From an uncultured delta proteobacterium (GTDB lineage: Bacteria > Desulfobacterota > Desulfovibrionia > Desulfovibrionales > Desulfovibrionaceae), in the NCBI GenBank assembly GCA_903843965.1, contig CAIMRY010000005.1, positions 1-64,000 of the forward strand: a stretch of 64,000 nt of DNA, given 5' to 3'. The notes beneath the pieces are model-generated. The model did no database searches, was not told where the DNA came from, and saw only the letters and a program-made list of their open reading frames with translations. This document shows, in pieces, positions 1 through 64,000 of this stretch (position 1 is the stretch's first letter; each line of letters starts with the position of its first letter). The position numbers and the translations under genes were made by a program.

Positions 1-52
1 CCAATTCCTCTCGACGAGTCAAGGTCAATCTGGCATTTCTATGGATGTTCAC
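1..52 (-). CDS. IS481-family transposase, N-terminal fragment (cut by window edge)
   Basis: A GTG at 50-52 opens a frame reading (M)NIHRNARLTLTRREEL up to the window edge. IS481-family transposases commonly begin with a very similar string of the type MNxHKNARLT, the start of the helix-turn-helix region. Only 17 codons are visible, so whether the gene is intact cannot be judged. No clear Shine-Dalgarno is seen ahead of the GTG. The assignment rests on this short N-terminal pattern plus the terminal-repeat-like sequence upstream. Confidence 0.6.
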   Translation of the reverse strand, partial: MNIHRNARLTLTRREEL

Positions 53-134
53 TCGGTCCTCCCTCGGCAAATGAGTTCTCGCAAACCCAATTTGACCGAT
101 TCGGGCCGAGTGAACAACCTCCTATAACTTCACA
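1..134 (-). mobile_element. Left end of an IS481-type insertion sequence (runs off the window)
   Basis: Read on the minus strand, the element starts at 134 with TGTGAAGTTATAGGAGG, which resembles the TGTGAAG... ends known for IS481. It then reaches a GTG-started frame at 52 that looks like an IS481 transposase N-terminus. The outermost base lies one base from the stop codon of the neighbouring gene (136-138), and the flanking bases are GCTAGC. IS481 is known to insert at CTAG, so this is probably the target. An inverted repeat (47-56 GTTCACTCGG against 106-115) lies inside the end. The rest of the element, including the other end, is outside the window. Confidence 0.7.
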
Positions 135-135
135 G

Positions 136-1290
136 CTAGCGCAGGTCCGCGCGCGTGATGGGCGGCTCTTCGCGGTATTCAACCTCGCGGTTGAGGGACT
201 TGAGCGTGAGCCAGCGCGACAGGGACTGGGCCGCGCGCAGGCCGCTGTACACGGCCTTGCCGATCTTGCTCGGACCCGAGAGCGCGTCCCCGGCCACAAA
301 CACCCCGTCCATGCGGGTCATCTGCAGCCAGTGGATCTCGTTCTTGCGCACGCTCTCCAGCCCCAGGCGCTCGGCAAAGGGCGGCGCGGCGGTTTCGCCG
401 ATGGCCCCCACCACAATATCCGCAGGCATGACCATCTTGGCGCAGGAGTCGGGCACGGCCTTGCGCCGTCCGTCCTCGTCCGGCTCGCCCAGGTGGCACT
501 GGATGCACTCGATGCCCGTGACCTGGCCATTGTGCTCAGCCTGGCCGCCCTGCCCCACCTGATCACCCCGAATGCGGACGGGCGTGACCAGCTCCAACCA
601 GTGCCCGCCTGCGGCCTCGAACTGCTCGACCTCGTGGCTGCCGCAGGGGGCCTCCCGTCTCGTCCGGCGGTAGAGCATGCTCACCCGGGCCGCGCCCTGC
701 CCCAGCGCCCCGTGGGCCACGTCGATGGCCGAGAAGCCCGCGCCGATGACCACCACGTTCTTGCCCGCCACCTTGATGCTCGACATGCGGCTCTTGTCGT
801 ACTGGGCCGCGCGGATGGGGAACAGGAACGCCAGGCCGGTGTACACGCCCGGCAAGTCCTCGCCGGGCACGTTCAATTTCCTGGGCTTCCAGGAGCCGGT
901 GCAGAGCATCACGGCGTCGTGCCCGCGCACCAGCTCGTCCAGGTCGATACAGCGCGTGGAGAACTCGTCGCCCGTGTCATCGACCTGCCTGCGGTCGCAA
1001 ACCTTGGTGCAGGGGTGGAAGCTCACGCCGTAGTGGCTGCTCAGGGTGTCCACGCCCTGGGCGATGCGCTCGGCCGGGATGCGCTCGGCCGGGATGCCGA
1101 AGACCATGAGCCCGCCGGGCTTGGGCAGCTTGTCGTAGACATCCACGCGGTAGCCCAGGCAGGCCAGAAAGCCGCTGGCGGCCAGGCCAGACGGCCCGGC
1201 GCCGATGATGGCCACGCTGCGGCCATTGGGCCTGGCCGGGCCCGGCCCGGCAAAGGCGAAGTTCATGGGTGTGGTCGACGGCTGCGGCAT
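136..1290 (-). CDS. GltD-like FAD/NAD(P)-dependent oxidoreductase
   Basis: This 384-aa protein belongs to the glutamate synthase small-subunit-like pyridine nucleotide-disulfide oxidoreductases. The N-terminal FAD-binding Rossmann motif GAGPSGLAASG is near residue 30 and a second, NAD(P)-binding motif GAGFSAID is near residue 183. A late FAD contact (VFVAGDALSG) lies near residue 335. It lacks the N-terminal Fe-S domain of true GltD and no large subunit gene is adjacent, so glutamate synthesis should not be assumed; it probably passes electrons between NAD(P)H and an unknown partner. The ATG at 1290 follows AGGAGG by 4 bases; a second Met nine codons in is an alternative. An IS481-type element abuts its stop codon. 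Confidence 0.85.
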   Translation of the reverse strand: MPQPSTTPMNFAFAGPGPARPNGRSVAIIGAGPSGLAASGFLACLGYRVDVYDKLPKPGGLMVFGIPAERIPAERIAQGVDTLSSHYGVSFHPCTKVCDRRQVDDTGDEFSTRCIDLDELVRGHDAVMLCTGSWKPRKLNVPGEDLPGVYTGLAFLFPIRAAQYDKSRMSSIKVAGKNVVVIGAGFSAIDVAHGALGQGAARVSMLYRRTRREAPCGSHEVEQFEAAGGHWLELVTPVRIRGDQVGQGGQAEHNGQVTGIECIQCHLGEPDEDGRRKAVPDSCAKMVMPADIVVGAIGETAAPPFAERLGLESVRKNEIHWLQMTRMDGVFVAGDALSGPSKIGKAVYSGLRAAQSLSRWLTLKSLNREVEYREEPPITRADLR

Positions 1291-1364
1291 GACGCCTCCT
1301 TATGATAGATCGCGGCGGCGCAAGCGACCTGCCGATCAAGCGGCCACGCGGCCAGGCCCTGCGC

Positions 1365-3275
1365 TCAGCGGGTCCGGTCGGGCCTGGCGGGCGGCAGGCC
1401 GCCGGGGGCCAGCAGGGTCATGCCCGCCATGCCCTCCAGCAGGGTGCCCGCGCGCGCCACCTCCGGCAGCTCGCGCCCCGGCTCCAGGGTGGTCACCACC
1501 GCGCGGCCGATGACCACGCGGCCCTCAGTCCCGCTCTCGTCCAGGCTCTTCAGGCCCCAGATGTTGTGCAGCATCAGCGCCCGGCCCTGTTGCTGGCCCA
1601 GGTAGAGCATGATGTGCCCGCGCTTGTAGAGCAGCGTCAAAAGCGGCACGCCGCGCGCCAGCAGCAGCGCCTCCTTCTGGGGCGCGGTGAGGCCCTCGAA
1701 GCTCACGTACTCTCCAGACCGGGCCTGCTGGCTGGAGTTGCGCGGCAGGAACAGGCCCAGGGGGGTCATGAGGTCGAGCATCAGGGCCGAGCAGTCGCGG
1801 TTTTCGTAGTACCCGCCCCAGCCGTAGGGCTGGCCGAGCATCTGGTCGGCCAGGCGGCCCAGGTTGCGCGGGGTGGCGGCCAGGGGCATGGCTGCGGCGT
1901 CGGAGGCTTTGATGCGCACGCTGACGATCTCGGCCTGGCCGTCGGCCTTGCGCGCCGGGGCCAGGGCCGTGTAGCCGGACGTATCCTGGCCCGCCAGCGG
2001 CAGCACCATGCCGATGCGCCCCTGGAACAGGAAGATTCCGCCGCCCGCGCCGGTCTGGCCAACGTTCTGGCCGCCAATCTGGCCGATGTTCTGGCCGCCA
2101 ATCTGGCCGATGTTCTGGCCGCCAATCTGGCCGATGTTCTGGCCGCCGCCCTGTCCAGCATCCTGTCCACTGGCCTGGCCCATTCCCTGGCCGTTGGCCG
2201 GGCCCATCTCCTGCCCGTTGGCTGGGCCGCTGCCTTGCCCGTTGGCCGAGCCCATCTCCTGGCCGTTGGCCGGGACGCCGCCCTGGCTGTTGGCTGGGGT
2301 GCCCTGCCCGTTGACTGGGACGCCCTGGCTGTTGGCTGGGGAGGTGGACTGCCCGGTGGCCAGTCCCGGAGTCAGCTGTCCGCCCCGGCCCAGGTCCAGG
2401 GTGGACAGGGGCATGCGGTCGCGGGTCACGGCCAGAAGCGGCAGGGCCATCCAGCGGGCCATGAACTCCTGGTCCACAAAGGCGATGTCGGACAAACGCA
2501 CCCAGCCCCCGGCGTTGCGCGCCTCCACCAGGGCCCAGGCCCCGTCGGCGGAGAGGTGCGTGACCACAAGGGGCGTGCCTGCCCAGACCCCGGAGTTCTG
2601 CCAGTAGTCAAAGGGAAAGCCCTCGCCCGGGCGGCTGGGCTTGAGGAAGCCGGGCCGGATGGTGGGGAGCACGCGCAGCGAGGTGTTGGCCGTGGCGATG
2701 GCCGGGCGCACCGGGGAAGGATAGGCGGAAGCCTGGCACAGGGCCTCCATCTCGGCCTTGAAGCCCGGCCCCAGCGGGCGCAGATTCTCGCCGTAGTGGT
2801 TGTTGGCCGAGAGGGTGCCCAGGCCCCACAGGGCGCTGGCCGGGCCGAAGGTGGCGTTGGTTTGGGCCCAGGGGCCGAAATGCGCGGCCCGGAAGCGCTC
2901 CAGGAACCGGGCCTGGGCCTGGGGCGTCAACAGCAGCGCGTCGAGACTGGCCTTTCCGTTGGCTCTGCCTGGCTGCTGGGCCAGCAGGGCGGTGACGTTC
3001 TGGGGGATGCCGCGCAGGTCCTGTGGCTCGGGCTGGACAAGGGCGGCGACAGGCGGACGGGGCGGCTGGGGCGGCTGGGGCTGCGGTGCGGGCGCGCAGC
3101 CGCTCAAAACCAGCAGGCCGGTCAGCAGGATCGGCAGCAGGACTGGCAGCAAGGCCGACGGCAGAACGCCCGGAAGGACCGGTCGTCCCGCCCTGCCCAG
3201 GGCCGGGAGCCGCCCCGAAGACGCAGGTTGCCCAGAAACCCGAGACTGCTGGACAGCCGCAGGCCGCTGGCGCAT
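1365..3275 (-). CDS. NlpC/P60 cell-wall hydrolase lipoprotein with SH3 domains and a Gly/Gln/Asn repeat linker
   Basis: This 636-aa predicted lipoprotein has a hydrophobic stretch ending in LVLSGC, cysteine about residue 59, after an unusually long n-region. The middle resembles the bacterial SH3 domains found with NlpC/P60 enzymes. The C-terminal NlpC/P60 domain shows the catalytic Cys in NRDCSAL (C495), the His in KRGHIMLYLG and a following HNIWG. Such enzymes usually cut peptidoglycan stem peptides at the D-Glu-diamino acid bond. Residues about 305-412 are a low-complexity insertion of NGQ and GQNIGQIG repeats that splits the SH3 region. The ATG directly abuts the TAA of the upstream SYLF gene (zero-base gap), so the two are probably translationally coupled. 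Confidence 0.85.
   Translation of the reverse strand: MRQRPAAVQQSRVSGQPASSGRLPALGRAGRPVLPGVLPSALLPVLLPILLTGLLVLSGCAPAPQPQPPQPPRPPVAALVQPEPQDLRGIPQNVTALLAQQPGRANGKASLDALLLTPQAQARFLERFRAAHFGPWAQTNATFGPASALWGLGTLSANNHYGENLRPLGPGFKAEMEALCQASAYPSPVRPAIATANTSLRVLPTIRPGFLKPSRPGEGFPFDYWQNSGVWAGTPLVVTHLSADGAWALVEARNAGGWVRLSDIAFVDQEFMARWMALPLLAVTRDRMPLSTLDLGRGGQLTPGLATGQSTSPANSQGVPVNGQGTPANSQGGVPANGQEMGSANGQGSGPANGQEMGPANGQGMGQASGQDAGQGGGQNIGQIGGQNIGQIGGQNIGQIGGQNVGQTGAGGGIFLFQGRIGMVLPLAGQDTSGYTALAPARKADGQAEIVSVRIKASDAAAMPLAATPRNLGRLADQMLGQPYGWGGYYENRDCSALMLDLMTPLGLFLPRNSSQQARSGEYVSFEGLTAPQKEALLLARGVPLLTLLYKRGHIMLYLGQQQGRALMLHNIWGLKSLDESGTEGRVVIGRAVVTTLEPGRELPEVARAGTLLEGMAGMTLLAPGGLPPARPDRTR
2050..2350 (-). 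repeat. Coding tandem repeat inside the NlpC/P60 lipoprotein
   Basis: Positions 2074-2145 hold three perfect 24-bp units (the peptide GQNIGQIG on the minus strand), with a degenerate unit at 2050-2073. Up to about 2350 looser NGQ-type units (NGQGMG, NGQEMG, NSQG) follow. Unit lengths are multiples of three, so changes in copy number keep the frame. Confidence 0.9.
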
Positions 3276-3992
3276 TTACTTCACCCTTCCGGGAACCGTG
3301 AGCGCCTCCTTGAGCATGGTTGCGCCCCTGGCCTCGACCTTGTGCTCCAGCACGATCTGCCGGGGGGTGTAGATCTGGCCGTAATAGGCCTTGTTCAGGC
3401 CCTCGCGCACGTGGATCACCCCGCCCTCCAGGGACAGGCCCGCGAACAGGCCGCCCACGTCGGCGAAATAGTACACATCCTTGAACACGTGGGTGCTGGC
3501 CACCTCGCCGGTGATGCCTGCGGTGCCCGCCGCAGCCGTGGCGTCCACGCCCAGGGTCAGCCCGCTGTCGATGGCCGACTTGAGCGCCTTGTCGTTCATG
3601 AACACGAGCACGATGGCCGCCTCCTGCACGCCGATCTGCAGGCCGAAGCTGCCGCCGCCCAGGGTGTAGAAGGCCGGGGAGCTCCAGGCGCCGTCCGCCC
3701 CGCGCGCCAGGAGCACGCCGTTGCCGCCCTGGCCGCCGTAGATGAACGCGCCCTTGATGACGCTCGGCAGCACCAGCACGCCCTTGGCGTGGCGCAGGTA
3801 GACCTCGATGTGCTTGAACTGCGGGGTTTGGCGCATGCCGCGCACCACCAGGGCGGCCTTGTCGACCAGGCCCTGCTCGTACTGCGAGCTCTCCGGGGTG
3901 GGGGCGCTGTGCGCGCCGTAGCAGCCTGTCAATGCCGCAGCCAGGGCCAGGGGGGCCAGGAGGGCCAAGAGGGAGACAACCTTTCGACGCAT
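3276..3992 (-). CDS. SYLF (Ysc84-like) domain lipoprotein
   Basis: This 238-aa protein starts MRRKVVSLLALLAPLALAAA and has a lipobox ending LTGC (about residue 24). The rest matches the SYLF/Ysc84 domain, a lipid-binding fold: KGVLVLPSVIKGAFIYGGQGG, GGSFGLQIG and LVFMNDKAL are family hallmarks. Bacterial members are anchored lipoproteins of unclear physiological role. The chosen ATG at 3992 has AAGGAG upstream at good spacing; the frame stays open to 4991 but the extension overlaps the next gene antisense-like and has no such features. Its stop codon touches the start of the NlpC/P60 gene, suggesting a shared envelope-related transcript. Confidence 0.88.
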   Translation of the reverse strand: MRRKVVSLLALLAPLALAAALTGCYGAHSAPTPESSQYEQGLVDKAALVVRGMRQTPQFKHIEVYLRHAKGVLVLPSVIKGAFIYGGQGGNGVLLARGADGAWSSPAFYTLGGGSFGLQIGVQEAAIVLVFMNDKALKSAIDSGLTLGVDATAAAGTAGITGEVASTHVFKDVYYFADVGGLFAGLSLEGGVIHVREGLNKAYYGQIYTPRQIVLEHKVEARGATMLKEALTVPGRVK

Positions 3993-4126
3993 GATAAGGA
4001 CTCCTTGTGCCGTGTGGACGCCGCGCCGCAACCGGCGGGCCATGAGGCGGGAAGATACACCAGGGCCGCACCGGAGCGCAACAGCCGGGGCAGAGGCCGG
4101 CGGAGCTGGACAGGCCGGGCGCGGCC

Positions 4127-4879
4127 CTACCTGGTGATCCGGGCCAGGCGCTCCTTGATCTCCTCGTCGAAGAACCAGGCGATGAGCGCCAGCAGCAGCC
4201 CGAGGCCGAAGACCAGCTTCACGGCAAGCATGTTGCCGTCGATGGCCGCGCCGGTGAAGGTGAGCACAATGAGCCCGGGCAGCCGCCCCAGGGTGTTGAC
4301 CATCAGAAGTTTCCAGACCGGGAAGCGGGTCAGTCCGGCCATGAAGCAGATGGCGTCCTTGGGCGTACCGGGCAGCAGGAAGAGCATGAAGAAGTTGCCC
4401 AGGCCGCCCCGGTGCATGGCCGCGTCGAAGCGCTCCTGGATGCTCCGGGGCACAAAGGGCCGCATGACCTGCTCGCCAAAGAAGCGTGTGAGCAGCATGG
4501 CCGCGAGCGAGCCGATGGCGTTGCCCACCACATTGAGCGCCAGCCCGCGCCAGAACCCGAAGACAAAGCCGCCCACCATGCCGACCAGCTGGCCGGGGAT
4601 GGGCGCCACCACCACCTGCAGAAACTGCACGCCCAGGAAGACCCACACGGCCACAGCACCCCAGGCGTCGAACCAGGCCTTGAGCGCCAGCTTGCGGCCC
4701 TCGAAATCCTCCGAGGCCAGCCCGGCCACGAAGTCCACAAAGCCTTGGGGCAGATGGGGCCAGGCCAGCCAGGCCGCCAGGCCCAAAAGCACGGTGACCA
4801 CCAGCGCGCCACCAAGTACGGGCAGCACGGCGGAGAGGCGTTGCAGCTTGTGCTGAAGTCGGGCGGAGAGTTGCATCAT
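4127..4879 (-). CDS. TVP38/TMEM64 (VTT/DedA-like) membrane protein
   Basis: This integral membrane protein is about 250 aa long. The conserved VTT-domain core is visible: a Gly/Pro-rich segment (APIPGQLVGMVGGFVFGFW), then RFFGEQVM and LFLLPGTPKD, followed by two C-terminal hydrophobic helices. VTT proteins are inner-membrane proteins linked to lipid scrambling or transport. The start is uncertain: the frame is open to 5014, but the first Met pair at 4874-4879 gives the usual family length and leaves room for the dnaE promoter; no strong Shine-Dalgarno supports any candidate. It is divergent from dnaE. Confidence 0.82.
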   Translation of the reverse strand: MMQLSARLQHKLQRLSAVLPVLGGALVVTVLLGLAAWLAWPHLPQGFVDFVAGLASEDFEGRKLALKAWFDAWGAVAVWVFLGVQFLQVVVAPIPGQLVGMVGGFVFGFWRGLALNVVGNAIGSLAAMLLTRFFGEQVMRPFVPRSIQERFDAAMHRGGLGNFFMLFLLPGTPKDAICFMAGLTRFPVWKLLMVNTLGRLPGLIVLTFTGAAIDGNMLAVKLVFGLGLLLALIAWFFDEEIKERLARITR

Positions 4880-5049
4880 GGTGTCCACATGTATGCCGCG
4901 CGAAGCAAGCATTGGCAAGGGCTGCCGGGTTGCCTTCAGCGCAGCATGCTGAAATAGCATGGCTTTTATTGAAAGAATCCGCCGTTTCCAAGCCAGCGGA
5001 GTTGGGCTATACAAGAATTTGCCAGCACGCGCAAAGGGGATCCATCACC

Positions 5050-8000
5050 ATGCCGGATTTCGTGCATCTGCACTGCCATAGCGAATACAGCCTGCTCGAC
5101 GGCGCCATCCGCGTCAAGGACCTCTGCGCCAGGGCCAAGGACCTCGGCATGCCCGCCGTGGCCCTGACCGACCACGGCAACATGCACGGGGCGCTGATCT
5201 TCCGCGAGAAGGCGCTGGACACCGGCATCAAGCCCATCATCGGCTGCGAGGTCTACGTGGCCCCGGGCGCGCGCGGCGACAAGAAGGCCACCAGCTCCCG
5301 CTCCGCAGCATTCCACCTGGTGCTGCTGGCCCAAAACAGGCAGGGCTACCAGAACCTCATCAAGCTCGTCACCGCAGGCTACCTGGAGGGCTTCCACTAC
5401 AAGCCCCGCGTGGACAAGGAGATTCTGGCGCTCTACTCCGAGGGCCTCATCGCCCTCTCGGCCTGCCTGGCGGGCGAGGTCAACCGCACCCTGCTCTCCC
5501 AGGGCCTGGACGCAGGGCTTGCCGTGGCCCGGGAATACGCGGCCATCTTCCCGGAGCGCTTCTACCTGGAGCTCCAGGAGAACGGCATCCCGGAGCAGAC
5601 CCGCGCCAACGAGATGCTGCTTGCAGTGGCCAAGGAGACCGGACTCCCCCTCGTGGCCACCAACGACTGCCACTACCTGACGAAAGACGACTCCGAGGCC
5701 CACGACATCCTCCTGTGCATCGGCACCCAGCGCACCGTGCTCGACCGCGACCGCATGCGCATGGGCACCACGGAGCTGTACTTCAAGACCATGGAGGAGA
5801 TGGAGGCCGCCTTCTCCTACTGCCCGGAGGCCATCGCCAACACGGTGAAGATCGCCGACCAGTGCAACGTCGAGATCGAGCTCGGCCAGTCGCACTTCCC
5901 GGTCTACGACCTGCCAGACGGCGTGAGCATCGACGAGGAGTTCGAGCGCCTGGCGCGCGAGGGCCTGACCAGACGCCTGGCCCAGAGCGCCTACGCGGTG
6001 GACGAGAAGGCCTACTGGGCGCGGCTGGAGCACGAGCTCACGGTCATCAAGGGCATGGGCTTCCCGGCCTATTTCCTCATCGTGCAGGACTTCATCAACT
6101 GGGCCAAAAGAAACCGCATCCCCGTGGGTCCGGGGCGCGGCTCGGCTGCCGGCTCGCTGGTGGCCTGGGCGCTCAAGATCACCAACATCGACCCCCTGCC
6201 CTACGACCTGTTGTTCGAGCGTTTCCTGAACACCGAGCGCGTCAGCCTGCCGGATATCGACGTGGACTTCTGCGAACGCCGCCGCCTGGAGGTGGTGCGC
6301 TACGTGGCCGAGAAGTACGGCGTTGACCGCGTGGCCCAGATCACCACCTTCGGCACCATGAAGGCCAAGGCCGCCGTGCGCGACGTGGGCCGGGCCCTGG
6401 GCATGAGTTTTGCCGAGACCGACCGCATCGCCAAGCTCATCCCCGACGAGTTGAAGATGACGCTGGACAAGGCGCTGGAAAAGGAGCCCGAGCTCATGGC
6501 CATGAGCGTGGGCAACCCCCAGGTGGAGAAGCTCATCGACATCTCCAGGCGCCTGGAGGGCCTGTCGCGCCACGCCTCGACCCACGCCGCAGGCATCGTC
6601 ATCTCCGACCGGCCCATGCTCGACTACCTGCCGCTGTACCGGGGGAAAGAGGGCGAAATCGTCACCCAGTACGACATGAAGCTCGTCGAGAAGGTGGGCC
6701 TCATTAAGTTCGACTTCCTGGGCCTGCGCACCATGACCGTGGTCGAGGACGCGCTGGACATCATCCGCGGCCAGGGCAAAGAGGCCCCGGACCTGGACTC
6801 GCTGGCGCTCACCGACCCCAAGACCTACGAGATTTTTTGCTCCGGCGACACCGACGGCATCTTCCAGGTGGAGTCAAGCGGCATGCGCAAGTACCTGCGC
6901 ATGCTCAAGCCTACCTGCTTCGAGGACATCATCGCCATGCTCGCGCTCTACCGCCCCGGCCCGCTGGGCTCGGGCATGGTCGACGAATTCATCAAGCGCA
7001 AGCACGGCCAGATCAAGGTCAGCTACCCGCACCACAGCCTGGAGGAGACGCTCAAGCCCACCTACGGCGTCATCGTCTACCAGGAACAGGTCATGAGCAC
7101 GGCCCGGGTCATCGGCAACTATTCCCTGGGCGAGGGCGACCTGCTGCGCCGCGCCATGGGCAAGAAAAAGCCCGAGGAGATGGCCAAGCAGCGCCAGCGC
7201 TTCATGGAGGGCGCGCGCGAGAACGAGATCGCCGACGCAACCGCCGGGGAAATCTTCGACCTCATGGAGAAGTTCGCCGAGTACGGCTTCAACAAGTCGC
7301 ACTCCGCCGCCTATGCGCTCATCAGCTACTACACGGCCTTTCTCAAGGCCCACTTCCCCAGCGAGTTCATGGCCGCGCTCATCAGCTCGGAATTGAGCAA
7401 CACCGACAAGGTCTTCAAGTACATCAACGCCTGCCGGGAGATGGGCATCAAGGTGGTGCCGCCGGACGTGAACCTGTCTTTGGCGCGCTTCTCGGTCAAG
7501 GACGAGCAGGTCATCTTCGGCATGGCCGGGGTCAAGGGCGTGGGCGAAGACGCGGTGGACGACATCGTGGCCGAGCGCGAGCAGAACGGCCCGTTTCTGG
7601 ACATCTTCGACCTCTGCGAGCGCGTGAACCTGCGCAAGATCACCAAGCGCACGCTCGAATCGCTCATCAAGGCGGGCGCGCTGGACAGCCTGGGCAAAAC
7701 CCGCGCCGGGCACATGGCCCTGCTGGAGCGCGCCGTGGCCCTGGGCCAGAAAAAGGCCAAGGAAAAGGCCCAGGGCATGCTGAACATGCTCGACCTCCTG
7801 ACTACAGGGCCGATCGGCGCTGGCGGCGGGGCGAAAACCTCCGACGCACGGCCCGGCTCAAGCGTTGAGGACGCCCTGCCCGAATGGGGCGACGAGGAGA
7901 AGATGCGCCTGGAAAAGGAGGCCCTGGGCTTCTTCCTGTCCAGCCACCCGCTTTTGCGCTACCGCCACGAGCTGCGCCGCCTGGGGCTCATCCCCCTGGA

Positions 8001-8529
8001 TGAACTGAAGGAACTGCCGGGAGGGCACCTGGTGCGCGCGGCGGGCATCGTCACCAATGTGCGCGAATACATCAACAAGAAGGGCGACAAGATGGCCTTC
8101 CTGCAACTGGAGGACCTGACCGGCACGGGCGAGTGCACGCTCTTTGCCGACACGTACGCCCTGTGCAAGGAGCTGGTGAACAGCGACCAGCCGCTGGTGT
8201 TCGAGGGCAAGGTGGACGCCCGCAGCCGCCCCGGCGAGGATGAAGGCCCGCGCGAATCGAAGATGCTGGCCGAAAAGGTGGTGCTCTTGACCGATGCGGC
8301 AGCCGCGAGCTTCGAGCCCGTGCGCATCCCCGCGCGGGAGGAGCACTGCGGGCCGGAGCGCCTGGAGGCCCTGAAGGCCGTGCTGGCCAGCCACCCCGGC
8401 CAGGTGCCGGTGCTCATGGACCTGCACCTGGCCGAGGCCGTGTGCACCATGCGCCTGGGCGACCGCTTCCAGGTCACGGCCTGCCCGGAGCTGTGGGCCG
8501 AGGTGGAGAAATGGCGGAAGGCGGAGTAG
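5050..8529 (+). CDS. dnaE: DNA polymerase III alpha subunit
   Basis: This 1159-aa replicative polymerase has the normal DnaE1 length. An N-terminal PHP domain opens with HLHCHSEYSLLDG (residues 6-18) and contains TDHGNMHG. The palm catalytic aspartates lie in PDIDVDF (residues 401-407). A C-terminal OB-fold is seen in GIVTNVREYINKKGDKMAFL. The ATG at 5050 is preceded by AAAGGGG at about 9 bases; the frame is open further upstream but that part is not DnaE-like. A Gly/Ala-rich linker near residue 920 separates the fingers/helix-hairpin region from the OB part. The last codons overlap the FUSC-like gene. Confidence 0.97.
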   Translation: MPDFVHLHCHSEYSLLDGAIRVKDLCARAKDLGMPAVALTDHGNMHGALIFREKALDTGIKPIIGCEVYVAPGARGDKKATSSRSAAFHLVLLAQNRQGYQNLIKLVTAGYLEGFHYKPRVDKEILALYSEGLIALSACLAGEVNRTLLSQGLDAGLAVAREYAAIFPERFYLELQENGIPEQTRANEMLLAVAKETGLPLVATNDCHYLTKDDSEAHDILLCIGTQRTVLDRDRMRMGTTELYFKTMEEMEAAFSYCPEAIANTVKIADQCNVEIELGQSHFPVYDLPDGVSIDEEFERLAREGLTRRLAQSAYAVDEKAYWARLEHELTVIKGMGFPAYFLIVQDFINWAKRNRIPVGPGRGSAAGSLVAWALKITNIDPLPYDLLFERFLNTERVSLPDIDVDFCERRRLEVVRYVAEKYGVDRVAQITTFGTMKAKAAVRDVGRALGMSFAETDRIAKLIPDELKMTLDKALEKEPELMAMSVGNPQVEKLIDISRRLEGLSRHASTHAAGIVISDRPMLDYLPLYRGKEGEIVTQYDMKLVEKVGLIKFDFLGLRTMTVVEDALDIIRGQGKEAPDLDSLALTDPKTYEIFCSGDTDGIFQVESSGMRKYLRMLKPTCFEDIIAMLALYRPGPLGSGMVDEFIKRKHGQIKVSYPHHSLEETLKPTYGVIVYQEQVMSTARVIGNYSLGEGDLLRRAMGKKKPEEMAKQRQRFMEGARENEIADATAGEIFDLMEKFAEYGFNKSHSAAYALISYYTAFLKAHFPSEFMAALISSELSNTDKVFKYINACREMGIKVVPPDVNLSLARFSVKDEQVIFGMAGVKGVGEDAVDDIVAEREQNGPFLDIFDLCERVNLRKITKRTLESLIKAGALDSLGKTRAGHMALLERAVALGQKKAKEKAQGMLNMLDLLTTGPIGAGGGAKTSDARPGSSVEDALPEWGDEEKMRLEKEALGFFLSSHPLLRYRHELRRLGLIPLDELKELPGGHLVRAAGIVTNVREYINKKGDKMAFLQLEDLTGTGECTLFADTYALCKELVNSDQPLVFEGKVDARSRPGEDEGPRESKMLAEKVVLLTDAAAASFEPVRIPAREEHCGPERLEALKAVLASHPGQVPVLMDLHLAEAVCTMRLGDRFQVTACPELWAEVEKWRKAE

Positions 8530-9644
8530 GCAAGGCGACCTCTGCCTGGGGCGCCATGACCATCACCGCGCTTCTCGCCCCCGGCCTCTTGCCGCACGCC
8601 CTGCGCACGGCGCTCGCCGCCACGCTCACCGCCGTGCTGGCGCGGCTGCTGCATCTCGACCAGGGCTACTGGGCCGTATTCTCGGCCATCCTGGTCATGC
8701 AGACGGACTTCGGCAGCTCCATCCAGGCCAGCTGGGCGCGGCTTTTGGGCACCGGGCTGGGCGCGGCCCTGGGCGCGCTGTCCGCCACCCTGGCCGAGCT
8801 GGTGTTCGGGCCGGGCTTCAGCACCCTGACCCTGGCCATGTTCGCCACGATCCTCGTCTGCGCCGCCCTGGCCGGGCTCAATGAAAACTTCCGCCTGGCC
8901 GGGCTCACGGCGGCCATCGTCATCAGCCTGCACGCCCTCGGCGGCAACGCCTTCACCATCGGGGCCAACCGCTTCCTCGAAGTCGGCTTCGGCATCGTGG
9001 TGGCGCTGTGCGTGTCCCTGGCCTGGCCCTCACGCGCGCGGGTGCTGCTGCGCTTCGGCGCGGGCAAGGGCCTGGAGGGCCTGGCCGGGCTTCTGGCCGC
9101 GCTCATGGACAGCCGCATGTCCGGTCGGTATGGCCGCCAGCGCATCTTCCACCTGAAGGACTCGGCCCTGCGCCTGTCGCTGAAAAACCGCCAACTTTTG
9201 GCCGCTGCCCGGCGCGAACCCGGCGTCACGGGCGAGGGCGAGCGCCTGGCCGACCTGCTCCAAACCCTGGAACGCATGGCCGAAAACTTGCGCAGCATGG
9301 ACCACGCCATTGAGGACGCGCCGCCCGAGGGCTTTCACCGCCACCTGCCGGAGGAGCTGTCCGAACTGGGCGCAAGCGTGCACGCGCTGCTGCTCGACCT
9401 GGCCCCGCTTGTGGGCGACGCCCAAAACCCACCCCAGGCCTTCACCCACGCCGACTTGGCCGAGAGCCAGGCCCGGCTGGAGCGCGCGCTCAAGTCCACA
9501 GGCGACAAGCTGCTGGAGCTGCGCGCGGAGCGGGTCATCGCCGGGTACGACCTGGACGAGGTCATGCACTTCTACTCGTTCTACCACGCCCTGCGCGAGA
9601 CCGCGCGGGAGGCGCTGGGGCTGGCGGCGCGGCTGCGGGGCTGA
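8511..9644 (+). CDS. FUSC-family (aromatic acid exporter-like) membrane protein
   Basis: This protein is about 377 aa long. The N-terminal half holds some six hydrophobic helices with the FUSC/ArAE-type pattern (LRTALAATLTAVLARLL, YWAVFSAILVMQ, ARLLGTGLGAALGA). The C-terminal half is a soluble helical, coiled-coil-like domain. FUSC proteins are half-transporters often tied to efflux of aromatic acids or to envelope stress; the substrate here is unknown. The ATG at 8511 overlaps the end of dnaE by 19 bases and follows a GGTGGAG-like ribosome site; an ATG at 8556 is an alternative. Coupling to dnaE is probably only positional. Confidence 0.78.
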   Translation: MAEGGVGKATSAWGAMTITALLAPGLLPHALRTALAATLTAVLARLLHLDQGYWAVFSAILVMQTDFGSSIQASWARLLGTGLGAALGALSATLAELVFGPGFSTLTLAMFATILVCAALAGLNENFRLAGLTAAIVISLHALGGNAFTIGANRFLEVGFGIVVALCVSLAWPSRARVLLRFGAGKGLEGLAGLLAALMDSRMSGRYGRQRIFHLKDSALRLSLKNRQLLAAARREPGVTGEGERLADLLQTLERMAENLRSMDHAIEDAPPEGFHRHLPEELSELGASVHALLLDLAPLVGDAQNPPQAFTHADLAESQARLERALKSTGDKLLELRAERVIAGYDLDEVMHFYSFYHALRETAREALGLAARLRG

Positions 9645-9718
9645 GGCTTTCAGCCTGCGGCCTGAGGCGGACGGGCTGGGGCGGACGGGCTGGGATTCGC
9701 GGTCAACCGCGCGGCACG

Positions 9719-9744
9719 AAAAAAGGGGGCCATGTGGCCCCCTT
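9719..9744 (-). terminator. Rho-independent terminator of trpB2
   Basis: On the minus strand a GGGGGCC/GGCCCCC stem with a four-base loop is followed by a run of U (A-run at 9719-9724 on the plus strand). It sits about 90 bases past the trpB2 stop codon. Confidence 0.85.
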
Positions 9745-9831
9745 CGCGTGTGCTGGTCGCGCCGCTGAACTGCGCTGGCAAAGTGCTTCGCCTGATCGCT
9801 TCGACTGCTTGCTTCGACTGATCGCCTTGGG

Positions 9832-11178
9832 CTATTCCCCGATGTTCGGGCACAGGGACAGGGCGCTGTCGATGTCCTCTTGCGGCAGCTCGAAGTTGGT
9901 CAGTTCGCCGCGCAGATAGGCGTCGTACGAGGCCAGGTCGAGCATGCCGTGGCCGGAGTACAAAAAGACCACGCAGGAGCCGGGCTTGGCCGTCTTGGCC
10001 ACGTCGATGGCGCTTAAGATGGCGTGGCTGGTCTCCGGCGCGGGCAAAAAGCCCTCGGTCTTGAGGAACAGCTGGGCCGCCTCGAAGCAGTCCTTCTGGT
10101 AGTATGCCCGCGCGTCTACCAGACCCTCGGCCATGAGGTTGCAGACGATGGGCGCGTCGCCGTGGTAGCGCAGGCCGCCCGCGTGGATGGGCGCAGGCAT
10201 GAAGGCGTGGCCCAGGGTGTGCATCAGCATCAAGGGGGTCAGCCGGGCCATGTCGCCGTAATCGTAGCGGTACGCGCCGCGCGTCAGCGTCGGGCAGGCC
10301 TTGGGCTCGGCCGCCACAAAGGTGATGTTCTCGCCGCTCAGTTTGCGCGGCAAGAACGGCAGCACCAGCCCGCCGAAGTTCGACCCGCCGCCCACGCAGG
10401 CCACCAGATAGTCCGGCTTCTCGCCGATCATCTTGAGCTGCTGCTCGGTCTCCAGGCCTACGATGGACTGGTGCAGCAGCACGTGGTTCAGCACGCTGCC
10501 GAGCGTGTAGTTGGTGTCGGCGTGGGTGGCGGCGTCCTCCACGGCCTCGGAAATGGCCAGGCCCAGGCTGCCCTTGCAGTCCGGGTCCTTGGCCAGCATG
10601 GCCCGGCCGGTGTTGGTCTGCATGGACGGGGAGGCGAAGATCTCGCCGCCATAGGTATTGATGAGGATCTTGCGGTAGGGCTTCTGCTCAAAGCTGACCT
10701 TGACCATGTACACTGTGCAGACCATGTCGAACTGGCTGCAGGCGAAGGACAGCGCCGTGCCCCACTGGCCCGCGCCGGTCTCGGTGGACAGGCGGCGCAC
10801 GCCCTCGCGCTTGTTGTAGTACACCTGCGGGATGGAGGTGTTGGGCTTGTGCGAGCCGGCGGGCGAGACGGACTCGTTCTTATAGTAGATGCGGCACTTG
10901 GAGCCGATGGCCTCTTCCAACCTTTTGGCGCGCACCAGCGGCGTGGGCCGGTACAGGCGGTACACATCGAGCACGGGCTCGGGGATGGGAATCCAGCGCT
11001 CCGGGCTCATCTCCTGCTCGATCAAGGCCTTGGCGAAGATGGGCTCCAGGGCCTGGGGGGTCAGGGGCTGCTGGGTGGCCGGATCAAGCGGCGGGGCCAG
11101 CGGGGTCGGCAGGTCGGGCAGGGCGTTGTACCAGGCTTTGGGCATCTCGCTTTGCGGCAGGTTGATTCTGGTCTCCAC
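9832..11178 (-). CDS. trpB2: Tryptophan synthase beta chain-like protein (TrpB2 type)
   Basis: This 448-aa PLP enzyme is longer than TrpB1 and matches the TrpB2 class. The PLP lysine lies in AGSHKPNTS (K111), the phosphate-binding loop is [12 protein letters not shown], and the TrpB2-type N-terminus includes [15 protein letters not shown]. It joins indole and serine (or O-phosphoserine in some TrpB2 enzymes) to form tryptophan. No trpA or other trp gene is nearby, which fits a stand-alone TrpB2 that salvages indole. The start is decided by sequence: GTG at 11178 has AAGGAG seven bases upstream, whereas the longer open frame to 11445 lacks similarity and a ribosome site. A terminator follows. 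Confidence 0.92.
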
Positions 11179-11548
11179 GGCGGGTCTCCTTGTGGTGCTT
11201 CGGCGGGCGCATGCGCCTGCCCCTGAATTCCGGCGGTGTTCCGGGCAAATCCGGCGCTGTTCGGACCGGGCGCCAACGGCGTCAACCCGAGTCAGGCCCA
11301 GGCCAAGCCCAGGCCCAGGCCAAGGCCAGGCCCCGGAAACACCCCTCTTTGGGATGGTGTGTGCGTACTGGCGCGGCGTAAAATTGTCAAGGCAGACGCC
11401 CAGCCGCATCATTTCCCGCCCCGCCGCCCGCCCTGCCGCCCGCACGCACGCGGCGCTTGCCTTGGCTCCGAACCCCGGCTATCAAGACTGACGCGATGGC
11501 TGGGCCCAAGGGGCGCACAAGCGCGAATTTCGTTCTGGAGGCTTCACG
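11179..11548. other. Divergent intergenic region between trpB2 and icd
   Basis: No gene is supported here. The stretch 11293-11336 is a run of imperfect CAGGCC/CAAGGCC short repeats. The promoters of trpB2 and icd must lie here, but no convincing -35/-10 pair was picked out. Confidence 0.5.
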
Positions 11549-12700
<1,152 letters not shown>

Positions 12701-12720
12701 CAGGACTTAAAGCACGACGG

Positions 12721-12768
12721 ACCGCCCGGTCCACTGGTGGCGACATCAGCGGACCGGGCGGTTTCTTT
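12721..12768 (+). terminator. Rho-independent terminator after icd
   Basis: ACCGCCCGGTCC pairs perfectly with GGACCGGGCGGT (12-bp stem, 18-base loop), followed by TTCTTT. It lies 20 bases after the icd stop codon, immediately before the convergent HPt gene. Confidence 0.9.
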
Positions 12769-12778
12769 CATGCGGGGG

Positions 12779-13174
12779 CTAGTCCGGCAGGGCCGCGTCC
12801 CAGATGCTGGCAGGCTCCTTGGCCAGGGCGGAGAGCAGCACGCCGGTCTGGCGCAGCACCCGTTCGGCCTCGAGCTCCAAGGCCTCAAGCAGCTGCGCGG
12901 CCATGAGCCGATCGTCCTGCTTGACCGCGTCGCCCAGGGCCTTGGTCTGCTCGGACATGCCGTAGGCGTGCACCGCGCCGGAGATGTTCACCAGGGAATG
13001 CAGGAGCTGGCGCGCGGTGGCGACCTCCCAGGCGGCCAGGGCGGCCTTCAGCTGGGCCATGCGCTCGCGGGCCTGGGCGTCAAAAAGGGTGAGCATCTGG
13101 GCGAGGATGTCCTCGCTCCCGGCAAAAGCGTCCTGAAGCGAGACAAGATCAATCCCCATTCCCGCAACGCTCAT
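12779..13174 (-). CDS. Histidine phosphotransfer (HPt) domain protein
   Basis: This 131-aa all-helical protein has the HPt core LLHSLVNISGAVHAYG. Residue H59 stands where the phosphorylatable histidine of HPt domains lies, with the usual small residues four and five positions on. Free-standing HPt proteins shuttle phosphate between hybrid kinases and response regulators. No kinase is adjacent, so the partner is unknown. The ATG at 13174 follows GGGGGGACAGAC. It is convergent with icd and divergent from fdhE. Confidence 0.8.
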   Translation of the reverse strand: MSVAGMGIDLVSLQDAFAGSEDILAQMLTLFDAQARERMAQLKAALAAWEVATARQLLHSLVNISGAVHAYGMSEQTKALGDAVKQDDRLMAAQLLEALELEAERVLRQTGVLLSALAKEPASIWDAALPD

Positions 13175-13363
13175 GTCTGTCCCCCCCGTCTAGGCGCATA
13201 CCGCTTCGCTGATTTATCCATCGCATGTCCATAGCTCCCCTGCCCCTGGCGCGCAAGGGCCAAAGCGACAAAATTCACCTCTGTGTTGCATCCGCAGCCA
13301 GGGACGGGTAGGGTGGCTATCGGGCGTGGGCGCTTCCCCGTCATTTTCCCAAAGGATGGTCCA

Positions 13364-14251
13364 ATGCACTCTGATGATCAGCTTTTTGTTCGGCTCATGG
13401 AAGGCAAGCTGGCTTTGATCCGCGCTGCGGACTTGCTGCCCGAGGAACTGGTGGCCCTGGTGGAGCGGGTGCTGCCCCTGCAGATGCAGGCGCACGCGCA
13501 GGCCCAGGTCTCCCTGCCGGATCCGGCCGCCTGCGCCTCGGACGAGGCCATGTTCGCAGGAAGCCCGATGATCCTGCGCGAGAATTTCCCCCATGACATG
13601 GCCCAGGCTCTGCGCCTGTTCCCCCTCCTGCTGGACCTTTTGGCCGACACAAGCGGGGCCGCGTCCCATGCGGCAAACACCCTGCGCGCGGCCATGGCGG
13701 CGGGCGAGCTCGACCCGGCCCAGGCGCTGCGCGCCCTGCCCGCCGGGGACGAGGCGCTCTTCGCCGACTGGCGCCAGCGCCTGCCGGAAAGCCCCAGGGC
13801 GCTCGGCTTTTTGGCGGCCTCCGCGCTCTGGCCCAGCCTGAACGCCGCAGCCCTGGCCCTGGCCACGCGCCTGCCGGAGAACCTGCCCCACGAGCACGGC
13901 CACTGCCCTCTTTGCGGCAGCCTGCCTTACATCACCTTCCTGCGCGGGAAAGAGGGCCAGCGTTTCGGGGTCTGCTCCTTCTGCGGGTTCGAACACCGCA
14001 TCCGGCGCATCAGCTGCCCCTATTGCGACGAGTCCGACACGTCCAAGCTCAAGCTCTTCCGCGTGGCGGAGTACCCGGGCGTGACTGTGGGCGTGTGCGA
14101 GACCTGCTCCATGTACGTCAAAACCCTGGACTACCGCGAGCTGGACCAGGGCCTGCTGCCCGCCCTGGACGACATGGCCACCGTGGCCCTGGACGTGCTG
14201 GCCCAAGGCCAGGGCTACAAGCGCCCCACCCTTTCGGCCTGGGGCTTCTAG
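13364..14251 (+). CDS. fdhE: Formate dehydrogenase accessory protein FdhE
   Basis: This 295-aa cytoplasmic protein is needed for formate dehydrogenase maturation. It carries the FdhE rubredoxin-like metal sites: CPLCG (about residue 184), CSFCG (about 206), CPYCD (about 219) and CETC (about 244). The start at ATG 13364 is supported by AAAGGA eight bases upstream; the frame extends to 13283 without similarity. The formate dehydrogenase genes themselves lie about 10 kb away at 23971-27764. Its stop codon forms the CTAG where the IS481 remnant ends. Confidence 0.92.
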   Translation: MHSDDQLFVRLMEGKLALIRAADLLPEELVALVERVLPLQMQAHAQAQVSLPDPAACASDEAMFAGSPMILRENFPHDMAQALRLFPLLLDLLADTSGAASHAANTLRAAMAAGELDPAQALRALPAGDEALFADWRQRLPESPRALGFLAASALWPSLNAAALALATRLPENLPHEHGHCPLCGSLPYITFLRGKEGQRFGVCSFCGFEHRIRRISCPYCDESDTSKLKLFRVAEYPGVTVGVCETCSMYVKTLDYRELDQGLLPALDDMATVALDVLAQGQGYKRPTLSAWGF

Positions 14252-14486
14252 ATGTGGCGTTGCAAGACGCTGTTCAGGGCGACACAGATTCGGCTCATGG
14301 GTGTATTCCCCTGCAGCGACCTGTGATTTCCGTAAGATTGTAGTCATGGAGCCAGCGGGGCAACTCGCTGGCTCTTTCGTGTGCATGCGGGTGGACGACG
14401 GCGTTGTCCCACTTTCGGAGCAGCGTCTGGACCGCCGTCCCGACCAGCCGTTCGGCCCTGCCGTCCTTGTGCGGCTCTCGCGCCAT
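14248..14486 (-). pseudogene. Decayed IS481-family transposase, C-terminal remnant
   Basis: On the minus strand the frame reads KDGRAERLVGTAVQTLLRKW and then HAHERASELPRWLHDYN. This matches the C-terminal part of the IS481 integrase core, whose usual pattern is TNGKAERFxQTLLxEW ... RxxxLPxWLxxYN. After HDYN a frameshift near 14300 separates it from a tail reading PMSRICVALNSVLQRHI and a TAG stop at 14248-14250. That tail resembles the usual ...PISRL...NNVLRxH C-terminus. Only about 80 residues survive and the rest is replaced by a 12-bp minisatellite. The stop lies in the CTAG shared with the fdhE stop codon, as expected for IS481 insertion at CTAG. Confidence 0.75.
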
Positions 14487-14488
14487 GC

Positions 14489-14572
14489 AGCGTGTTATTC
14501 AGCATGTTGTTCGGCGTGTTGTTCGGCGTGTTGTTCGGCGTGTTGTTCGGCGTGTTGTGCAACGTATTATTC
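14489..14572. repeat. Seven tandem copies of a 12-bp unit (GGCGTGTTGTTC)
   Basis: Units start every 12 bases from 14489 to 14561. Copies 3 to 5 are identical and the outer ones carry one to four changes. Read on the minus strand the units would encode a repeated Asn-Asn-Thr-Pro, but there is no supported gene here. The array lies between the transposase remnant and the small lipoprotein gene. Confidence 0.92.
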
Positions 14573-14595
14573 GCCAACGCGCCAGGCCCTGTGGC

Positions 14596-14916
14596 CTACC
14601 TCGTCTTCTTGCGGAAGGTCTCCGTGCCTACGCCGGGCATGTCCAGCTCCAGCATGCCCGGCCCCTGCCGCGCGGAAAGCACGCCGCCCTGGCGCGTGTG
14701 CAGCACCACCCGGCCTTCCTCGCGCACCTCCCAGCGGAAGGGGGCCTCCTCCGCGCCCACGGTGAGCGAACCGCCGCCATCGGCGCGCAGGGTCAGCCGG
14801 GCCGGGCTCAAGTCCACGCGCTCGGACTCGTAGTCTCCGGCCAGGTCCTCCGCCGGACCCCGGCACCCCGCCAGCAGCAGCCCCAGGGCCAGCGCACAAA
14901 ATAGCGTCCGCCTCAC
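14596..14916 (-). CDS. Small lipoprotein, function unknown
   Basis: This 106-aa protein has a signal peptide ending in the lipobox LLLAGC (Cys about residue 18). The mature part is short and beta-rich with a pattern like a small lipocalin-type or META-like barrel (LTLRADGGGSLTVG, FRWEVREEGRVVLHT), but I do not recognise a family. It starts with GTG at 14916, overlapping the MauE/DoxX gene stop (GTGA), and is the last gene of the seven-gene minus-strand operon that begins at 21821. Confidence 0.75.
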   Translation of the reverse strand: MRRTLFCALALGLLLAGCRGPAEDLAGDYESERVDLSPARLTLRADGGGSLTVGAEEAPFRWEVREEGRVVLHTRQGGVLSARQGPGMLELDMPGVGTETFRKKTR

Positions 14917-15392
14917 GTCCCGATCTCCTTGAGTGTGCTCTGATAGCGGCGCTCCAGCGCCAGGGGGGAATCAAAGAAAAACACGTGCAGGGCCATAGCC
15001 AGCCAGGCCAGGTCGCGCAGCAGGGTCAGCCAGGTCATGCGCTCCTCCAGGGTGTGGAAACAGCCGCAATCGATGGGCGTCTCGCGCAGCAGGTTCACGC
15101 TGACGGCCAGGCAAAAGACCACGAGCAGCGCGGCCAGCATGGCGCTCACCGTGCGCACGCGCACCCCGGCCACCAGCATGGCCCCGCAGATGAGCTCCAG
15201 CCAGGGCAGGGCCAGGGCCAGGGAATTCACCGCCAGGGCGGGCGCCAGCTGGTAGCTGGCGATGGTCTCGGCGAACTCAGCGGCGTAGCCGATCTTGTAG
15301 ACGCTGGCGTACACGAAGACCCCGCCCAGATAGAGGCGGAAGGCCAGGGCCAGCCAGCGGCCCAGCACGTCGCGCCATTGGATGTTGTTCAT
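14913..15392 (-). CDS. MauE/DoxX-family redox-associated membrane protein
   Basis: This 159-aa protein has four predicted membrane helices in the MauE/DoxX arrangement (FRLYLGGVFVYASVYKI, LPWLELICGAMLVAG). Between helices three and four lies ETPIDCGCFH, the Cys-x-Cys motif typical of MauE-type proteins. These relatives of VKOR/DsbB-like carriers are thought to pass thiol redox equivalents across the membrane. It overlaps the GAF-rhodanese gene by four bases (ATGA) and the lipoprotein by four bases. With a periplasmic thioredoxin two genes upstream, a thiol relay is a reasonable inference. Confidence 0.83.
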   Translation of the reverse strand: MNNIQWRDVLGRWLALAFRLYLGGVFVYASVYKIGYAAEFAETIASYQLAPALAVNSLALALPWLELICGAMLVAGVRVRTVSAMLAALLVVFCLAVSVNLLRETPIDCGCFHTLEERMTWLTLLRDLAWLAMALHVFFFDSPLALERRYQSTLKEIGT

Positions 15393-17164
15393 GGCTCCAC
15401 CGGATAGCCCCTGGCGATCCAGGCCGAAAGCCCGTCCTCCAGCACCAGCACGCGCTCGTGGTCGCGCGCCAGCAGCCGTGCGGCCACGTCCTCGTCCCAG
15501 CGGCGGCTGATGTTGCCCCCGTACACGATGATCGGCGTGGACAGCGGCACCTTGGCGAAGCGCATCAGGTAGATCATGTCAAACAGGGCCGGGGTCAGGT
15601 TCGCCGCGCCGCGCACGCGCTGCTGGTCGTAGAAGGCCTGGGGCCGCGCGTCCACGATCAGCGCGCCCTCGCTCTGCTCCAGCTCCCGGGCCTTCTGCGC
15701 CGTGATGGCCGGGGCCGGGGACCGCAGCAGGTGCTCCGGCGCCAGGGGCACGCGGTTCGGGCTGGCCAGGTTGAACAAAAAGCCCAAAAGCACCGCCGCC
15801 ACAAGGATGACCCCGCAGTCCAGCCAGGAGAAGCGCCTGGAGCGCTGGCCCTCGGCCTGCATGAAGGAGCGCACCCGCGCGCCCGCGCGCTCCAGGAGCG
15901 CGATGGTCTGCCGGGCCTCGGTGAGTTCGGTGATGGTGCGCGTGAGCTCCTCGTTCTGCCGTAGCAGACCCTCGTTCAAGGCCGTGATGGTGGCCAGCCG
16001 CCGCGCGCCCTGGACATAGCCCAGCAGCGTGCCCACCTGGGCCCGCACCATCTGGGCATCCTCGTCCTGCAAGGCCTCGCCCGAGAGGGTCGGGCCCAGC
16101 ACCAGCACCCCCTGCACCTCGCGGTCCAGGACGAAATACATGGCGCAGCAGCCCTCGAAAGCCAGGCCGCACCCTGTCAGGGATATCGCCGGGGAGCTGA
16201 CGGGCGCGACCGTGAGCGGGTCCACGCTGCGCGCGCCCGAGGCGGCAAAGGCCTTGTAGACCAGCGCGTCCGCTGCGGCAAAGCCGGAGAGCCCGGTGTC
16301 CGGCGCGCCGCGCACGGCCAGGTCCACGCCGCGCGCCGCGCGGTCCAGCACCAGCACCAGCCCGCAGCCGACGCTGAAGGCCCCGAGCATGGTCAACAGG
16401 AAGCGGTCCAGGATGCCCTGGACATCGCGCAGGTGGGCCATCTCTCCGGCCAACTCGCCCACGGTGGCCAGTTGGTGCACCCGGCGGTCCAGGCCGCGCT
16501 GCGCCGTCTGGGAGGAGGCCAGGGCCTCGGTCAGGCGCTCGTTCTTGCGGCCCAGGTCCACGCTGAGCTGGCGGATGCTGTTCACGGCCAGAGCCCCGCG
16601 CAAGGCGCCGATGAGCAGGTGCAGCAGGCTGTGCAAAAGGCTCGACACGTCCGCGTCCAGGGCGGCGTCCGCCTGGGCCTGGCTCCCGGCCAGCAGCGGG
16701 CCCAGGGCCAAAAGGCCGCAGTGCTCCTCGTCCACGCTGAAGCACAGCAGGATGTCCATGCCCCTGGGCAGCAGGTCGTCGCCCCCGGCCTGGTCGCGCC
16801 GGATGACGCGGACCTTGGAGGCGGGGAAGACGCCGTCCATGTCGCGGTAGGAAAAATAGGCGTCGCAGATGCCGGGCAGGCGCTGCTCCAGGGCTGCGGC
16901 CTCGGCTGCGGGCAGCCCGCGGGAAAGGATAAGCCCCTCGCAGACCGTCGGCCTGGCCAGCACCGCCACGCCGCGCATGGCGCCGATGGGCCCCATGGCC
17001 ATGAGCAGGAAGGTCTCCATGATCTTGCTCGGCTGCAGGATGCCCGAAAGCTCCTGGGCCGTCTCCAGCAGCACGCGCAGGCTCAGGCGCTTGCGCTCCA
17101 GCTCCAGGCGCAGGGCCTGCCCCTCGTCCGGGCTGGGTGCTGGTCCGCCTGCGTCCGCGTACAT
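15389..17164 (-). CDS. GAF-GAF-transmembrane-rhodanese fusion protein
   Basis: This 591-aa multidomain protein has an N-terminal helix with a coiled-coil look (residues 15-45), then two GAF-like sensory regions (about 45-200 and 240-390) separated by a coiled coil. A further helical stretch follows, then one membrane helix (GVILVAAVLLGFLFNLA, about 450-466) and a C-terminal rhodanese domain (about 480-591). The rhodanese loop reads IVYGGNISRRWDED: the place of the catalytic cysteine is taken by glycine, so it should lack sulfurtransferase activity and may only bind. The rhodanese part is predicted to be periplasmic and the GAF part cytoplasmic. The start ATG is one base after the thioredoxin stop codon; the end overlaps the MauE/DoxX start. 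Confidence 0.78.
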   Translation of the reverse strand: MYADAGGPAPSPDEGQALRLELERKRLSLRVLLETAQELSGILQPSKIMETFLLMAMGPIGAMRGVAVLARPTVCEGLILSRGLPAAEAAALEQRLPGICDAYFSYRDMDGVFPASKVRVIRRDQAGGDDLLPRGMDILLCFSVDEEHCGLLALGPLLAGSQAQADAALDADVSSLLHSLLHLLIGALRGALAVNSIRQLSVDLGRKNERLTEALASSQTAQRGLDRRVHQLATVGELAGEMAHLRDVQGILDRFLLTMLGAFSVGCGLVLVLDRAARGVDLAVRGAPDTGLSGFAAADALVYKAFAASGARSVDPLTVAPVSSPAISLTGCGLAFEGCCAMYFVLDREVQGVLVLGPTLSGEALQDEDAQMVRAQVGTLLGYVQGARRLATITALNEGLLRQNEELTRTITELTEARQTIALLERAGARVRSFMQAEGQRSRRFSWLDCGVILVAAVLLGFLFNLASPNRVPLAPEHLLRSPAPAITAQKARELEQSEGALIVDARPQAFYDQQRVRGAANLTPALFDMIYLMRFAKVPLSTPIIVYGGNISRRWDEDVAARLLARDHERVLVLEDGLSAWIARGYPVEP

Positions 17165-17165
17165 G

Positions 17166-17729
17166 CTACCGGAGCGCCTCCTTGATGCGCGCGAGCAGGC
17201 CTTCGATGTCGTCGTCCACGCCGAGGTGCGCGTAGAGCACCTTTCCGCCCGGCGTCACCAGCATGGTGAAGGGCGTCTTGGGCTCGCGCAGCAGCTTGTG
17301 GTTCTGGTACTTCTCGTCGGCCACGATGGGATACGCATAGATTCCGGTCTGGCGCAGGCTCTGCACCTCCAGGTCTGTGCCGCCTGCGGCCAGGCCGAGC
17401 ATGCGCACCTCTCCGGCCTGGATGCGCCGGGCCAGGCGGGCGTACAGGGTGTTGAAGGCGCGCACCTGCTTCGCGCATTCGCTGCAGTACACGCCGATGA
17501 CCTCCAGCACGATGACCTTGGCCCGCAGGTCCTGCAGGCGGAAGGTCTTTTTCCCGGCCACGCCGAGCTCCCTTGCGTCCTGGCCAAAGGCCGGGGCCTT
17601 CAGGTTCAGGGCCGGCAGGGTCTGGCCCGCTGCGGGCAGATTCTCGGCCAGGGCCGGGGCCGCCAGGGCGGACACCAGGGCGGACACCAGGAGCATGCAG
17701 AAAAGAACACGTGTGCACAACGGTCGCAT
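17166..17729 (-). CDS. Periplasmic thioredoxin-like (TlpA/redoxin) protein
   Basis: This 187-aa protein has a cleavable signal peptide (ends about ALAAPALAE, residue 29) and a redoxin fold with the active site VYCSECAKQ (C-x-x-C about residues 82-85). The thioredoxin cis-proline region is seen in TPFTMLVTPGGKVL. It shares the GLAAG and Cys-x-x-Cys layout with the proteins at 21992-22642 and 28180-28743, so the three are paralogues. Being between a REC-STAS regulator and the GAF-rhodanese gene (gaps of 15 and 1 bases), it probably serves the same operon as a periplasmic thiol reductant or sensor. Confidence 0.85.
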   Translation of the reverse strand: MRPLCTRVLFCMLLVSALVSALAAPALAENLPAAGQTLPALNLKAPAFGQDARELGVAGKKTFRLQDLRAKVIVLEVIGVYCSECAKQVRAFNTLYARLARRIQAGEVRMLGLAAGGTDLEVQSLRQTGIYAYPIVADEKYQNHKLLREPKTPFTMLVTPGGKVLYAHLGVDDDIEGLLARIKEALR

Positions 17730-17744
17730 GGGCGTCTCCAGGTA

Positions 17745-18461
17745 TCAGGGCGCGGCCAAGGCCGCAGCGTCGGACTCGTAAATCGACACCAGTTTGGCGA
17801 TGCCCACGATCTCGAAGACCTTGCGGAAGTTCTCGGACAAGCCGGAGATGCACACCCGCTCGCCGCGCTCCCGCGCCTCCAGCAACAGCTGGGTGAACAG
17901 CGCCAGGCCCGCGCCGTTGGTGGAGGCGGACTCGTCGAAATGCAGGATGATGCGCGGGCGGCCCAGCTCGCGGGCGCGCTCCATGGCCCGGGCCAGAAAG
18001 GGCTCGCTGCGGGCGGTGACGCTGCCCCGGATGGTCAGGACGGCGGCGCCGTCCACCTCGTCCACGCTGATCTCCTCGGCCTTGCTCTTGGCCAGGGCGA
18101 TGCGCTCCTCGGCGCGCTTGAGCGCCTGACTCAGGGCCACGCGCTGCACGGGCTTGTTGATGAAGTCCGTGGCGTCGAGGTTGAGCGCGCGGATGGCCAG
18201 GTCCATGTCGCCGTGGCCGGTGATGACGATGACCTCGGCGTGGGGGTCGATCTCCTTGATGCGCTTCAAGACCTCGATGCCGTCCATGACCGGCATCTTG
18301 ATGTCGGTCAAGACCACGCCGGGCCGCTCGCGCTCAAAGGCCTCCAGGCCCTCGGCCCCGTTGGCCGCGGTGATGATCTCATAGCCGTAGGCCGCCAGGA
18401 GCAGCCGGAACATGTTCAGCGTCGGCTGCTCATCGTCGATGACGAGAATCTTTCTCTCCAC
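17745..18461 (-). CDS. Response regulator with STAS output domain
   Basis: This 238-aa protein has an N-terminal receiver domain (residues 1-120) with the acidic pair D9/D10, phosphoacceptor D53 in LTDIKMP and lysine in FINKPV. A C-terminal STAS domain follows (about 130-235), showing the loop DESASTNGAGL where anti-sigma antagonists carry the phosphorylatable Ser/Thr. No DNA-binding domain is present, so output is likely by protein contact, as in anti-anti-sigma partner switching. The start is GTG at 18461 with AGGAG upstream. It follows the histidine kinase by 16 bases and is its presumed partner. Confidence 0.88.
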   Translation of the reverse strand: MERKILVIDDEQPTLNMFRLLLAAYGYEIITAANGAEGLEAFERERPGVVLTDIKMPVMDGIEVLKRIKEIDPHAEVIVITGHGDMDLAIRALNLDATDFINKPVQRVALSQALKRAEERIALAKSKAEEISVDEVDGAAVLTIRGSVTARSEPFLARAMERARELGRPRIILHFDESASTNGAGLALFTQLLLEARERGERVCISGLSENFRKVFEIVGIAKLVSIYESDAAALAAP

Positions 18462-18477
18462 GAAAATGCTCCTGTCG

Positions 18478-20472
18478 TTAATGCGTCTGCGGGAAGAACA
18501 GATGGAAGGTGGTGCCCCGGCCAGGCTCGCTGTCGATGCGGATCGTGCCGCCGTAGTCGCGCACGATGCCGTAGGTGATGGCCAGCCCCAGGCCCATGCC
18601 CTGGCCTGTCTCCTTGGTGGTGAAAAAGGGCTCGAAGATCTTGTCCAGCACGTCGACCGGGATGCCCACCCCGGTGTCGGAGATGTCGACCCCGACCCCC
18701 CCGCCCTCGGCGCTGGTGCGGATGCCGATGGAGCGCCGGGCGTCCATGTCCGAGGCCTGGCTGGCCTCGTTGATGGCGTCGCGCGCGTTGGTCAAAAGGT
18801 TGAAGAAGACCTGCTGCAGGCGGTTGTCTTGGGCCAGGATGGGCGGCAGGGCATCGCCCAGGTCGAGGTTGAAGCGGATGTTGTCCAGCTCGAACTGGCG
18901 GCGCACGATGGTCAACACGCTGCCGATGGGACGGTTCACGTCGATGCGCTCTTTGAGCATCTCGGCCTTGCGGCCAAAGGCCCGCAGGGTGTTGATGATC
19001 TCGGCCGCGCGGTCCACCTGGGCGCTGATCTCTACAACCACCTGGTGGAACTGCTCAGGGGAGGCCGTGCGCCCCTGCTCCTCCATGAGGGCCAGAAACT
19101 CGCTGCCCATCTTGATGGCGTTGAGCGGCTGGTTCAGCTCGTGGGCTATGCCCGCGCTCATCTCGCCCAGCGACTTCATCTTGCCCGCCTGGATGACCTG
19201 GGCGTCCTTTTCGATCATCTCGGTGATGTCGGTGACGGCGATGATGATGGCGTGGCGGCCCTTGTAGGAGATGGGGCAGGCGTGGACGTTGACGTAGAAG
19301 GGCTTGGCCCCCTTTTTGTAGTGCAGCACCTTGGGGTGGTACAGGCAGCCCGTGCCGCCGCCCCGGCCCTCGTAGGTGATGAGGCAGTCGCTGCGGTTCT
19401 CGGGTCCAAGCGCCAGGTAGCTCATGCCCAAAAGCTCGTCCTTCTCGTAGCCGTACAGCTCCTGGGCGCGCGGATTGGCGTCGGCGATGAAGAAGTTCTC
19501 ACAGTCCACCACAAACACCGGGTCCGGGCCGGAGTCGAACAGCGAGCGGTACTTCTCCTCGCTCTCGCGCAGGCGCCTGCGGTAGAGCTTGATGCTCCAG
19601 ACCATGTTGCGGAAGCTGTCGCCCAGTTGCACCACCTCGTCGCCGCTGCGCTTGCGGTAGAACACGCAGTTCTTGCAGGTGCGGTGGGTGGCGGCCTGCC
19701 GGGCCGACTGGTCAAAGTGCCAGCAGGGCATCTCGGTGTTCACGTAGGCCGGGCATTCCGTGGGCCGCCAGTTCTGGTCCTCCTCCTGGAAATCCAGCGT
19801 GATGTCGAAATTCCCGCGCGAGAGTTCGTCGGAGATGCGCGTAAGCTTGGAGATGGGCCGGGTGATGTACTGGGTGATGCGGTTGGAAAGGAAAAAGATG
19901 ATGCCGATGATGGCCGAGATGAAGCCCAGGAAGGTCAGGCGCAGCTTGGAGATGAGGCTGTCGATGTGGCTCTTGGACAGGCCCACGTGCACGGTGCCGA
20001 TGCGGTACAGGCCCTCCTTGATGGGCACGGCGATGTCGTGGATGGAGTCGTTCTCCACGGTGACCAGGCGCACGCTGCGGCTCTCGTTCAGGGGCACCTG
20101 GTTGGCCAGGCGCAGCTCGCTGGGGAAGGGCCGGGTCATGGTGTGGGCCAGCACCTCGCCGCCCTGGTCGGTGATGAAGATGTAGGAGATGAGGTTCTTG
20201 CGCTCGTGCAGGCGGGCCTCGTCAAAGATCAGCGACAGCAGCTGCGGATAGTTCTTGTCGAGCATGAAGGTGCCGCCGCGCTCGGCTATGGAGTGGGCCA
20301 CGGCGCTGCCGCGCATCTCCAGCTCGCTGGTCAGCGAGGACACGAGGATGTACCGGGCCACGAAGGCGATGGCCACGCTGATGAGCAGCACCACCACGAG
20401 GATGGAGGTGAAGATCTTGTTTTTCAGGCTCAGCGAGCCGTAGCGCTTCAGGGGGTCCCGGGCGAAGCTCAT
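18478..20472 (-). CDS. Membrane sensor histidine kinase (periplasmic sensor-HAMP-Cys cluster-PAS-HisKA-HATPase)
   Basis: This 664-aa kinase has a first membrane helix at about 21-43, a periplasmic sensor region of about 140 residues, a second helix at about 185-200 and a HAMP domain (ITRPISKLTRISDELSRG). A Cys motif C-x9-C-x15-C-x2-C then begins with CPAY and ends CKNC; similar CPAY/CW modules occur in deltaproteobacterial receptors and may bind a metal. A PAS domain (about 315-430) is followed by HisKA with phospho-His H444 in GIAHELNQP and by HATPase_c (N box NLLTNARDAI, G boxes DTGVGIP and GQGMGLGLA). Its start overlaps the binding-protein stop (ATGA); the latter may present a ligand to the sensor region. 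Confidence 0.92.
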   Translation of the reverse strand: MSFARDPLKRYGSLSLKNKIFTSILVVVLLISVAIAFVARYILVSSLTSELEMRGSAVAHSIAERGGTFMLDKNYPQLLSLIFDEARLHERKNLISYIFITDQGGEVLAHTMTRPFPSELRLANQVPLNESRSVRLVTVENDSIHDIAVPIKEGLYRIGTVHVGLSKSHIDSLISKLRLTFLGFISAIIGIIFFLSNRITQYITRPISKLTRISDELSRGNFDITLDFQEEDQNWRPTECPAYVNTEMPCWHFDQSARQAATHRTCKNCVFYRKRSGDEVVQLGDSFRNMVWSIKLYRRRLRESEEKYRSLFDSGPDPVFVVDCENFFIADANPRAQELYGYEKDELLGMSYLALGPENRSDCLITYEGRGGGTGCLYHPKVLHYKKGAKPFYVNVHACPISYKGRHAIIIAVTDITEMIEKDAQVIQAGKMKSLGEMSAGIAHELNQPLNAIKMGSEFLALMEEQGRTASPEQFHQVVVEISAQVDRAAEIINTLRAFGRKAEMLKERIDVNRPIGSVLTIVRRQFELDNIRFNLDLGDALPPILAQDNRLQQVFFNLLTNARDAINEASQASDMDARRSIGIRTSAEGGGVGVDISDTGVGIPVDVLDKIFEPFFTTKETGQGMGLGLAITYGIVRDYGGTIRIDSEPGRGTTFHLFFPQTH

Positions 20473-21821
20473 GGCTTTGCCTCGGCCTGGGGCCTGGGCT
20501 GCGCGTGCTCCCGGACCTCGTCCAGGGCGCGCAGGACCTCCGCCCAGTCGCTGATGAGCACGAAATGCCCGCCCGAAAGCCGGGTGAAGTACACCCGCTC
20601 CATGCCCTGGTGGTTGTCCGGCCCGAAGGAGACCACGGTGCCAGGCCCCAGCGTGTAGTCGCGGATGGACTCGATGGCGTTGATGAAGCCCTCGCGCGTC
20701 AGCTCGCGGCCGGCCAGCTTCAGGCCCTCCACCAGAATGCGGGCGTTGATGTAGCCCTCCAGGCCCACGGAGTTGGGCTTGTCATCGGGAAAATACTTGG
20801 CCAGCAGGTGCACGTACTCCTCGGCGCTGCCCAGCAGCTGGCGCGCGTCCGGGCCCTCGAAGGGGGGCACCACCTGGGACATGACCACCACCTGCCCGGG
20901 GTTGTCGCCCAGGCGGCGGGCCAGCTCCTCCGCGCCGACAAAGGACACGGTGTGGAAGATGGGCTGGAAGCCGCGCTCGGAAGCCAGCTGGATGAACTTG
21001 GCGCAGGGGTCGTAGGTGCCGATCATGACCACGGCCTCGGCCCCGGACTTCTGGATCTTGGCCAGACCGTCGGCCACGTCGAGGGTGCCGCGCACGTAGA
21101 AGCCTCGCGCCACGGGCTCCAGGCCGAACTCCTTTAAGGCCAGCTCGGTTCCGGTCAGGCCGTCGAAGCCGTAGGCGTCGTACTGGTAGAACACCGCGAT
21201 GCGCGTGAGCCCCAGGTCCTTGACCAGGTGGCGCACCGCCGCAGCCGTCTCCTGGTAGTAGGAGGCGCGGATGTTGATGACGTAGCGGTGGAAAGGCTCG
21301 CGCAGGGCGTTGGCCCCGGTGAACATGCCGAGCAGCGGGATGCGCGCGTCCTCCACCAGGGGCAGGATTTTCACCGTGGTGGGCGTGCCCACGTAGCAGA
21401 ACAGGGCGAAGACCTGGTCCTGCACGATGAGCTTCTGGGTGTTGGCCAGGCAGCGCGGCGGGTCGTAGGAGTCGTCGTAGGCCGTGAGTTCGATGCGTCG
21501 GCCCCAGACCCCGCCCTGGTCGTTGATGTGCTTGAGGTAGGACAGGGCGCCGCGCAGGGTCTGGGTGCCCAGGTAGCTGGCGTGGCCGGACAGGGCCAAG
21601 GACGAGCCGAGGGAGATGGTCTTGTCCGTGACGCCCGTGGTGATGCGCTCGGGTTCGGCCTTTTCGCCCTTTGTGTCGCAACCGCCAAGGGCCAGCAGCG
21701 ACGACAACAGCAGCGCCAGAAGCAGCGGCAAAAAAAGCGGGAAAAGATACGGAAAGAAATGCGGATGTGCTGCGCGCGCGGCGCCCGCCCGGAGAGTCCA
21801 CATGCTGCGAGAAAAGCCCAC
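20469..21821 (-). CDS. Branched-chain amino acid-type periplasmic binding lipoprotein
   Basis: This is a type I periplasmic binding protein (Peripla_BP_6/LivJ-like), about 450 aa, with a lipobox LLALGGC. The mature part begins with ITTGVTDKTISLGSSLALSG and contains ALSYLKHINDQGGVWGRRIEL, both typical of this family. No permease or ATPase of a Liv transporter lies nearby; the next gene is a membrane kinase. It therefore probably works as the ligand-presenting part of that sensor rather than in uptake. The GTG at 21819-21821 has GGAGG seven bases upstream; a Met at 21803 and a TTG at 21857 are alternatives. It heads the minus-strand operon. Confidence 0.85.
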   Translation of the reverse strand: MGFSRSMWTLRAGAARAAHPHFFPYLFPLFLPLLLALLLSSLLALGGCDTKGEKAEPERITTGVTDKTISLGSSLALSGHASYLGTQTLRGALSYLKHINDQGGVWGRRIELTAYDDSYDPPRCLANTQKLIVQDQVFALFCYVGTPTTVKILPLVEDARIPLLGMFTGANALREPFHRYVINIRASYYQETAAAVRHLVKDLGLTRIAVFYQYDAYGFDGLTGTELALKEFGLEPVARGFYVRGTLDVADGLAKIQKSGAEAVVMIGTYDPCAKFIQLASERGFQPIFHTVSFVGAEELARRLGDNPGQVVVMSQVVPPFEGPDARQLLGSAEEYVHLLAKYFPDDKPNSVGLEGYINARILVEGLKLAGRELTREGFINAIESIRDYTLGPGTVVSFGPDNHQGMERVYFTRLSGGHFVLISDWAEVLRALDEVREHAQPRPQAEAKP

Positions 21822-21991
21822 CACCACCCCTCCAGGCCGGATGCACCGGCGAGCCAAAGTCGACTACAACAGAAACCCAAGGCCAACGCTACGACAGAAG
21901 GGCCAGCGCTTCAACATAAAATGCGGTTGAGACCGCCCCATCCGGCCCGCCCCCCTTGCCAAAACCGGCGCGAGGTGGCATCGCACCCGAC

Positions 21992-22642
21992 ATGCCGCAC
22001 CTCCATGCCCGTCTGCACGTTTTCCGCCGCGCCACCCTGCCGGGACTGCCCCTGGTCCTGGCACTGGCCCTGGCGCTTGTCCTGTCGCTGGCCGTGGTTC
22101 TCGGCCCCTTGGCCGCCGCAGGTCAGGCGGCCGCCCCCGCAGCCTTCCCGGACCTGACCCTGGACCTTTCCGGCCAGGACGCCGCCGCCCTGGGGCTTGC
22201 CAGCGCCGGGCCAACCAGCCTCTCGCGCATCCCGGCGAACGTGCTGCTGGTCCTGCTGGTCAGCTATTTCTGCCCGCCCTGCCACAAGGAGATGCCGCGC
22301 ATCAAGGAGCTGGAGCAGCGCATCCGCGAACGGGGCTTAACCGGGCGCATCCGCCTGGTGGGCCTGGCCGCCGGAGACGACCAGAACCTGGTGGAGCGCT
22401 TCAAGGCCCGCCATGACGGCCTCAGCTTCGCCCTCGTGCCCGACCCGGCCCTGGCCGCGCACAAACGCCTGGGCAACCCGATGGTGCCAACCCTGTACGC
22501 CGTGGCCAGCAGCGGCGGCAAACTGCGCCTGCTGCACACGCACCAGGGAGAATTCGTGGAGAACCCGGACGCCTTTCTGGATGCCCTGCTGCGCGGGCTG
22601 CCCGCACGCTCCGAGACCGGCAAAACGCGTCGCGGAAAGTGA
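21992..22642 (+). CDS. TlpA-like thioredoxin-fold protein with signal anchor
   Basis: This 216-aa protein has an N-terminal hydrophobic segment (residues about 17-45) followed by a redoxin domain with active site SYFCPPCHKEM, a classical TlpA-type Cys-Pro-Pro-Cys. GNPMVPTLYAV contains the cis-proline. It is probably exported or membrane-anchored and reduces periplasmic thiols. The start at 21992 is the first ATG; a TTG at 21956 would extend it, and no strong ribosome site decides. It is divergent from the binding-lipoprotein operon and paralogous to the other two redoxins of the window. Confidence 0.78.
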   Translation: MPHLHARLHVFRRATLPGLPLVLALALALVLSLAVVLGPLAAAGQAAAPAAFPDLTLDLSGQDAAALGLASAGPTSLSRIPANVLLVLLVSYFCPPCHKEMPRIKELEQRIRERGLTGRIRLVGLAAGDDQNLVERFKARHDGLSFALVPDPALAAHKRLGNPMVPTLYAVASSGGKLRLLHTHQGEFVENPDAFLDALLRGLPARSETGKTRRGK

Positions 22643-22715
22643 CAACAGCCTCAACATCTGGCACCAGGGTGTGCACGAGCATGAATCCGGAGTGTGGGGC
22701 ATGGCGGAGGAAACG

Positions 22716-23570
22716 ATGAACGGGACAGCGGCGCGAGCCGATGCCGAGACCACGGCCAGGGCCGCGCTCTTGTGGCGTTGCTGGCCCGACGGCACGAAGT
22801 TCTGCCCGCGCTGCCGGGCCCAGTCGCCCTATGCCCTGGCCGAGGGCCGTCTGCGCTGCGGGGCCTGCCGCTACACCTTCCACGACTTCACGGGCCGCTG
22901 GCTCAACTTGAGCGGGCTTTCCGCCGCGCAGTGGCTGGACCTGGCCCGGGCCTTCGCCGTGGACGCCAACACCCGCGAGGCCGCCCTGGCGGCGAACATC
23001 TCCTACAACACCGCCTTCAAGGCCTTGACCGTGCTGCGCCTGGCCATCCTGGCCCAGGGCGCGGACGCCCGTCAGCTCCTGGGCCGGCAGACCGGCCTGG
23101 GCGACCTGTTCAGCAGCGGCAGGCTGTGCCCCGCGCCCGATACCCCGGTGGGCGAGGTCCCGGTATACGGCATCCTGACCCAGGGCAGACGGGTCTTTGT
23201 GGACATGGTGCCCGAACTCACGGCGGAGAGCGTGCTGCACTTCAACCACAACTTCCACCTGCGCGTGGCCCGCCTCGGCCACATCCTGATCACCGACCGC
23301 TACAAGACCTACGACGGCCTCGTGCTCTGCGGCGACGACCGCCTGCCCTACCACTACCTGCTGCGCCACCAGGGCTCCCCCTTCGCCGAATCCGGCAGCC
23401 CCTTCTGGCTCTATGCCCGCGATCGCCTGCGCCAGTTCAAGGGCCTCTCGGCCCGGCGCTTTCCGCTGTACTTGAAGGAACTGGAGCTGCGCTACAACCG
23501 CCGGGACGAAGACCTGCTGCCCCTGTTCCTCGACGCCCTGTGCGCGCCCATTCCAGCCACGGCCGCCTGA
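22716..23570 (+). CDS. IS1595-like transposase, probably domesticated
   Basis: This 284-aa protein opens with a zinc ribbon, CPRC...CGACRYTFHDFTG, the N-terminal domain of ISXO2/IS1595-type transposases. A DDE-like core follows with the first Asp in VFVDMVPELTAES, the second in ILITDRYKTYDGL, and the C-terminal YLKELELRYNRRDEDLL where IS1595 members carry the third acidic or Asn residue. No terminal inverted repeats or target duplications were seen around it, and codon use matches its neighbours, so it may be a fixed host gene. ATG at 22716 has a strong GGAGG five bases upstream; an in-frame ATG at 22701 is weaker. Confidence 0.75.
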   Translation: MNGTAARADAETTARAALLWRCWPDGTKFCPRCRAQSPYALAEGRLRCGACRYTFHDFTGRWLNLSGLSAAQWLDLARAFAVDANTREAALAANISYNTAFKALTVLRLAILAQGADARQLLGRQTGLGDLFSSGRLCPAPDTPVGEVPVYGILTQGRRVFVDMVPELTAESVLHFNHNFHLRVARLGHILITDRYKTYDGLVLCGDDRLPYHYLLRHQGSPFAESGSPFWLYARDRLRQFKGLSARRFPLYLKELELRYNRRDEDLLPLFLDALCAPIPATAA

Positions 23571-23698
23571 TCCCGCCCTGCTTCCGCCCGCCCCCAAGCC
23601 GCTTCCCCGCACAGGTGCCAAACCTTGCAGTGGATGCGGTCTATTTGACGCAAACCGCACTTCTTGTGTTAGGACTAGCATCATACAGTGGAGGTACG

Positions 23699-23941
23699 AT
23701 GGATACCCGAATCAGCGCTCCCCCGGGAGCCAACACACTAACCGGTCCGAGCCTGTTGACCCTGCCCTTCGGGGGTCTTGGCCTGGACTTGGCAAAGGTC
23801 CGGCGCCAGGTGCGCGGACTCGTGCTTGTGCCCTTCGTGACACACGAAAGGACACAGGCCGAGCCCCGTCCCGAAGCGCCCCCTGCGCCTTCCGGCTACC
23901 GCCTCCTGGTGCGGCTTTGCCGGGAGACCCTGGGCAGCTAA
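23699..23941 (+). CDS. Small protein of unknown function ahead of fdhA
   Basis: This 80-aa product has a strong ribosome site (GTGGAGG four bases before ATG 23699) and ends 29 bases before the fdhA start, so it is probably the first gene of the formate dehydrogenase operon. The sequence has a hydrophobic Gly/Leu-rich centre (LLTLPFGGLGLDLAK) and a Pro-rich C-terminal part; no signal peptide, Cys or known motif is seen. A TTGACG at 23645-23650 could be part of the operon promoter, though the -10 is poor. I do not recognise a family. Confidence 0.55.
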   Translation: MDTRISAPPGANTLTGPSLLTLPFGGLGLDLAKVRRQVRGLVLVPFVTHERTQAEPRPEAPPAPSGYRLLVRLCRETLGS

Positions 23942-23970
23942 GGTTACGAACACATAACACTGGAGGCCAC

Positions 23971-26900
23971 ATGAAGCTTTCGCGCAGAGGGTTCCTGAAA
24001 CTCTCCGCCGCAGCGGCCTTGAGCACTGCCTTTGGCGGTGTCGGCTTCGCCCTGAAGCCCGCAGCCGTCGACCGCATCGCCATGCTCAAGCCGGACTGGA
24101 GCAAGCAGACCACCACTGCCTGCTGCTACTGCGCAGTCGGTTGCGGACTCATCGTCAACACCGCCCTCACCGGCGCCAAGCGCGCCATCAACATCGAGGG
24201 CGACCCCGACCATCCCATCAACGAGGGCGCCCTGTGCGCCAAGGGCGCGGCCATTTACCAGCTGACCGAGGGCACCCCCGGACAGCCCAACCCGCGCCTG
24301 CAAAAGGTCATGTACCGCAAGCCCTTCGGCACCAAGTGGGAAGCCAAGAGCTGGGACTGGGCGCTCACGCGCATCGCCAAGAACATCAAGCGCGACCGTG
24401 ACGCCACCTTTACGCTGAAAAACGCCAAGGGCGACACCGTGAACCGCTGCGAAGGGCTGGCGAGCGTCGGCTCCGCAGCCATGGACAACGAGGAGTGCTG
24501 GGCCTACCAGGCGTTCCTCCGCTCCCTCGGACTGACCTACATAGAACATCAGGCCCGTATCTGACACAGCGCAACTGTAGCGGCTCTGGCAGAGTCGTTC
24601 GGACGCGGCGCGATGACCAATCACTGGATCGACCTGAAGAACAGTGATTGCATTCTGATCATGGGCAGCAACGCTGCCGAAAACCATCCCATTTCCTTCA
24701 AGTGGGTCACCAGGGCGCAGGAACAGGGCGCCGTGGTCATCCACGTGGACCCCCGCTTCACCAGGACCAGTGCGAAAGCCGACATCTACGCGCCCCTGCG
24801 CTCCGGTTCGGACATCGCGTTTCTGGGCGGCATGATCAACTACATCCTGGAGAACGACCTGATCTTCAAGGAGTATGTGGTCAACTACACCAACGCCTCC
24901 TTCATCGTCGGCGACAAGTACGACTTCAAGGACGGCATGTTCAGCGGCTTCAACGCCGAGACGGGCAAGTACGACAAGTCCGCCTGGGCCTTTGCCCTGG
25001 ACGAGAAGGGCGCGCCCAAACGCGACAACACCCTGGCCGACCCGCGCAGCGTGTACCAGCTGATGAAGAAGCACTACAGCCGCTACAGCCTCAAAAACGC
25101 CGTGGACATGTGCGGCACCCCCGAGGCCAAGCTGCTTGAGGTCTACAAGGCCGTTGCCTCCACGGGCAAGCCGGACAAGGCCGCAACCTCCATGTACGCC
25201 ATGGGCTGGACCCAGCACACCGTGGGCGTGCAGAACATCCGCGCCATGAGCATCATCCAGTCGCTTTTGGGCAACATGGGCGTGGCCGGCGGCGGCATCA
25301 ACGCCCTGCGCGGCGAGTCCAACGTCCAGGGCTCCACGGACCAGGCCCTGCTCTTCCACATCATCCCCGGGTATCTGCCCACGCCCTCGACGGCGGAAAA
25401 ATCCATCGAGGACTATCTGAAGAAGGTCGCTCCGGTGTCCAAGGACCCCAAGAGCATGAACTGGAAGAAGAACCAGCCCAAGTACGCGGTCAGCCTGTTC
25501 AAGAGCTTCTACAAGAACGCCGCACCGGCCCAGGCCTTCGACTGGTTGCCCAAGCTCGACGTGGGCCGGGACTACTCCTGGCTGACCCTGTTCGACCAGA
25601 TGGGCAAGGGCGCCTTCAAGGGCTTCTTCGCCTGGGGCATGAACCCTGCGGTCTCCGGAGCCAACTCCAACAAGACCCGCGAGGCCATGACCAAGCTTGA
25701 CTGGATGGTCAACGTCAACATCTACGACAACGAGACCGGCAGCTTCTGGCAGGGCCCGGGCATGGACCCCAAGAAGATCAAGACCGAGGTCTTCATGCTG
25801 CCTTGCGCAGTGTCCACCGAGAAGGAAGGCTCCATCTCCAACTCCGGCCGCTGGATGCAGTGGCGTTATCAGGGTCCCAAGCCCCTGGGCGACTCCCGCC
25901 CGGACGGCGAGATCATCTACGAGCTGGCCCAGAAGGTGCGCGAGCTGTATAAGAAGCAAGGCGGCGCCTTCCCCGAGCCCGTGCTGAACATGAACTGGGA
26001 GGACATGGGCAACGGACACGAGTTCGACGTCCACAAGACCGCCAAGCTCATCAATGGCTACTACCTGAAGGACGTTTCCGTTAAGCAGCCCGACGGCTCC
26101 ATGAAGGTCTTCAAGGCCGGCACCCAGGTGGCCGCCTTCCCGGCCCTGATGGACGACGGCAGCACCTGCTCCGGCAACTGGATCTACTGCGGCTCGTACG
26201 TCGGCCCGGACCCCAAGGACAACCGCGCGGCCAAGCGCTCCAAGGAGCAGACCCCGGCCCAGGCGGCCATCGGCCTGTTCCCCAACTGGTCCTGGTCCTG
26301 GCCGGTCAACCGCCGCATCATCTACAACCGCGCAAGCACCGACCTGACCGGCAAGCCCTATGCCCCGCAGAAGCCTGTGCTGGCCTGGAACGGCAAGGGC
26401 TGGGACATCGACGTGGTGGACGGCGGCGGCGCCCCCGGAAGCGTGCATCCGTTCATCATGCAGGTGCACGGCATGGCCGCCCTGTTCGGCCCGGGCTTAA
26501 ACGACGGCCCCTTCCCCGAGTACTACGAGCCGCTGGACTGCCCCGTGGCCAGCCATCCGTACTCCAAGGTGCTGCACAACCCCACCGCGCTCAAGTTCAA
26601 GGGCGAGGAGCTGAACGTCTGCGACCCGCGCTACCCGTTCGTCTGCACCACCTACCGCGTCACCGAGCACTGGCAGACGGGCCTGCAGACCCGCCCGCAG
26701 CCCTGGCTGCTTGAAGCCGAGCCGCAGATGTTCTGCGAAATGAGCGAGGAGCTCGCGGCCCTTCGCGGCATCAAGAACGGCGACAAGGTCACGCTGGACA
26801 ACCAGCGCGGCAAGCTCTGGGCCAAGGCCATCGTCACCAAGCGCTTCAAGCCCTTCATCGTGCAGGGCAACGTCGTGCATGAGGTCGGCATCCCCTGGCA

Positions 26901-27030
26901 CTTCGGCTGGCGCTGGCCAGAGGACAAGAGTGGCGGCGATGCGGCCAACCTGCTCTCCCCGTCCGTCGGCGATCCCAATACCGGCATACCCGAGACGAAG
27001 GCCTTCATGGTCAACGTCCGGAAGGCTTAA
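23971..27030 (+). CDS. fdhA: Formate dehydrogenase alpha subunit (selenoprotein, Tat-exported)
   Basis: This 1019-residue catalytic subunit oxidises formate to CO2 at a Mo/W-bis-pyranopterin site in the periplasm. A Tat signal is visible (SRRGFLKLSAAAALS). A [4Fe-4S] site follows with C51, C54, C58 and C89. The active-site selenocysteine is codon 198, an in-frame TGA at 24562-24564 in the context QARI-U-HSATVAALAESFGRG; the same frame continues without break to 27030. A hairpin just after the TGA fits a bacterial SECIS. The start ATG has TGGAGG upstream. A naive gene call would split it into two proteins at the TGA. fdhB follows after 11 bases. Confidence 0.97.
24562..24600 (+). promoter_or_regulatory. 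bSECIS element of fdhA
   Basis: The Sec codon TGA (24562-24564) is followed by a hairpin in which CGGCTCT (24581-24587) pairs with AGAGTCG (24591-24597) around a GGC loop. Position and size fit the SelB-binding bSECIS of formate dehydrogenases. The loop sequence CTCTGG is shared with the second candidate in this window at 46253-46267. Confidence 0.75.
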
Positions 27031-27041
27031 GGAGGCACGTC

Positions 27042-27764
27042 ATGAGTGGTAAGAGCTTCTTCGTCGACCTGACGAAATGTACCGCCTGCCGTGGCTGCCA
27101 GGTCGCCTGCAAGCAGTGGAAGAAACTGCCTGGCGAGAAAACCGTGAACACGGGAAGCCACCAGAATCCGCCTGACCTCTCCGCCACCACCCTGCGCGTG
27201 GTCCGCTTCAGCGAGATGGAGCTGGAGGGCAAGATGCACTGGTTCTTCCTGCCCGATCAGTGCCGCCACTGCCTGGATGCACCCTGCAAGTCCGGCGCGT
27301 CCCTGCCCGACTCCATCATCCAGGACCCGGACACCGGCGCCGTGGTCTACAACGAGAAGACGGCCAAGGAAGATGCGGCCACCATCCGCTCCTCCTGCCC
27401 GTACGACATCCCGCGCGTGAACAAGAAGACCAAGGTCATCAGCAAATGCGACATGTGCAACGACCGCGTGAAGGCCGGGAAGCTTCCCGCCTGCGTGCAG
27501 TCCTGCCCCACCGGGACCATGAACTTCGGTGACCGTGACGCCATGCTGAGCCTGGCCAAGAAGGCCCTTGAAACGGCCAAGAAGAAGTACCCGGACGCCC
27601 AGTTGGTGGACGAGGAGTCCGTCCGGGTCATCTTCCTGACCCAGAACAAGCCCGGCCTGTACGCCAAGACCCTGATGGCCGACGCGACGCCCACCCGCCG
27701 CACGTACACCAGGCAGGAGGCCTTGGCCGCGTTGACCAGGCCCCTGCGGGCCTTCCTGGGCTAG
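27042..27764 (+). CDS. fdhB: Formate dehydrogenase beta subunit, iron-sulfur protein
   Basis: This 240-aa electron-transfer subunit has several [4Fe-4S] sites. C13, C16, C19 and C23 (CTACRGCQVACKQW) form the first; further groups are CRHCLDAPC, SCPYDIP, CDMC and ACVQSCPTG. It has no Tat or Sec signal and no membrane anchor, so it is presumably carried to the periplasm with FdhA. The product is a soluble FdhAB dimer delivering electrons to periplasmic c-type cytochromes rather than to a membrane gamma subunit; no cytochrome gene follows here. It starts 11 bases after fdhA with an AAGGAGG site. Confidence 0.95.
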   Translation: MSGKSFFVDLTKCTACRGCQVACKQWKKLPGEKTVNTGSHQNPPDLSATTLRVVRFSEMELEGKMHWFFLPDQCRHCLDAPCKSGASLPDSIIQDPDTGAVVYNEKTAKEDAATIRSSCPYDIPRVNKKTKVISKCDMCNDRVKAGKLPACVQSCPTGTMNFGDRDAMLSLAKKALETAKKKYPDAQLVDEESVRVIFLTQNKPGLYAKTLMADATPTRRTYTRQEALAALTRPLRAFLG

Positions 27765-27797
27765 GCCCTTGAAACAAGTGGAACGCACCTCTAGATA

Positions 27798-27865
27798 GGA
27801 AACCGCCGGGAAGGTTGGACCAAACTGGCGGTTTCCCCTTCGGGGGGGGTGATGAGCCCCCCCCG
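27798..27865 (+). terminator. Double hairpin after fdhB, probable terminator
   Basis: GGAAACCGCC (27798-27807) pairs with GGCGGTTTCC (27827-27836), followed by CCCTT. A second hairpin at 27841-27865 has eight G pairing with eight C around TGATGAG. The U-tract is poor, but the position 34 bases past the fdhB stop codon suggests termination or 3'-end protection. From 27866 to 28179 nothing else is supported. Confidence 0.6.
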
Positions 27866-28179
27866 ATTGTATTTCCGGCGACGAACGGGGACAGCCCGCT
27901 AGCCGACGCAGGGCAACCGCGCCAAAACGCCCCGCAGAGGCGGACGGACAAGGAGCCGGTAGCGCCAGCCCGGACAGCGCAGGCGCAAGGCCCAAGGGCG
28001 GCAGGAACACTGTGCGTCCGGCCCGTGCGTTCATCCGAAACCACCATCCGGAATCACTGGCGCAAGGCGCACCCGCCCGCGTCCAGGGTTCAAAAAGCGG
28101 CGCTCTTCGCCCCTTGCCAAATCCAGCAAGTGCGCTATTCTTTTTCAAAATCGTCTACCCATCCTTGAGGAGCCGCCCC

Positions 28180-28743
28180 ATGAACCGACTGACCGCCCCC
28201 CTCGTCATGCTCCTGCTGCTGGCCTGCGCCGCCCCGGCCCTGGCCGCGCCCAAGGTCGGCGACATCCTGCCCGACCTGGTGATCAAGGCCGCGCCCCTGC
28301 CGCACGAGGCCGAGTACCTGGGCCTGCCCCAGGGCGTGAAACAGTTCCGGCTCTCCCAGATCAAGGCCGAGGCGCTGCTGGTGGAGGTCTTCAGCATGTA
28401 CTGCCCGCGCTGCCAGGCCGCAGCCAGGTCCGTGAACCAGGTCTTCGTGAACCTCACCAAACTGCCCCAGGGCCAAAAGCTGAAGATGCTGGGACTCGGC
28501 GCGGGCAACTCGGCCTTTGAGGTCAACGCCTTCCGCAAGCAGTTCGCAATCCCGCTGCCGCTGTTCCAGGACGGGGAATACGAGCTGCACAAGGCCCTGG
28601 GCAACGTCTACACCCCGACGTACATGGTGCTTAAGGCCGCGCCCGGCGGCAAGGGCTTTGAGGTGCTCTTCATCCAGGAAGGCCCCTTTGCCGACGGCGA
28701 GGCCTTCCTGAACCAGGTGCTGCGCGTTTCCGGCGTGCAGTAA
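28180..28743 (+). CDS. Periplasmic thioredoxin-like (TlpA/redoxin) protein
   Basis: This 187-aa protein has a signal peptide (MNRLTAPLVMLLLLACAAPALAA) and a redoxin domain with the active site SMYCPRCQAAA. TPTYMVL holds the cis-proline. It is paralogous to the redoxin at 17166-17729 (shared MLGLxAG segment after the active-site helix). It starts at ATG 28180 with GAGGAG upstream and lies 38 bases before a periplasmic peroxiredoxin, so it may be the reductant of that peroxidase. The cysteine in LLLLACAAP could alternatively make it a lipoprotein, but the lipobox is weak. Confidence 0.85.
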   Translation: MNRLTAPLVMLLLLACAAPALAAPKVGDILPDLVIKAAPLPHEAEYLGLPQGVKQFRLSQIKAEALLVEVFSMYCPRCQAAARSVNQVFVNLTKLPQGQKLKMLGLGAGNSAFEVNAFRKQFAIPLPLFQDGEYELHKALGNVYTPTYMVLKAAPGGKGFEVLFIQEGPFADGEAFLNQVLRVSGVQ

Positions 28744-28781
28744 CCTCCAGACCATCCGGCTCAGCCCTGCAAGGAGGCCCC

Positions 28782-29426
28782 ATGCGTCAGCACAGCGCCC
28801 GCAGCGTCCGCGTCGTCAGCATCGCCTTGGTTTGGGCCGCCCTGGTCTGGGCCGCCCCTCTTTTCGCTCCGGCTTTCGCCCCGGTCCTGGCCCCTGCTCC
28901 GGCCCTGGCCGAGGACCTGAAGGACATGATCTACGACCCCGGCCAGCTCAAGCCCGTGGACAGCACCCTCAAGGTGCGGCCCGGACAACTGGCCCCGGAC
29001 TTCGCCCTGCCCGCCATCTCCGGGCAGACCGTGCGCCTTTCGGACTACCGCGGCAAAAAGAACGTGGTATTGTCCTTCGTGCCTGCGGCCTTCACGCCGG
29101 TGTGCTCGGACCAGTGGCCCGGCTACAAGCTGACCCAGGAGATGTTCGAGGAGCGCGGGGCCATCATCCTGGGCATCAGCGTGGACAACGTGCCCAGCCT
29201 CTACGCCTGGGTGGTGGAGATGCATGGGCTGTGGTTCCCGGTCCTGTCCGACTTCCCCCACGGCGCGGTGGCCAAGCGCTACGGCCTGTTGCGCACCAGC
29301 GGCACCTCCGAGCGGGCCATCGTGATCATCGACAAGAAGGGCGTCATCCGCTTCGTCAAGGCCTTTGACATCAACCGCAGGCCCGACCTCGGCGTCATCA
29401 TGGGCGAGCTGGACAAGCTGCAATAG
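28782..29426 (+). CDS. Exported peroxiredoxin (AhpC/TSA family, apparently 1-Cys)
   Basis: This 214-aa peroxiredoxin has an N-terminal signal sequence (ends about APALAEDLK, residue 45). The peroxidatic centre is AAFTPVCSDQWPGY with C108; no second cysteine is found in the mature protein, so resolution must come from an outside thiol. LSFVPAAFTPVC and LGISVDNVPS are typical AhpE/AhpC-TSA landmarks. It would reduce peroxides in the periplasm. The preceding redoxin gene is a natural candidate for its electron donor. The ATG follows AAGGAGG. Confidence 0.88.
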   Translation: MRQHSARSVRVVSIALVWAALVWAAPLFAPAFAPVLAPAPALAEDLKDMIYDPGQLKPVDSTLKVRPGQLAPDFALPAISGQTVRLSDYRGKKNVVLSFVPAAFTPVCSDQWPGYKLTQEMFEERGAIILGISVDNVPSLYAWVVEMHGLWFPVLSDFPHGAVAKRYGLLRTSGTSERAIVIIDKKGVIRFVKAFDINRRPDLGVIMGELDKLQ

Positions 29427-29503
29427 CAATCCGCCAGCCTTGCCAGAACCGACGTTTACCATGTAGGGAATGTTCAAACATTCCTGCTCGACCGAGGTGG
29501 CCC

Positions 29504-30736
29504 ATGCTGTACCCGCTGCCCCCAGCCCGCACCCGGCTGCTGTTTCTTTCCCTGGCCCTGTTCTGCCTGTGCGGCTGCGCCGGTGGCCTGGGAACCACGT
29601 GCGCCTCCGGCGACTGCGTCAACGGGCAGGGCTCCATGGTCGGGTTCGGCGGCTGGAGCTACGCAGGCGAGTTCCAGGGCGGCGAGGCTCAGGGCAAGGG
29701 CGCCTTCACCTGGATGGACGGCACCCGTTTCGACGGCCTGTTCGAGGGCGGCAGGCGCGTGGGCCCCGGCGCGCTGACCTTCACCAACGGTCGCGTGGTG
29801 CGCGGCGTGTGGAACGACATCAAGGCAGTGGGCTACCAGACCTATGAGGAGTTCAGCGCTACGCCGCCCCGGACAGAGCAACCGGCGCTGGCCGGACAAT
29901 CCAGGCCGGAACTGGCCGCCGAGCGGGCGCGCCTGGCCGAGGAGCTGGCGGATCTGAAGCGCCAGAAGGCCGAGCTGGCCGAGCTGGCCAGCCCCTCCAT
30001 GCAGCCTGTCCAAACCATGCAGGCCGAAAAGCCCGCCAGGCCCGCAGCCACGGGCCCGAAACAGCGCCGCGTGGCGCTCGTCATCGGCAACAGCGCCTAC
30101 CCCACGGCCCCGCTCAAAAACCCGGTCAACGACGCCCACGACATGGCGAACGCGCTCAAGGCCCTGGGCTTCCAGGTCATCCTGCGCGAAAACGCCAGCC
30201 TGGCCCAGATGGAGGGCGCGGTGGACGAGTTCTGGAGCCAACTCAAAAAAGGCGGGGCCGGACTGTTCTACTTCGCGGGCCACGGGATGCAGGTGCACGG
30301 CAAGAACTACCTCGTGCCCGTCGACGCCAAGCTCACGACCGAGCAGGACGCCAGATACAGGTGCATGGACGCCGGGCTGGTGCTGGGGCGCATGGAGAAC
30401 GCGGGCAACGACCTGAACCTGGTCATCCTGGACGCCTGCCGCAACAACCCCTTTGCCCGCAGCTGGCGCAGCGCAGAGCAGGGCCTGGCCAAGATGGACG
30501 CGCCCAGGGGCTCGATCATCGCCTACGCCACGGCCCCGGACTCCGTGGCTGCGGACGGCCAGGGCCGCAACGGCGTGTACACCGAAAAGCTGCTCCGGGC
30601 CATGCGCGCGCCCGGCCAGCCCGTGGAGCTGATGTTCAAGCACGTGCGCGACGAGGTCATGCGCGCCACCGGCGACAAGCAGGTGCCCTGGGAATCCACC
30701 AGCCTGCGCGGCGACTTCTACTTCACCACCCCATAG
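29504..30736 (+). CDS. MORN-repeat plus caspase-like (orthocaspase) lipoprotein
   Basis: This 410-aa protein has a lipoprotein signal ending LFCLCGC (about residue 25). Residues about 40-110 hold two or three MORN-like repeats (YAGEFQGGEAQGKGAFTW, FDGLFEGGRRVGPGALTF). A short coiled coil (about 140-165) and then a peptidase C14 p20-like domain follow, starting RRVALVIGNSAY. The catalytic dyad is intact: H260 in YFAGHGMQ and C312 in LDACRNNPF, followed by ATAPDSVAADG. The enzyme would be a cysteine protease anchored at the envelope. The ribosome site is GAGGTGG. Neighbours give no clear substrate. Confidence 0.87.
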   Translation: MLYPLPPARTRLLFLSLALFCLCGCAGGLGTTCASGDCVNGQGSMVGFGGWSYAGEFQGGEAQGKGAFTWMDGTRFDGLFEGGRRVGPGALTFTNGRVVRGVWNDIKAVGYQTYEEFSATPPRTEQPALAGQSRPELAAERARLAEELADLKRQKAELAELASPSMQPVQTMQAEKPARPAATGPKQRRVALVIGNSAYPTAPLKNPVNDAHDMANALKALGFQVILRENASLAQMEGAVDEFWSQLKKGGAGLFYFAGHGMQVHGKNYLVPVDAKLTTEQDARYRCMDAGLVLGRMENAGNDLNLVILDACRNNPFARSWRSAEQGLAKMDAPRGSIIAYATAPDSVAADGQGRNGVYTEKLLRAMRAPGQPVELMFKHVRDEVMRATGDKQVPWESTSLRGDFYFTTP

Positions 30737-30956
30737 GCGGCCGGAGCCTCCCCACCCGATTCAACAGCCGCCTGAAGCCAGCGCTCCGGGCGGCCTGCCC
30801 CTGTCGCCTTGCCCTGTCCCACGGCTATACCCGTACGCCGCCGCCCCCCCCGGGCATGCGGCCAATGCCGTCCGAGTCATTGACGCAGTCCGAGTCCTTG
30901 GCTCCGGCCCGGTCATTGACGCGCCCTGGCCGCCTGGGTACAGTCCGGCCACTTGT

Positions 30957-31110
30957 TCTCAGGGCGGGGTGCAATTCCCCACCGGCGGTATCCTGGGCGC
31001 GCCTTGCGCTTCCGGGGAGCCCGCGAGCGCTTGCTCCATCGGGGAGCGGGGTCAGCAGATTCCGGTGCGATGCCGGAGCCGACGGTGACAGTCCGGATGG
31101 AAGAGAACGA
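30957..31110 (+). promoter_or_regulatory. FMN riboswitch (RFN element)
   Basis: The conserved blocks of the RFN element are all present in order: TCTCAGGGCGGGGTG and AATTCCCCACCGGCGGTA, then AGCCCGCGAGCGC, GGTCAGCAGAT, CCGGTGC...GCCGGAGCCGACGGT and ACAGTCCGGATGGAAGAGA. It lies 134 bases ahead of ribB and would switch ribB off when FMN is plentiful. Complementary stretches AGTCCGC (31134) and GCGGACT (31190) in the gap may be part of the expression platform. Confidence 0.97.
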
Positions 31111-31243
31111 GGCAGCACGGCGACGGGCTTCTTAGTCCGCGCGCGCCATCCGCCTTGCGCGCCCGTTTGACGGGATCGCCTGGCGTCTGGCGGACTGTCT
31201 TGCACGCCCTGATTCTGGTCCCTGGCCTTTAAGGAGGCGCACC

Positions 31244-31888
31244 ATGAATCAGTCCCTTCTCGCAACCTTTGGCGATTCCGATGCACGTCTGGAGGCGGCC
31301 CTGGCCTCACTCCGGCGCGGCAGCGGCGTCCTGGTGGTGGACGACGAAAACCGGGAGAACGAGGGCGACCTCATCTTTCCGGCCCAATCCCTCGACACCC
31401 GGCAGATGGCCATGCTCATCCGCGAGTGCAGCGGCATCGTCTGCCTCTGCCTGACGGACGAAAAAGCCGACGCCCTGGACCTGCCGCCCATGGTCGCGGC
31501 CAACACCAGCCGCCACGGCACGGCCTTCACGGTCAGCATCGAGGCGGCCGAGGGCGTGACCACCGGGGTCTCCGCCGCGGACAGGGTGCGCACGGTGCGC
31601 GCGGCGGCAACGCCGGGCGCTGGCCCGGCCGATCTGCGCCGGCCCGGCCATGTGTTTCCGCTGCGCGCCCGGCCTGGCGGGGTGCTGGAGCGCCCCGGCC
31701 ACACCGAGGCCACGGTGGATCTGATGCGCCTGGCCGGGCTGGAGCCTTGCGGGGTGCTCTGCGAGCTGACCAACCCCGACGGCAGCATGGCCCGCTTGCC
31801 GGAGATCGTGGCCTTTGCCGAGGCTGAGGACCTGCCGGTGCTGGCCGTGGCCGACCTGGTGCGCCACAGGCAGGCCACCGGCCAATAG
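31244..31888 (+). CDS. ribB: 3,4-dihydroxy-2-butanone-4-phosphate synthase
   Basis: This 214-aa enzyme converts ribulose 5-phosphate to the four-carbon riboflavin precursor and formate. Family motifs are complete: [15 protein letters not shown] (residues about 33-47), [14 protein letters not shown] and [12 protein letters not shown]. It is a single-domain RibB, not fused to GTP cyclohydrolase II. The ATG at 31244 follows TAAGGAGG. It is controlled by the upstream FMN riboswitch and ended by a bidirectional terminator shared with mltA. Confidence 0.96.
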
Positions 31889-31905
31889 AAATACGGCCAA
31901 TAGAA

Positions 31906-31943
31906 AAAGGCCGCCGGGGGTGCTTACGCCTCCGGCGGCCTTT
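31906..31943. terminator. Bidirectional terminator between ribB and mltA
   Basis: AAAGGCCGCCGG (from 31907) pairs with CCGGCGGCCTTT (to 31943); the stem is flanked by A-rich sequence on the left and T-rich on the right, so it can stop transcription of both convergent genes. Confidence 0.88.
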
Positions 31944-31980
31944 CAGCCTCGCACACGTCCGGCCCGCGCGGTTCCGGCAG

Positions 31981-33360
31981 CTACTGGGCCTGCGCCCCAT
32001 TGCCATTCTGGCCGTTGCCGTTGGCCTGCCCGTTGCCATTGGAATGCCCGCTGCCGTTTTCAGGGGCGTTCACGCCGTTGGCCGCAGGCGGGGGCAACTC
32101 GGCCAGGGCGCGCTTGCTGACCAGGATGTGCAGCACGCCGGGATTCTTCATGCGCCCGGCCACATACTCCGCGTATGGCCCGGACCCGCAGAACAGGTCC
32201 ACGTGGTTGCCCACGATGGCCCCGCCCGTGTCCTGGGCCAGCATGATCCCGGACAGGCGGCCCGGCCCGCCCTGCGGAGGCACCGGCAGGGGCGCGCTCA
32301 TGGCCAGGGCCGCGCCCAGCGGCACCTGCGAGCGGTCCACGGCGATGGAGCCCAGCGGCGTGAGCAGGCTGGCCATGCTGCCAAAGGGGCCGACATCGGA
32401 CAGCTTGAAGAACACGTAGCTCAGGTCTTCGGACAAGAGCTCCTTGGCCAGGTGCGGGTTCTGCTGCACAAAGCTGCGGATGCGCGGCATGCTGGCCTCG
32501 TCGCGGGTCAGGTAGCCGCGCCGGATCACCGTGCGGCCCAGCATGGCCAGGTCGCGGCCGTTCTTGTCCGCGTAGAGCACATGCTTCACGCTGCCGTCGG
32601 GCAGAACGAGCCGACCCGAGCCCTGGATATGCAGAAAATACAGTTCGATGCGGTCCTTGACCCAGGCCAGCGCCGTTTCCTTGCCCTTGAGCGCCCCGCC
32701 GAAGTCGATCTCCCCGCGCGAGTAGTAGGGCTTGATGCCGTTCTTGGTCAGGCGGTAGCGCAGCTGGTGGCCCTTCCAGCGGGAGTTGAACTCGCCCAGT
32801 TCCAACGTCAGCATGTCCTTGGGGCGGCTGTAGATGGCGTACGGAAAGGCCGGATCAGGCTCCAGGCTGGCCTCCAGGAAAGGTTCGTAGTAGCCGGTGA
32901 CCAGGGTCTGCTCTGGCTGCGCCGGAAACCAGGAGAAGACCCGCGCCAAGAGGGCCGGGTCGCTGTCCAGATAGGGCAGTGCCGCGAGCAGGTCCTCCAG
33001 GGTCAGGCGCAGGGCCCCCCAGGTGAGCTTCAGGCCGGGCCGGTCCACGGCTGGCTGCGAGGCGGGCCTGGCCGACACGTACGCCAGGTTGGCCTTAAGG
33101 CCGGGCTCCAGGTCGCGCCAGGACTTGAAGCCCTGGCTGGAGGGGTGCATCTGGGCCACGCGGGCCAGGGCTTCATCCACGCTTAAGGGCGCGTACCAGG
33201 GTCGCTCGACCTTGGCCGGGGGGGGCGGCGGCGGAGCCACAGGCTTGGCGCAGCCCCAGGCCAGGGCCAGGGTCAGGGCCAGGGCGAAGAGCAAGAGTCC
33301 GAGGGGACGGAAGCAGGCGGGCGCAGCCAGGGGAGAGCGCCCGGAGAGCGGCTTGGTCAT
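31981..33360 (-). CDS. mltA: Membrane-bound lytic murein transglycosylase A lipoprotein
   Basis: This 459-aa protein has a lipoprotein signal ending LALAWGC (about residue 37), a Pro-rich linker, the MltA domain (VTGYYEPFLEAS ... YYSRGEIDFGGALKG) and the C-terminal 3D domain with AQDTGGAIVGNHVDLFCGSG. This part carries the catalytic aspartate in the family. It cleaves peptidoglycan glycan strands to 1,6-anhydro products. The C-terminal tail, about 30 residues, is an unusual Asn/Gly/Gln repeat (NGNGQANGNGQNGNG) like the linker of the NlpC/P60 lipoprotein in this window. The start overlaps the upstream permease stop codon by four bases (ATGA). Confidence 0.93.
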   Translation of the reverse strand: MTKPLSGRSPLAAPACFRPLGLLLFALALTLALAWGCAKPVAPPPPPPAKVERPWYAPLSVDEALARVAQMHPSSQGFKSWRDLEPGLKANLAYVSARPASQPAVDRPGLKLTWGALRLTLEDLLAALPYLDSDPALLARVFSWFPAQPEQTLVTGYYEPFLEASLEPDPAFPYAIYSRPKDMLTLELGEFNSRWKGHQLRYRLTKNGIKPYYSRGEIDFGGALKGKETALAWVKDRIELYFLHIQGSGRLVLPDGSVKHVLYADKNGRDLAMLGRTVIRRGYLTRDEASMPRIRSFVQQNPHLAKELLSEDLSYVFFKLSDVGPFGSMASLLTPLGSIAVDRSQVPLGAALAMSAPLPVPPQGGPGRLSGIMLAQDTGGAIVGNHVDLFCGSGPYAEYVAGRMKNPGVLHILVSKRALAELPPPAANGVNAPENGSGHSNGNGQANGNGQNGNGAQAQ

Positions 33361-34505
33361 GGTTCGTTCCTGTAGGACCTGAAGTCCGTCCTCGACGTGA
33401 GGACCTCGCTGTACTCGTCGCTGTAGATCTTGAGCATGACCATGAGGAAGCTCAAGATCAGCGGGCCGTAGAAGATGCCCAGCGCCCCGAAGGCGTGGAT
33501 GCCGCCCAGGATGGCGAAGAAGATGTAGAAGGGCGAGACCTGCGCGGCCTTGCGCATGAGCAGGGGCCGCAGGATGGTGTCGATGCTGGTGACCAGGACG
33601 ACGTTCCAGAACAGGAAGAAGGCTGCGGTGTTCGGGCTGACGAAGACATAGAGGTAGACCGAGACGGGAATCCAGACCAGCCCGGTGCCGATGACCGGAA
33701 TGAGCGCGGCCATGCCCATCATGGTGCCCCAGAACAGCGGCTGGATGCCCACCAGGTACAGCCCGAGCGCGCCCACCAGCCCTTGCAGCATGGCGATGAA
33801 CAGGCTGCCGAAAAGCACTGCGCGCGCCACCCGCTGCAGGCTGTCGATGATGACGTCCTCCTGGTGCGTGGCCATGGGCGCCAGGTACTTCAGCTTCAGC
33901 ACCATGCCCCGGCCCTCGCGCAGGAAATAGAAGACCATGAAGATCATGAGGAAGAAACGCAGCAGCATCTTGGCCACATTGCCCACCAGGGTGGCGCTGG
34001 CGTCGAGCACGGACTGGGCGAAGCCGCGCGCATACTGGACCAGCTTGGCCTGGATGGTGGCCTCGTCGATCTTCAGGAAGGGCAGATTCTCCCGGCACCA
34101 CTGCAGGTAGGGCTCCAGGCGGTGGTCGCTGAAGAGGTTCGCCGCGTCGGCCTTGTCCATCCAGTGGGTCACCATGCGCACGGAATCCAACCCCTGGGTG
34201 ACCAGCCCCCAGGCCAGAAAGGCCGTGGGCAGGATGATGGCGAAGACCACGACGGCCACGGTGATCCCGGCGGCGAGGTTGGCCCGCTCGCCCAGGCGGG
34301 TGCAGATGCGCAGGTACAGCGGGGAAAAGATGATGGAGAGCACGGCGGAGATGACGATGGTGTGGATGAACGGCTCCACCAGCACAAAGCCCCAGAGCAG
34401 GGCCACCACGAGAAAAAACAGCAGGAAATAAGAGAAGATTTTATTGGAATGCCGGGGCGGAGCGATCACGGGGGTGTCCGGGGTCTCCGGGGCGCTGTTC
34501 ATCAT
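33357..34505 (-). CDS. AI-2E family (PerM-like) membrane permease
   Basis: This 382-aa protein has about seven to eight membrane helices in the PF01594 pattern: two N-terminal helices (IFSYFLLFFLVVALLWGFVL), a long soluble region (about 115-185) and a C-terminal block with GTGLVWIPVSVYLY, DTILRPLLM and FAILGGIHAFGALGIFYGP. Members export small molecules or act as Na+/H+ antiporters; the name AI-2 exporter should not be taken as proven here. Two adjacent ATG codons (34500-34505) are possible starts with a weak ribosome site. mltA follows with a four-base overlap. Confidence 0.9.
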   Translation of the reverse strand: MMNSAPETPDTPVIAPPRHSNKIFSYFLLFFLVVALLWGFVLVEPFIHTIVISAVLSIIFSPLYLRICTRLGERANLAAGITVAVVVFAIILPTAFLAWGLVTQGLDSVRMVTHWMDKADAANLFSDHRLEPYLQWCRENLPFLKIDEATIQAKLVQYARGFAQSVLDASATLVGNVAKMLLRFFLMIFMVFYFLREGRGMVLKLKYLAPMATHQEDVIIDSLQRVARAVLFGSLFIAMLQGLVGALGLYLVGIQPLFWGTMMGMAALIPVIGTGLVWIPVSVYLYVFVSPNTAAFFLFWNVVLVTSIDTILRPLLMRKAAQVSPFYIFFAILGGIHAFGALGIFYGPLILSFLMVMLKIYSDEYSEVLTSRTDFRSYRNEP

Positions 34506-34650
34506 GGGTGGATTCCGGTGGTGTTGAGCCCGCTTGCCCGCACTCCGAAGGGACGGTCATGGCGGCGCGTGCTGTTCGGGTACTGGCCTTGTGGGTCTGT
34601 ATGCTGCGGGCGCGGCGCGGTCAAGCGGACTGTGCCTGGGGGCCATGTGA

Positions 34651-34875
34651 GCGAATGCTCAGCACCCTGCCCTGGTTCTCGTATTTTCGACGCGATGTGT
34701 TCGATGCCGGAGCCTGCCCCTCCTGCCGCGCGGACCGTCGCCGTCAGCGGGGCTCCATGCGCCCGCCAGCGCGCCAGGCGAGGGAGATGACATGAAGCCC
34801 ACGCCCCTGGGCCCAAAAACAGCGGGCAAATACTCAGCGCGGCGAGCTGGTTCTTGTTTTTTCGACGCGATGTGT
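34651..34875. repeat. Pair of ~50-bp imperfect direct repeats in a 500-bp intergenic region
   Basis: The copies are 34651-34700 and 34826-34875, 175 bases apart. The last 29 bases of each (CTGGTTCT.GT.TTTTCGACGCGATGTGT pattern) differ at only two positions, and the first 12 share GC.AAT.CTCAGC. The nine central bases differ. No gene is supported between 34506 and 35022; the copies sit upstream of the amino-acid transporter operon and could be regulatory or remnants of a small dispersed repeat. Confidence 0.75.
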
Positions 34876-35022
34876 CTAAGGAATAAGCCTGTGCCGTGCG
34901 TCATCGACCACCACGGCCCGATGGATCACGGAATCTACCCGGCCGGGCGGCTTTTCCGCCCTTACCGGGAGCGTATTGTCGTGTGATTGCACTCAATGAA
35001 CGCTTCAACTGGAGGAAATTTC

Positions 35023-35829
35023 ATGAAACGCCTGTTCAAGTCCCTGTTCCTGGTGTCCGCTTGCGCCATCCTCGCCCTGGGCGTGGTCGGCTGCGGCGAG
35101 AAGAAGGAAGAGAAGAAGGCCGAGGCCCCCGCCGCTGCCCCCGCCCCCGCTGGTCCCAAGACCATCGTCTTCGCCTCCGACGCCACCTACCCCCCGATGC
35201 AGTACATGAACGAGCAGAAAGAGATCGTGGGCTTCGAGGTTGACGTGATCAAGGCCGCCGCCGAGAAGGGCGGCTTCAAGGCCGAGTTCAAGAACGTGGC
35301 CTGGGACGGCATCTTCGGCGGCCTGGAGAATGGCAAGTATGACGCCATCTCCTCCTCCGTGTCCATCACCGACGAGCGCAAGCTGAAGATGGACTTCTCC
35401 GAGCCCATCATGGCCATTGAGCAGATGCTCGTGGTCGGCACCAAGGAGAAGGCCACCGACCTGGCCGGCCTCAAGGGCAAGAGCATCGGCGCCCAGATCG
35501 GCACCACCAGCTATTTCGTGGTCAAGGACGTGAAGGGCTTCAAGGCCGTCAAGACCTACGACGAAGTGGGCCTGGCCATGGAAGACCTGGTCAAGGGCAG
35601 CATCCAGGCCGTCGTGGCCGACAGCCCCGTGGCCGTGGAATACACCACCAAGAAGTACGCAGACAAGATCAAGATCGCTGGCGTGCTCAAGAGCGACAAG
35701 GTCGAGAACATCGGCATCGCCGTGAAAAAGGGCAACAAGGAAGTGCTTGACCTCGTGAACAAGGGCCTGGCCGCCATCAAGGCCGACGGCACCTTCGACA
35801 AGATCAAGGAACAGCACAAGATGAAGTAG
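35023..35829 (+). CDS. Polar amino-acid ABC transporter substrate-binding lipoprotein
   Basis: This 268-aa protein has a lipobox VVGCG (Cys about 25) followed by a Lys/Glu/Ala/Pro-rich linker and a class 3 solute-binding domain. Hallmarks are YPPMQYMNEQKEIVGFEVD, NGKYDAISSSVSITDERK and DFSEPIM, and the C-terminal IKADGTFDKIKEQH. The ligand (glutamine, arginine or another polar amino acid) cannot be read. The ATG at 35023 has GGAGG seven bases upstream. The permease and ATPase follow. Confidence 0.93.
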   Translation: MKRLFKSLFLVSACAILALGVVGCGEKKEEKKAEAPAAAPAPAGPKTIVFASDATYPPMQYMNEQKEIVGFEVDVIKAAAEKGGFKAEFKNVAWDGIFGGLENGKYDAISSSVSITDERKLKMDFSEPIMAIEQMLVVGTKEKATDLAGLKGKSIGAQIGTTSYFVVKDVKGFKAVKTYDEVGLAMEDLVKGSIQAVVADSPVAVEYTTKKYADKIKIAGVLKSDKVENIGIAVKKGNKEVLDLVNKGLAAIKADGTFDKIKEQHKMK

Positions 35830-35876
35830 ACCGGCCCTTTTCGGGTCCGGCTCCACGCACTGCGCACGCATTCCCA

Positions 35877-35906
35877 CCGGGGGGTCGCCGCTTGGCGGCC
35901 CCCCGG
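35877..35906 (+). terminator. Strong intra-operon hairpin between binding protein and permease genes
   Basis: CCGGGGGGTCGCCG and GGCGGCCCCCCGG form a near-perfect long stem with a three-base loop and no U-tract. Such hairpins commonly stabilise the binding-protein transcript and reduce read-through into the transporter genes; that role is inferred. Confidence 0.65.
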
Positions 35907-35932
35907 CATTCCAAACCAGAGGCCATGAACGC

Positions 35933-36715
35933 ATGAGCGAAACACGAATCATCGACGTAGGGGAAGGGGCGGCCATTCCCAGCAAAACCGACTGGGGCCT
36001 GTTCAACGCCTGGACCATCAGCATCGTTTTCGCGATCAGCACCATCTTCTACCTGATCGTCTTCGAGCCCGCGCCCTACAAGCGCATCATCCTGTACCTG
36101 TCCGACGGCGTCATCATCACCTTCGAGGTGACGATCATCTCCATCATCTGCGCCTGCATCATCGGGTTGATCACCGGCCTGGGCCGCGTGTCCAAGAACA
36201 AGGCCATCAACCTCCTGGCCTCCACCTACGTGGAGATCATCCGAGGCATCCCGCTTCTGGTGCAACTTTTCTACATCTACTACGCCCTGGGCCGCCTGCT
36301 CAACGTCCACGACCTGACCGCCGCGGTCATCGCCATGAGCGTGTGCTACGGCGCGTATATGGGCGAGGTCTTCCGCGCGGGCATCACGGCCATCGACAAG
36401 GGCCAGAGCGAGGCCGCGCGGTCCCTTGGATTCAACACCAAGCAGACCATGTTCCTGGTCATCCTGCCGCAGGCCTGGCGCACCATCCTGCCCCCGGTGG
36501 GCAACGAGTTCATCGCGCTCTTGAAGGACACCTCCCTGGTGTCCATCCTGGCGGTGAGCGACCTCTTGCGCCGCGGCCGGGAGTTCAGCAGCGAGACCTT
36601 CCTCTACTTTGAAACATTCACCATGGTCGCCCTGGTCTATCTCGTCATCACGCTGCTCTTGTCCAAGGGCGTCAGCTTAATGGAAGCGAGGCTCAGCCAT
36701 TATGTCCGCCACTAG
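35933..36715 (+). CDS. Amino-acid ABC transporter permease (HisM/GlnP type)
   Basis: This 260-aa inner-membrane permease has five to six helices. The HEQRO-type N-terminal membrane block ([23 protein letters not shown]) and [21 protein letters not shown] are diagnostic. The EAA loop is [24 protein letters not shown]. It overlaps the ATPase gene by 14 bases. The long N-terminal tail before the first helix (about 25 residues) is slightly unusual. A single permease gene is present, so it probably works as a homodimer. Confidence 0.94.
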
Positions 36716-37457
36716 CGCCCCCTCCACCCTCCCCATCGTCGACATCCGCCACGTGAGCAAGTCCTTTGGCGCGCTCAAGGCCCTGAACAACGTCTCCATG
36801 TCCATGAGCCTGGGCGAAAAGGTCGTCATCATCGGCCCCTCGGGCTCGGGCAAGAGCACGCTTCTGCGCTCCATCAACAAGCTGGAGACCGTGGACAGCG
36901 GCACCATCATCGTGGACGGCCTGGACATCAACGCCCCCGCCACGGACATAAACAAGCTGCGCATGGAGCTCGGCATGGTCTTCCAGAGCTTCAACCTCTT
37001 CCCGCACAAGACCGTGTTGGAGAATCTGACCCTGGCCCCCATGAAGCTCAAGGGCATGAGCCGGGCCGAGGCCGACGAGATGGGCCTGAAGCTGCTGGAC
37101 AAGGTCGGCATCATGGAAAAGGCCCACGTGTACCCGTCCAAGCTCTCCGGCGGGCAGCAGCAGCGCGTGGCCATCGCCCGGGCGCTGGCCATGTCGCCCA
37201 AGATCATGCTCTTTGACGAGCCCACCCGCGCGCTCGACCCCGAGATGATCGGCGAGGTGCTCGACGTCATGGTCACCCTGGCCCGCGAGGGCATGACCAT
37301 GGCCGTGGTGACCCACGAGATGGGCTTTGCCCGCGAGGTGGCCGACCGCGTGGTCTTCATGGACCACGGCGGCATCATCGAGGAAGGCACGCCCGAGCAC
37401 TTCTTCAAGAGCCCGGAGCACGACCGCACCAAGCTCTTCTTAAGCCAGATCCTGTAG
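36702..37457 (+). CDS. Amino-acid ABC transporter ATP-binding protein (GlnQ type)
   Basis: This 251-aa ATPase has Walker [11 protein letters not shown]-loop [12 protein letters not shown], signature [16 protein letters not shown], Walker B IMLFDEP and the switch histidine in VVTHEMGFA. The D-loop reads [10 protein letters not shown], where most homologues have Ser instead of Arg. It energises the permease encoded just upstream. A terminator follows at 37483-37511. Confidence 0.96.
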
Positions 37458-37482
37458 GCCCCGGCCTCCTGTGAACCCGGTC

Positions 37483-37511
37483 AAGGCCGTCTCCCCGGAG
37501 GCGGCCTTTTT
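37483..37511 (+). terminator. Rho-independent terminator of the amino-acid transporter operon
   Basis: AAGGCCG (37483-37489) pairs with CGGCCTT (37502-37508), and a TTTTT tract ends at 37511. Confidence 0.85.
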
Positions 37512-37546
37512 CATTCCCCCCCGCGCCTTCTCCGAGCGACTTCTCC

Positions 37547-37606
37547 GTGCTTCTTCCCCGTGCTTCTTCCCCGTGCTTCTTCCCCGTGCTTCTTCCCCTT
37601 GCTTCC
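37547..37606. repeat. Tandem 13-bp repeat (GTGCTTCTTCCCC), four copies plus a partial
   Basis: Perfect units begin at 37547, 37560, 37573 and 37586, with a partial copy to 37606. The array lies between the transporter terminator and the ribosome site of the next lipoprotein gene; no gene covers it. Confidence 0.95.
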
Positions 37607-37651
37607 AGGGGCCCGGAAAGCTAGAACTCCGGCTCAACACCGGAGGCATTC

Positions 37652-39229
37652 ATGCGCATCTCGGCCTGCATCCACACCCGGCCCGCCGCCCTTATCCTGG
37701 CCCTGACCCTGCTTGGCCCCGCCCTTTCGGGCTGCGGGCTGGAGCTGCGCCCCGCGCCAGAAACCACTGCGGCCGCCAGCCCAACCGCCCCCATGGCCGC
37801 CACAGCCGCACCCATGGCCAACGCCACCGCCGTGGCCGCCGCCCAGCCCACCCAACCGCTAACGCCCGCCCAGCACGCGCAAATCGTGGCCCGCCGCCTG
37901 AGCGTGCTCGTCAACGACACCGACCCGGCCTCCCCGGAATGGGCGCGGCTGCGCGCGGACCTGGTCCAGAACTCCTCGGCTCCTGCATACTCCGGCGGCC
38001 TGTCCCTGCCCGGCGACCTGCGCCTGGCCATAAGCCGCGTGGCGGCCTTCAACCCGCCGCAGCTGCGCGAGCGCTGGCAGCGCCACCAGCAGGCCCTGGA
38101 CAACGCTGCGACCCTCTACGCCGAGCACCCGCCCGTGGACACCGACGCCCTGAAGGGCGCCAAGGTGCTGCGCCGGCTTGGCCCGGCCCTGTACCTGGTG
38201 CGCCTGCCCGGCGGCGACACGGCCTTTTTCTCCACCCCCCTGAGCGCCCGCAGGCTCAAGGTCGGCAAAAGCCTGAGCGGCATCCCGGTGGTGGAGCGGC
38301 CCCGGTCCCAGGCGGACAAGGCCTCCGGCGATCTGGTGGACGAGCTGGCCGATTCGGCCCGGACCTTTGTGGCCATACCCAAACAGGAGGCGCGCCGGAT
38401 CAAGGACGAGCACGCTCCCGTGCTGGCGCGGCTGAAGGAGCTGGAGGCCGAGCGCGACCGGTTCAAGCGCTCCATCGACGACGACCTGGCCAGCCTGGAC
38501 GCCCTGGCCCGGGACGTGAACGCCGTCATCTGCCCGCGCCTGCTGGGCCTGGGCGGCGGCTTCGGCTCGTACGGCGCTGGCGCGCCCCACGCTCGGCTCG
38601 TGCGCAAGGTCAAGCGCCTGTCGCACACTTACAGCCCCAGGCAGTACTACCGCTACACCCTGCCCGTCACCGGCCAGATGCAGCTGGACGCAACCCTGTC
38701 CGCCTACATCGCGGAACGCAAAAGGGAGGTCCAGGACCTGCTGCGCGCTGTGGGCGTGGGGCAGGGCCACTTCCGGGCCAATGTGGACCTCGTGGCCTTC
38801 AAAAGCTTCACGGCCTCGCCGGGGCTTTTGTCCGTGCGCTTCGAGGCCAGCCGCGACACCGGCGGCGCGCACCCCAACCAGAGCTTCGCCTCCTTTGTGT
38901 TCGACGTGGAGAACCAGCGCGTGCTGGGCCTGGCCGACCTGTTCAAGGACCTCCCGGCGGCGCTTAGCCTGCTCTCGGAGCTGGCCGCGCGGCGCATGGA
39001 GCTGGTGCTGGACGGGCATGTGCTCCCGGAGGGGGTGGAGCCCAAGGCCGAGAATTTCGCGGTCTTCGTCATTGACGGCCAGGACCTGGTGTTCAGCTTC
39101 GCACCATACCAAATGGCGAGCTACGCCGACGGCCCGCAGACCCTGCGCGTGCCGCTGTGCCACCCGCGCCTCTTGCCGCTCTTGTCTCCCCGGCTGGTGC
39201 AGCTCCTAGGCGCGCGACCAGGGCAGTAG
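37652..39229 (+). CDS. Lipoprotein with C-terminal RsiV/DUF3298-like domain
   Basis: This 525-aa protein has a lipobox ALSGC (about residue 28), an Ala/Pro/Thr-rich linker (35-70), an unassigned central region with a coiled coil (about 245-290), and a C-terminal region (about 375-515) matching the DUF3298/RsiV fold. Clues to that fold are SFASFVFDVENQRVLGLADLF, MELVL and NFAVFVIDGQDLVFSFAPYQ followed by YADGPQTLRVPL. RsiV domains bind lysozyme in some Firmicutes, but this protein is not an anti-sigma factor by layout; its job is unknown. ATG 37652 follows GGAGG. Confidence 0.75.
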   Translation: MRISACIHTRPAALILALTLLGPALSGCGLELRPAPETTAAASPTAPMAATAAPMANATAVAAAQPTQPLTPAQHAQIVARRLSVLVNDTDPASPEWARLRADLVQNSSAPAYSGGLSLPGDLRLAISRVAAFNPPQLRERWQRHQQALDNAATLYAEHPPVDTDALKGAKVLRRLGPALYLVRLPGGDTAFFSTPLSARRLKVGKSLSGIPVVERPRSQADKASGDLVDELADSARTFVAIPKQEARRIKDEHAPVLARLKELEAERDRFKRSIDDDLASLDALARDVNAVICPRLLGLGGGFGSYGAGAPHARLVRKVKRLSHTYSPRQYYRYTLPVTGQMQLDATLSAYIAERKREVQDLLRAVGVGQGHFRANVDLVAFKSFTASPGLLSVRFEASRDTGGAHPNQSFASFVFDVENQRVLGLADLFKDLPAALSLLSELAARRMELVLDGHVLPEGVEPKAENFAVFVIDGQDLVFSFAPYQMASYADGPQTLRVPLCHPRLLPLLSPRLVQLLGARPGQ

Positions 39230-39336
39230 GGCGGGCGGGCCGCAGCCCCAGATTCCATTTGATTTGCACGCCAATACGCATTGACCGCTCGGCGCGGCTC
39301 TGGCAAGGGGGAGTATCCGTTTCCTGGAGGCTCCCC

Positions 39337-40254
39337 TTGCGCCGCAAAACACTCCTCTTCTCCCTCGTCTGTCTGGTTCTGTTGTGTGCCCAGCCTGTTC
39401 TGGCGGAATCACTTGAGGATGCTCAGGCTGCGACTTCCCGTGGGGATTACGCCACTGCCCTCAAGATATTAAGGCCTCTTGCGGAACAGGGGGACGCAAA
39501 GGCCCAGTACCGACTCGCGGCCATGTATCACAATGGGCAAGGTGTCACGAGTGATGCCATAGAATCAGCTAAGTGGTGTCGTAAGTCAGCTGAACTTGGG
39601 TATGCCGTAGCACAAGACACTATTGGAAGTTCATATGAAGATGGTATTGGAGTCAAGAAAGACATTGTTGAAGCTGTAAAGTGGTTTCGCAAGGCGGCAG
39701 ATCAAGGTGATCCAGAAGCACAGTACAACCTTGGACGTTTGCACGAAACTGGAAAAGGTGTTCCAAAGGATCTCACTGAATCATCAAGAATGTACAGAAT
39801 GGCCGCAGAGCAAGCGCACACCCACGCTCAATGTGCTCTTGGCTCATTGTATATTCTTGGAGATGGTGTTCAACAAGATTATATAGAAGCAATAAAATGG
39901 CTCAGCATGGCGTCAACTAATGGTGACGCATGGGCTCAGTTCAGTCTTGCCCTCATGTACCGCAGCGGCGTAGTCCCACAAAACCATACTGAAGCTGGAA
40001 AGTGGATGACCAAGGCAGCAGAGCAAGGCCTCCCTGCCGCCCAGCACAATCTGGGAGCCATGTATGCCACCGGGCAAGGCGTCCCCCGGGACTACGCACA
40101 GGCATTGATGTGGTTCACCCTAGCCGCCAATAACGGCGACACTGGGGCGAAAAAGAATTGTGACAAGATCACGGCGCAAATGACCCCCGACCAAATCGCC
40201 AAGGCCCAGCAAATGGCGCGCGAGTGGAAACCGAAGACGGCGCAGCAGCCCTAG
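39337..40254 (+). CDS. Sel1-repeat (TPR-like) exported protein
   Basis: This 305-aa protein has a signal peptide (ends about PVLAE) and six to seven Sel1 repeats of about 36 residues, each of the form AxxxLGxxYxxGxGVxxDxxEAxKWxxKAAxQGdxxA. Such scaffolds mediate protein contacts. It starts with TTG at 39337, supported by TGGAGG six bases upstream; there is no ATG at that place. The central part, 39500-40000, is clearly AT-richer than everything around it and uses codons (AGA, ATA, TTA) rare in the neighbours, suggesting recent transfer or an acquired repeat block. Confidence 0.85.
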   Translation: MRRKTLLFSLVCLVLLCAQPVLAESLEDAQAATSRGDYATALKILRPLAEQGDAKAQYRLAAMYHNGQGVTSDAIESAKWCRKSAELGYAVAQDTIGSSYEDGIGVKKDIVEAVKWFRKAADQGDPEAQYNLGRLHETGKGVPKDLTESSRMYRMAAEQAHTHAQCALGSLYILGDGVQQDYIEAIKWLSMASTNGDAWAQFSLALMYRSGVVPQNHTEAGKWMTKAAEQGLPAAQHNLGAMYATGQGVPRDYAQALMWFTLAANNGDTGAKKNCDKITAQMTPDQIAKAQQMAREWKPKTAQQP

Positions 40255-40260
40255 CGCCCC

Positions 40261-41349
40261 CTACTTGCGGCGGCGGCCCTCGGCGTCCGCAGCCTTGAGG
40301 GCGGAAAGAACCAAGTCCGGGGAGACCTCCACCGGTTCATTGTGGATGCTCTCGCCCTCGGCGCAGCTCTTTTCGGCCACGCGGCGCAGGTCCAGGTCCG
40401 CAACCCCCGCAAGCCCCAGATCGGCAAAGGTGGTGGGCAGGCCCAAGGCCTCACACAGGGCGTACACCTCATCCATGAGCGCAAGGGGCTTGTCCGTGAG
40501 GAACAGCGAGGCCAGCACGCCAAAGGCCACCTTTTCGCCGTGGAACAGGTGGTGCACCTGGGGCAGGGCCGTCAGCCCGTTATGGATGGCGTGGGCCGCG
40601 CCCAGGCCGCCGCTCTCGAAGCCCAGGCCGCTGAGCAGGGTGTTGGCCTCGACCACCCGCTCCAGGGCCGGGGTGACCACCTGGGCCTCGCAGGCCGTCA
40701 GCGCGGCGCGGCCCCAGTCCCGCACGGTCTCGTAGCACAGCCGGGCCAGGGCGTGGGCGGTCATGGAGCCCACGTCGCCCGCGATGTTCTGCCCACGGCT
40801 GAGGCGGCAGGACTCCGCCTCGAACCAGGTGGCCAAAGCGTCGCCCATGCCCGAGGCCAGAAACCGGGCCGGGGCCAGGGCGATGACCCGGGTGTCCACC
40901 AGGACCAGGTCCGGGTTGCGGGGCAGCAGGTCGGCCCGCTGGAACACGCCCTCCGGCGAGTAGACCACGCAGACCGAGCTGCAGGGCGCGTCCGTGGAGG
41001 CGATGGTGGGAGCCACGGCCACGGGGAGCCCGGCGCGGGCGGCCACGGCCTTGGCCGCGTCGAGCGTCTTGCCCCCGCCGATGGCGGTGATGGCCTGGGC
41101 CCCGAAGTCCTGGGCCGCAGCCAGCAGCCGCTTGATCTCCTGGTCCGTGCATTCCCGGCCAAAGCGCTCCACATGCACGGTCCCGGCCTGGCCCAGTCCG
41201 GGCAGCAGGGGCGGCAGCAGGTGCTCCAAGGGGTGCGGGGAACAGATCAGAAAATGCCGTTTTCCCAGGCGGGCCAGCTCCCCGCCCAGGCGGGACAAGG
41301 CCCCGGCCCCCTGCACATAGCGCCCGGGAAACAATGTGGTGCTGATCAT
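40261..41349 (-). CDS. gldA: Glycerol dehydrogenase (iron-containing ADH fold)
   Basis: This 362-aa enzyme matches GldA in length and motifs: the NAD-binding IGGGKTLDAAKAVA (residues 90-103) and metal ligands D170 (ASGMGDALATWFEA), H253 (GAAHAIHNGL) and H270 (HLFHGEKVAFG). It oxidises glycerol to dihydroxyacetone with NAD+, although relatives act on other polyols. The ATG at 41349 follows GGAGG. It is convergent with the Sel1 gene, only six bases apart, and no dihydroxyacetone kinase is adjacent. Confidence 0.93.
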   Translation of the reverse strand: MISTTLFPGRYVQGAGALSRLGGELARLGKRHFLICSPHPLEHLLPPLLPGLGQAGTVHVERFGRECTDQEIKRLLAAAQDFGAQAITAIGGGKTLDAAKAVAARAGLPVAVAPTIASTDAPCSSVCVVYSPEGVFQRADLLPRNPDLVLVDTRVIALAPARFLASGMGDALATWFEAESCRLSRGQNIAGDVGSMTAHALARLCYETVRDWGRAALTACEAQVVTPALERVVEANTLLSGLGFESGGLGAAHAIHNGLTALPQVHHLFHGEKVAFGVLASLFLTDKPLALMDEVYALCEALGLPTTFADLGLAGVADLDLRRVAEKSCAEGESIHNEPVEVSPDLVLSALKAADAEGRRRK

Positions 41350-41487
41350 GCCTGCCTCCTGTGCCCTGGGCGGAGTCCATCCGCCGCTGGCCGCTTACGA
41401 TGCACGGTTTCCGCAACTGCGCCCCTAAGCCGACGAAGCCGCCCCACAGCGGAGCGCAAGGCCCCTGCCGGGCCTGTCGCCCTCTGT

Positions 41488-41530
41488 CTACCGGCTCTCT
41501 GGCTACCGGCTCTCTGGCTACCGGCCCTCT
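41488..41530. repeat. Tandem 15-bp repeat overlapping a stop codon
   Basis: Two perfect CTACCGGCTCTCTGG units (41488-41502, 41503-41517) are followed by a third partial unit whose CTA is the stop codon of the small membrane protein gene on the minus strand. Confidence 0.9.
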
Positions 41531-41766
41531 TTGCGGTCGTTCATGTTCTTCATGGTCACGCCCGCCAGGCACCCGGCCAAAAGGCCCAGGCCCACGGCCC
41601 GGCCCATGTCCATCAAAAACCACCCGGCAATGGCCCCCAGCGACCCGCCCAGGATGATGCCGCGCGCCATGTAATTGAGCGTTCCGGCGAAGCGCTTGTC
41701 CGCTGGGGTAAATTCCTCGTTTTGCGGCTGTGCCGTGTCCTTGTCCTTCCTGGCGCTCTTGCCCAT
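41518..41766 (-). CDS. Small Gly-rich membrane protein, unknown function
   Basis: This 82-aa product has a polar N-terminus (GKSARKDKDTAQP) and two hydrophobic segments with Gly-zipper spacing (ARGIILGGSLGAIAGWFLM and GLGLLAGCLAGV). The ATG at 41766 has GGAGGG upstream; an upstream in-frame start is less likely. The layout recalls AtpI-like or glycine-zipper proteins but no family is assigned. It lies upstream of gldA with a 168-base gap that contains a 15-bp tandem repeat. Confidence 0.6.
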   Translation of the reverse strand: MGKSARKDKDTAQPQNEEFTPADKRFAGTLNYMARGIILGGSLGAIAGWFLMDMGRAVGLGLLAGCLAGVTMKNMNDRKEGR

Positions 41767-41875
41767 GGGTGCCCTCCCGCGATGTGCGTGCCCGCATTGA
41801 ACCACAAATCCGCAGCGGACTCAACCCCGACCTGGAATCTATAAATCATTGATGGCAAAGACTTCACAATACCAC

Positions 41876-41904
41876 TTGACATCGACTTTCAATATCACTA
41901 CATC
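41876..41904 (+). promoter_or_regulatory. feo promoter with Fur-box-like palindrome
   Basis: TTGACA (41876-41881) and TACATC (41899-41904), separated by 17 bases, make a plausible -35/-10. Overlapping them, the 17-mer 41876-41892 (TTGACATCGACTTTCAA) is palindromic at its ends and agrees at most positions with the WTGAAAATNATTTTCAW Fur motif reported, as I recall, for Desulfovibrio. Iron repression of feo would follow. Confidence 0.55.
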
Positions 41905-41953
41905 TCTCCTCGACGGCGCCGGTCCGCGTGGACGCGCCAAAAGGAGATAAATC

Positions 41954-42175
41954 ATGTGGCAAAACATTCTCGTCATCACCATCGTCGCCGTGACAGCGGC
42001 CCTTGTAGGCTGGAACTTCTACAGGAAGCTCACGGGCAAGGCTTCGTGCTGCGGCGGCTGCTCGGCGTCGGGGTCCACGTGCTGCGGCGACAACCGCAGT
42101 GGAAACACAAGCGGCCCGCCAGCGGCGACTCCCTTGCACCCGCTGAAGGGAACCGGCTGCGGCTGCGGGCGCTAA
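41954..42175 (+). CDS. FeoB-associated Cys-rich membrane protein
   Basis: This 73-aa protein has one N-terminal membrane helix (ILVITIVAVTAALVGWNFY) followed by a short Cys-rich tail with CCGGC, TCCG and CGCG. Small proteins of this make-up (FeoB-associated Cys-rich, FeoC-like position) sit beside feoAB in many anaerobes and may handle iron or redox during Fe2+ uptake. ATG 41954 has AAGGAG upstream. It is the first gene of the feo operon. Confidence 0.85.
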   Translation: MWQNILVITIVAVTAALVGWNFYRKLTGKASCCGGCSASGSTCCGDNRSGNTSGPPAATPLHPLKGTGCGCGR

Positions 42176-42236
42176 TCCCGGCGGCCCATCCCAACAGGTT
42201 CAGCCTCGACCAGCACACACCGACAAGGAAACACAC

Positions 42237-42479
42237 GTGAATAATTGCATCACCCTGCGCCAGGCGCAGGTCAATCAGAAGCTGCGCATCTGCTCCGTGG
42301 GAGCTCAGGGCGAGTTGGGCCGCAGGATACGCGACATGGGGCTCATGCCCGGCGTGGAGGTGACGGTGGTCGGCAAGGCCCCCTTGCGCGACCCCGTGGC
42401 CCTGCGGCTGCGGGACTTCACCCTGGCCCTGCGCAACAGCGAAGCCGACCACATCGTGGTCGAACCTGTGGAGGGCTAG
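42237..42479 (+). CDS. feoA: Ferrous iron transport protein A
   Basis: This 80-aa SH3-like protein has the FeoA pattern GAQGELGRRIRDMGLMPGVEVTVVGKAPLRDPVALRLRDFTLALR (given in outline; it spans residues 22-66). It modulates FeoB. The start is GTG at 42237 with AAGGAA upstream. Its TAG is directly followed by the ATG of feoB. Confidence 0.94.
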   Translation: MNNCITLRQAQVNQKLRICSVGAQGELGRRIRDMGLMPGVEVTVVGKAPLRDPVALRLRDFTLALRNSEADHIVVEPVEG

Positions 42480-44690
42480 ATGGAAACCCTCGTGCAAGAG
42501 CACAGCATGACCATCGGCCTGTCCGGCAACCCAAACTGCGGCAAAACCACCATGTTCAACGCCCTCACCGGCTCGCACCAGCATGTGGGCAACTGGCCGG
42601 GCGTCACGGTGGTGACCAAGATGGGGCACGCCGTTGTCGCGGGCGCGGGCGGCGGGGTGGAGGTCGACATTGTGGACCTGCCCGGCACCTATTCCCTCAC
42701 CGCCTATTCCGAGGAGGAGAAGGCCGCGCGCAACTTCCTCATCAAAACACGGCCTGCGGCGGTCATTGACGTGCTCAACGCCGACGCCCTGGAGCGCAAC
42801 CTTTACCTGGCCGTGCAGATCATGGAGCTGGGCGTGCCGCTGGTGCTGGCCCTGAACATGATGGACGAGGTGCGCAATCACGGCAAGGACATCGACACAA
42901 AGCTCTTGACCGAGCTCACCGGCTGCCCGGCCATCGAGACCGTGGCGCGCTCCGGCCAGGGCAAGCTGTGCCTTCTGGAGGCGGCCTACGGCCTGGCCAA
43001 GGAGCGAGCTGGCCGCTGGAAGCCCCTGCACATCTCCTACGGGCCGGACCTGGACCCGGTGCTGGACGAGATGGAGGCCATCATCTCCAAGGCCGGGGAA
43101 CTGGCCGGGGAGGTGCCGCCCAGGTGGGTGGGCATCAAGATCCTGGAGGGCGACGAATCCATCACCCGCCGCTGCCGCGAGGCCGACCCCGAGGCCGCCG
43201 CACGGCTGGAGGCCCTGGCGGCGAAGGTGGCGGCGCACCTGGCCAAGACCCTGCGCGCCGCGCCGGACGCCATCATCGCCGACTACCGCTACGGCTACAT
43301 CGCGGGCATCACGCGGCAGGTGGTGCGCTACCCCAAGGTCGACGCCGAACGCATCCGCATGTCCGACCGCATGGACCAGGTGCTCACGCACCAGCTGGCC
43401 GGGCCGCTGGCCATGGCGCTCATCATCTACCTGGTCTACATCCTGACCTTCAAGGCCGGGAAGCTGCCCATGGAGCTGGTGCAAGGGGCCTTTGCCTGGC
43501 TGGGCAAGACTGCGGAGGCGGCCATGCCCGGCGGCCTGCTGCGCTCGCTGGTGGTCTCCGGGATCATCGCGGGCGTGGGCGGGGTGCTGGGCTTCGTGCC
43601 GCTGATCATGATCATGTTCTTCCTCATCGCCGCCCTGGAGGACTCCGGCTACGTGGCGCGCATGGCCTACATGCTCGACCGCGTGTTCCGCATCTTCGGC
43701 CTGCACGGCACCAGCGTGCTGCCGTTCATCGTGGCCGGGGGCATCGCGGGCGGCTGCGCCGTGCCCGGCTGCATGGCCACCCGCGCGCTCCGCAGCCCCA
43801 AGGAGAAGCTGGCCACCCTGCTGGTCACTCCGTTCATGACCTGCGGGGCCAAGGTGCCGGTGTTTCTGATGCTGGCCGCAGCCTTCTTCCCCGGCTCCGA
43901 GGCCGGGGTCATGTCCCTGGTGACGCTCACGGCCTGGGTCGCGGCCCTGCTGGTGGCCAAGCTTTTGCGCAGCACCGTGGTCAAGGGCGCGAGCACGCCT
44001 TTTGTCATGGAGCTGCCGCCCTACCGCATGCCGACCTTGAGCGGCCTGTGCATCCACACCTGGGAACGCTCCTGGGACTACATGCGCAAGGCCGGCACCA
44101 CCATCCTGGCCATCTCCGTGCTGCTCTGGGCGGCCATGACCTTCCCCGGCCTGCCAGCGGACCGCGCCAGCGCCTTTGACGCCAGGGCGGCGGGCGTGCA
44201 GGAGCGGATCGCTGCGGCCACGGCCCAGGGCCAGCAAATCCCGGAGCTTGAGGACGCCCTGAAGGAGGTGGCCGCGCAGCGCTCCGAGGAGGCGCTCAAG
44301 GCCTCCGCCGCTGGCCGGGCCGGGGTGGCCCTGGAAGCCGTGAGCCGCCTGGCGGGCTTCAACTGGCGCGTGAACATCGCGCTGGTTGGCGGGCTGGCGG
44401 CCAAGGAGGTCATCGTGTCCACCCTGGGCACGGCCTATTCCCTGGGCGAGGTCGACGCCGAGGACGCCGCGCCCCTGTCACGGCTGCTGGCCCAGGACCC
44501 GACCTTTTCCAAGGCTGCGGCCCTGGCCTTGATCATCTTCGTCATCCTCTACGCGCCCTGCTCCGTGACCATGGTCACCATGGCCCGCGAGTCCAGCTGG
44601 AAGTGGGCGGCCTTTGCCATGACCTTCAACACCGGCCTGGCCTTTGTGGCCGCCGTGGCCGTGTTCCAAACCGCCCGGCTGTTCAGCTAG
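42480..44690 (+). CDS. feoB: Ferrous iron transporter B
   Basis: This 736-aa inner-membrane Fe2+ transporter has an N-terminal G domain with G1 GNPNCGKTT (residues 16-24), G3 DLPGTYSL and G4 NMMDE. The GDI/helical region (about 170-270) precedes two Gate/FeoB_C blocks of membrane helices, including the conserved Cys in GGCAVPGCMATR and PFMTCGAKVPVF. The C-terminal GGLAAKEVIVSTLGTAYS and ILYAPCSVT complete the family signature. The stop of feoA and the start of feoB abut, so translation is coupled. A terminator follows. Confidence 0.97.
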   Translation: METLVQEHSMTIGLSGNPNCGKTTMFNALTGSHQHVGNWPGVTVVTKMGHAVVAGAGGGVEVDIVDLPGTYSLTAYSEEEKAARNFLIKTRPAAVIDVLNADALERNLYLAVQIMELGVPLVLALNMMDEVRNHGKDIDTKLLTELTGCPAIETVARSGQGKLCLLEAAYGLAKERAGRWKPLHISYGPDLDPVLDEMEAIISKAGELAGEVPPRWVGIKILEGDESITRRCREADPEAAARLEALAAKVAAHLAKTLRAAPDAIIADYRYGYIAGITRQVVRYPKVDAERIRMSDRMDQVLTHQLAGPLAMALIIYLVYILTFKAGKLPMELVQGAFAWLGKTAEAAMPGGLLRSLVVSGIIAGVGGVLGFVPLIMIMFFLIAALEDSGYVARMAYMLDRVFRIFGLHGTSVLPFIVAGGIAGGCAVPGCMATRALRSPKEKLATLLVTPFMTCGAKVPVFLMLAAAFFPGSEAGVMSLVTLTAWVAALLVAKLLRSTVVKGASTPFVMELPPYRMPTLSGLCIHTWERSWDYMRKAGTTILAISVLLWAAMTFPGLPADRASAFDARAAGVQERIAAATAQGQQIPELEDALKEVAAQRSEEALKASAAGRAGVALEAVSRLAGFNWRVNIALVGGLAAKEVIVSTLGTAYSLGEVDAEDAAPLSRLLAQDPTFSKAAALALIIFVILYAPCSVTMVTMARESSWKWAAFAMTFNTGLAFVAAVAVFQTARLFS

Positions 44691-44740
44691 ACGCAACAGG
44701 AACAGCCTCCCCTCGCAACACTCCTCCTCCCCCTCCAACA

Positions 44741-44780
44741 GGAACCCCGACGGTCGCAAGGCCGCCGGGGTTCCCCTTCT
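44741..44780 (+). terminator. Terminator of the feo operon
   Basis: GGAACCCC (44741-44748) pairs with GGGGTTCC (44767-44774), with internal GG/CC pairs, followed by CCTTCT. It lies 50 bases past feoB. Confidence 0.75.
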
Positions 44781-44981
44781 AGCTGCCCGCAGTCTGGGCC
44801 CAGGCTTCCCTTTCGCGGCCAAAACGACTATCCTTGCCGCGCATGCTCGACAGCACCAACTTTGCAAAAGCCTCCGCCGTCATCGGCGCTGGTTTGGCCA
44901 CTGGCCTGGGCCCCAGCAAGGGGCGTCGGCCCATGGCCGGGCTCGCCCTGGGGCTTCCGGCCACGGGCCTGCCCGTCTTCC

Positions 44982-45017
44982 GCCCTACGCGCCCTACGCG
45001 CCCTGCGCGCCCTGCGC
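44982..45017. repeat. Tandem 9-bp repeat (GCCCTACGC / GCCCTGCGC), four copies
   Basis: Units begin at 44982, 44991, 45000 and 45009; the first two are identical and the last two share one change. The array lies in the roughly 300-base gap before ridA, where no gene was supported. Confidence 0.85.
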
Positions 45018-45087
45018 CGCAACCGGCAGGCAGCCAGCCATGGCCCATTCTGGCGCGCATCCCCGCACCCTGAACCAAGGAGCATTC

Positions 45088-45474
45088 ATGTCACCCGAGC
45101 CAAAGATCATCCAGACCGCCAACGCCCCGGCCGCCATCGGCCCCTATTCCCAGGCCGTGACCCATGGCGGGTTGGTGTTCTTGAGCGGCCAGCTGGGCAT
45201 CGACCCGACCACGGGCGTGATCCCCGAGGACTTCGCCGCGCAGGCCAGGCAGGCCCTGGACAACGTGCGCACCGTGGTCGAGGCCGCCGGGTCGAGCCTC
45301 ACGCGCGTGCTCTCGGTGGACGTGTTCCTGATCGACATGGGCCGCTTCGGCCAGTTCAACGAAATTTACAGCGGCTATTTCAGCACGCACAAGCCCGCCC
45401 GTGCGGCCGTGGCCGTGGCTGCGCTCCCGCGCGAGGCCCAGGTGGAAGTGCGCGTGGTGGCGGCCCTGGCCTAA
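45088..45474 (+). CDS. ridA: RidA family 2-iminobutanoate/2-iminopropanoate deaminase
   Basis: This 128-aa trimer-forming enzyme hydrolyses reactive enamine/imine intermediates released by PLP enzymes. The family pattern is intact: APAAIGPYSQAV, LSGQLGIDP, QARQALDNVRTVVEAAG and the catalytic Arg in KPARAAVAV. The ATG at 45088 follows AAGGAG. It is convergent with the HesB-like gene. Confidence 0.95.
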   Translation: MSPEPKIIQTANAPAAIGPYSQAVTHGGLVFLSGQLGIDPTTGVIPEDFAAQARQALDNVRTVVEAAGSSLTRVLSVDVFLIDMGRFGQFNEIYSGYFSTHKPARAAVAVAALPREAQVEVRVVAALA

Positions 45475-45485
45475 GGCGCGCGCGC

Positions 45486-45519
45486 AAAAAAGGCGGCGTC
45501 CTTTGTGTCGGACGCCGCC
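45486..45519 (-). terminator. Terminator of the Cys-type HesB-like gene
   Basis: GGCGGCGTCC/GGACGCCGCC is a perfect 10-bp stem; on the minus strand it is followed by six U (AAAAAA at 45486-45491 on the plus strand). Confidence 0.9.
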
Positions 45520-45553
45520 TGTGCGGCGTTCAGTGAAGGTTCGCCGGAGCGGT

Positions 45554-45913
45554 TCAGGAGCAGCCGCAGCCGCCGGAGCCGCAGCCGCCGGAAGCGCCAG
45601 CGCCGCCGCTGCCGCAGCCGGAGCCGCAGCTGCCGCCGGAGCCGCCGCCCAGTTCGTTCTCGGACTCAACCGAGAAGCCGTACTCGCCCGCGTCGATGAC
45701 GATCTTGCCCGCAGCGGCCAGCAGGGCCTTTTCCGCAAGCAGGGTGTAGCCCAGGGACTCCACGCTCTCGTCGCCGTCGCGCAGCTCGTCCAGGGCCAGG
45801 GAGAGCTTGGGCCCGCAGCACCCGCCCGCCAGGAAGATGCGCAGAGGGGATTTTTCCTTGTCCGCAAAATAGCCGTCGAGCTGGTCGCGAGCGGCTTCGC
45901 TCAGTGTGATCAT
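45554..45913 (-). CDS. HesB/IscA-like protein, cysteine form
   Basis: This 119-aa protein has a HesB/IscA-type fold. The conserved loop reads IFLAGGCCGPKLSLALDE with C32/C33. The C-terminal tail is extended and Gly/Cys/Ser-rich (GSCGSGCGSG ... GCGCS), with many more cysteines than standard IscA. It is paralogous over its whole length to the selenocysteine form encoded just upstream on the same strand (46048-46386). The ATG at 45913 follows AAGGAGCGTCCC. A role in Fe-S or metal handling is inferred from family only. Confidence 0.85.
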   Translation of the reverse strand: MITLSEAARDQLDGYFADKEKSPLRIFLAGGCCGPKLSLALDELRDGDESVESLGYTLLAEKALLAAAGKIVIDAGEYGFSVESENELGGGSGGSCGSGCGSGGAGASGGCGSGGCGCS

Positions 45914-45993
45914 GGGACGCTCCTTGTCTGCGTTGATGTTGTTGGCATAGTCTCGCAACAATGAACTGCACAGGGTTGCCGGAAGCCGCCCCC

Positions 45994-46024
45994 AAAAAAA
46001 GGCGGCGCTCCGTGGAACGCCGCC
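45994..46024 (-). terminator. Terminator of the selenoprotein HesB-like gene
   Basis: GGCGGCG (46001-46007) pairs with CGCCGCC (46018-46024); on the minus strand seven U follow (45994-46000). It separates the two paralogues into independent transcripts. Confidence 0.88.
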
Positions 46025-46047
46025 CGTATCGTCGTGGGGATTTTGTC

Positions 46048-46386
46048 TTAGCAGGAACAGCCGCCGGAGGATTTCTCCCCGCTTCCGCAACTGCCTCCGC
46101 ATCCGCCGCCGCCCGTGTTCATTGGGTTTTCCGACTCGACTGAAAAGCCGTAGCTCGTCATGTCGATGCGGATGGCGCCGGTTTGCTCTCCCAGGGCCCG
46201 CTCCACGCAGAAGCTGTAGCCCATCACTTCGTAGGTGTCGTCGTTCTCACGCGGCTCATCCAGAGCCAGCGACAATCTTGGTCCGCTTCAGCCTCCGGAC
46301 GCCATAAAGACGCGAATCGGGGTCTTTTCCTTGTCCGCGAAGTACCCGTCGAGCTGGGTCTTGGCGGCTTCCGTCAGTTCAACCAT
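46048..46386 (-). CDS. HesB-like selenoprotein (in-frame TGA = Sec)
   Basis: Translated with TGA as Sec, this gives a 112-residue HesB/IscA-like protein that starts MVELTEAAKTQLDGYFADKE and continues through VFMASGG-U-SGPRLSLALDE to a Cys-rich end SGGCSC. The TGA (46288-46290, codon 33) stands where the Cys paralogue next door has its conserved cysteine, and the frame is intact on both sides. The ATG at 46386 has AAGGAGG six bases upstream. A SECIS-like hairpin with a bulged U follows the TGA. HesB-like selenoproteins are a described family. Automatic callers would report only a truncated piece starting at 46275 or nothing. Confidence 0.88.
46250..46290 (-). promoter_or_regulatory. bSECIS element of the HesB-like selenoprotein gene
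   Basis: On the minus strand, 20 bases after TGA, GGCUC pairs with GAGCC around the loop UGGAU. Below it CGC pairs with GCG with a single bulged U on the 5' side, as in the E. coli fdhF SECIS. Confidence 0.7.
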
Positions 46387-46461
46387 CACAAGCCTCCTTG
46401 AACGTTGTTGGGAATTGCCTAGATAATGACGGCCCGCAGCTTTGTCAAATGGGCGTGTGGG

Positions 46462-46535
46462 CCCCTGTGCAGGCCGTTGCCCCCTGTGCAGACCATCGAC
46501 CCCTGTGCAGATTGTTGACCCCTGTGCCGCTCTGG
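46462..46535. repeat. Four 19-bp-spaced direct repeats (CCCCTGTGCAG...) upstream of tetR
   Basis: CCCCTGTGC occurs at 46462, 46481, 46500 and 46519, exactly 19 bases apart; the first three continue as AG. The variable half of each unit ends in a TTG or TCGA-like sequence. The array lies 75-150 bases before the TetR gene start, in the promoter region shared with the divergent selenoprotein gene. Confidence 0.9.
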
Positions 46536-46608
46536 GCTACATGGCAACACTTGATGGGGAGCGAATACCCGCCCCCCTGGAACGACTACCCCCCAAGATG
46601 AGGATGCC

Positions 46609-47178
46609 ATGAGCACCAAGGATCTCATCCTAGCCACCGCCAAAGACATGATCTCCGAGGTGGGCTTCCACAAGATGACCACGGCCAACCTGGCCAAAAG
46701 GGCGGACATCTCCGAGGGCACCATCTACCGCCATTTCGAGAGCAAGGAGGACATCCTCCAGCACATCCTGGACACCTTTGACGAGAAATACCAAACCCTG
46801 TCCGAGAGCTGCCGCGCGCGCATGGACAAGGGCACCCTGACCCTGCAGGACCTGCTGGGCAGCCACTTCACCTTTCTCGACGCCAATGTGGCTGACGTCA
46901 AGATCGTGCTTGGCACCTACAGCATTCTCGACATCACCCACCGCTCCATGGGCCGCTTCATCGACCACATGCGCACCCTGTTCGAGGACTTCCTGGCCCG
47001 CGGGCGCGAGAACGGCACCCTGCTCGAGGTCCCCCTCAAGCCCACGGGAATGATCCTGGCCAACATGTTCTTCGGCCTCATGCGCATCAAGCTCTACTGG
47101 CCGGAGATCGAGGATTTCTCCAAGGAGGCCGTGGAGTTCTCCCGCCGCAGCCTGATGGTTCCAGAGGCCGGAAAATGA
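46609..47178 (+). CDS. TetR/AcrR-family transcriptional regulator
   Basis: This 189-aa protein has the N-terminal TetR helix-turn-helix: ILATAKDMISEVGFHKMTTANLAKRADISEGTIYRHFESKEDIL pattern over residues 7-50. The C-terminal ligand-binding part (about 60-189) is helical with no identifiable ligand. The ATG at 46609 follows GAGG. Its stop overlaps the pyrR start (ATGA), so both are in one transcript. Regular 19-bp repeats upstream might be its own operators. Confidence 0.92.
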   Translation: MSTKDLILATAKDMISEVGFHKMTTANLAKRADISEGTIYRHFESKEDILQHILDTFDEKYQTLSESCRARMDKGTLTLQDLLGSHFTFLDANVADVKIVLGTYSILDITHRSMGRFIDHMRTLFEDFLARGRENGTLLEVPLKPTGMILANMFFGLMRIKLYWPEIEDFSKEAVEFSRRSLMVPEAGK

Positions 47179-47714
47179 GCGACCCGCGCACCATCATGAC
47201 GGCCAAGGAGATGGCCCGCACCTTGGAGCGCCTGGCCTCGGAGGTCATCGAGCGCCGGGGCGAGGACAAGACCCTGGTCCTGGTGGGCATCCAGCGCCGC
47301 GGCGTGGACCTGGCCCGCAGGCTCAAGACGCTCCTGGACGCCCGGCTGCCCGCCCCGACCCTGTTCGGCATGCTCGACATCAACCTGTACCGCGACGACT
47401 GGAGCAACCTCGGCATCGCGCCGACCATCAGCAGCACGGACATCCCGGCCGGCATCGAGGGCGCGACCCTGATCCTGGTGGACGACGTGCTCTACTCCGG
47501 CCGCACCACCCGCGCCGCCCTGGAGGCCATCCTCGACTTCGGCCGTCCCAGACGCGTGGAGCTTCTGGTGCTCATCGACCGCGGCCACCGCGAGCTGCCC
47601 ATCCAGGCCGACTACGTGGGCAAGCGCGTGAACACCGCCAGCCACGAGCGGGTGGACGTGCTGGTGACCGAACGCGACGAGCAGGACCGGGTCCTGCTGC
47701 GCGCCAAGGCCTGA
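47175..47714 (+). CDS. pyrR: Bifunctional pyr operon regulator/uracil phosphoribosyltransferase
   Basis: This 179-aa PyrR-family protein has the PRPP-binding loop LILVDDVLYSGRTTRAAL and other family elements: LVGIQRRGVDLA, LDINLYRDDW and VLIDRGHRELPIQADYVGK. It may act as uracil phosphoribosyltransferase and, in some bacteria, as RNA-binding attenuator; no pyr genes are in the window, so regulation cannot be shown. It overlaps the TetR gene by four bases. Confidence 0.95.
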   Translation: MSDPRTIMTAKEMARTLERLASEVIERRGEDKTLVLVGIQRRGVDLARRLKTLLDARLPAPTLFGMLDINLYRDDWSNLGIAPTISSTDIPAGIEGATLILVDDVLYSGRTTRAALEAILDFGRPRRVELLVLIDRGHRELPIQADYVGKRVNTASHERVDVLVTERDEQDRVLLRAKA

Positions 47715-47734
47715 GGCCAAAGCACCGCACGCCC

Positions 47735-48298
47735 ATGCACGCCCGGAACGATTCCGACACGACCCCCTGCACGCGCCTTGTGCCCACAGGCTGCGTCAGC
47801 CTCATCGGCATGGCCGGGGCAGGCAAGTCCACCCTGGGCCGCCTGCTGGCCGCCAAGCTCGGCTGGGCCCACCTGGACACCGACCAGCTCATCGAGGCCT
47901 ACTACGGCCAGAGCCTGCAGGACCTGTTGGACGGCCTGGGCCTGGCCGCCTTCCTCAAGGCCGAGGAGACCCTGGTGTCCATGCTCGGGGTGCGCCGCGC
48001 GGTGATCTCCACCGGGGGCAGCGTGGTCTACGGCCCGGCGGCCATGGAGCGGCTGAAGCTTCTGGGGCCGGTGGTCCATCTTTCCGTCAGCCTGCCCACC
48101 TTCCTGGGCCGCGTGGGCGAGGCGGGCAACCGGGGCCTGGCCATCGCCCCGGGCCAAACCAGGGAGGACCTGTACCGCGAGCGCCAGCCCCTGTACCAGG
48201 CCGCCGCAGACTTCACCCTGGCCACGGACACCCCTGACCGCACGGCCAGCGTGGAGCGCCTGTACGCCTGGCTGATGCAGGAGCCGGACGCATGCTGA
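47735..48298 (+). CDS. Shikimate kinase-like P-loop kinase
   Basis: This 187-aa protein has Walker A GMAGAGKST (residues 25-33), the acidic pair in HLDTDQLIE and the glycine triad region VISTGGSVVY, as in AroK. Where shikimate kinases have FRxxE for substrate binding, it reads FLKAEE, so the key arginine is missing at that position and the substrate may differ. The final helix region carries RPLYQAAADFTLATD, normal for the family. No good ribosome site precedes ATG 47735. The 3' end overlaps the next gene by seven bases. Confidence 0.75.
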   Translation: MHARNDSDTTPCTRLVPTGCVSLIGMAGAGKSTLGRLLAAKLGWAHLDTDQLIEAYYGQSLQDLLDGLGLAAFLKAEETLVSMLGVRRAVISTGGSVVYGPAAMERLKLLGPVVHLSVSLPTFLGRVGEAGNRGLAIAPGQTREDLYRERQPLYQAAADFTLATDTPDRTASVERLYAWLMQEPDAC

Positions 48299-48909
48299 GC
48301 AAGGCCAAAAAGATCGCAGCCCTGAAGAGACTGGCCGACCTGTACCGGCGCATGGACGAGGCCTACGCCGCAGCCGCCGCGCCCATTGGGCTTTCCTGCG
48401 CGGGCTGCGCCGACAGCTGCTGCGAGACCGTGTTCCGGCACCACACCTACGTGGAGTGGGCCGGGCTCTGGGACGGGCTCTTGAAGCTGCCCGCGCCGCG
48501 CCTGGCCGAAATCAGGGACGCAGCCGGAGACTGGATCCGCCGCCACCAGAACCCGCTCTTGCCGGGCGTGCGCCCCCGCGTGCCCTGCCCCCTGTCCGAA
48601 GAACCGCCCGCCGGATCCGCAGAGGGCCTGCGCTGCGGGCTGTACGAGGTTCGCCCCATGGTCTGCCGCCTGCACGGCGTGCCCAATGTGCTCCTCCACC
48701 CGCGCGGCGGGCAGTCCGCCTTTCCCGGCTGCGAGCGCGCCCAGGCCCTGGGCGCGGCCTGCGAACCGGCCCCGCTCGACCGCACCCCGCTGTTGACCGA
48801 GCTGGCCCGGCTGGAGATGGACCTGGTGGGCCGGGAGGGCCTGGGCAAGCTGCCACGCGTGGACCTGACCATCGCCGAAATGATCCTCCTGGGGCAGCCC
48901 AAAATCTAA
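48292..48909 (+). CDS. YkgJ-family cysteine cluster protein
   Basis: This 205-aa protein has the conserved cysteines of the YkgJ/FliB-type zinc- or Fe-S-binding family: CAGCADSCC near residue 36-44, PCPLSEE, CGLYEVRPMVCRLHG and the late CERA. The metal and function are unknown. It overlaps the kinase-like gene (ATG within its last codons), so the two are co-translated. Confidence 0.85.
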   Translation: MLSKAKKIAALKRLADLYRRMDEAYAAAAAPIGLSCAGCADSCCETVFRHHTYVEWAGLWDGLLKLPAPRLAEIRDAAGDWIRRHQNPLLPGVRPRVPCPLSEEPPAGSAEGLRCGLYEVRPMVCRLHGVPNVLLHPRGGQSAFPGCERAQALGAACEPAPLDRTPLLTELARLEMDLVGREGLGKLPRVDLTIAEMILLGQPKI

Positions 48910-49040
48910 AATCTGCCGCGCCCCTTGGCAATGTCCTGTAAATGGTGCTATGTATCGCCTTGAACAAGCCCGCCGCCGGAGGACCGCTGACACGGCGGCT
49001 GACACGGGCTGACACGGCGACTGACATGGGAGGACACGCA

Positions 49041-49148
49041 ATGAGAAAACAGACAGGCCTTGGGTCTGCGGTCCTGCGCCTTGGGCCGCCGGTTCCGGCG
49101 CACGCACGGGCGGGGAAGCGCCGCCCCGTCTTCGGGCTGCGGGGTTGA
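49041..49148 (+). CDS. Possible 35-aa leader peptide before the hemerythrin gene
   Basis: ATG 49041 is preceded by GGGAGG at good distance. The basic 35-codon frame (MRKQTGLGSAVLRLG...) ends at TGA 49146-49148, which overlaps a TTG in frame with the hemerythrin gene (TTGA) and lies five bases from its ATG. It could couple translation of hemerythrin. The composition is unremarkable and it may be chance. Upstream at 48985-49030 there is a short imperfect GCTGACACGG repeat. Confidence 0.35.
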   Translation: MRKQTGLGSAVLRLGPPVPAHARAGKRRPVFGLRG

Positions 49149-49153
49149 CCGCC

Positions 49154-49573
49154 ATGGCGCCGCACGACACGCCGCTTATTGCGTGGGACGACGCCCTGGC
49201 CCTGGACGGCTCGGCCATCGACCGCCAGCACAAGGCCCTGGTGGACCTCATCAACCAGCTGCGCGGCCACCTGGGCTCCCCGGACCGGGAGGCCCAGGTG
49301 ATGCAGTGCCTGACCGCCATGTACCTCCACGCCAAGGACCACTTCTGGGACGAGGAGGCGTTCATGGAGCGCATCGGCTACCCTGACAAAAAAAAGCACG
49401 CGGAGCTGCACCGCGAATTCGTGCTGAAACTGCACAGCCTCACGGACTGCTGCCTGACTGGCGAAGCCCCCTACGCCGAGCTGCTCGACTTTCTCGTCTC
49501 CTGGTTCCAGGAGCATGTGACCACGCAGGACGTCAAGATCGTGGCCTTTGCCCAGAGCCAGGGCGCAGGCTGA
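49154..49573 (+). CDS. Bacteriohemerythrin
   Basis: This is a four-helix di-iron oxygen-binding protein, about 139 aa. The ligand pattern is complete: the first His in DRQHKALVDLIN, then HAKDHFWDEEAFM, PDKKKHAELHREF and the last pair in WFQEHVTTQD. It probably binds O2 for sensing, storage or delivery to O2-reducing enzymes, which fits a microaerotolerant sulfate reducer. An ATG at 49154 is chosen; a TTG at 49145 overlapping the preceding small frame is the alternative, and no strong ribosome site decides. Confidence 0.92.
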   Translation: MAPHDTPLIAWDDALALDGSAIDRQHKALVDLINQLRGHLGSPDREAQVMQCLTAMYLHAKDHFWDEEAFMERIGYPDKKKHAELHREFVLKLHSLTDCCLTGEAPYAELLDFLVSWFQEHVTTQDVKIVAFAQSQGAG

Positions 49574-49639
49574 GCCGCAAGCGCCCCTGGCCCGGCAGCC
49601 TCTACAACCTCACGAACAACCGCACATACAACCTCACGC

Positions 49640-50254
49640 CTAGCCCTCGGCGCCCGCCTGCACCGGATAGGGCGCGCCGCTGGCGGCCATGGCCCGGCCC
49701 AGCCAGTCCACGGCCCGGCCCAGGTGCCGCATGTTGCGCAGGGCCTCGGCATCGCCCGCAACCTCTTTTTCACCCAGGCCGTAGCCCAGATTCCAGTAGG
49801 TGGAGCCCGGCACCACCATCTGCGAGATGAAGAACAGGTGGTTGATGGTGTCGAACACGTGGGTGCCGCCGCCGCGCCGCACGGCCACCACCGCCGCGCC
49901 GATCTTGCCCGCCAGGGTGCAGCCGTTGGCCATGGCCACAAAGCCAGCGCGGTCGATGAGCGCCTTCAGCTCCGAGGACACGTCGGCGAAATACGTGGGC
50001 GAGCCCAGGATGATGGCGTCTGCCGCGAGCATCTTGTCAAAGACCTCGTTGAACACATCCTTGCCGAACACGCAGTGGTTGTCCTTGTTTTCCCAGCACT
50101 TGAAGCAGGCCCGGCAGCCGTGGATGCTTTTGCCGCCCAGCTGCACGACCTCCGTCTCCCACCCGGCCTGGGCCAGGGGCTCCAGCACCGTGTCCAGCAA
50201 AACGCGGGTGTTGCCGCCCTTGCGCGGGCTTCCGTTGATGGCGATAACTTTCAT
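49640..50254 (-). CDS. Iron-sulfur flavoprotein-like NAD(P)H-dependent FMN reductase
   Basis: This 204-aa protein has a flavodoxin-like fold: the N-terminal FMN phosphate loop is INGSPRKGGNTRVLLD, followed by a compact Cys motif GCRACFKCWENKDNHCVFGKD that in iron-sulfur flavoproteins holds a cluster. Further FMN contacts are SPTYFADVSSELKALIDRAG and RRGGGTHVFDTI. It transfers electrons to an unknown acceptor. The ATG at 50254 has GGAGG upstream. It is divergent from an HxlR regulator, which probably controls it. Confidence 0.9.
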   Translation of the reverse strand: MKVIAINGSPRKGGNTRVLLDTVLEPLAQAGWETEVVQLGGKSIHGCRACFKCWENKDNHCVFGKDVFNEVFDKMLAADAIILGSPTYFADVSSELKALIDRAGFVAMANGCTLAGKIGAAVVAVRRGGGTHVFDTINHLFFISQMVVPGSTYWNLGYGLGEKEVAGDAEALRNMRHLGRAVDWLGRAMAASGAPYPVQAGAEG

Positions 50255-50377
50255 GAGGTGCCTCCGTGGTTGTTCCGACGTTGTGTGTTTCCGGCGTGGT
50301 GCTTTCCGCCGCAGCGATTTTGCTTGACTCGCGAAGCCGGTCTGCCTAGTCCATACGAAACACCTGCCATCTGCGCA

Positions 50378-50402
50378 AGTACTGATTATTTTGTCAGGTA
50401 CT
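50378..50402. promoter_or_regulatory. Inverted repeat, candidate HxlR operator
   Basis: AGTACTGA (50378-50385) and TCAGGTACT (50394-50402) form an inverted repeat with one extra G, spaced by eight AT-rich bases. It is centred in the divergent promoter region between the flavoprotein and HxlR genes. Confidence 0.5.
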
Positions 50403-50441
50403 GTCGAAAAGTATAGCAGACCAGACCACAGGGAGGCGGAC

Positions 50442-50897
50442 ATGACGCAAGCCTGCGCACCGAAGGAACTTGGGGGCAAGACCTACCGCTGCTTTTTCGA
50501 GCTGGCGCTCCAGGTCATGGGCGGCAAGTGGAAGCCCATCATCCTCTACCATCTGGGAGTGGGAGGCGTGCTGCGCTTCAGCGAGCTCAAGCGCGGCATG
50601 CCCGACGTCACCGACCGCATGCTCACCCGCCAATTGCGCGAGCTGGAGGCCGACCGGCTCATCATCCGCACGGTGTACCGGCAGGTGCCGCCCAAGGTCG
50701 AGTACGCCCTGACGGAGCTGGGCCTGGGCCTCTTCCCCATCCTCGGGGCCATGCGCGACTGGGGCGCGGAGTACGAGGCGGCCCTGGGCGTGCCCAAGAC
50801 CATCGCGAGCGAGGCCTACGAGGCCAACCGCCAGCCAGAGCTGCACCCGCGCTATCTTTGCGCCGCAAACGAAAAGAGCGCGGCGCAGGGTTCGTAG
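50442..50897 (+). CDS. HxlR-family transcriptional regulator
   Basis: This 151-aa winged-helix protein has the HxlR core ALQVMGGKWKPIILYHL, LRFSELKRGMPDVTDRMLTRQLRELEADRL (in outline) and VPPKVEYALTELG. A cysteine (C17, in TYRCFFEL) sits near the N-terminus where some HxlR members sense thiol or aldehyde stress. The ATG at 50442 follows GGGAGG. It is divergent from the iron-sulfur flavoprotein, its likely target. Confidence 0.92.
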   Translation: MTQACAPKELGGKTYRCFFELALQVMGGKWKPIILYHLGVGGVLRFSELKRGMPDVTDRMLTRQLRELEADRLIIRTVYRQVPPKVEYALTELGLGLFPILGAMRDWGAEYEAALGVPKTIASEAYEANRQPELHPRYLCAANEKSAAQGS

Positions 50898-50941
50898 GCC
50901 CCACACCGCGCCCGTTGACGCCGTATACTTTTCGCCGCAAT

Positions 50942-51829
50942 CTAGCCCAGGGCCAGGATGGGCTCCACGATCTTCTGCAAGGCCTTGCCCGTGGGCGTGT
51001 CGGCCTGGACCTTCATGAACGGGTAGCCCTCGTCGCCGCTGCGCACCACTTCCGGGTCCATGGGGATGCGGCCCAGGAAGCGCACGCCCATTTCCGCAGC
51101 CAGGGCCTCGCCCCCGCCTGAGTTGAAGATGTCGTGGGTGGTCTTGCAATTGGGGCAGACAAAGCCGCTCATGTTCTCCACCAGGCCCAGGATGGGGTTG
51201 CCCAGCTGGCGGCAGAAGGTCACGCTGCGGCGCACGTCGTCCACGGCCACGCCCTGGGGGGTGGTCACGATGACGGCCTGGGCCGTGGGCCCCAGGGTCT
51301 GGAGCGCGGCCAGGGGTTCGTCGCCGGTGCCGGGGGGGCAGTCGGTGACCAGGTAGTCCAGGTCGCCCCAGCTCACGTCGCGCACGAACTGCTTGATCAG
51401 CCCGAGCTTCATGGGCCCGCGCCAGATGACCGCAGTCTCCTTGTCCGGGATGAGGAACCCGAGCGACATGACCCACAGGTTGCTGCTGTAGGGCACGGGC
51501 TCCATGTGGTCGGCCTCGATGTGCGGCTTTGAGTCGGACAGGGAGAGCAGGCGCGGAATGCTCGGGCCGTGGATGTCCACGTCGAGCAGGCCCACCTGTT
51601 TTCCGGCCATGGCCAGGGCCATGGCGATATTGGCCGCCACGGTGCTCTTGCCCACGCCGCCCTTGCCGGACAGGACCACGATCTTGTGCTTGATGCGGCC
51701 CAGGGTTTTGGCGATCTTCTCGTCGTCCGGGTTATTGGCGGGCTTCTCGCCGCAGCTGTTGGGGTCGTGGCCGGAGGAACAGCCGCCCGAGGTCGAGGAC
51801 GAGGGACAGCCTTTGCAGGAATTGCTCAT
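50942..51829 (-). CDS. Mrp/NBP35-family Fe-S cluster carrier ATPase
   Basis: This 295-aa P-loop protein has the deviant Walker A LSGKGGVGKST (about residues 53-63), switch DVDIHGPSIPR, DCPPGTGDEP and the C-terminal cluster-binding CPNC (in GFVCPNCKTTHDIF). The N-terminus is Cys-rich (SCKGCP...GGCSSG...SCG) as in Nbp35 and may bind a second cluster. It delivers [4Fe-4S] clusters to apoproteins. The ATG at 51829 follows AAGGAG. hypB and hypA lie upstream on the same strand; all hydrogenase-type metallo-enzymes could use it. Confidence 0.94.
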   Translation of the reverse strand: MSNSCKGCPSSSTSGGCSSGHDPNSCGEKPANNPDDEKIAKTLGRIKHKIVVLSGKGGVGKSTVAANIAMALAMAGKQVGLLDVDIHGPSIPRLLSLSDSKPHIEADHMEPVPYSSNLWVMSLGFLIPDKETAVIWRGPMKLGLIKQFVRDVSWGDLDYLVTDCPPGTGDEPLAALQTLGPTAQAVIVTTPQGVAVDDVRRSVTFCRQLGNPILGLVENMSGFVCPNCKTTHDIFNSGGGEALAAEMGVRFLGRIPMDPEVVRSGDEGYPFMKVQADTPTGKALQKIVEPILALG

Positions 51830-51976
51830 GTGCGTCTCCTTGAAAAGCGCCGGACAGGCCCGGCTGGATTGGTTTGAACTCTGCGTGCGGCCTGAGGTCA
51901 AAAACGGACAGCGTCAAATGCGGCCCGGCTGGAAAAAACGCAGAAGCCCTGTTCGAACCCCGCCCGGCCCGGCAGG

Positions 51977-52468
51977 CTACCACAGGGGCTTGTTCGACTT
52001 GGCCAGGTAGTCGTCCAGGTCCTCGATCTCGTCGCTGGGCCAGGGGCAGTTGAGGTTGATGAAGTTCAACAGCTCCATCAGCCGCTCGATGACCGCGCTC
52101 TCCGGCTCGCCCTGGGTGAGCGGCACCCAGGCCACGGGATTAAAGCCCCTGGCCTTGCACCAGTCGCGGGTGGCGGCAAAACCGGAGCCTGCCAGAGACT
52201 CATCCAAGCAAGGCAGCACCAGCACAGAGGCCCCGACGTGGGCCCCGTAGAGCGCCTCCGGGTCCTGGCCCTGGCGCAGGGCGCGTCCCAGGATCACCAG
52301 CGGATAGCCGTCGCGGTGCAGCGTGCGCCACTGGTTCTTGTGCATGTACAGATTCGGCTTGAGGTGGCGGCCAAGCTCCCGGCGCACCAGGGCCTCGGTG
52401 GGGCCGCTGACGAGCACGGCGAGCCTGGGCGCGGCCTTGGGCCGGGCAAGGGGCTGGGCTTTGGGCAT
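51977..52468 (-). CDS. Conserved-looking hypothetical protein between mrp and hypB
   Basis: This 163-aa soluble protein has no recognised domain. The sequence has an alpha/beta look with short hydrophobic strands (LAVLVSG, PLVILGRAL, ASVLVLPCLDE, GFNPVAWVPLT) and an acidic C-terminus (SDEIEDLDDYLAKSNKPLW). It begins five bases after the hypB stop codon and so belongs to the hypA-hypB transcript. A role in metallocentre assembly is only guilt by association. Confidence 0.7.
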   Translation of the reverse strand: MPKAQPLARPKAAPRLAVLVSGPTEALVRRELGRHLKPNLYMHKNQWRTLHRDGYPLVILGRALRQGQDPEALYGAHVGASVLVLPCLDESLAGSGFAATRDWCKARGFNPVAWVPLTQGEPESAVIERLMELLNFINLNCPWPSDEIEDLDDYLAKSNKPLW

Positions 52469-52473
52469 GGCGC

Positions 52474-53133
52474 TTAGCGCTTGCCGGCCCGGGCCGTGCG
52501 CAGCCAGGCGTACCAGGGCTCCAGGCCCTCTTGCGTGCGGCAGGCCACCGGGAAGATCTCGATGTCCTTGTTAAGCTTGCGCGCGTGGGCGCTGGCGGCC
52601 TCCAGGCTGAAGTCCACGTAGGGCAACAGGTCGGTCTTGTTCAGCAGCATCACCGAGGAGAGATGGAACATCAGCGGATATTTCTCCGGCTTGTCGTCGC
52701 CCTCGGCGACCGAGAGGATGCTGACCTTGTGGTCCTCGCCCAGGTTGAACTCCGCCGGGCAGACCAGGTTGCCCACGTTCTCGATGAACAGGATGTCCAG
52801 GCCCTGCATGTCCAGCACGGCGATGGCGTCCTGGATCATGGAGCTGTCCAGGTGGCAGCCGCCCTCGGTGTTCACCTGCACGGCCTGGGCCCCGGTGGCG
52901 GCCACGCGGCGGGCGTCGTTGTCGGTCTGCAGGTCGCCCTCGATGACGGCCATCTTGAACTCGCCCTTGAGGTCGGCCAGGGTGCGCTCCAGGAGGCTGG
53001 TCTTGCCCGCGCCAGGGCTGCTCATGAGGTTCAGGCAGAGGATCTTGTTGCCGTCGAAGTAGTCCTTGAGGCTGGCGGCGCGGCGCTCGTTGGCCTCCAG
53101 CACGTTGCGGACAATGGTCACGGTCTTGGACAT
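52474..53133 (-). CDS. hypB: Hydrogenase nickel incorporation GTPase
   Basis: This 219-aa SIMIBI GTPase has P-loop SSPGAGKT (38-45), EGDLQTDNDARR, the metal-site CH pair in TEGGCHLD and base-recognition NKTDLLP. It lacks the N-terminal His-rich stretch of nickel-storing HypB. With HypA it inserts Ni into [NiFe]-hydrogenase. The ATG at 53133 lies inside the end of hypA (16-base overlap). Confidence 0.96.
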   Translation of the reverse strand: MSKTVTIVRNVLEANERRAASLKDYFDGNKILCLNLMSSPGAGKTSLLERTLADLKGEFKMAVIEGDLQTDNDARRVAATGAQAVQVNTEGGCHLDSSMIQDAIAVLDMQGLDILFIENVGNLVCPAEFNLGEDHKVSILSVAEGDDKPEKYPLMFHLSSVMLLNKTDLLPYVDFSLEAASAHARKLNKDIEIFPVACRTQEGLEPWYAWLRTARAGKR

Positions 53134-53522
53134 GATGCGCTCCCGCTTGCGGCCGCCTCGTCCGTGTCGCCAGGGACGTCGGCCTCGATTTCTTCGATGT
53201 ACAGCTCCTTGCCGCTCAGGATGTCGTGCCCCAGGATCTCCTGGCAGGTCGGACAAGGCATGTAGCTGTTGTCCTCGGGCTCAAACTCCTTGCCGCAGGC
53301 GCCGCAGGCCACGCGCAGGGGCGCGTCCTCGATGTCCAGGGCCACGCCCTTGAACTCGCCCTCCTGGGTCATGCACTCCCAGCCAAAGGCCAGGGCGTCG
53401 CTGACGGCGCCGGAAAGCGCCCCGTTGACCACGCGCACGCGCACAATGCGCTCCATGCCGTGCTTGGCGCGCTCCTCGCGGATGATCTCGATCATGCTCT
53501 GGATGAGAGAAAGTTCATGCAT
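53118..53522 (-). CDS. hypA: Hydrogenase nickel incorporation protein HypA
   Basis: This 134-aa protein has the N-terminal Ni-binding MHELSL, and the zinc site of two CxxC pairs (ACGACG and MPCPTC). It delivers Ni to the hydrogenase precursor together with HypB. The C-terminal 20 residues (VPGDTDEAAASGSASC) extend past the usual length and overlap the hypB start. No hydrogenase structural gene is in the window. Confidence 0.95.
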   Translation of the reverse strand: MHELSLIQSMIEIIREERAKHGMERIVRVRVVNGALSGAVSDALAFGWECMTQEGEFKGVALDIEDAPLRVACGACGKEFEPEDNSYMPCPTCQEILGHDILSGKELYIEEIEADVPGDTDEAAASGSASCPRP

Positions 53523-53579
53523 GGGTTGTGTGCATAGCCCAAAAGCCGGGGCGCGGCAAGGCGGAACCGGTCGGCGGGT

Positions 53580-54242
53580 TCAGGGCTTGGGGGTTCCGGA
53601 TTCGGGCTGGCTGGCCGGGCCGGGCTTCTGCGGCGGCGGCGCTATGCCCAGCGCCAGGCAGCTGATGCACTGGCCGCAGGCGGTGGCGCGGTTGCCCTCG
53701 TAGATGGGCCTGCGGCAGGACCAGGTGTGCGCGCGCACCTCCGGCGGCAGCATTTCCCAGACCTCGCGCTTGGTCAGCTGGGCCACCGGGAAGATGTACT
53801 CCGAGGGGTTCTTGTTCAGGGACTTGACCGCCCGGAAGATGGCCTGGGCCCGGGCCATGCGCCCCTGAAAATCGTGCCCGGCGTGCTCGATGTCCGTCTT
53901 GGTGCGGCCCAGGGCCACGTAGCGGATGTCCGGGGTGGCGTTGCAGATGTTCCCGGCCATGAAGGCGCAGAGGTCCGCGTCCCAGACAATCTGCTGGTTG
54001 AAGGCCGGGTAGCGGTGCAGGCTCTCGGAATAGCTGAACTCCCGGTAGCCGCTCTTGCGCATCTGCTCCAGCGCGTTCTGGGTGGCCGCCTGCTCCACCA
54101 GGGCGCGGTTCTCCGGGTTCACCAGGTGCAGGTGGTGCACGTGGATGGCGAAGTCCTTGAACTCGTCGCTGGTCAGCAGCAGGTGCAGCATCCCGGCCGA
54201 GTCCAAACCGCCTGAATACATGCAGAGGATGACGCCATTCAT
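53580..54242 (-). CDS. QueC-like PP-loop ATPase
   Basis: This 220-aa protein has an N-terminal PP-loop CMYSGGLDSAGMLHLLL (SGGxDS) and a C-terminal zinc motif C-x12-C-x2-C-x2-C (WSC ... ACGQCISC), the layout of 7-cyano-7-deazaguanine synthase QueC. It may be a true QueC or a paralogue: no queD, queE or folE is near, and it is translationally coupled (ATGA overlap) to a BKACE-type enzyme and, through it, to an acetyltransferase. A Pro-rich C-terminal tail of about 20 residues is extra. Confidence 0.8.
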   Translation of the reverse strand: MNGVILCMYSGGLDSAGMLHLLLTSDEFKDFAIHVHHLHLVNPENRALVEQAATQNALEQMRKSGYREFSYSESLHRYPAFNQQIVWDADLCAFMAGNICNATPDIRYVALGRTKTDIEHAGHDFQGRMARAQAIFRAVKSLNKNPSEYIFPVAQLTKREVWEMLPPEVRAHTWSCRRPIYEGNRATACGQCISCLALGIAPPPQKPGPASQPESGTPKP

Positions 54243-55111
54243 GTGAGCCCCAGAAGGCTGCGCGCCTCGGCGCAGGTTGCAGGTGTGCGTTCCAGGCGGG
54301 CGGCCATTTCGCGCACCCGCAGGACCAGGTCCACGTTGCGCGCGGGCACGCTCCGGCCCTGGTCGAACCAGATGGCGTCCTCCACGCCCAGGCGCACCTG
54401 CCCGCCCATGAGCAGCGCGGCAAGGTTCATGGGCAACTGGCCGCGGCCCACGCCCCCGGCGGCCCAGACCACCCCCGGCGGCAGCAGCGCAACCAGGTGG
54501 CAAAGCTCCGGCAGGCTGGCCTGGGCCGTGTTCACGCCGCCCAGGATCAGGTTGGCGTAGGGCCGCCCGGCCAGCTCGCCCGTGCGCAAAAGATGCCCCA
54601 AAGTGGCCGCCATGCCGGTGTCGAAGATCTCCAGCTCCGGCTTGACGCCGCGCTCGCGCATCCTCCGGGCCAGGGCCAGGATGGTCACGGGATCGTTGAT
54701 ATTGGCCTCGCGCCGGAAATTGAAGGACCCCAGCGTCAGGCTGGCCATGTCCGGCCTGGCCGCGCCGTCCAGGTCCAGCACCGCCGCGCGCTCGGCCAGG
54801 CCGGCCCCGGTGCGGCCGCTGGTGGACACGCAGATGACCACCTCGGGCCGCTGTGCGCGGATGCCCGCCACAATGGGCGCGTAGACCTCGGGCGCGTGGG
54901 TGGGGCGGCCCTCGGCGTCGCGGGCGTGCACGTGCAGAATGCTTGCGCCCGCGTCCACGCAGGCCACGGCGTCAGCGATGATCTCCGGGACCGTGAGGGG
55001 CACGAACGGGCTGTCGGCGCGGGTGGGCACCATGCCGGTCAGGGCCGCATTGATGAGGAACACGCCGGGGATGAGCACGCCAGGGGTGACTGGGCCGGGC
55101 GCAGGGGTCAT
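54239..55111 (-). CDS. BKACE (DUF849) beta-keto acid cleavage family enzyme
   Basis: This 290-aa TIM-barrel protein belongs to the family of 3-keto-5-aminohexanoate cleavage enzyme. Visible signatures are FLINAALTGMVP, the metal-binding HVHARD (ILHVHARDAEGRPT), STSGRTG, LGSFNFRREANIND, ELEIFDTGM and VGVEDAIW-like RLGVEDAIWFDQGR. The family condenses beta-keto acids with acetyl-CoA. The substrate is unknown. It overlaps both neighbours by four bases, forming a tight GNAT-BKACE-QueC-like operon. Confidence 0.88.
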   Translation of the reverse strand: MTPAPGPVTPGVLIPGVFLINAALTGMVPTRADSPFVPLTVPEIIADAVACVDAGASILHVHARDAEGRPTHAPEVYAPIVAGIRAQRPEVVICVSTSGRTGAGLAERAAVLDLDGAARPDMASLTLGSFNFRREANINDPVTILALARRMRERGVKPELEIFDTGMAATLGHLLRTGELAGRPYANLILGGVNTAQASLPELCHLVALLPPGVVWAAGGVGRGQLPMNLAALLMGGQVRLGVEDAIWFDQGRSVPARNVDLVLRVREMAARLERTPATCAEARSLLGLT

Positions 55112-55623
55112 GGGGTCTTCCGCCAGCGGGTCAGGTCGGTCTCAAGCGTGGTCCAGTGGTCGATGTCCGCCGCGCCAAAGGGGTGCAGCTTTTGCAGCGC
55201 GCCCACGCGCACGTAGCCGAAATATTTCTCGTACCAGGCGATGGTCTCAGGCCGGTCGGAGTTGGTGGTCAGGGTGCGGACGCCCAGGGCGCACAGCGCG
55301 TCCATGCGCCGCTCCTGCAGCAGGCGGCCCACGCCGCAGCGCCGGGCCTCTGGCAGCACGGCCAGCAGCGTGGTCTTGGCCGTGGTGGCCGAAAGCACCT
55401 TGTACCCGGCCACGCCCACGATCCGCCCGTCGCCGCCATTGCCCAGGCGCGCCACAAAGGCGCACGCAAGGTCGAACTCCGGCACCTCGGGCGAGGGGAT
55501 GTGGTGCATGTTGGCGGTTTCGAGCACGGCCAGGATATCCGGCCAGTCGGCAGGGGCGGCGGGCTCGATGCCCACCTCATGCGTGTTGCCGGTCTCGTGG
55601 TTCTCGCCGTCGGATACAGCCAT
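55108..55623 (-). CDS. GNAT-family N-acetyltransferase
   Basis: This protein is about 171 aa long with the GNAT acetyl-CoA loop in LPEARRCGVGRLLQERRMDAL and the late motif TNSDRPETIAWYEKYFGYVRVG. The ATG at 55623 follows GGAG; the frame is open further but lacks similarity. It is the first gene of the three-gene operon, overlapping the BKACE gene by four bases. The acyl acceptor is unknown; the context suggests modification of a small metabolite produced or used by BKACE. Confidence 0.88.
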   Translation of the reverse strand: MAVSDGENHETGNTHEVGIEPAAPADWPDILAVLETANMHHIPSPEVPEFDLACAFVARLGNGGDGRIVGVAGYKVLSATTAKTTLLAVLPEARRCGVGRLLQERRMDALCALGVRTLTTNSDRPETIAWYEKYFGYVRVGALQKLHPFGAADIDHWTTLETDLTRWRKTP

Positions 55624-55781
55624 GCCCGCTCCAAAGAAATCTGCGCATCCCGGCGCGACTGCGCCCGCCGCCATGCTGTCTGTGTAGTTCAGGCGGACCG
55701 GGCTTGGCAAGGCCCGGCGCGTTTCAGCAGGCCCGGCGCGTTTCAACAGGCTGGCGGCGATTCAGCAAGACCCGGCACGGC

Positions 55782-56717
55782 TCAAGAGGCTGACGGCGCA
55801 TCAGCCGAGGGCTCTGAGGCGGCCTCCAGCCCCCAGACCTGGCCCAGGGCGGCCAGCACGGCCAGCAAGGCCGGGTCTGTGGCGCGGTCCTTGCGGTGCA
55901 GAAAGCAGATGTCGATGGGCAGGCTGTCGTGGGGCCAGACGCAGACCTCGCCGCTCTTCTCCCAGCCCTGGGCCTCGGCCTGGTGCATCAGCCCCAGGCC
56001 CGCGCCGCTGGCCACCAGGGCCTTGAGCGTGCCCTCGTAGTCGGTGATGGCGACCTTCTTGACCACGCTGGCGTATGGCCCCAGCTGGCGCTCCAGCAGC
56101 GCGCGGCAGGGGCAGGCGTCGGTGTACCAGACCCAGGATTCCCCGGCCAGCTCGCGCCAGGTCGCGTCCTTGAGCCGCTCGGCCCAGGCCGTGGGAGCCA
56201 CCACGTGCAGGGATGTAGTGGCCAGGGTGACGGCCTCCAGCTCCTGGGCCAGGGCAGGGGGGATGGGCTCGCCCACAAAGGCGAAGCCGCCGTCCAGCCG
56301 CCCGGCGCGCACGTCCTCGATGATGATGTTGCTGCTGCTCTGCGGCAGGTGGACCTCCAGCCTCGGGTGGGCCAGGCGCAGGGCGTCCACCAGTTGGCGC
56401 ATGCGCAAGAGGTCCGGGTCGGTGTTCAGCGCGATGCGCAGGACTCCGGTCAGGTTCTGGCGCAAGGCCCTGGCCTGGGACAAGAGCTCGCCCACGCTTT
56501 TGAGCGCCGCCTCGGCCTGGGCCTTGAGGGCGGCCCCCTCGCGGGTCAGCTGCATGCCGCGCGCGCTGCGCAGAAACAGCGCCACGCCCAGCTCCTCCTC
56601 CAGGGCCTTCACGTGGGCCGACACCGCAGGCTGGCTGATGAACAGCTTCTCCGCCGCGCGCGTCAGGTGGCCTTCCTCGGCCACGGCCACAAAGGTGCGC
56701 AACTGGTACAGCTCCAT
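55782..56717 (-). CDS. LysR-family transcriptional regulator
   Basis: This 311-aa protein has the N-terminal winged helix MELYQLRTFVAVAEEGHLTRAAEKLFISQPAVSAHVKALEEELG (outline, residues 1-44) and a C-terminal periplasmic-binding-like effector domain (about 90-295). The effector is unknown. It is divergent from a small membrane protein gene, and a perfect inverted repeat in between (56776-56792) is a candidate binding site. Downstream lies the GNAT-BKACE operon, 158 bases away, a possible further target. Confidence 0.94.
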   Translation of the reverse strand: MELYQLRTFVAVAEEGHLTRAAEKLFISQPAVSAHVKALEEELGVALFLRSARGMQLTREGAALKAQAEAALKSVGELLSQARALRQNLTGVLRIALNTDPDLLRMRQLVDALRLAHPRLEVHLPQSSSNIIIEDVRAGRLDGGFAFVGEPIPPALAQELEAVTLATTSLHVVAPTAWAERLKDATWRELAGESWVWYTDACPCRALLERQLGPYASVVKKVAITDYEGTLKALVASGAGLGLMHQAEAQGWEKSGEVCVWPHDSLPIDICFLHRKDRATDPALLAVLAALGQVWGLEAASEPSADAPSAS

Positions 56718-56775
56718 GCCAAATCCTCCGGCCCATGCAGTACGTGAAACACGGCCCCCTGGGGCATCACGATTG

Positions 56776-56792
56776 CTGAACCCCTGGTTCAG
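56776..56792. promoter_or_regulatory. Perfect inverted repeat, candidate LysR binding site
   Basis: CTGAACC-CCT-GGTTCAG is a 7-bp perfect inverted repeat with a three-base spacer, 59 bases upstream of the LysR gene start and 145 bases upstream of the divergent small gene. CGATTG occurs on both flanks (56770 and 56799). Confidence 0.5.
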
Positions 56793-56936
56793 GCATTGCG
56801 ATTGGACCCCGGCGCGCGCGGGCTGCTACAACTTGCCCCATGCATCCGCTTCGCCAGACGGATGCACGCGCCCGCCGCCGTCATGCCACGAAGCCGGGCC
56901 GCCCGTCCAGACCGCACACACCGCAAGGAGGCCGCC

Positions 56937-57116
56937 ATGATCCCCATGCTCGCAGAACTCGCCCGGTTCCTGCGCTACCTGCTGACCCCGGAAACGCCCG
57001 TGGCCGCCGTGCAGTACGAGTGCGCCGCAGCGGGCGCGGCCAAGGCCGGACTGTGGATCGGCCTGGCCGTGGCCGGGGGCATCCTGCTGGCGCGCTGCCT
57101 GGGCCAGGGGGCCTAG
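56937..57116 (+). CDS. Small single-pass membrane protein, unknown function
   Basis: This 59-aa product has a strong ribosome site (AAGGAGG, then ATG 56937). An amphipathic N-terminal part (MLAELARFLRYLLTPETP) is followed by a hydrophobic segment AGLWIGLAVAGGILLARCL. No family is recognised. It is divergent from the LysR gene and followed by a gene-free stretch. Confidence 0.6.
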   Translation: MIPMLAELARFLRYLLTPETPVAAVQYECAAAGAAKAGLWIGLAVAGGILLARCLGQGA

Positions 57117-57892
57117 CCTCCCGTCTGCCATCGGCTCTGCACCCAGCTCTGCAATCAGCCCTGCAATCAGCTCTAAACTCAGCGCCGGGGGGGCCCTCGA
57201 CCAGGCGCAGACCCTGGGCTGTCCTCGGCCCAGCCGACGCATCTCCTCTCGTTGATGGCGCGCGACACCACCTGCGGCCCAAAATACTCCGCCTGTTTTG
57301 CGGCCTGCGCGATCCGGCGAGTCCCGCAACACCCGGCTTCACCATGTCGCAACACACAGCCTTTGCACCAGATTTCCGACGACGGCAGCCCGACGCGCAC
57401 GCGGCCAGCGCTCCTTGTGCCGCGCCCCTGGGCACGGTCACAGGGCCAGGCATGCCCCCCCCGCCAAAGATATGGCGCACGCCGGAACCGGACAGCCGCA
57501 GGCAGGCGAAAGGCTGTGGCCCGGCACCGTCCGCAAACCCCCTTCCGGCCCGTTGCAGCGGCCAGGGGCCTCGATTCTTGAGCTTCTCAAGACTTTCGGG
57601 CAAAAACTCTTAAGATTCTCTAGTCATAGCGCTTTCGCCCGCCAAAAATCGCAGGCAACGCCCGTCCGGTGCCGATTTGCGCCTGCGCCGCCACCTTTGC
57701 GCCGGGCCCGGAACGCATCGCAGCCAGAAGAACTGCCACGCCCTGCGGGCCGCAGGAAAAATGGCAGGAAGGAGCACTGCTCCAGCGGCCCTATCGGCCT
57801 GGGCACTGGGGGTTCGCAAAGGGAAGTGGGCAAGGCTGCGCCGGGTGCTGCCCGCCCGGCGGGGCAAGAGGCAGCGGCTCAGGCCGCCGGGG
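57117..57892. other. Gene-free stretch of about 780 bases
   Basis: No frame with a ribosome site and protein-like composition was found. The stretch begins with four 12-bp repeats (57132-57179). A small hairpin CTTGAG/CTCAAG at about 57578-57592 is the only other structure noticed. It could hold a decayed gene or an RNA that cannot be recognised by reading. Confidence 0.5.
57132..57179. repeat. Four imperfect 12-bp tandem repeats (AGCTCTGCAATC)
   Basis: Units start at 57132, 57144, 57156 and 57168. The second is the consensus; the third has one change and the outer two have three or four. They follow the small membrane protein gene directly. Confidence 0.85.
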
Positions 57893-58240
57893 CTAGCTGT
57901 CTTCGTTGGTCGCGGACGAGGGCGCGGGCGCGGGCGTCCCAGACCCATCCGGCCCGAGGGTGGCCGGGGCGCGGCCCTCGCGCAGATCGGCAAAGGCCAG
58001 GAGCAGGCGCGCCTGCACCGCCTCCCAGCCGCCGGGCGCATGGGGCAGATGGCAGCCGGTGCAGTCCTTGACCAGGCCGCGCCAGCCGGGCCTGCCCCCG
58101 CAATCCTTCAGGAAATACAACGGGCAGTAGCAGAACAGGCAGTTGAAGGTGGCCGGATCAATACCCTTGTGGCCGGGGCCCCTGTGGCAGGGAAAATACT
58201 CGCAGGCCGTGTTTTGCACGTGCTTGTAGCGCTCGCTCAT
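57893..58240 (-). CDS. Cysteine-rich small domain protein (PF04071-like)
   Basis: This 115-aa protein has nine to ten cysteines in the pattern ACEYFPCH, FNCLFCYCPLYFLKDCGG, KDCTGCHLPH, which fits the cysteine-rich small domain, a presumed metal-binding module found near cobalamin genes in archaea and anaerobes. A helical part and a Pro/Ala-rich tail follow. The start overlaps the YjbQ gene stop by four bases, and cobM is just upstream, supporting a link to corrinoid metabolism. Confidence 0.8.
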   Translation of the reverse strand: MSERYKHVQNTACEYFPCHRGPGHKGIDPATFNCLFCYCPLYFLKDCGGRPGWRGLVKDCTGCHLPHAPGGWEAVQARLLLAFADLREGRAPATLGPDGSGTPAPAPSSATNEDS

Positions 58241-58692
58241 CCGCCCTCCCCCGGCTCTTGTTCCGGGCCGCCCGCAGCGGGCAGGAACTGCACCAGCACG
58301 CTGCGCCGCCTGGGCCCGTCGAACTCGCAGAAATAGATCTTCTGCCAGGTGCCGAGCGAGAGCCGCCCGCCGCTGACCGGCACCAGTTGCGAGGACCCCA
58401 TGAGGCTGGTTTTGATGTGCGCGTCGCTGTTGCCCTCGGCGTGGCGGAAATCGGCCCCATCTCCACCAGACATGGGGACAAGCTGCGCCAGGTGCGCCAG
58501 CATGTCGCGCCGCACGTCCGGGTCCGCGCCCTCGTTGATGGTGATGCCCGCCGTGGTGTGCGGCGAGTAGACCAGCACCGCGCCTTCGCCGTGGCCGCTC
58601 TCGCGCACAAGATCCTTGAGCAGGGCCGCAACCTCGCCGGTGATGTCCAGGAACTCCTCGCGCCGGGTGGTGGAAAGGCTCAGCTGGCGCAT
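58237..58692 (-). CDS. YjbQ/UPF0047 family protein
   Basis: This 151-aa protein has the family core LVYSPHTTAGITINEGADPDV, with HAEGNSDAHIKTSLMGSSQ and LGTWQKIYFCEFDGPRRRSVLVQF (outline). The conserved His residues suggest metal binding; some members can form thiamine phosphate in vitro. It overlaps cobM by one base (TGATG) and the Cys-rich gene by four. Confidence 0.9.
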   Translation of the reverse strand: MRQLSLSTTRREEFLDITGEVAALLKDLVRESGHGEGAVLVYSPHTTAGITINEGADPDVRRDMLAHLAQLVPMSGGDGADFRHAEGNSDAHIKTSLMGSSQLVPVSGGRLSLGTWQKIYFCEFDGPRRRSVLVQFLPAAGGPEQEPGEGG

Positions 58693-59495
58693 CAGTCCTC
58701 CTGCGGCCCTGGGCCGGAGTTTTGGCCCTCGCCCACGCCTTCACGCCAACCGTGGGTGAAGCCGGGGTCGTAGAGCCGTGACTGCGATGCACCCGCAGGC
58801 AGGTCCTGGCCGGGCAGGACCAGGAACACGGTCTGCCGCGTGAAACCGTGGCTGCGGGCGGCCTGGGCCAGGCCGTCCAGGCGCGTGCGCACAACCTCGC
58901 CGCCGGGCCAGCCGATCTTGTGGCCCAGCACCACCAGGGTGTCCGGCGTGTAGCCGCCTTGCAGCAGCTCGGCCTGGACGCGCTCCGGCTCGGATGCCGA
59001 GAGCAGCACGGCCAGGGCCGCGCCGTGGGCGGCCAGCCTGGGCAGGGACTCGGCCTCGGGCACCGGGGTGCGGCCGGACAGGCGGGTGATGATGAAGGTT
59101 TGCGGCCCGCCGGGCACGGTGAGGGAGACCTTGGCGGCGGCGGCGGTGGCAAAGGCCGAGGACACGCCGGGCACCACGTCCCAGTCGATGCCGTCGGCGT
59201 CGAGCAGGGCCGCCTGTTCGCGCACCGCGCCAAAGAGCGCAGGCTCGCCGGTGTGCACGCGCGCGGCCAGGCCGCCGGAGAGGGCGCAGTCACGCAGCAG
59301 GGCGTGGGTTTCGGGCAGGGAAAGCGGGGCGGAATCGATGGCCGGGGCCGTGACGCCCTCGAAGAGGGCGCGCGGGACCAGCGACCCGGCGTAGACGATG
59401 AGGTCGGCGCTTTTGATGAGCCGCGCGCCCTTGACCGTGATGAGCTCGGGGTCGCCGGGCCCGGCGCCGATGAACCAGACTTTTCCTTGGGCCAC
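58692..59495 (-). CDS. cobM: Precorrin-4/cobalt-precorrin-4 C11-methyltransferase
   Basis: This 267-aa SAM-dependent tetrapyrrole methylase has the N-terminal VWFIGAGPGDPELITVKGARL, YAGSLVP (characteristic of the C11 enzyme CobM/CbiF) and VPGVSSAFATAAAA. It acts in corrin ring synthesis; being in an anaerobe it presumably methylates cobalt-precorrin-4 (CbiF). The start is GTG at 59495 with GGAGG four bases before it; the frame to 59630 lacks similarity. YjbQ and the Cys-rich protein follow with overlaps. No other cob/cbi gene and no cobalamin riboswitch was seen. Confidence 0.92.
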   Translation of the reverse strand: MAQGKVWFIGAGPGDPELITVKGARLIKSADLIVYAGSLVPRALFEGVTAPAIDSAPLSLPETHALLRDCALSGGLAARVHTGEPALFGAVREQAALLDADGIDWDVVPGVSSAFATAAAAKVSLTVPGGPQTFIITRLSGRTPVPEAESLPRLAAHGAALAVLLSASEPERVQAELLQGGYTPDTLVVLGHKIGWPGGEVVRTRLDGLAQAARSHGFTRQTVFLVLPGQDLPAGASQSRLYDPGFTHGWREGVGEGQNSGPGPQED

Positions 59496-59528
59496 AGCCC
59501 CTCCCCCGCTCAAGAACAATCGGGACAG

Positions 59529-59556
59529 AAAAAAAGGGAGGGCGCACGGCCCTCCC
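59529..59556 (-). terminator. Terminator of roo
   Basis: A GGGAGGG.../...CCCTCCC stem (59536-59556) is followed on the minus strand by seven U (A-run 59529-59535). It lies about 20 bases past the roo stop codon and upstream of cobM. Confidence 0.9.
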
Positions 59557-59574
59557 TCGATACCCGCAGTCGAC

Positions 59575-60792
59575 CTAGGCTGCGGCCAGCCTGGCCTTGA
59601 TGGCCTGGCCGATTTTCTGGCCCAGTTCAAAACAGGCCTGGAAGGTCTCGTGGTCCGGGCGGTTTTTCACCTTCACCGCAGGCTCGACCATGTCCATGCC
59701 CATGCCGGACAGGTGCTCGGTCAAGATCTTCACGCACTCGCCGCTCCAGCCGAAGGAGCCGAAGGCCGCGCCGATCTTGTTCTGCGGGCGCAGGCCCTTC
59801 ATGTAGGTCAGCACATCGGCCACCAGGGGCAGGATACCGTTGTTGTGCGTGGGCGAGCCCACGATGACCGCTGCGGCGTCGAAGACCTCGCTCATCACGG
59901 CGCTGTGGTGGTTCTGCTTCACGCTCATGACGCGCACGCTGACCCCCTCGGACACCAGGCCGTCGCAGATGGCCAGGGCCATCTTCTCGGTGCTGCGCCA
60001 CATGGTGTCGTACACGATGACGGCCTTGTTCACGGGCTTTTGCAGGGCGAACTGGCGGTAGCTGTCCAGGGCGAAGGCCACATCGCCCTTGCCGCGCCAG
60101 ATGAGCCCGTGGTCCGGGCAGAGCATGTCGATGTCGAGCTTCATGGCGGCCAGGGCGTCCAGGGTCTTGAGGACCATGGGCGAGTACGGCAGCACGATGT
60201 TGGCGTAGTACTCGGCCAGAAGCCGCGTCAGAATGCCCCGGTCCACCTCGTCAACGAAGCGCTCGGTGGTGGCCCAGTTCTGGCCGAAGGCGTCGGAGCA
60301 GAAGGCGATTTTGTCCTCGGGGATGTAGGAGACCATGTTGTCCGGCCAGTGCAGCATGCGCGTCTCGATGAACTGGATGCTGCGCTTGCCGATGCTGATG
60401 GAGGCACCCGTGGGCACCACCTCGATGGGCCAGTCCTTGGAGTTGTGGAAGAAGGAGCGCAGGGCCTTTTCGCCCATGGGTGAGACGAAGATCTTCTCCG
60501 GCTTGAAGCGCTCCACGATGGTGTCCAGGCAGCCCGCGTGGTCCGGCTCCAGGTGGTTCACCACCAGGTAGTCGATCCTGGGCGTGCCGCCGCAGGCCTG
60601 GGACACGGCGCACAAGAATTCGGACAGGTGGTTGGACTTGACCGTGTCGATGAGCACGGTCTTTTCGTCGCGCACCAAAAAGGCGTTGTATGTGGTGCCG
60701 CGCGGGGACAGGGAATAGCCGTGGAAGTCGCGGCTGTCCCAGTCCACCGCGCCCACCCAGAAGATGTCTTTCTTGATTTCAACAGGCTTCAT
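59575..60792 (-). CDS. roo: Rubredoxin:oxygen oxidoreductase (flavodiiron protein)
   Basis: This 405-aa cytoplasmic enzyme reduces O2 to water (and NO in some homologues) with electrons from rubredoxin. The N-terminal metallo-beta-lactamase domain holds the di-iron ligands H80, E82, D84 and H85 (NHLEPDHAGC), with later ones in MLHWPDNM, CSDAFGQN and CPDHGLIW. The C-terminal flavodoxin domain (about 255-400) binds FMN through VYDTMWRSTEKMA and SPTHNNGILPLV, SFGWSGE. The ATG at 60792 follows GGAGA. The adjacent rubredoxin gene gives its donor. Confidence 0.97.
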   Translation of the reverse strand: MKPVEIKKDIFWVGAVDWDSRDFHGYSLSPRGTTYNAFLVRDEKTVLIDTVKSNHLSEFLCAVSQACGGTPRIDYLVVNHLEPDHAGCLDTIVERFKPEKIFVSPMGEKALRSFFHNSKDWPIEVVPTGASISIGKRSIQFIETRMLHWPDNMVSYIPEDKIAFCSDAFGQNWATTERFVDEVDRGILTRLLAEYYANIVLPYSPMVLKTLDALAAMKLDIDMLCPDHGLIWRGKGDVAFALDSYRQFALQKPVNKAVIVYDTMWRSTEKMALAICDGLVSEGVSVRVMSVKQNHHSAVMSEVFDAAAVIVGSPTHNNGILPLVADVLTYMKGLRPQNKIGAAFGSFGWSGECVKILTEHLSGMGMDMVEPAVKVKNRPDHETFQACFELGQKIGQAIKARLAAA

Positions 60793-60872
60793 GCGCTCTC
60801 TCCGTGCGTTGGGTGAAAACAAGGGCGGCCCCGGCTGGCGGGGTTCCCGGCTGGCAGAGGCCCGGCTGCTTC

Positions 60873-60885
60873 TGCACATTGTGCA
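60873..60885. promoter_or_regulatory. Perfect palindrome upstream of roo, candidate operator
   Basis: TGCACATTGTGCA is fully palindromic around a central T, 80 bases upstream of the roo start. Its core CACATTGTG recurs at 62444-62452 upstream of rubrerythrin. Confidence 0.5.
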
Positions 60886-60891
60886 AACATG

Positions 60892-60925
60892 GGGAGCGCC
60901 CCCTTGTCAAGAAGGCGCTCCCTTT
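60892..60925 (-). terminator. Hairpin after the rubredoxin gene, possible terminator
   Basis: GGGAGCGCC (60892-60900) pairs perfectly with GGCGCTCCC (60914-60922). The U-tract is weak on the minus strand and better on the plus strand (TTT), so its direction of action is uncertain. Confidence 0.55.
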
Positions 60926-60961
60926 CTGGTTCAACTGGCTGCCGAAGACCGCCGCGCGCGG

Positions 60962-61120
60962 CTATTCGGGGCTGAAGTCGTCCTTGCTGGCGCCGCAGAT
61001 GGGGCAGGACCAGGAGGCCGGAACATCCGCAAACTTGGTGCCGGGCTTGACGCCATTGTCGGGATCGCCAGCGGCGGGATCATAGACATAGCCACAGATA
61101 TTGCACACATACTTCTGCAT
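60962..61120 (-). CDS. rub: Classical rubredoxin from internal start
   Basis: Starting at the internal ATG 61118-61120, with AGGAG eight bases upstream, the product is a 52-aa protein of exactly the usual rubredoxin length: [15 protein letters not shown] ... [14 protein letters not shown]. It is in frame with, and wholly inside, the two-domain gene. Which product is made in vivo is not decidable from sequence. Confidence 0.65.
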
Positions 61121-61354
61121 GGACTCTTCTCCTGCGACCGATGCGGGGCAGGCCACCTCGCGGGTGGAGCCCGGCCCGGCCAGGGGACGGAAGCACTTCT
61201 TGGTGCCCCCGCAGACAGGGCAGCGCCACTCGTCCGGGAGGTCCTCAAACTTCGTCCCCGCCGGGACCTTGCCCTTGCGGTCGCCCTTGTCAGGGTTATA
61301 GATGTAGCCGCAATTCGTGGTCTGGCACTGGTGCATGTCTTCAGGCTGGGCCAT
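60962..61354 (-). CDS. Two-domain rubredoxin (CX4C-type plus classical) in one frame
   Basis: A single 130-aa frame holds two rubredoxin domains. The first (residues about 8-58) has an unusual metal site, CQTTNC (C-x4-C) with CPVCGG, like the second rubredoxin known from D. desulfuricans. The second (79-130) is a classical rubredoxin, CNICG ... CPICG. The linker is about 20 residues. No stop codon separates them, yet the second domain begins with its own ATG (61118-61120) preceded by AGGAG, so both a fused protein and a free 52-aa rubredoxin could be made. They donate electrons to Roo and rubrerythrin, both encoded alongside. Confidence 0.85.
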
Positions 61355-61387
61355 GCGGCATTCCTCCCGGCGCGTTCGTCGGGGCTG

Positions 61388-61774
61388 CTAGCCCTTGGCC
61401 GACCAGAGGCCGTGGAGGTTGCAGTACTCGCGCGCGCTCACACCTGCCGCGTGGGCGCAGCAGAACTCGGCCTCCGGCGCGTCGCCGGGCTTGAGGATCT
61501 TGGTGTAGATGAGGTTGCCCACCATCAGCTCGATCCACTCGATGTAGTGTTTCTCCTCCATGGGGTGCGCCACGGAGCCGACCTTGACCTTGTAGCCGGT
61601 GGCGGTCTTCTCGATGACCGGCACATGCTTTTCCTTGGCCGCGTCCACAGTGTTCTCGGCCATGAGCTTCATGGGCTGCCCGCAGCACACCAGGTCGCCG
61701 CCGCCAGCGTGGACAACGATGACGATATTGCCGCAAAGGTCGCACTTGTAGACCTGTCCGCATTCTATTCCCAT
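61388..61774 (-). CDS. dfx: Desulfoferrodoxin (superoxide reductase)
   Basis: This 128-aa two-centre superoxide reductase reduces superoxide to peroxide with electrons from rubredoxin. Centre I, desulforedoxin-like, has CDLCG and VCCGQP. Centre II, the Fe(His)4Cys site, has [15 protein letters not shown] and the C-terminal CNLHGLW. Length and motifs are complete. The ATG at 61774 has AGGAGG upstream. It is followed by the rubredoxin gene, the classic rbo-rub order. Confidence 0.97.
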
Positions 61775-61809
61775 GGTGCCTCCTCGCTTAGATGATTTGG
61801 AAATTCTGC

Positions 61810-62382
61810 CTACCAGTTTTCTTCAACCACTTCAAAGTGGGCCTGGGGATGGGCGCAGGCCGGGCATTTGTTCGGCGCGGCCACGCCCTCGTAGACGTAC
61901 CCGCAGTTGCGGCAGCGCCAGGTCACGGCCTTGTCCTTCTTGAAGACCTTGCCCGTCTCGATGTTCTTGGCCAGGGCGTTGAAGCGTTTTTCGTGGAAGC
62001 GCTCGGCCACGGCGATGGCGTCGAAGATCAGGGCGATCTCGGTCAGGCCTTCCGCGCGGGCGGTGGCCGCGAACTCGGGGTACATGCTGGTCTGCTCGTG
62101 GTTTTCCCCGCCGGCCGAGGCCTTCAGGTTCTCCAACGTGCTGCCGATGGTGCCGGCCGGGAACGAGGCCGTGATCTCGACCTCGCCGCCCTCAAGGAGC
62201 TTGAACAGGCGCTTGGCGTGCTCCTTCTCCTGGCTGGCGGTTTCCTCGAACACGGCGGCGACCTGGACAAAACCTTCTTTTTTGGCTGCGGCGGCAAAGT
62301 AGGTGTAGCGGTTGCGCGCCTGGGATTCCCCGGCAAAGGCGGTCAGAATATTTTTCTCGGTGCGCGTTCCACGGATGCTCAT
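61810..62382 (-). CDS. rbr: Rubrerythrin
   Basis: This 190-aa protein has an N-terminal ferritin-like di-iron domain (E ligands in [12 protein letters not shown] and [12 protein letters not shown], and [20 protein letters not shown]) and a C-terminal rubredoxin-like Fe(Cys)4 domain, [10 protein letters not shown] ... CPACAHPQ. It reduces hydrogen peroxide to water. The ATG at 62382 follows AGGAG. PerR is encoded directly upstream and presumably represses it. Confidence 0.97.
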
Positions 62383-62492
62383 TTCGACTCTCCTGTTCTG
62401 TGCTGCCCGGTCATTCCGGTGGTGACCACGATTGAATCCTTAACACATTGTGGTGAGAGCGCCAGTGGAATCGCGACGGAAAATGGCCTCCG

Positions 62493-62897
62493 TCAAAAAT
62501 TCATCCCGGCGCACGTTGGGCAGACGCCAACGAACTCCACATCGCACCGAAGACGCACATAGCCCATGGACTGCTCCACAGGAAGCTCCGGCAGGGCACA
62601 GGGCCCTTCCAGGTCCTCCACCCGGCCGCAGCTCGAGCAGCGCAGATGCGGGTGGGCAGCCGGGTTGCCGTCGAAACGCTTCTGCGTTCCGGCGCCGCCC
62701 AGGCGCAACACCACGCCCTTGTTGCTCAGGAAGTCAAGGTTGCGGTAGACCGTGCCCAGACTGATCCGGGGCAGGATCTTGCGGACCATGTCATAGACTT
62801 CGTCCGCCGTCGGGTGGGACGTCACCTTGCGCAGCTCTTCCAGGATCGTTTCACGCTGGCGGGACAGGCGAGCCCCCTTGTTGTCTTCGATCTTCAT
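62493..62897 (-). CDS. perR: Fur-family peroxide regulator PerR
   Basis: This 134-aa metalloregulator has the Fur-type winged helix (SRQRETILEEL ... PRISLGTVYRNLDFL). The regulatory site reads RFDGNPAAHPHLRCSSCGRVEDLEG (outline): Asp in RFD, where Fur proteins usually have Glu, points to PerR. The zinc site uses CSSC and CPTC. ATG 62897 follows AGAGG; a longer start at 62933 is unlikely because it crosses the operator-like sequence. It heads the rbr-dfx-rub-roo set. Confidence 0.88.
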   Translation of the reverse strand: MKIEDNKGARLSRQRETILEELRKVTSHPTADEVYDMVRKILPRISLGTVYRNLDFLSNKGVVLRLGGAGTQKRFDGNPAAHPHLRCSSCGRVEDLEGPCALPELPVEQSMGYVRLRCDVEFVGVCPTCAGMNF

Positions 62898-62911
62898 ATG
62901 GTGCCTCTCAT

Positions 62912-62929
62912 TTCTGATAATTATTCCTA
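62912..62929. promoter_or_regulatory. AT-rich palindrome, candidate PerR autoregulatory box
   Basis: CTGATAATTATTCC contains the palindrome ATAATTAT (62917-62924), resembling the core of PerR/Fur boxes (TTATAATNATTATAA), 15-30 bases before the perR start. Confidence 0.45.
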
Positions 62930-63046
62930 ACAACGCAAGGCGTGCCTGTCAACATGCAGAGTGTTTTTTATATCCAAAGTTGCCCAAATTGCCAACACAG
63001 GCAATTCGAGGCTATGTGATATCAGGGATTGTGATGTGGCTGAAGA

Positions 63047-63074
63047 CGCGGCCCCCCAGGCAGGAGGGCCGCGT
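63047..63074 (-). terminator. Terminator-like hairpin after the PilZ gene
   Basis: CGCGGCCCTCC/GGGGGGCCGCG (minus-strand reading) form a long GC stem with a short loop, followed by TCTTC. It lies directly after the PilZ gene stop codon. The gap 62930-63046 contains nothing else recognised. Confidence 0.65.
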
Positions 63075-63078
63075 GCTT

Positions 63079-63405
63079 CTAGCCGATGAGTTGCTGGAGT
63101 TTCGTGAGCGGCAGGTCAAGGGGCGTGTCGAACTGAACGCCGATTTCCTGGCCGGAGCGCCAGCGGATTTGTACGGAAAGGTTCTGCAGAAGCCCTTCGT
63201 CCTTGACGCCCTGAACGGACAAGACCAGGTTGTCTGCAAGCTTTGGTATGCTGCCCCGCACCTTGAGGCGTGCGCCCCCCGAACTCAAGTCCACCAGATC
63301 CAGATGGATTTGTTCCTGCCCGTGCATGATGGTGCACACCGTGTCGACGCCGTAGGCGCAGAGCTGAACACGGACACATTTTCGTCTATCCTCATGAGTT
63401 TCCAT
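63079..63405 (-). CDS. PilZ domain protein (c-di-GMP receptor type)
   Basis: This 108-aa single-domain PilZ protein has the N-terminal arginine motif EDRRKCVRV (RRxxR-like) and the second motif DLSSGGARL (D/NxSxxG), the two c-di-GMP contact sites. C-terminal IRWRSGQEIGVQFDT completes the barrel. ATG 63405 follows GGAGGAATCCT. Next to a chemotaxis receptor it may adjust motility, an inference from context. Confidence 0.9.
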   Translation of the reverse strand: METHEDRRKCVRVQLCAYGVDTVCTIMHGQEQIHLDLVDLSSGGARLKVRGSIPKLADNLVLSVQGVKDEGLLQNLSVQIRWRSGQEIGVQFDTPLDLPLTKLQQLIG

Positions 63406-63443
63406 AGGATTCCTCCAAGCCCAGTACGTAGCTTGGCGGCATT

Positions 63444-64000
63444 CTACTCCTCTGAACGGAATTTTTCAACCAGCTTGGCCAAATCCCGCGACATCTCCGC
63501 AACCTCGCGGATGCGGTCATTGGCGCTCTGGATGTCCTGGGACATCTGGCCGGACAGACTGTTTATCTCACTGACATTGCTGTTGATCTCTTCGCTTGTG
63601 GCGGACTGCTGCTCTGCGGCGGTGGCGATGGAGCGCACCATGTCGGCGATATGGTCGGAGGCTTCGACAATCTCTTTCAGCACGCCGCCCGCGCCGCCCG
63701 CAAGCTTGGTGGTCTTGTCCACGCGCTCCTTGGCCGTGTTCATCTCGCGCACGGCGTCATCGGTGCTCTTCTGGATGTGCTTGATGGCCGACTCGACCTC
63801 CTTGGTGGCGGTCATGGTCTTTTCGGCCAGCTTGCGCACCTCGTCGGCCACCACGGCGAAGCCGCGCCCGGCGTCGCCCGCTCTGGCGGCCTCGATGGCG
63901 GCGTTCAGCGCCAAGAGGTTGGTCTGGTCGGCGATGTCGTTGATGACGCCCATGACCTGGCCGATATCCTTGGCGCTGAGCGAGAGCTGGCCCAGGGCCT
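63444..64000 (-). CDS. Methyl-accepting chemotaxis protein, C-terminal part (continues past window)
   Basis: The frame enters from the right edge and contains the highly conserved signalling tip, [39 protein letters not shown] (outline), then a descending helix with methylation-type [16 protein letters not shown]. It ends at 63444 without a CheR-docking pentapeptide (ends KFRSEE). The sensor part and start are beyond 64000. Confidence 0.96.

Follow-up and report, generated by a model that had tools for sequence, protein, structure and literature searches.

Selenocysteine (Sec) and cysteine (Cys) forms of one HesB-like protein appear to be encoded in tandem in the DNA considered here, and the question that this locus raises is whether the in-frame TGA of the first gene is decoded as Sec and, if so, how such a pair arose and what it does. 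Why cells keep Sec where Cys seems to suffice is an old open question, and the occurrence of both forms side by side in many species offers a natural test of selenium use. The window (the whole stretch of 64,000 nucleotides that was analysed) comes from an uncultured member of the Desulfovibrionaceae with a genome of 3.56 Mb, and its relevant features are collected in Table 1. As judged from comparison with related genomes, the best overall explanation is that the reading frame at 46386–46048 on the minus strand belongs to the IscA_HesB_Se family and very probably encodes a functional selenoprotein, with UGA 33 decoded as Sec.

Table 1. Coordinates of the features of the window discussed in the text
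Feature	Position	Strand	Evidence
HesB-like selenoprotein gene (very probable), 112 aa, Sec at residue 33	46048..46386	-	Translation; NF038090, 113.1 bits
In-frame TGA, almost certainly read as selenocysteine	46288..46290	-	Aligned to conserved Cys of A-type-carrier GGCSG
Gly/Ser/Cys-rich tail of Sec protein	46051..46110	-	Translation; pLDDT <50 at residues 92–109
Predicted SECIS hairpin, stem GGCUC/GAGCC, apical loop UGGAU	46253..46267	-	Comparative; UGA-to-loop spacing 25 nt
Ribosome-binding site AAGGAGG	46393..46399	-	AAGGAGGC in 14/14 aligned Humidesulfovibrio loci
Putative sigma-70-like promoter of Sec gene, TTGACA - 16 nt - TTATCT	46421..46448	-	Genus conservation
Terminator-like hairpin 3' of Sec gene	46000..46025	-	Scan; in 12/14 Humidesulfovibrio loci
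Cys paralogue, 119 aa, Cys32, NF038090 member, own stop TGA	45554..45913	-	NF038090, 90.1 bits
Terminator-like hairpin 3' of Cys paralogue	45491..45520	-	Scan
Divergent TetR-type regulator gene	46609..47178	+	PF00440, 59.3 bits
Phosphoribosyltransferase (PyrR-like) gene, most constant neighbour	47175..47714	+	PF00156, 67.2 bits
Sec-type formate dehydrogenase alpha gene (fdhA)	23977-27024	+	In-frame TGA at 24562

Translated, the Sec gene reads through 112 codons to a stop in one frame, its sole in-frame TGA being codon 33, just as the initial annotation had described it, and the ribosome-binding site claimed for it is in place. The neighbouring paralogue lies downstream, across a gap of 134 bases; the two proteins share 60% identity across 89 aligned residues. 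The TGA does stand, as had been proposed, at a conserved Cys of the paralogue, the first of its GGCC. Over residues 1–88, the closest named records found for the Cys protein of the window are from a Humidesulfovibrio MAG (93% identical) and a Deltaproteobacteria MAG (92% identical). Two copies each are carried, among the matches listed, by 14 of the 15 genomes of this genus that were examined, no copy being among those listed for the other (G144, 87% complete), and in the loci read the Sec and Cys genes adjoin in all 14. Each of these 14 genomes keeps the TGA at codon 33, with the frame continuing beyond it, and 35 of the 40 family genera sampled have a Sec copy whose frame is open; homologues thus do not all end at this TGA, and its presence in many separate genomes excludes a sequencing error in practice. 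Alignment of the homologues also makes exchange of Sec and Cys at codon 33 visible. A TGA that is conserved among homologues and aligned with Cys in paralogues is the combination by which a selenoprotein is recognized, and both parts are found here. In 12 Humidesulfovibrio species pN/pS in the Sec gene is 0.18 before the TGA and 0.24 after it.

The initial annotation had drawn a hairpin with a bulged U after the TGA. We compared the 51 bases from the TGA onward in 76 Sec and 62 Cys genes of the Desulfovibrionales. The Sec genes share the consensus NGCUC-UGGA(U/C)-GAGCN, with its stem at positions 24–28 and 34–38 counted from the TGA, and all five stem pairs can form in 75 of the 76, as against one of the 62 Cys genes; when more loci are included the counts become 83/84 Sec genes and 1/75 Cys paralogues. 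RNAalifold, unprompted, found the same 5 bp stem as its consensus fold. In the alignment designated A2, 74 of the 76 Sec stretches were kept, the two that were dropped being identical to kept ones (the window represents locus L011). At the outer pair G-C gives way to U-A in 15 rows and to A-U in two more, 18 cells have changes on both sides, and covariation is 0.178 compared with 0.050 after shuffling (none of 500 shuffles as high) and at most 0.063 when the stem is slid. Cruder measures of covariation are weaker, because just two of the five pairs vary on both sides: the number of further pair types was matched by 42 of 500 shuffles and the count of pairs changed on both sides by seven of 500. 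Selection on the RNA is also suggested at the codon level, since pS of the hairpin codons is 0.057, compared with 0.352 elsewhere downstream and 0.276 in the Cys gene (12 Humidesulfovibrio species), and the Ala codon is GCT in 75/76 Sec genes but in only 9/62 Cys genes. The Sec gene of one locus (L136, genome G011) has a C-G pair in place of U-A, so that the stem is preserved while a conserved Glu becomes Gly (GAG to GGG); there the demands of the RNA seem to override those of the protein.

Bacterial SECIS elements are modelled with a loop of 3–9 nt, a stem of 4–16 bp, a G within the first two loop positions and a distance of 16–37 nt from the UGA (as outlined in PMC13188914), and the 5 bp stem, the UGGAU loop, the position of its G and the 25 nt spacing all fit that outline. 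For this hairpin the comparative test alone is decisive, whereas folding of single sequences is not: the fold of the hairpin region of the window is weak (z −1.63; 13 of 200 shuffles as good), and folding energy alone fails to separate Sec genes (mean −16.96, n=76) from Cys genes (mean −16.03, n=62). The hairpin of the initial annotation is therefore upheld as a conserved 5 bp stem at 46267–46253; a fold with the bulged U is possible for the sequence of the window, but the bulge is absent from the consensus fold, and we reject it as a conserved element.

The genome also contains components of the machinery that Sec insertion requires, a point on which the initial annotation had made its proposal depend. 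selA (567.9 bits) and selB (388.8 bits) were found over their cut-offs by profile search, and tRNA-Sec (82.9 bits) over its own in a search of the genome; among the ORFs of a 3 kb region around the tRNA-Sec gene no sel gene was recognized. A need for Sec decoding in fdhA had been noted, and the genome does have two fdhA genes with one TGA each, one of them that of the window, and a third without TGA. UGA 33 would be decoded by SelA, SelB and tRNA-Sec by way of the hairpin 25 nt downstream, and selection would preserve both this hairpin and the part of the protein encoded beyond the UGA. We regard it as almost certain, from the alignments and the hairpin taken together, that codon 33 specifies Sec. 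That the TGA is instead a true stop, in a pseudogene or in a pair of short genes of which the second is translated by re-initiation past the TGA, is highly improbable: the standard code does yield only an ORF of 75 aa in this region, from TTG 46275 (46275–46048), and the adjoining Cys paralogue ends in TGA, so that TGA is a stop by default in this organism, but conservation of the frame extends to either side of codon 33, the hairpin is kept in nearly every Sec gene, and the Sec machinery is present. Reading as Trp or by near-cognate readthrough is less probable again and can be set aside, since the open frame alone speaks for it, whereas paralogues have Cys at the site (62/62, which is how that class was defined, as well as the paralogue in the window), the adjoining gene stops at TGA, and selA, selB and tRNA-Sec are all there.

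A search for selA in 19 genomes of the family detected it in 12. It is present in all six with a read Sec copy (G011, G017, G020, G038, G040 and G087). The seven genomes with a single copy of Cys type are divided, selA being missing in four (G006, G008, G035 and G049, the last 74% complete) and present in three (G026, G042 and G111), which indicates that loss of the Sec form is possible even where Sec is decoded. In the remaining six, where copies were partly read, selA occurs in G001, G034 and G162 and is missing in G206, G210 and G214. The presence of selA fits that of the Sec copy as a trend.

Each gene of the pair was said to have its own terminator, and a terminator-like hairpin does follow each. 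The scan is by itself weak evidence, as it gave three hairpins of this kind where 1.5 would be expected for the region, but 31 of 42 tandem Sec/Cys gaps contain one, against 0.6 expected from simple shuffles, which supports the claim. Upstream of the Sec gene, TTGACAAA is found in 14/14 Humidesulfovibrio loci and TTATCT in 12, the other two having TTATTT; this conservation suggests that the element acts as the promoter of the Sec gene, and it is not among the sites listed by a consensus promoter scan of the region. In the divergent intergenic region, 46462–46527 comprises three 28-nt copies with a period of 19 nt (CCCCTGTGCAG...); these repeats are absent from the 13 other aligned Humidesulfovibrio loci and are apparently species-specific.

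Both proteins of the window exceed the cut-off of 85 bits for NF038090 (IscA_HesB_Se), and all 64 members of the alignment designated A3 match this profile at E 0.001 or better. The name and description of NF038090 are silent on tandem Sec/Cys pairs, and the variable Cys-rich tails of the window proteins lie mostly outside its 101 positions. TIGR01911 (HesB_rel_seleno), the model through which reviews describe HesB-like selenoproteins, likewise represents HesB-like proteins with Sec for Cys; the window proteins fall under its cut-off of 66.35, with 26.7 bits for the Sec protein (E 6e-6) and 22.7 for the Cys protein. The Sec protein is also below the cut-offs for A-type carriers (TIGR00049, 38.3 against 58.8 bits; PF01521, 24.1 against 26.3), and the Cys protein scores below it for both. 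Even so, the Sec protein is predicted to have the HesB/IscA fold: its model (mean pLDDT 83.1) superimposes on IscA (1x0g) with Z 11.6 and an rmsd of 2.5 over 93 aligned residues. In the alignment Sec stands at the Cys position of the GGCSG motif of A-type carriers, and this cysteine and two tail cysteines are the cluster ligands of those proteins (as described in PMC7144353). Compared with canonical IscA, ErpA and SufA, then, the protein shares the fold and the position of the first ligand, and differs in its scores, in having Sec for Cys and in its variable tail. Both window proteins end in Gly/Ser/Cys-rich tails by translation; that of the Sec protein ends in CSC in the window, varies in relatives and is of low confidence in the model. 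A PF01521 search of the organism's own genome returned nothing, neither of the two HesB-like genes included, and is consequently uninformative on other A-type carriers; TIGR00049, the profile of which detects the Sec gene, was used instead. None of 59 genomes of the family, some of them incomplete, yielded a match above the TIGR00049 cut-off, as against eight of 14 control genomes that did, and the HesB-like proteins are thus the only A-type-carrier-like ones that this search detected in the family.

That HesB-like selenoproteins exist was known, as the initial annotation acknowledged. They form the sixth family in a 2016 table, with 90 members in 86 organisms (PMC5029168), D. vulgaris and D. 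desulfuricans are listed as having them (PMC1794560), and DVU_1382 of Desulfovibrio vulgaris is given as a HesB-family gene with TGA (table of PMC1914089; PMC1794560, Table 3). By its published description DVU_1382 resembles the Sec gene of the window in bacterial family, HesB family and in-frame TGA, and differs in that the descriptions in those two papers mention no tandem Cys partner. In the openly licensed literature, supplements aside, we found no description of tandem Sec/Cys HesB pairs, which is weak evidence of absence. The protein family is therefore already known; tandem Sec/Cys pairs recur among the relatives of this organism in the Desulfovibrionaceae.

The initial annotation had singled out the tandem pair with Cys-rich tails as the unusual point, and the pair is real; a peculiarity of the window species it is not, and we reject that view because the pair occurs across the Desulfovibrionaceae. 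In 43 loci from 35 genera of the family, fetched around known matches, 19 of the genera have Sec and Cys copies no more than 1 kb apart on the same strand. Among 40 family genera the fetched loci show a Sec copy in at least 35, a Cys copy in at least 27 and both in at least 22, these being lower bounds as copies elsewhere, for example the second copies of G007, G013, G014 and G031, were partly unfetched. At least three Cys occur in the tails of 83/84 Sec and 75/75 Cys proteins, the number of tail Cys being 2–5 and 3–6, respectively. Since the tandem pair and the Cys-rich tails are so widespread, they constitute a family trait. The PyrR-like phosphoribosyltransferase gene is divergent to the HesB genes in 32 of the 43 loci (28 genera). 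The labels PyrR, YkgJ, LivF/LivJ, HslU and HypB used for neighbours are what we take their sequences to represent; a Pfam check confirms neighbours of the TetR, phosphoribosyltransferase, shikimate kinase, FeoA, FeoB, L-PSP (RidA) and HypA (PF01155) types, and the YkgJ-labelled protein has no Pfam match. A degenerate extra HesB-like copy with neither Sec nor Cys at the key site is present in the same array in four loci (L115, L139, L121 and L123, of genera g26, g5, g38 and g39). One genome (G001, genus g2) has nine HesB-like matches, an expansion of which one of the nine was read, and in L082 (G256) a neighbouring copy of 42 bits also has TGA at the key site and was excluded from the counts.

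What might the second copy be for? The Cys copy, which lacks the hairpin, would on our reading be a selenium-independent, somewhat diverged partner. It is possible, if doubtful, that it is more specifically a backup isozyme that is expressed under selenium shortage, on the pattern known from Methanococcus. In M. maripaludis, too, Sec and Cys isogenes occur in one genome, and the Cys isogenes are repressed at adequate selenium; those isogenes are under the selenium-dependent repressor HrsM (as described in PMC11097638), and the forms of the present locus are in tandem. The shared family, motif and tail of the two proteins would suit such a role. Set against it are the faster evolution of the Cys copy (downstream pN 0.174, compared with 0.078 in the Sec copy, in 12 Humidesulfovibrio species), the six single-match genomes that have the Sec copy only (G011, G017, G019, G020, G033 and G037), and the finding that inspection by eye revealed no conserved promoter or operator before the Cys gene.

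The history of the pair bears on the same point. From 150 distinct matches a tree of 138 proteins (76 Sec and 62 Cys; 87 columns, the Sec column masked) was built, 12 matches under 90 bits being left out, namely the TGA-bearing copy of L082 and 11 copies that have neither residue at the site. At least 25 changes between Sec and Cys are required on this tree, 15 of them forced by starred branches, and in six genomes (G059, G126, G010, G015, G032 and G023) the genome's own Sec and Cys copies are starred sisters. A division into one Sec clade and one Cys clade is rejected: for a single Cys clade the AU test, with a quick tree search, gave a delta lnL of 347 and p = 1.5e-49 (84 rows, 34 Cys and 50 Sec, of family f1 only with five Humidesulfovibrio loci; six rows had been dropped, four as long-branched and two as near-identical). 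Pairs have therefore either arisen repeatedly or been homogenized. We prefer repeated duplication with a Sec-to-Cys change, at a conserved locus and from a Sec ancestor, so that pairs would have formed several times in the family by local duplication followed by the change. The Cys gene of G010 (L103) retains a full fossil hairpin, which points to a Sec-to-Cys change there. Two Sec-to-Cys events in HesB-like proteins are tabulated by Zhang et al. (2006; PMC1794560, Table 1); in the present data several apparently separate events are available for comparison.

A rather unlikely alternative is that the sister pairs reflect gene conversion of an ancient tandem pair at a conserved locus, from which selection would have protected the hairpin and the site of the Sec/Cys difference. 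It would explain why pairs cluster by genome in the six starred cases although the locus is conserved across genera, why in g40 the identity within a genome's own pair (0.82 in G126, 0.80 in G087) equals or exceeds that between species (0.50–0.80), and why in g11 and g22 the Cys copies are no closer to one another than to Sec copies. On the other hand, the copies cluster by type in g29, g41 and g26, gene order differs among genera, and the sister pair of G015 is unlinked, its members lying ~68 kb apart. Within Humidesulfovibrio the Sec and Cys copies form separate clades (support 99/95 and 99/94), and codon identity between them at same-residue sites is alike within and between species (0.521 and 0.510; n=12 of the 14 species, the proteins of G083 and G029 being identical to those of L001 and L002), by which we reject ongoing conversion in that genus. 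Returning to repeated duplication, we offer as a tentative account of the whole that a Sec-HesB gene at a conserved locus repeatedly yielded a Cys twin in tandem and, in some lineages, a third copy that has neither residue; that the Sec copy changes slowly and keeps its SECIS element while the Cys copy loses it and diverges; and that the pair replaces A-type carriers in the Desulfovibrionaceae.

As to the activity of the Sec protein, an A-type-carrier-like Fe or Fe-S protein with Sec as first ligand has a little less than an even chance of being right. Sec33 would replace the first cluster-binding cysteine and, together with cysteines of the flexible tail, might hold Fe or an Fe-S cluster, which the protein could hand on as IscA and ErpA do. 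The pair hints at a possible part for a selenium ligand in the iron-sulfur traffic of those sulfate reducers for which the search gave no canonical A-type carrier. Against a carrier role, the canonical C-terminal CxC is replaced by the variable, poorly modelled tail, and an M. maripaludis mutant in the HesB-like selenoprotein is reported, as an unpublished observation of the authors, to be unimpaired in nitrogen fixation (PMC11097638). Alternatively, Sec and the Cys-rich tail might bind a soft metal or metalloid (mercury, arsenic or nickel) or serve redox chemistry rather than Fe-S traffic. The number of tail Cys would suit this, and for certain other Sec proteins metal binding has been proposed in a review (PMC13188914). 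However, the fold and the Sec position match the ligand site of IscA, and neither a UxxC nor a CxxU motif is present in the Sec protein of the window. In four loci, from three genera, the HesB genes are followed downstream by genes for HypA and HypB, ~100–200 bases away in L116 and L119 and ~1 kb away in L132 and L133. HypA and HypB act in nickel insertion during hydrogenase maturation, and the closeness of their genes in two of these loci would favour a soft metal; the linkage is nevertheless rare (4/43 loci), and we consider this alternative unlikely, favouring the carrier-like role over it. Elsewhere in the window, an FMN riboswitch is recognized at 30951–31112 on the plus strand (99.5 bits).
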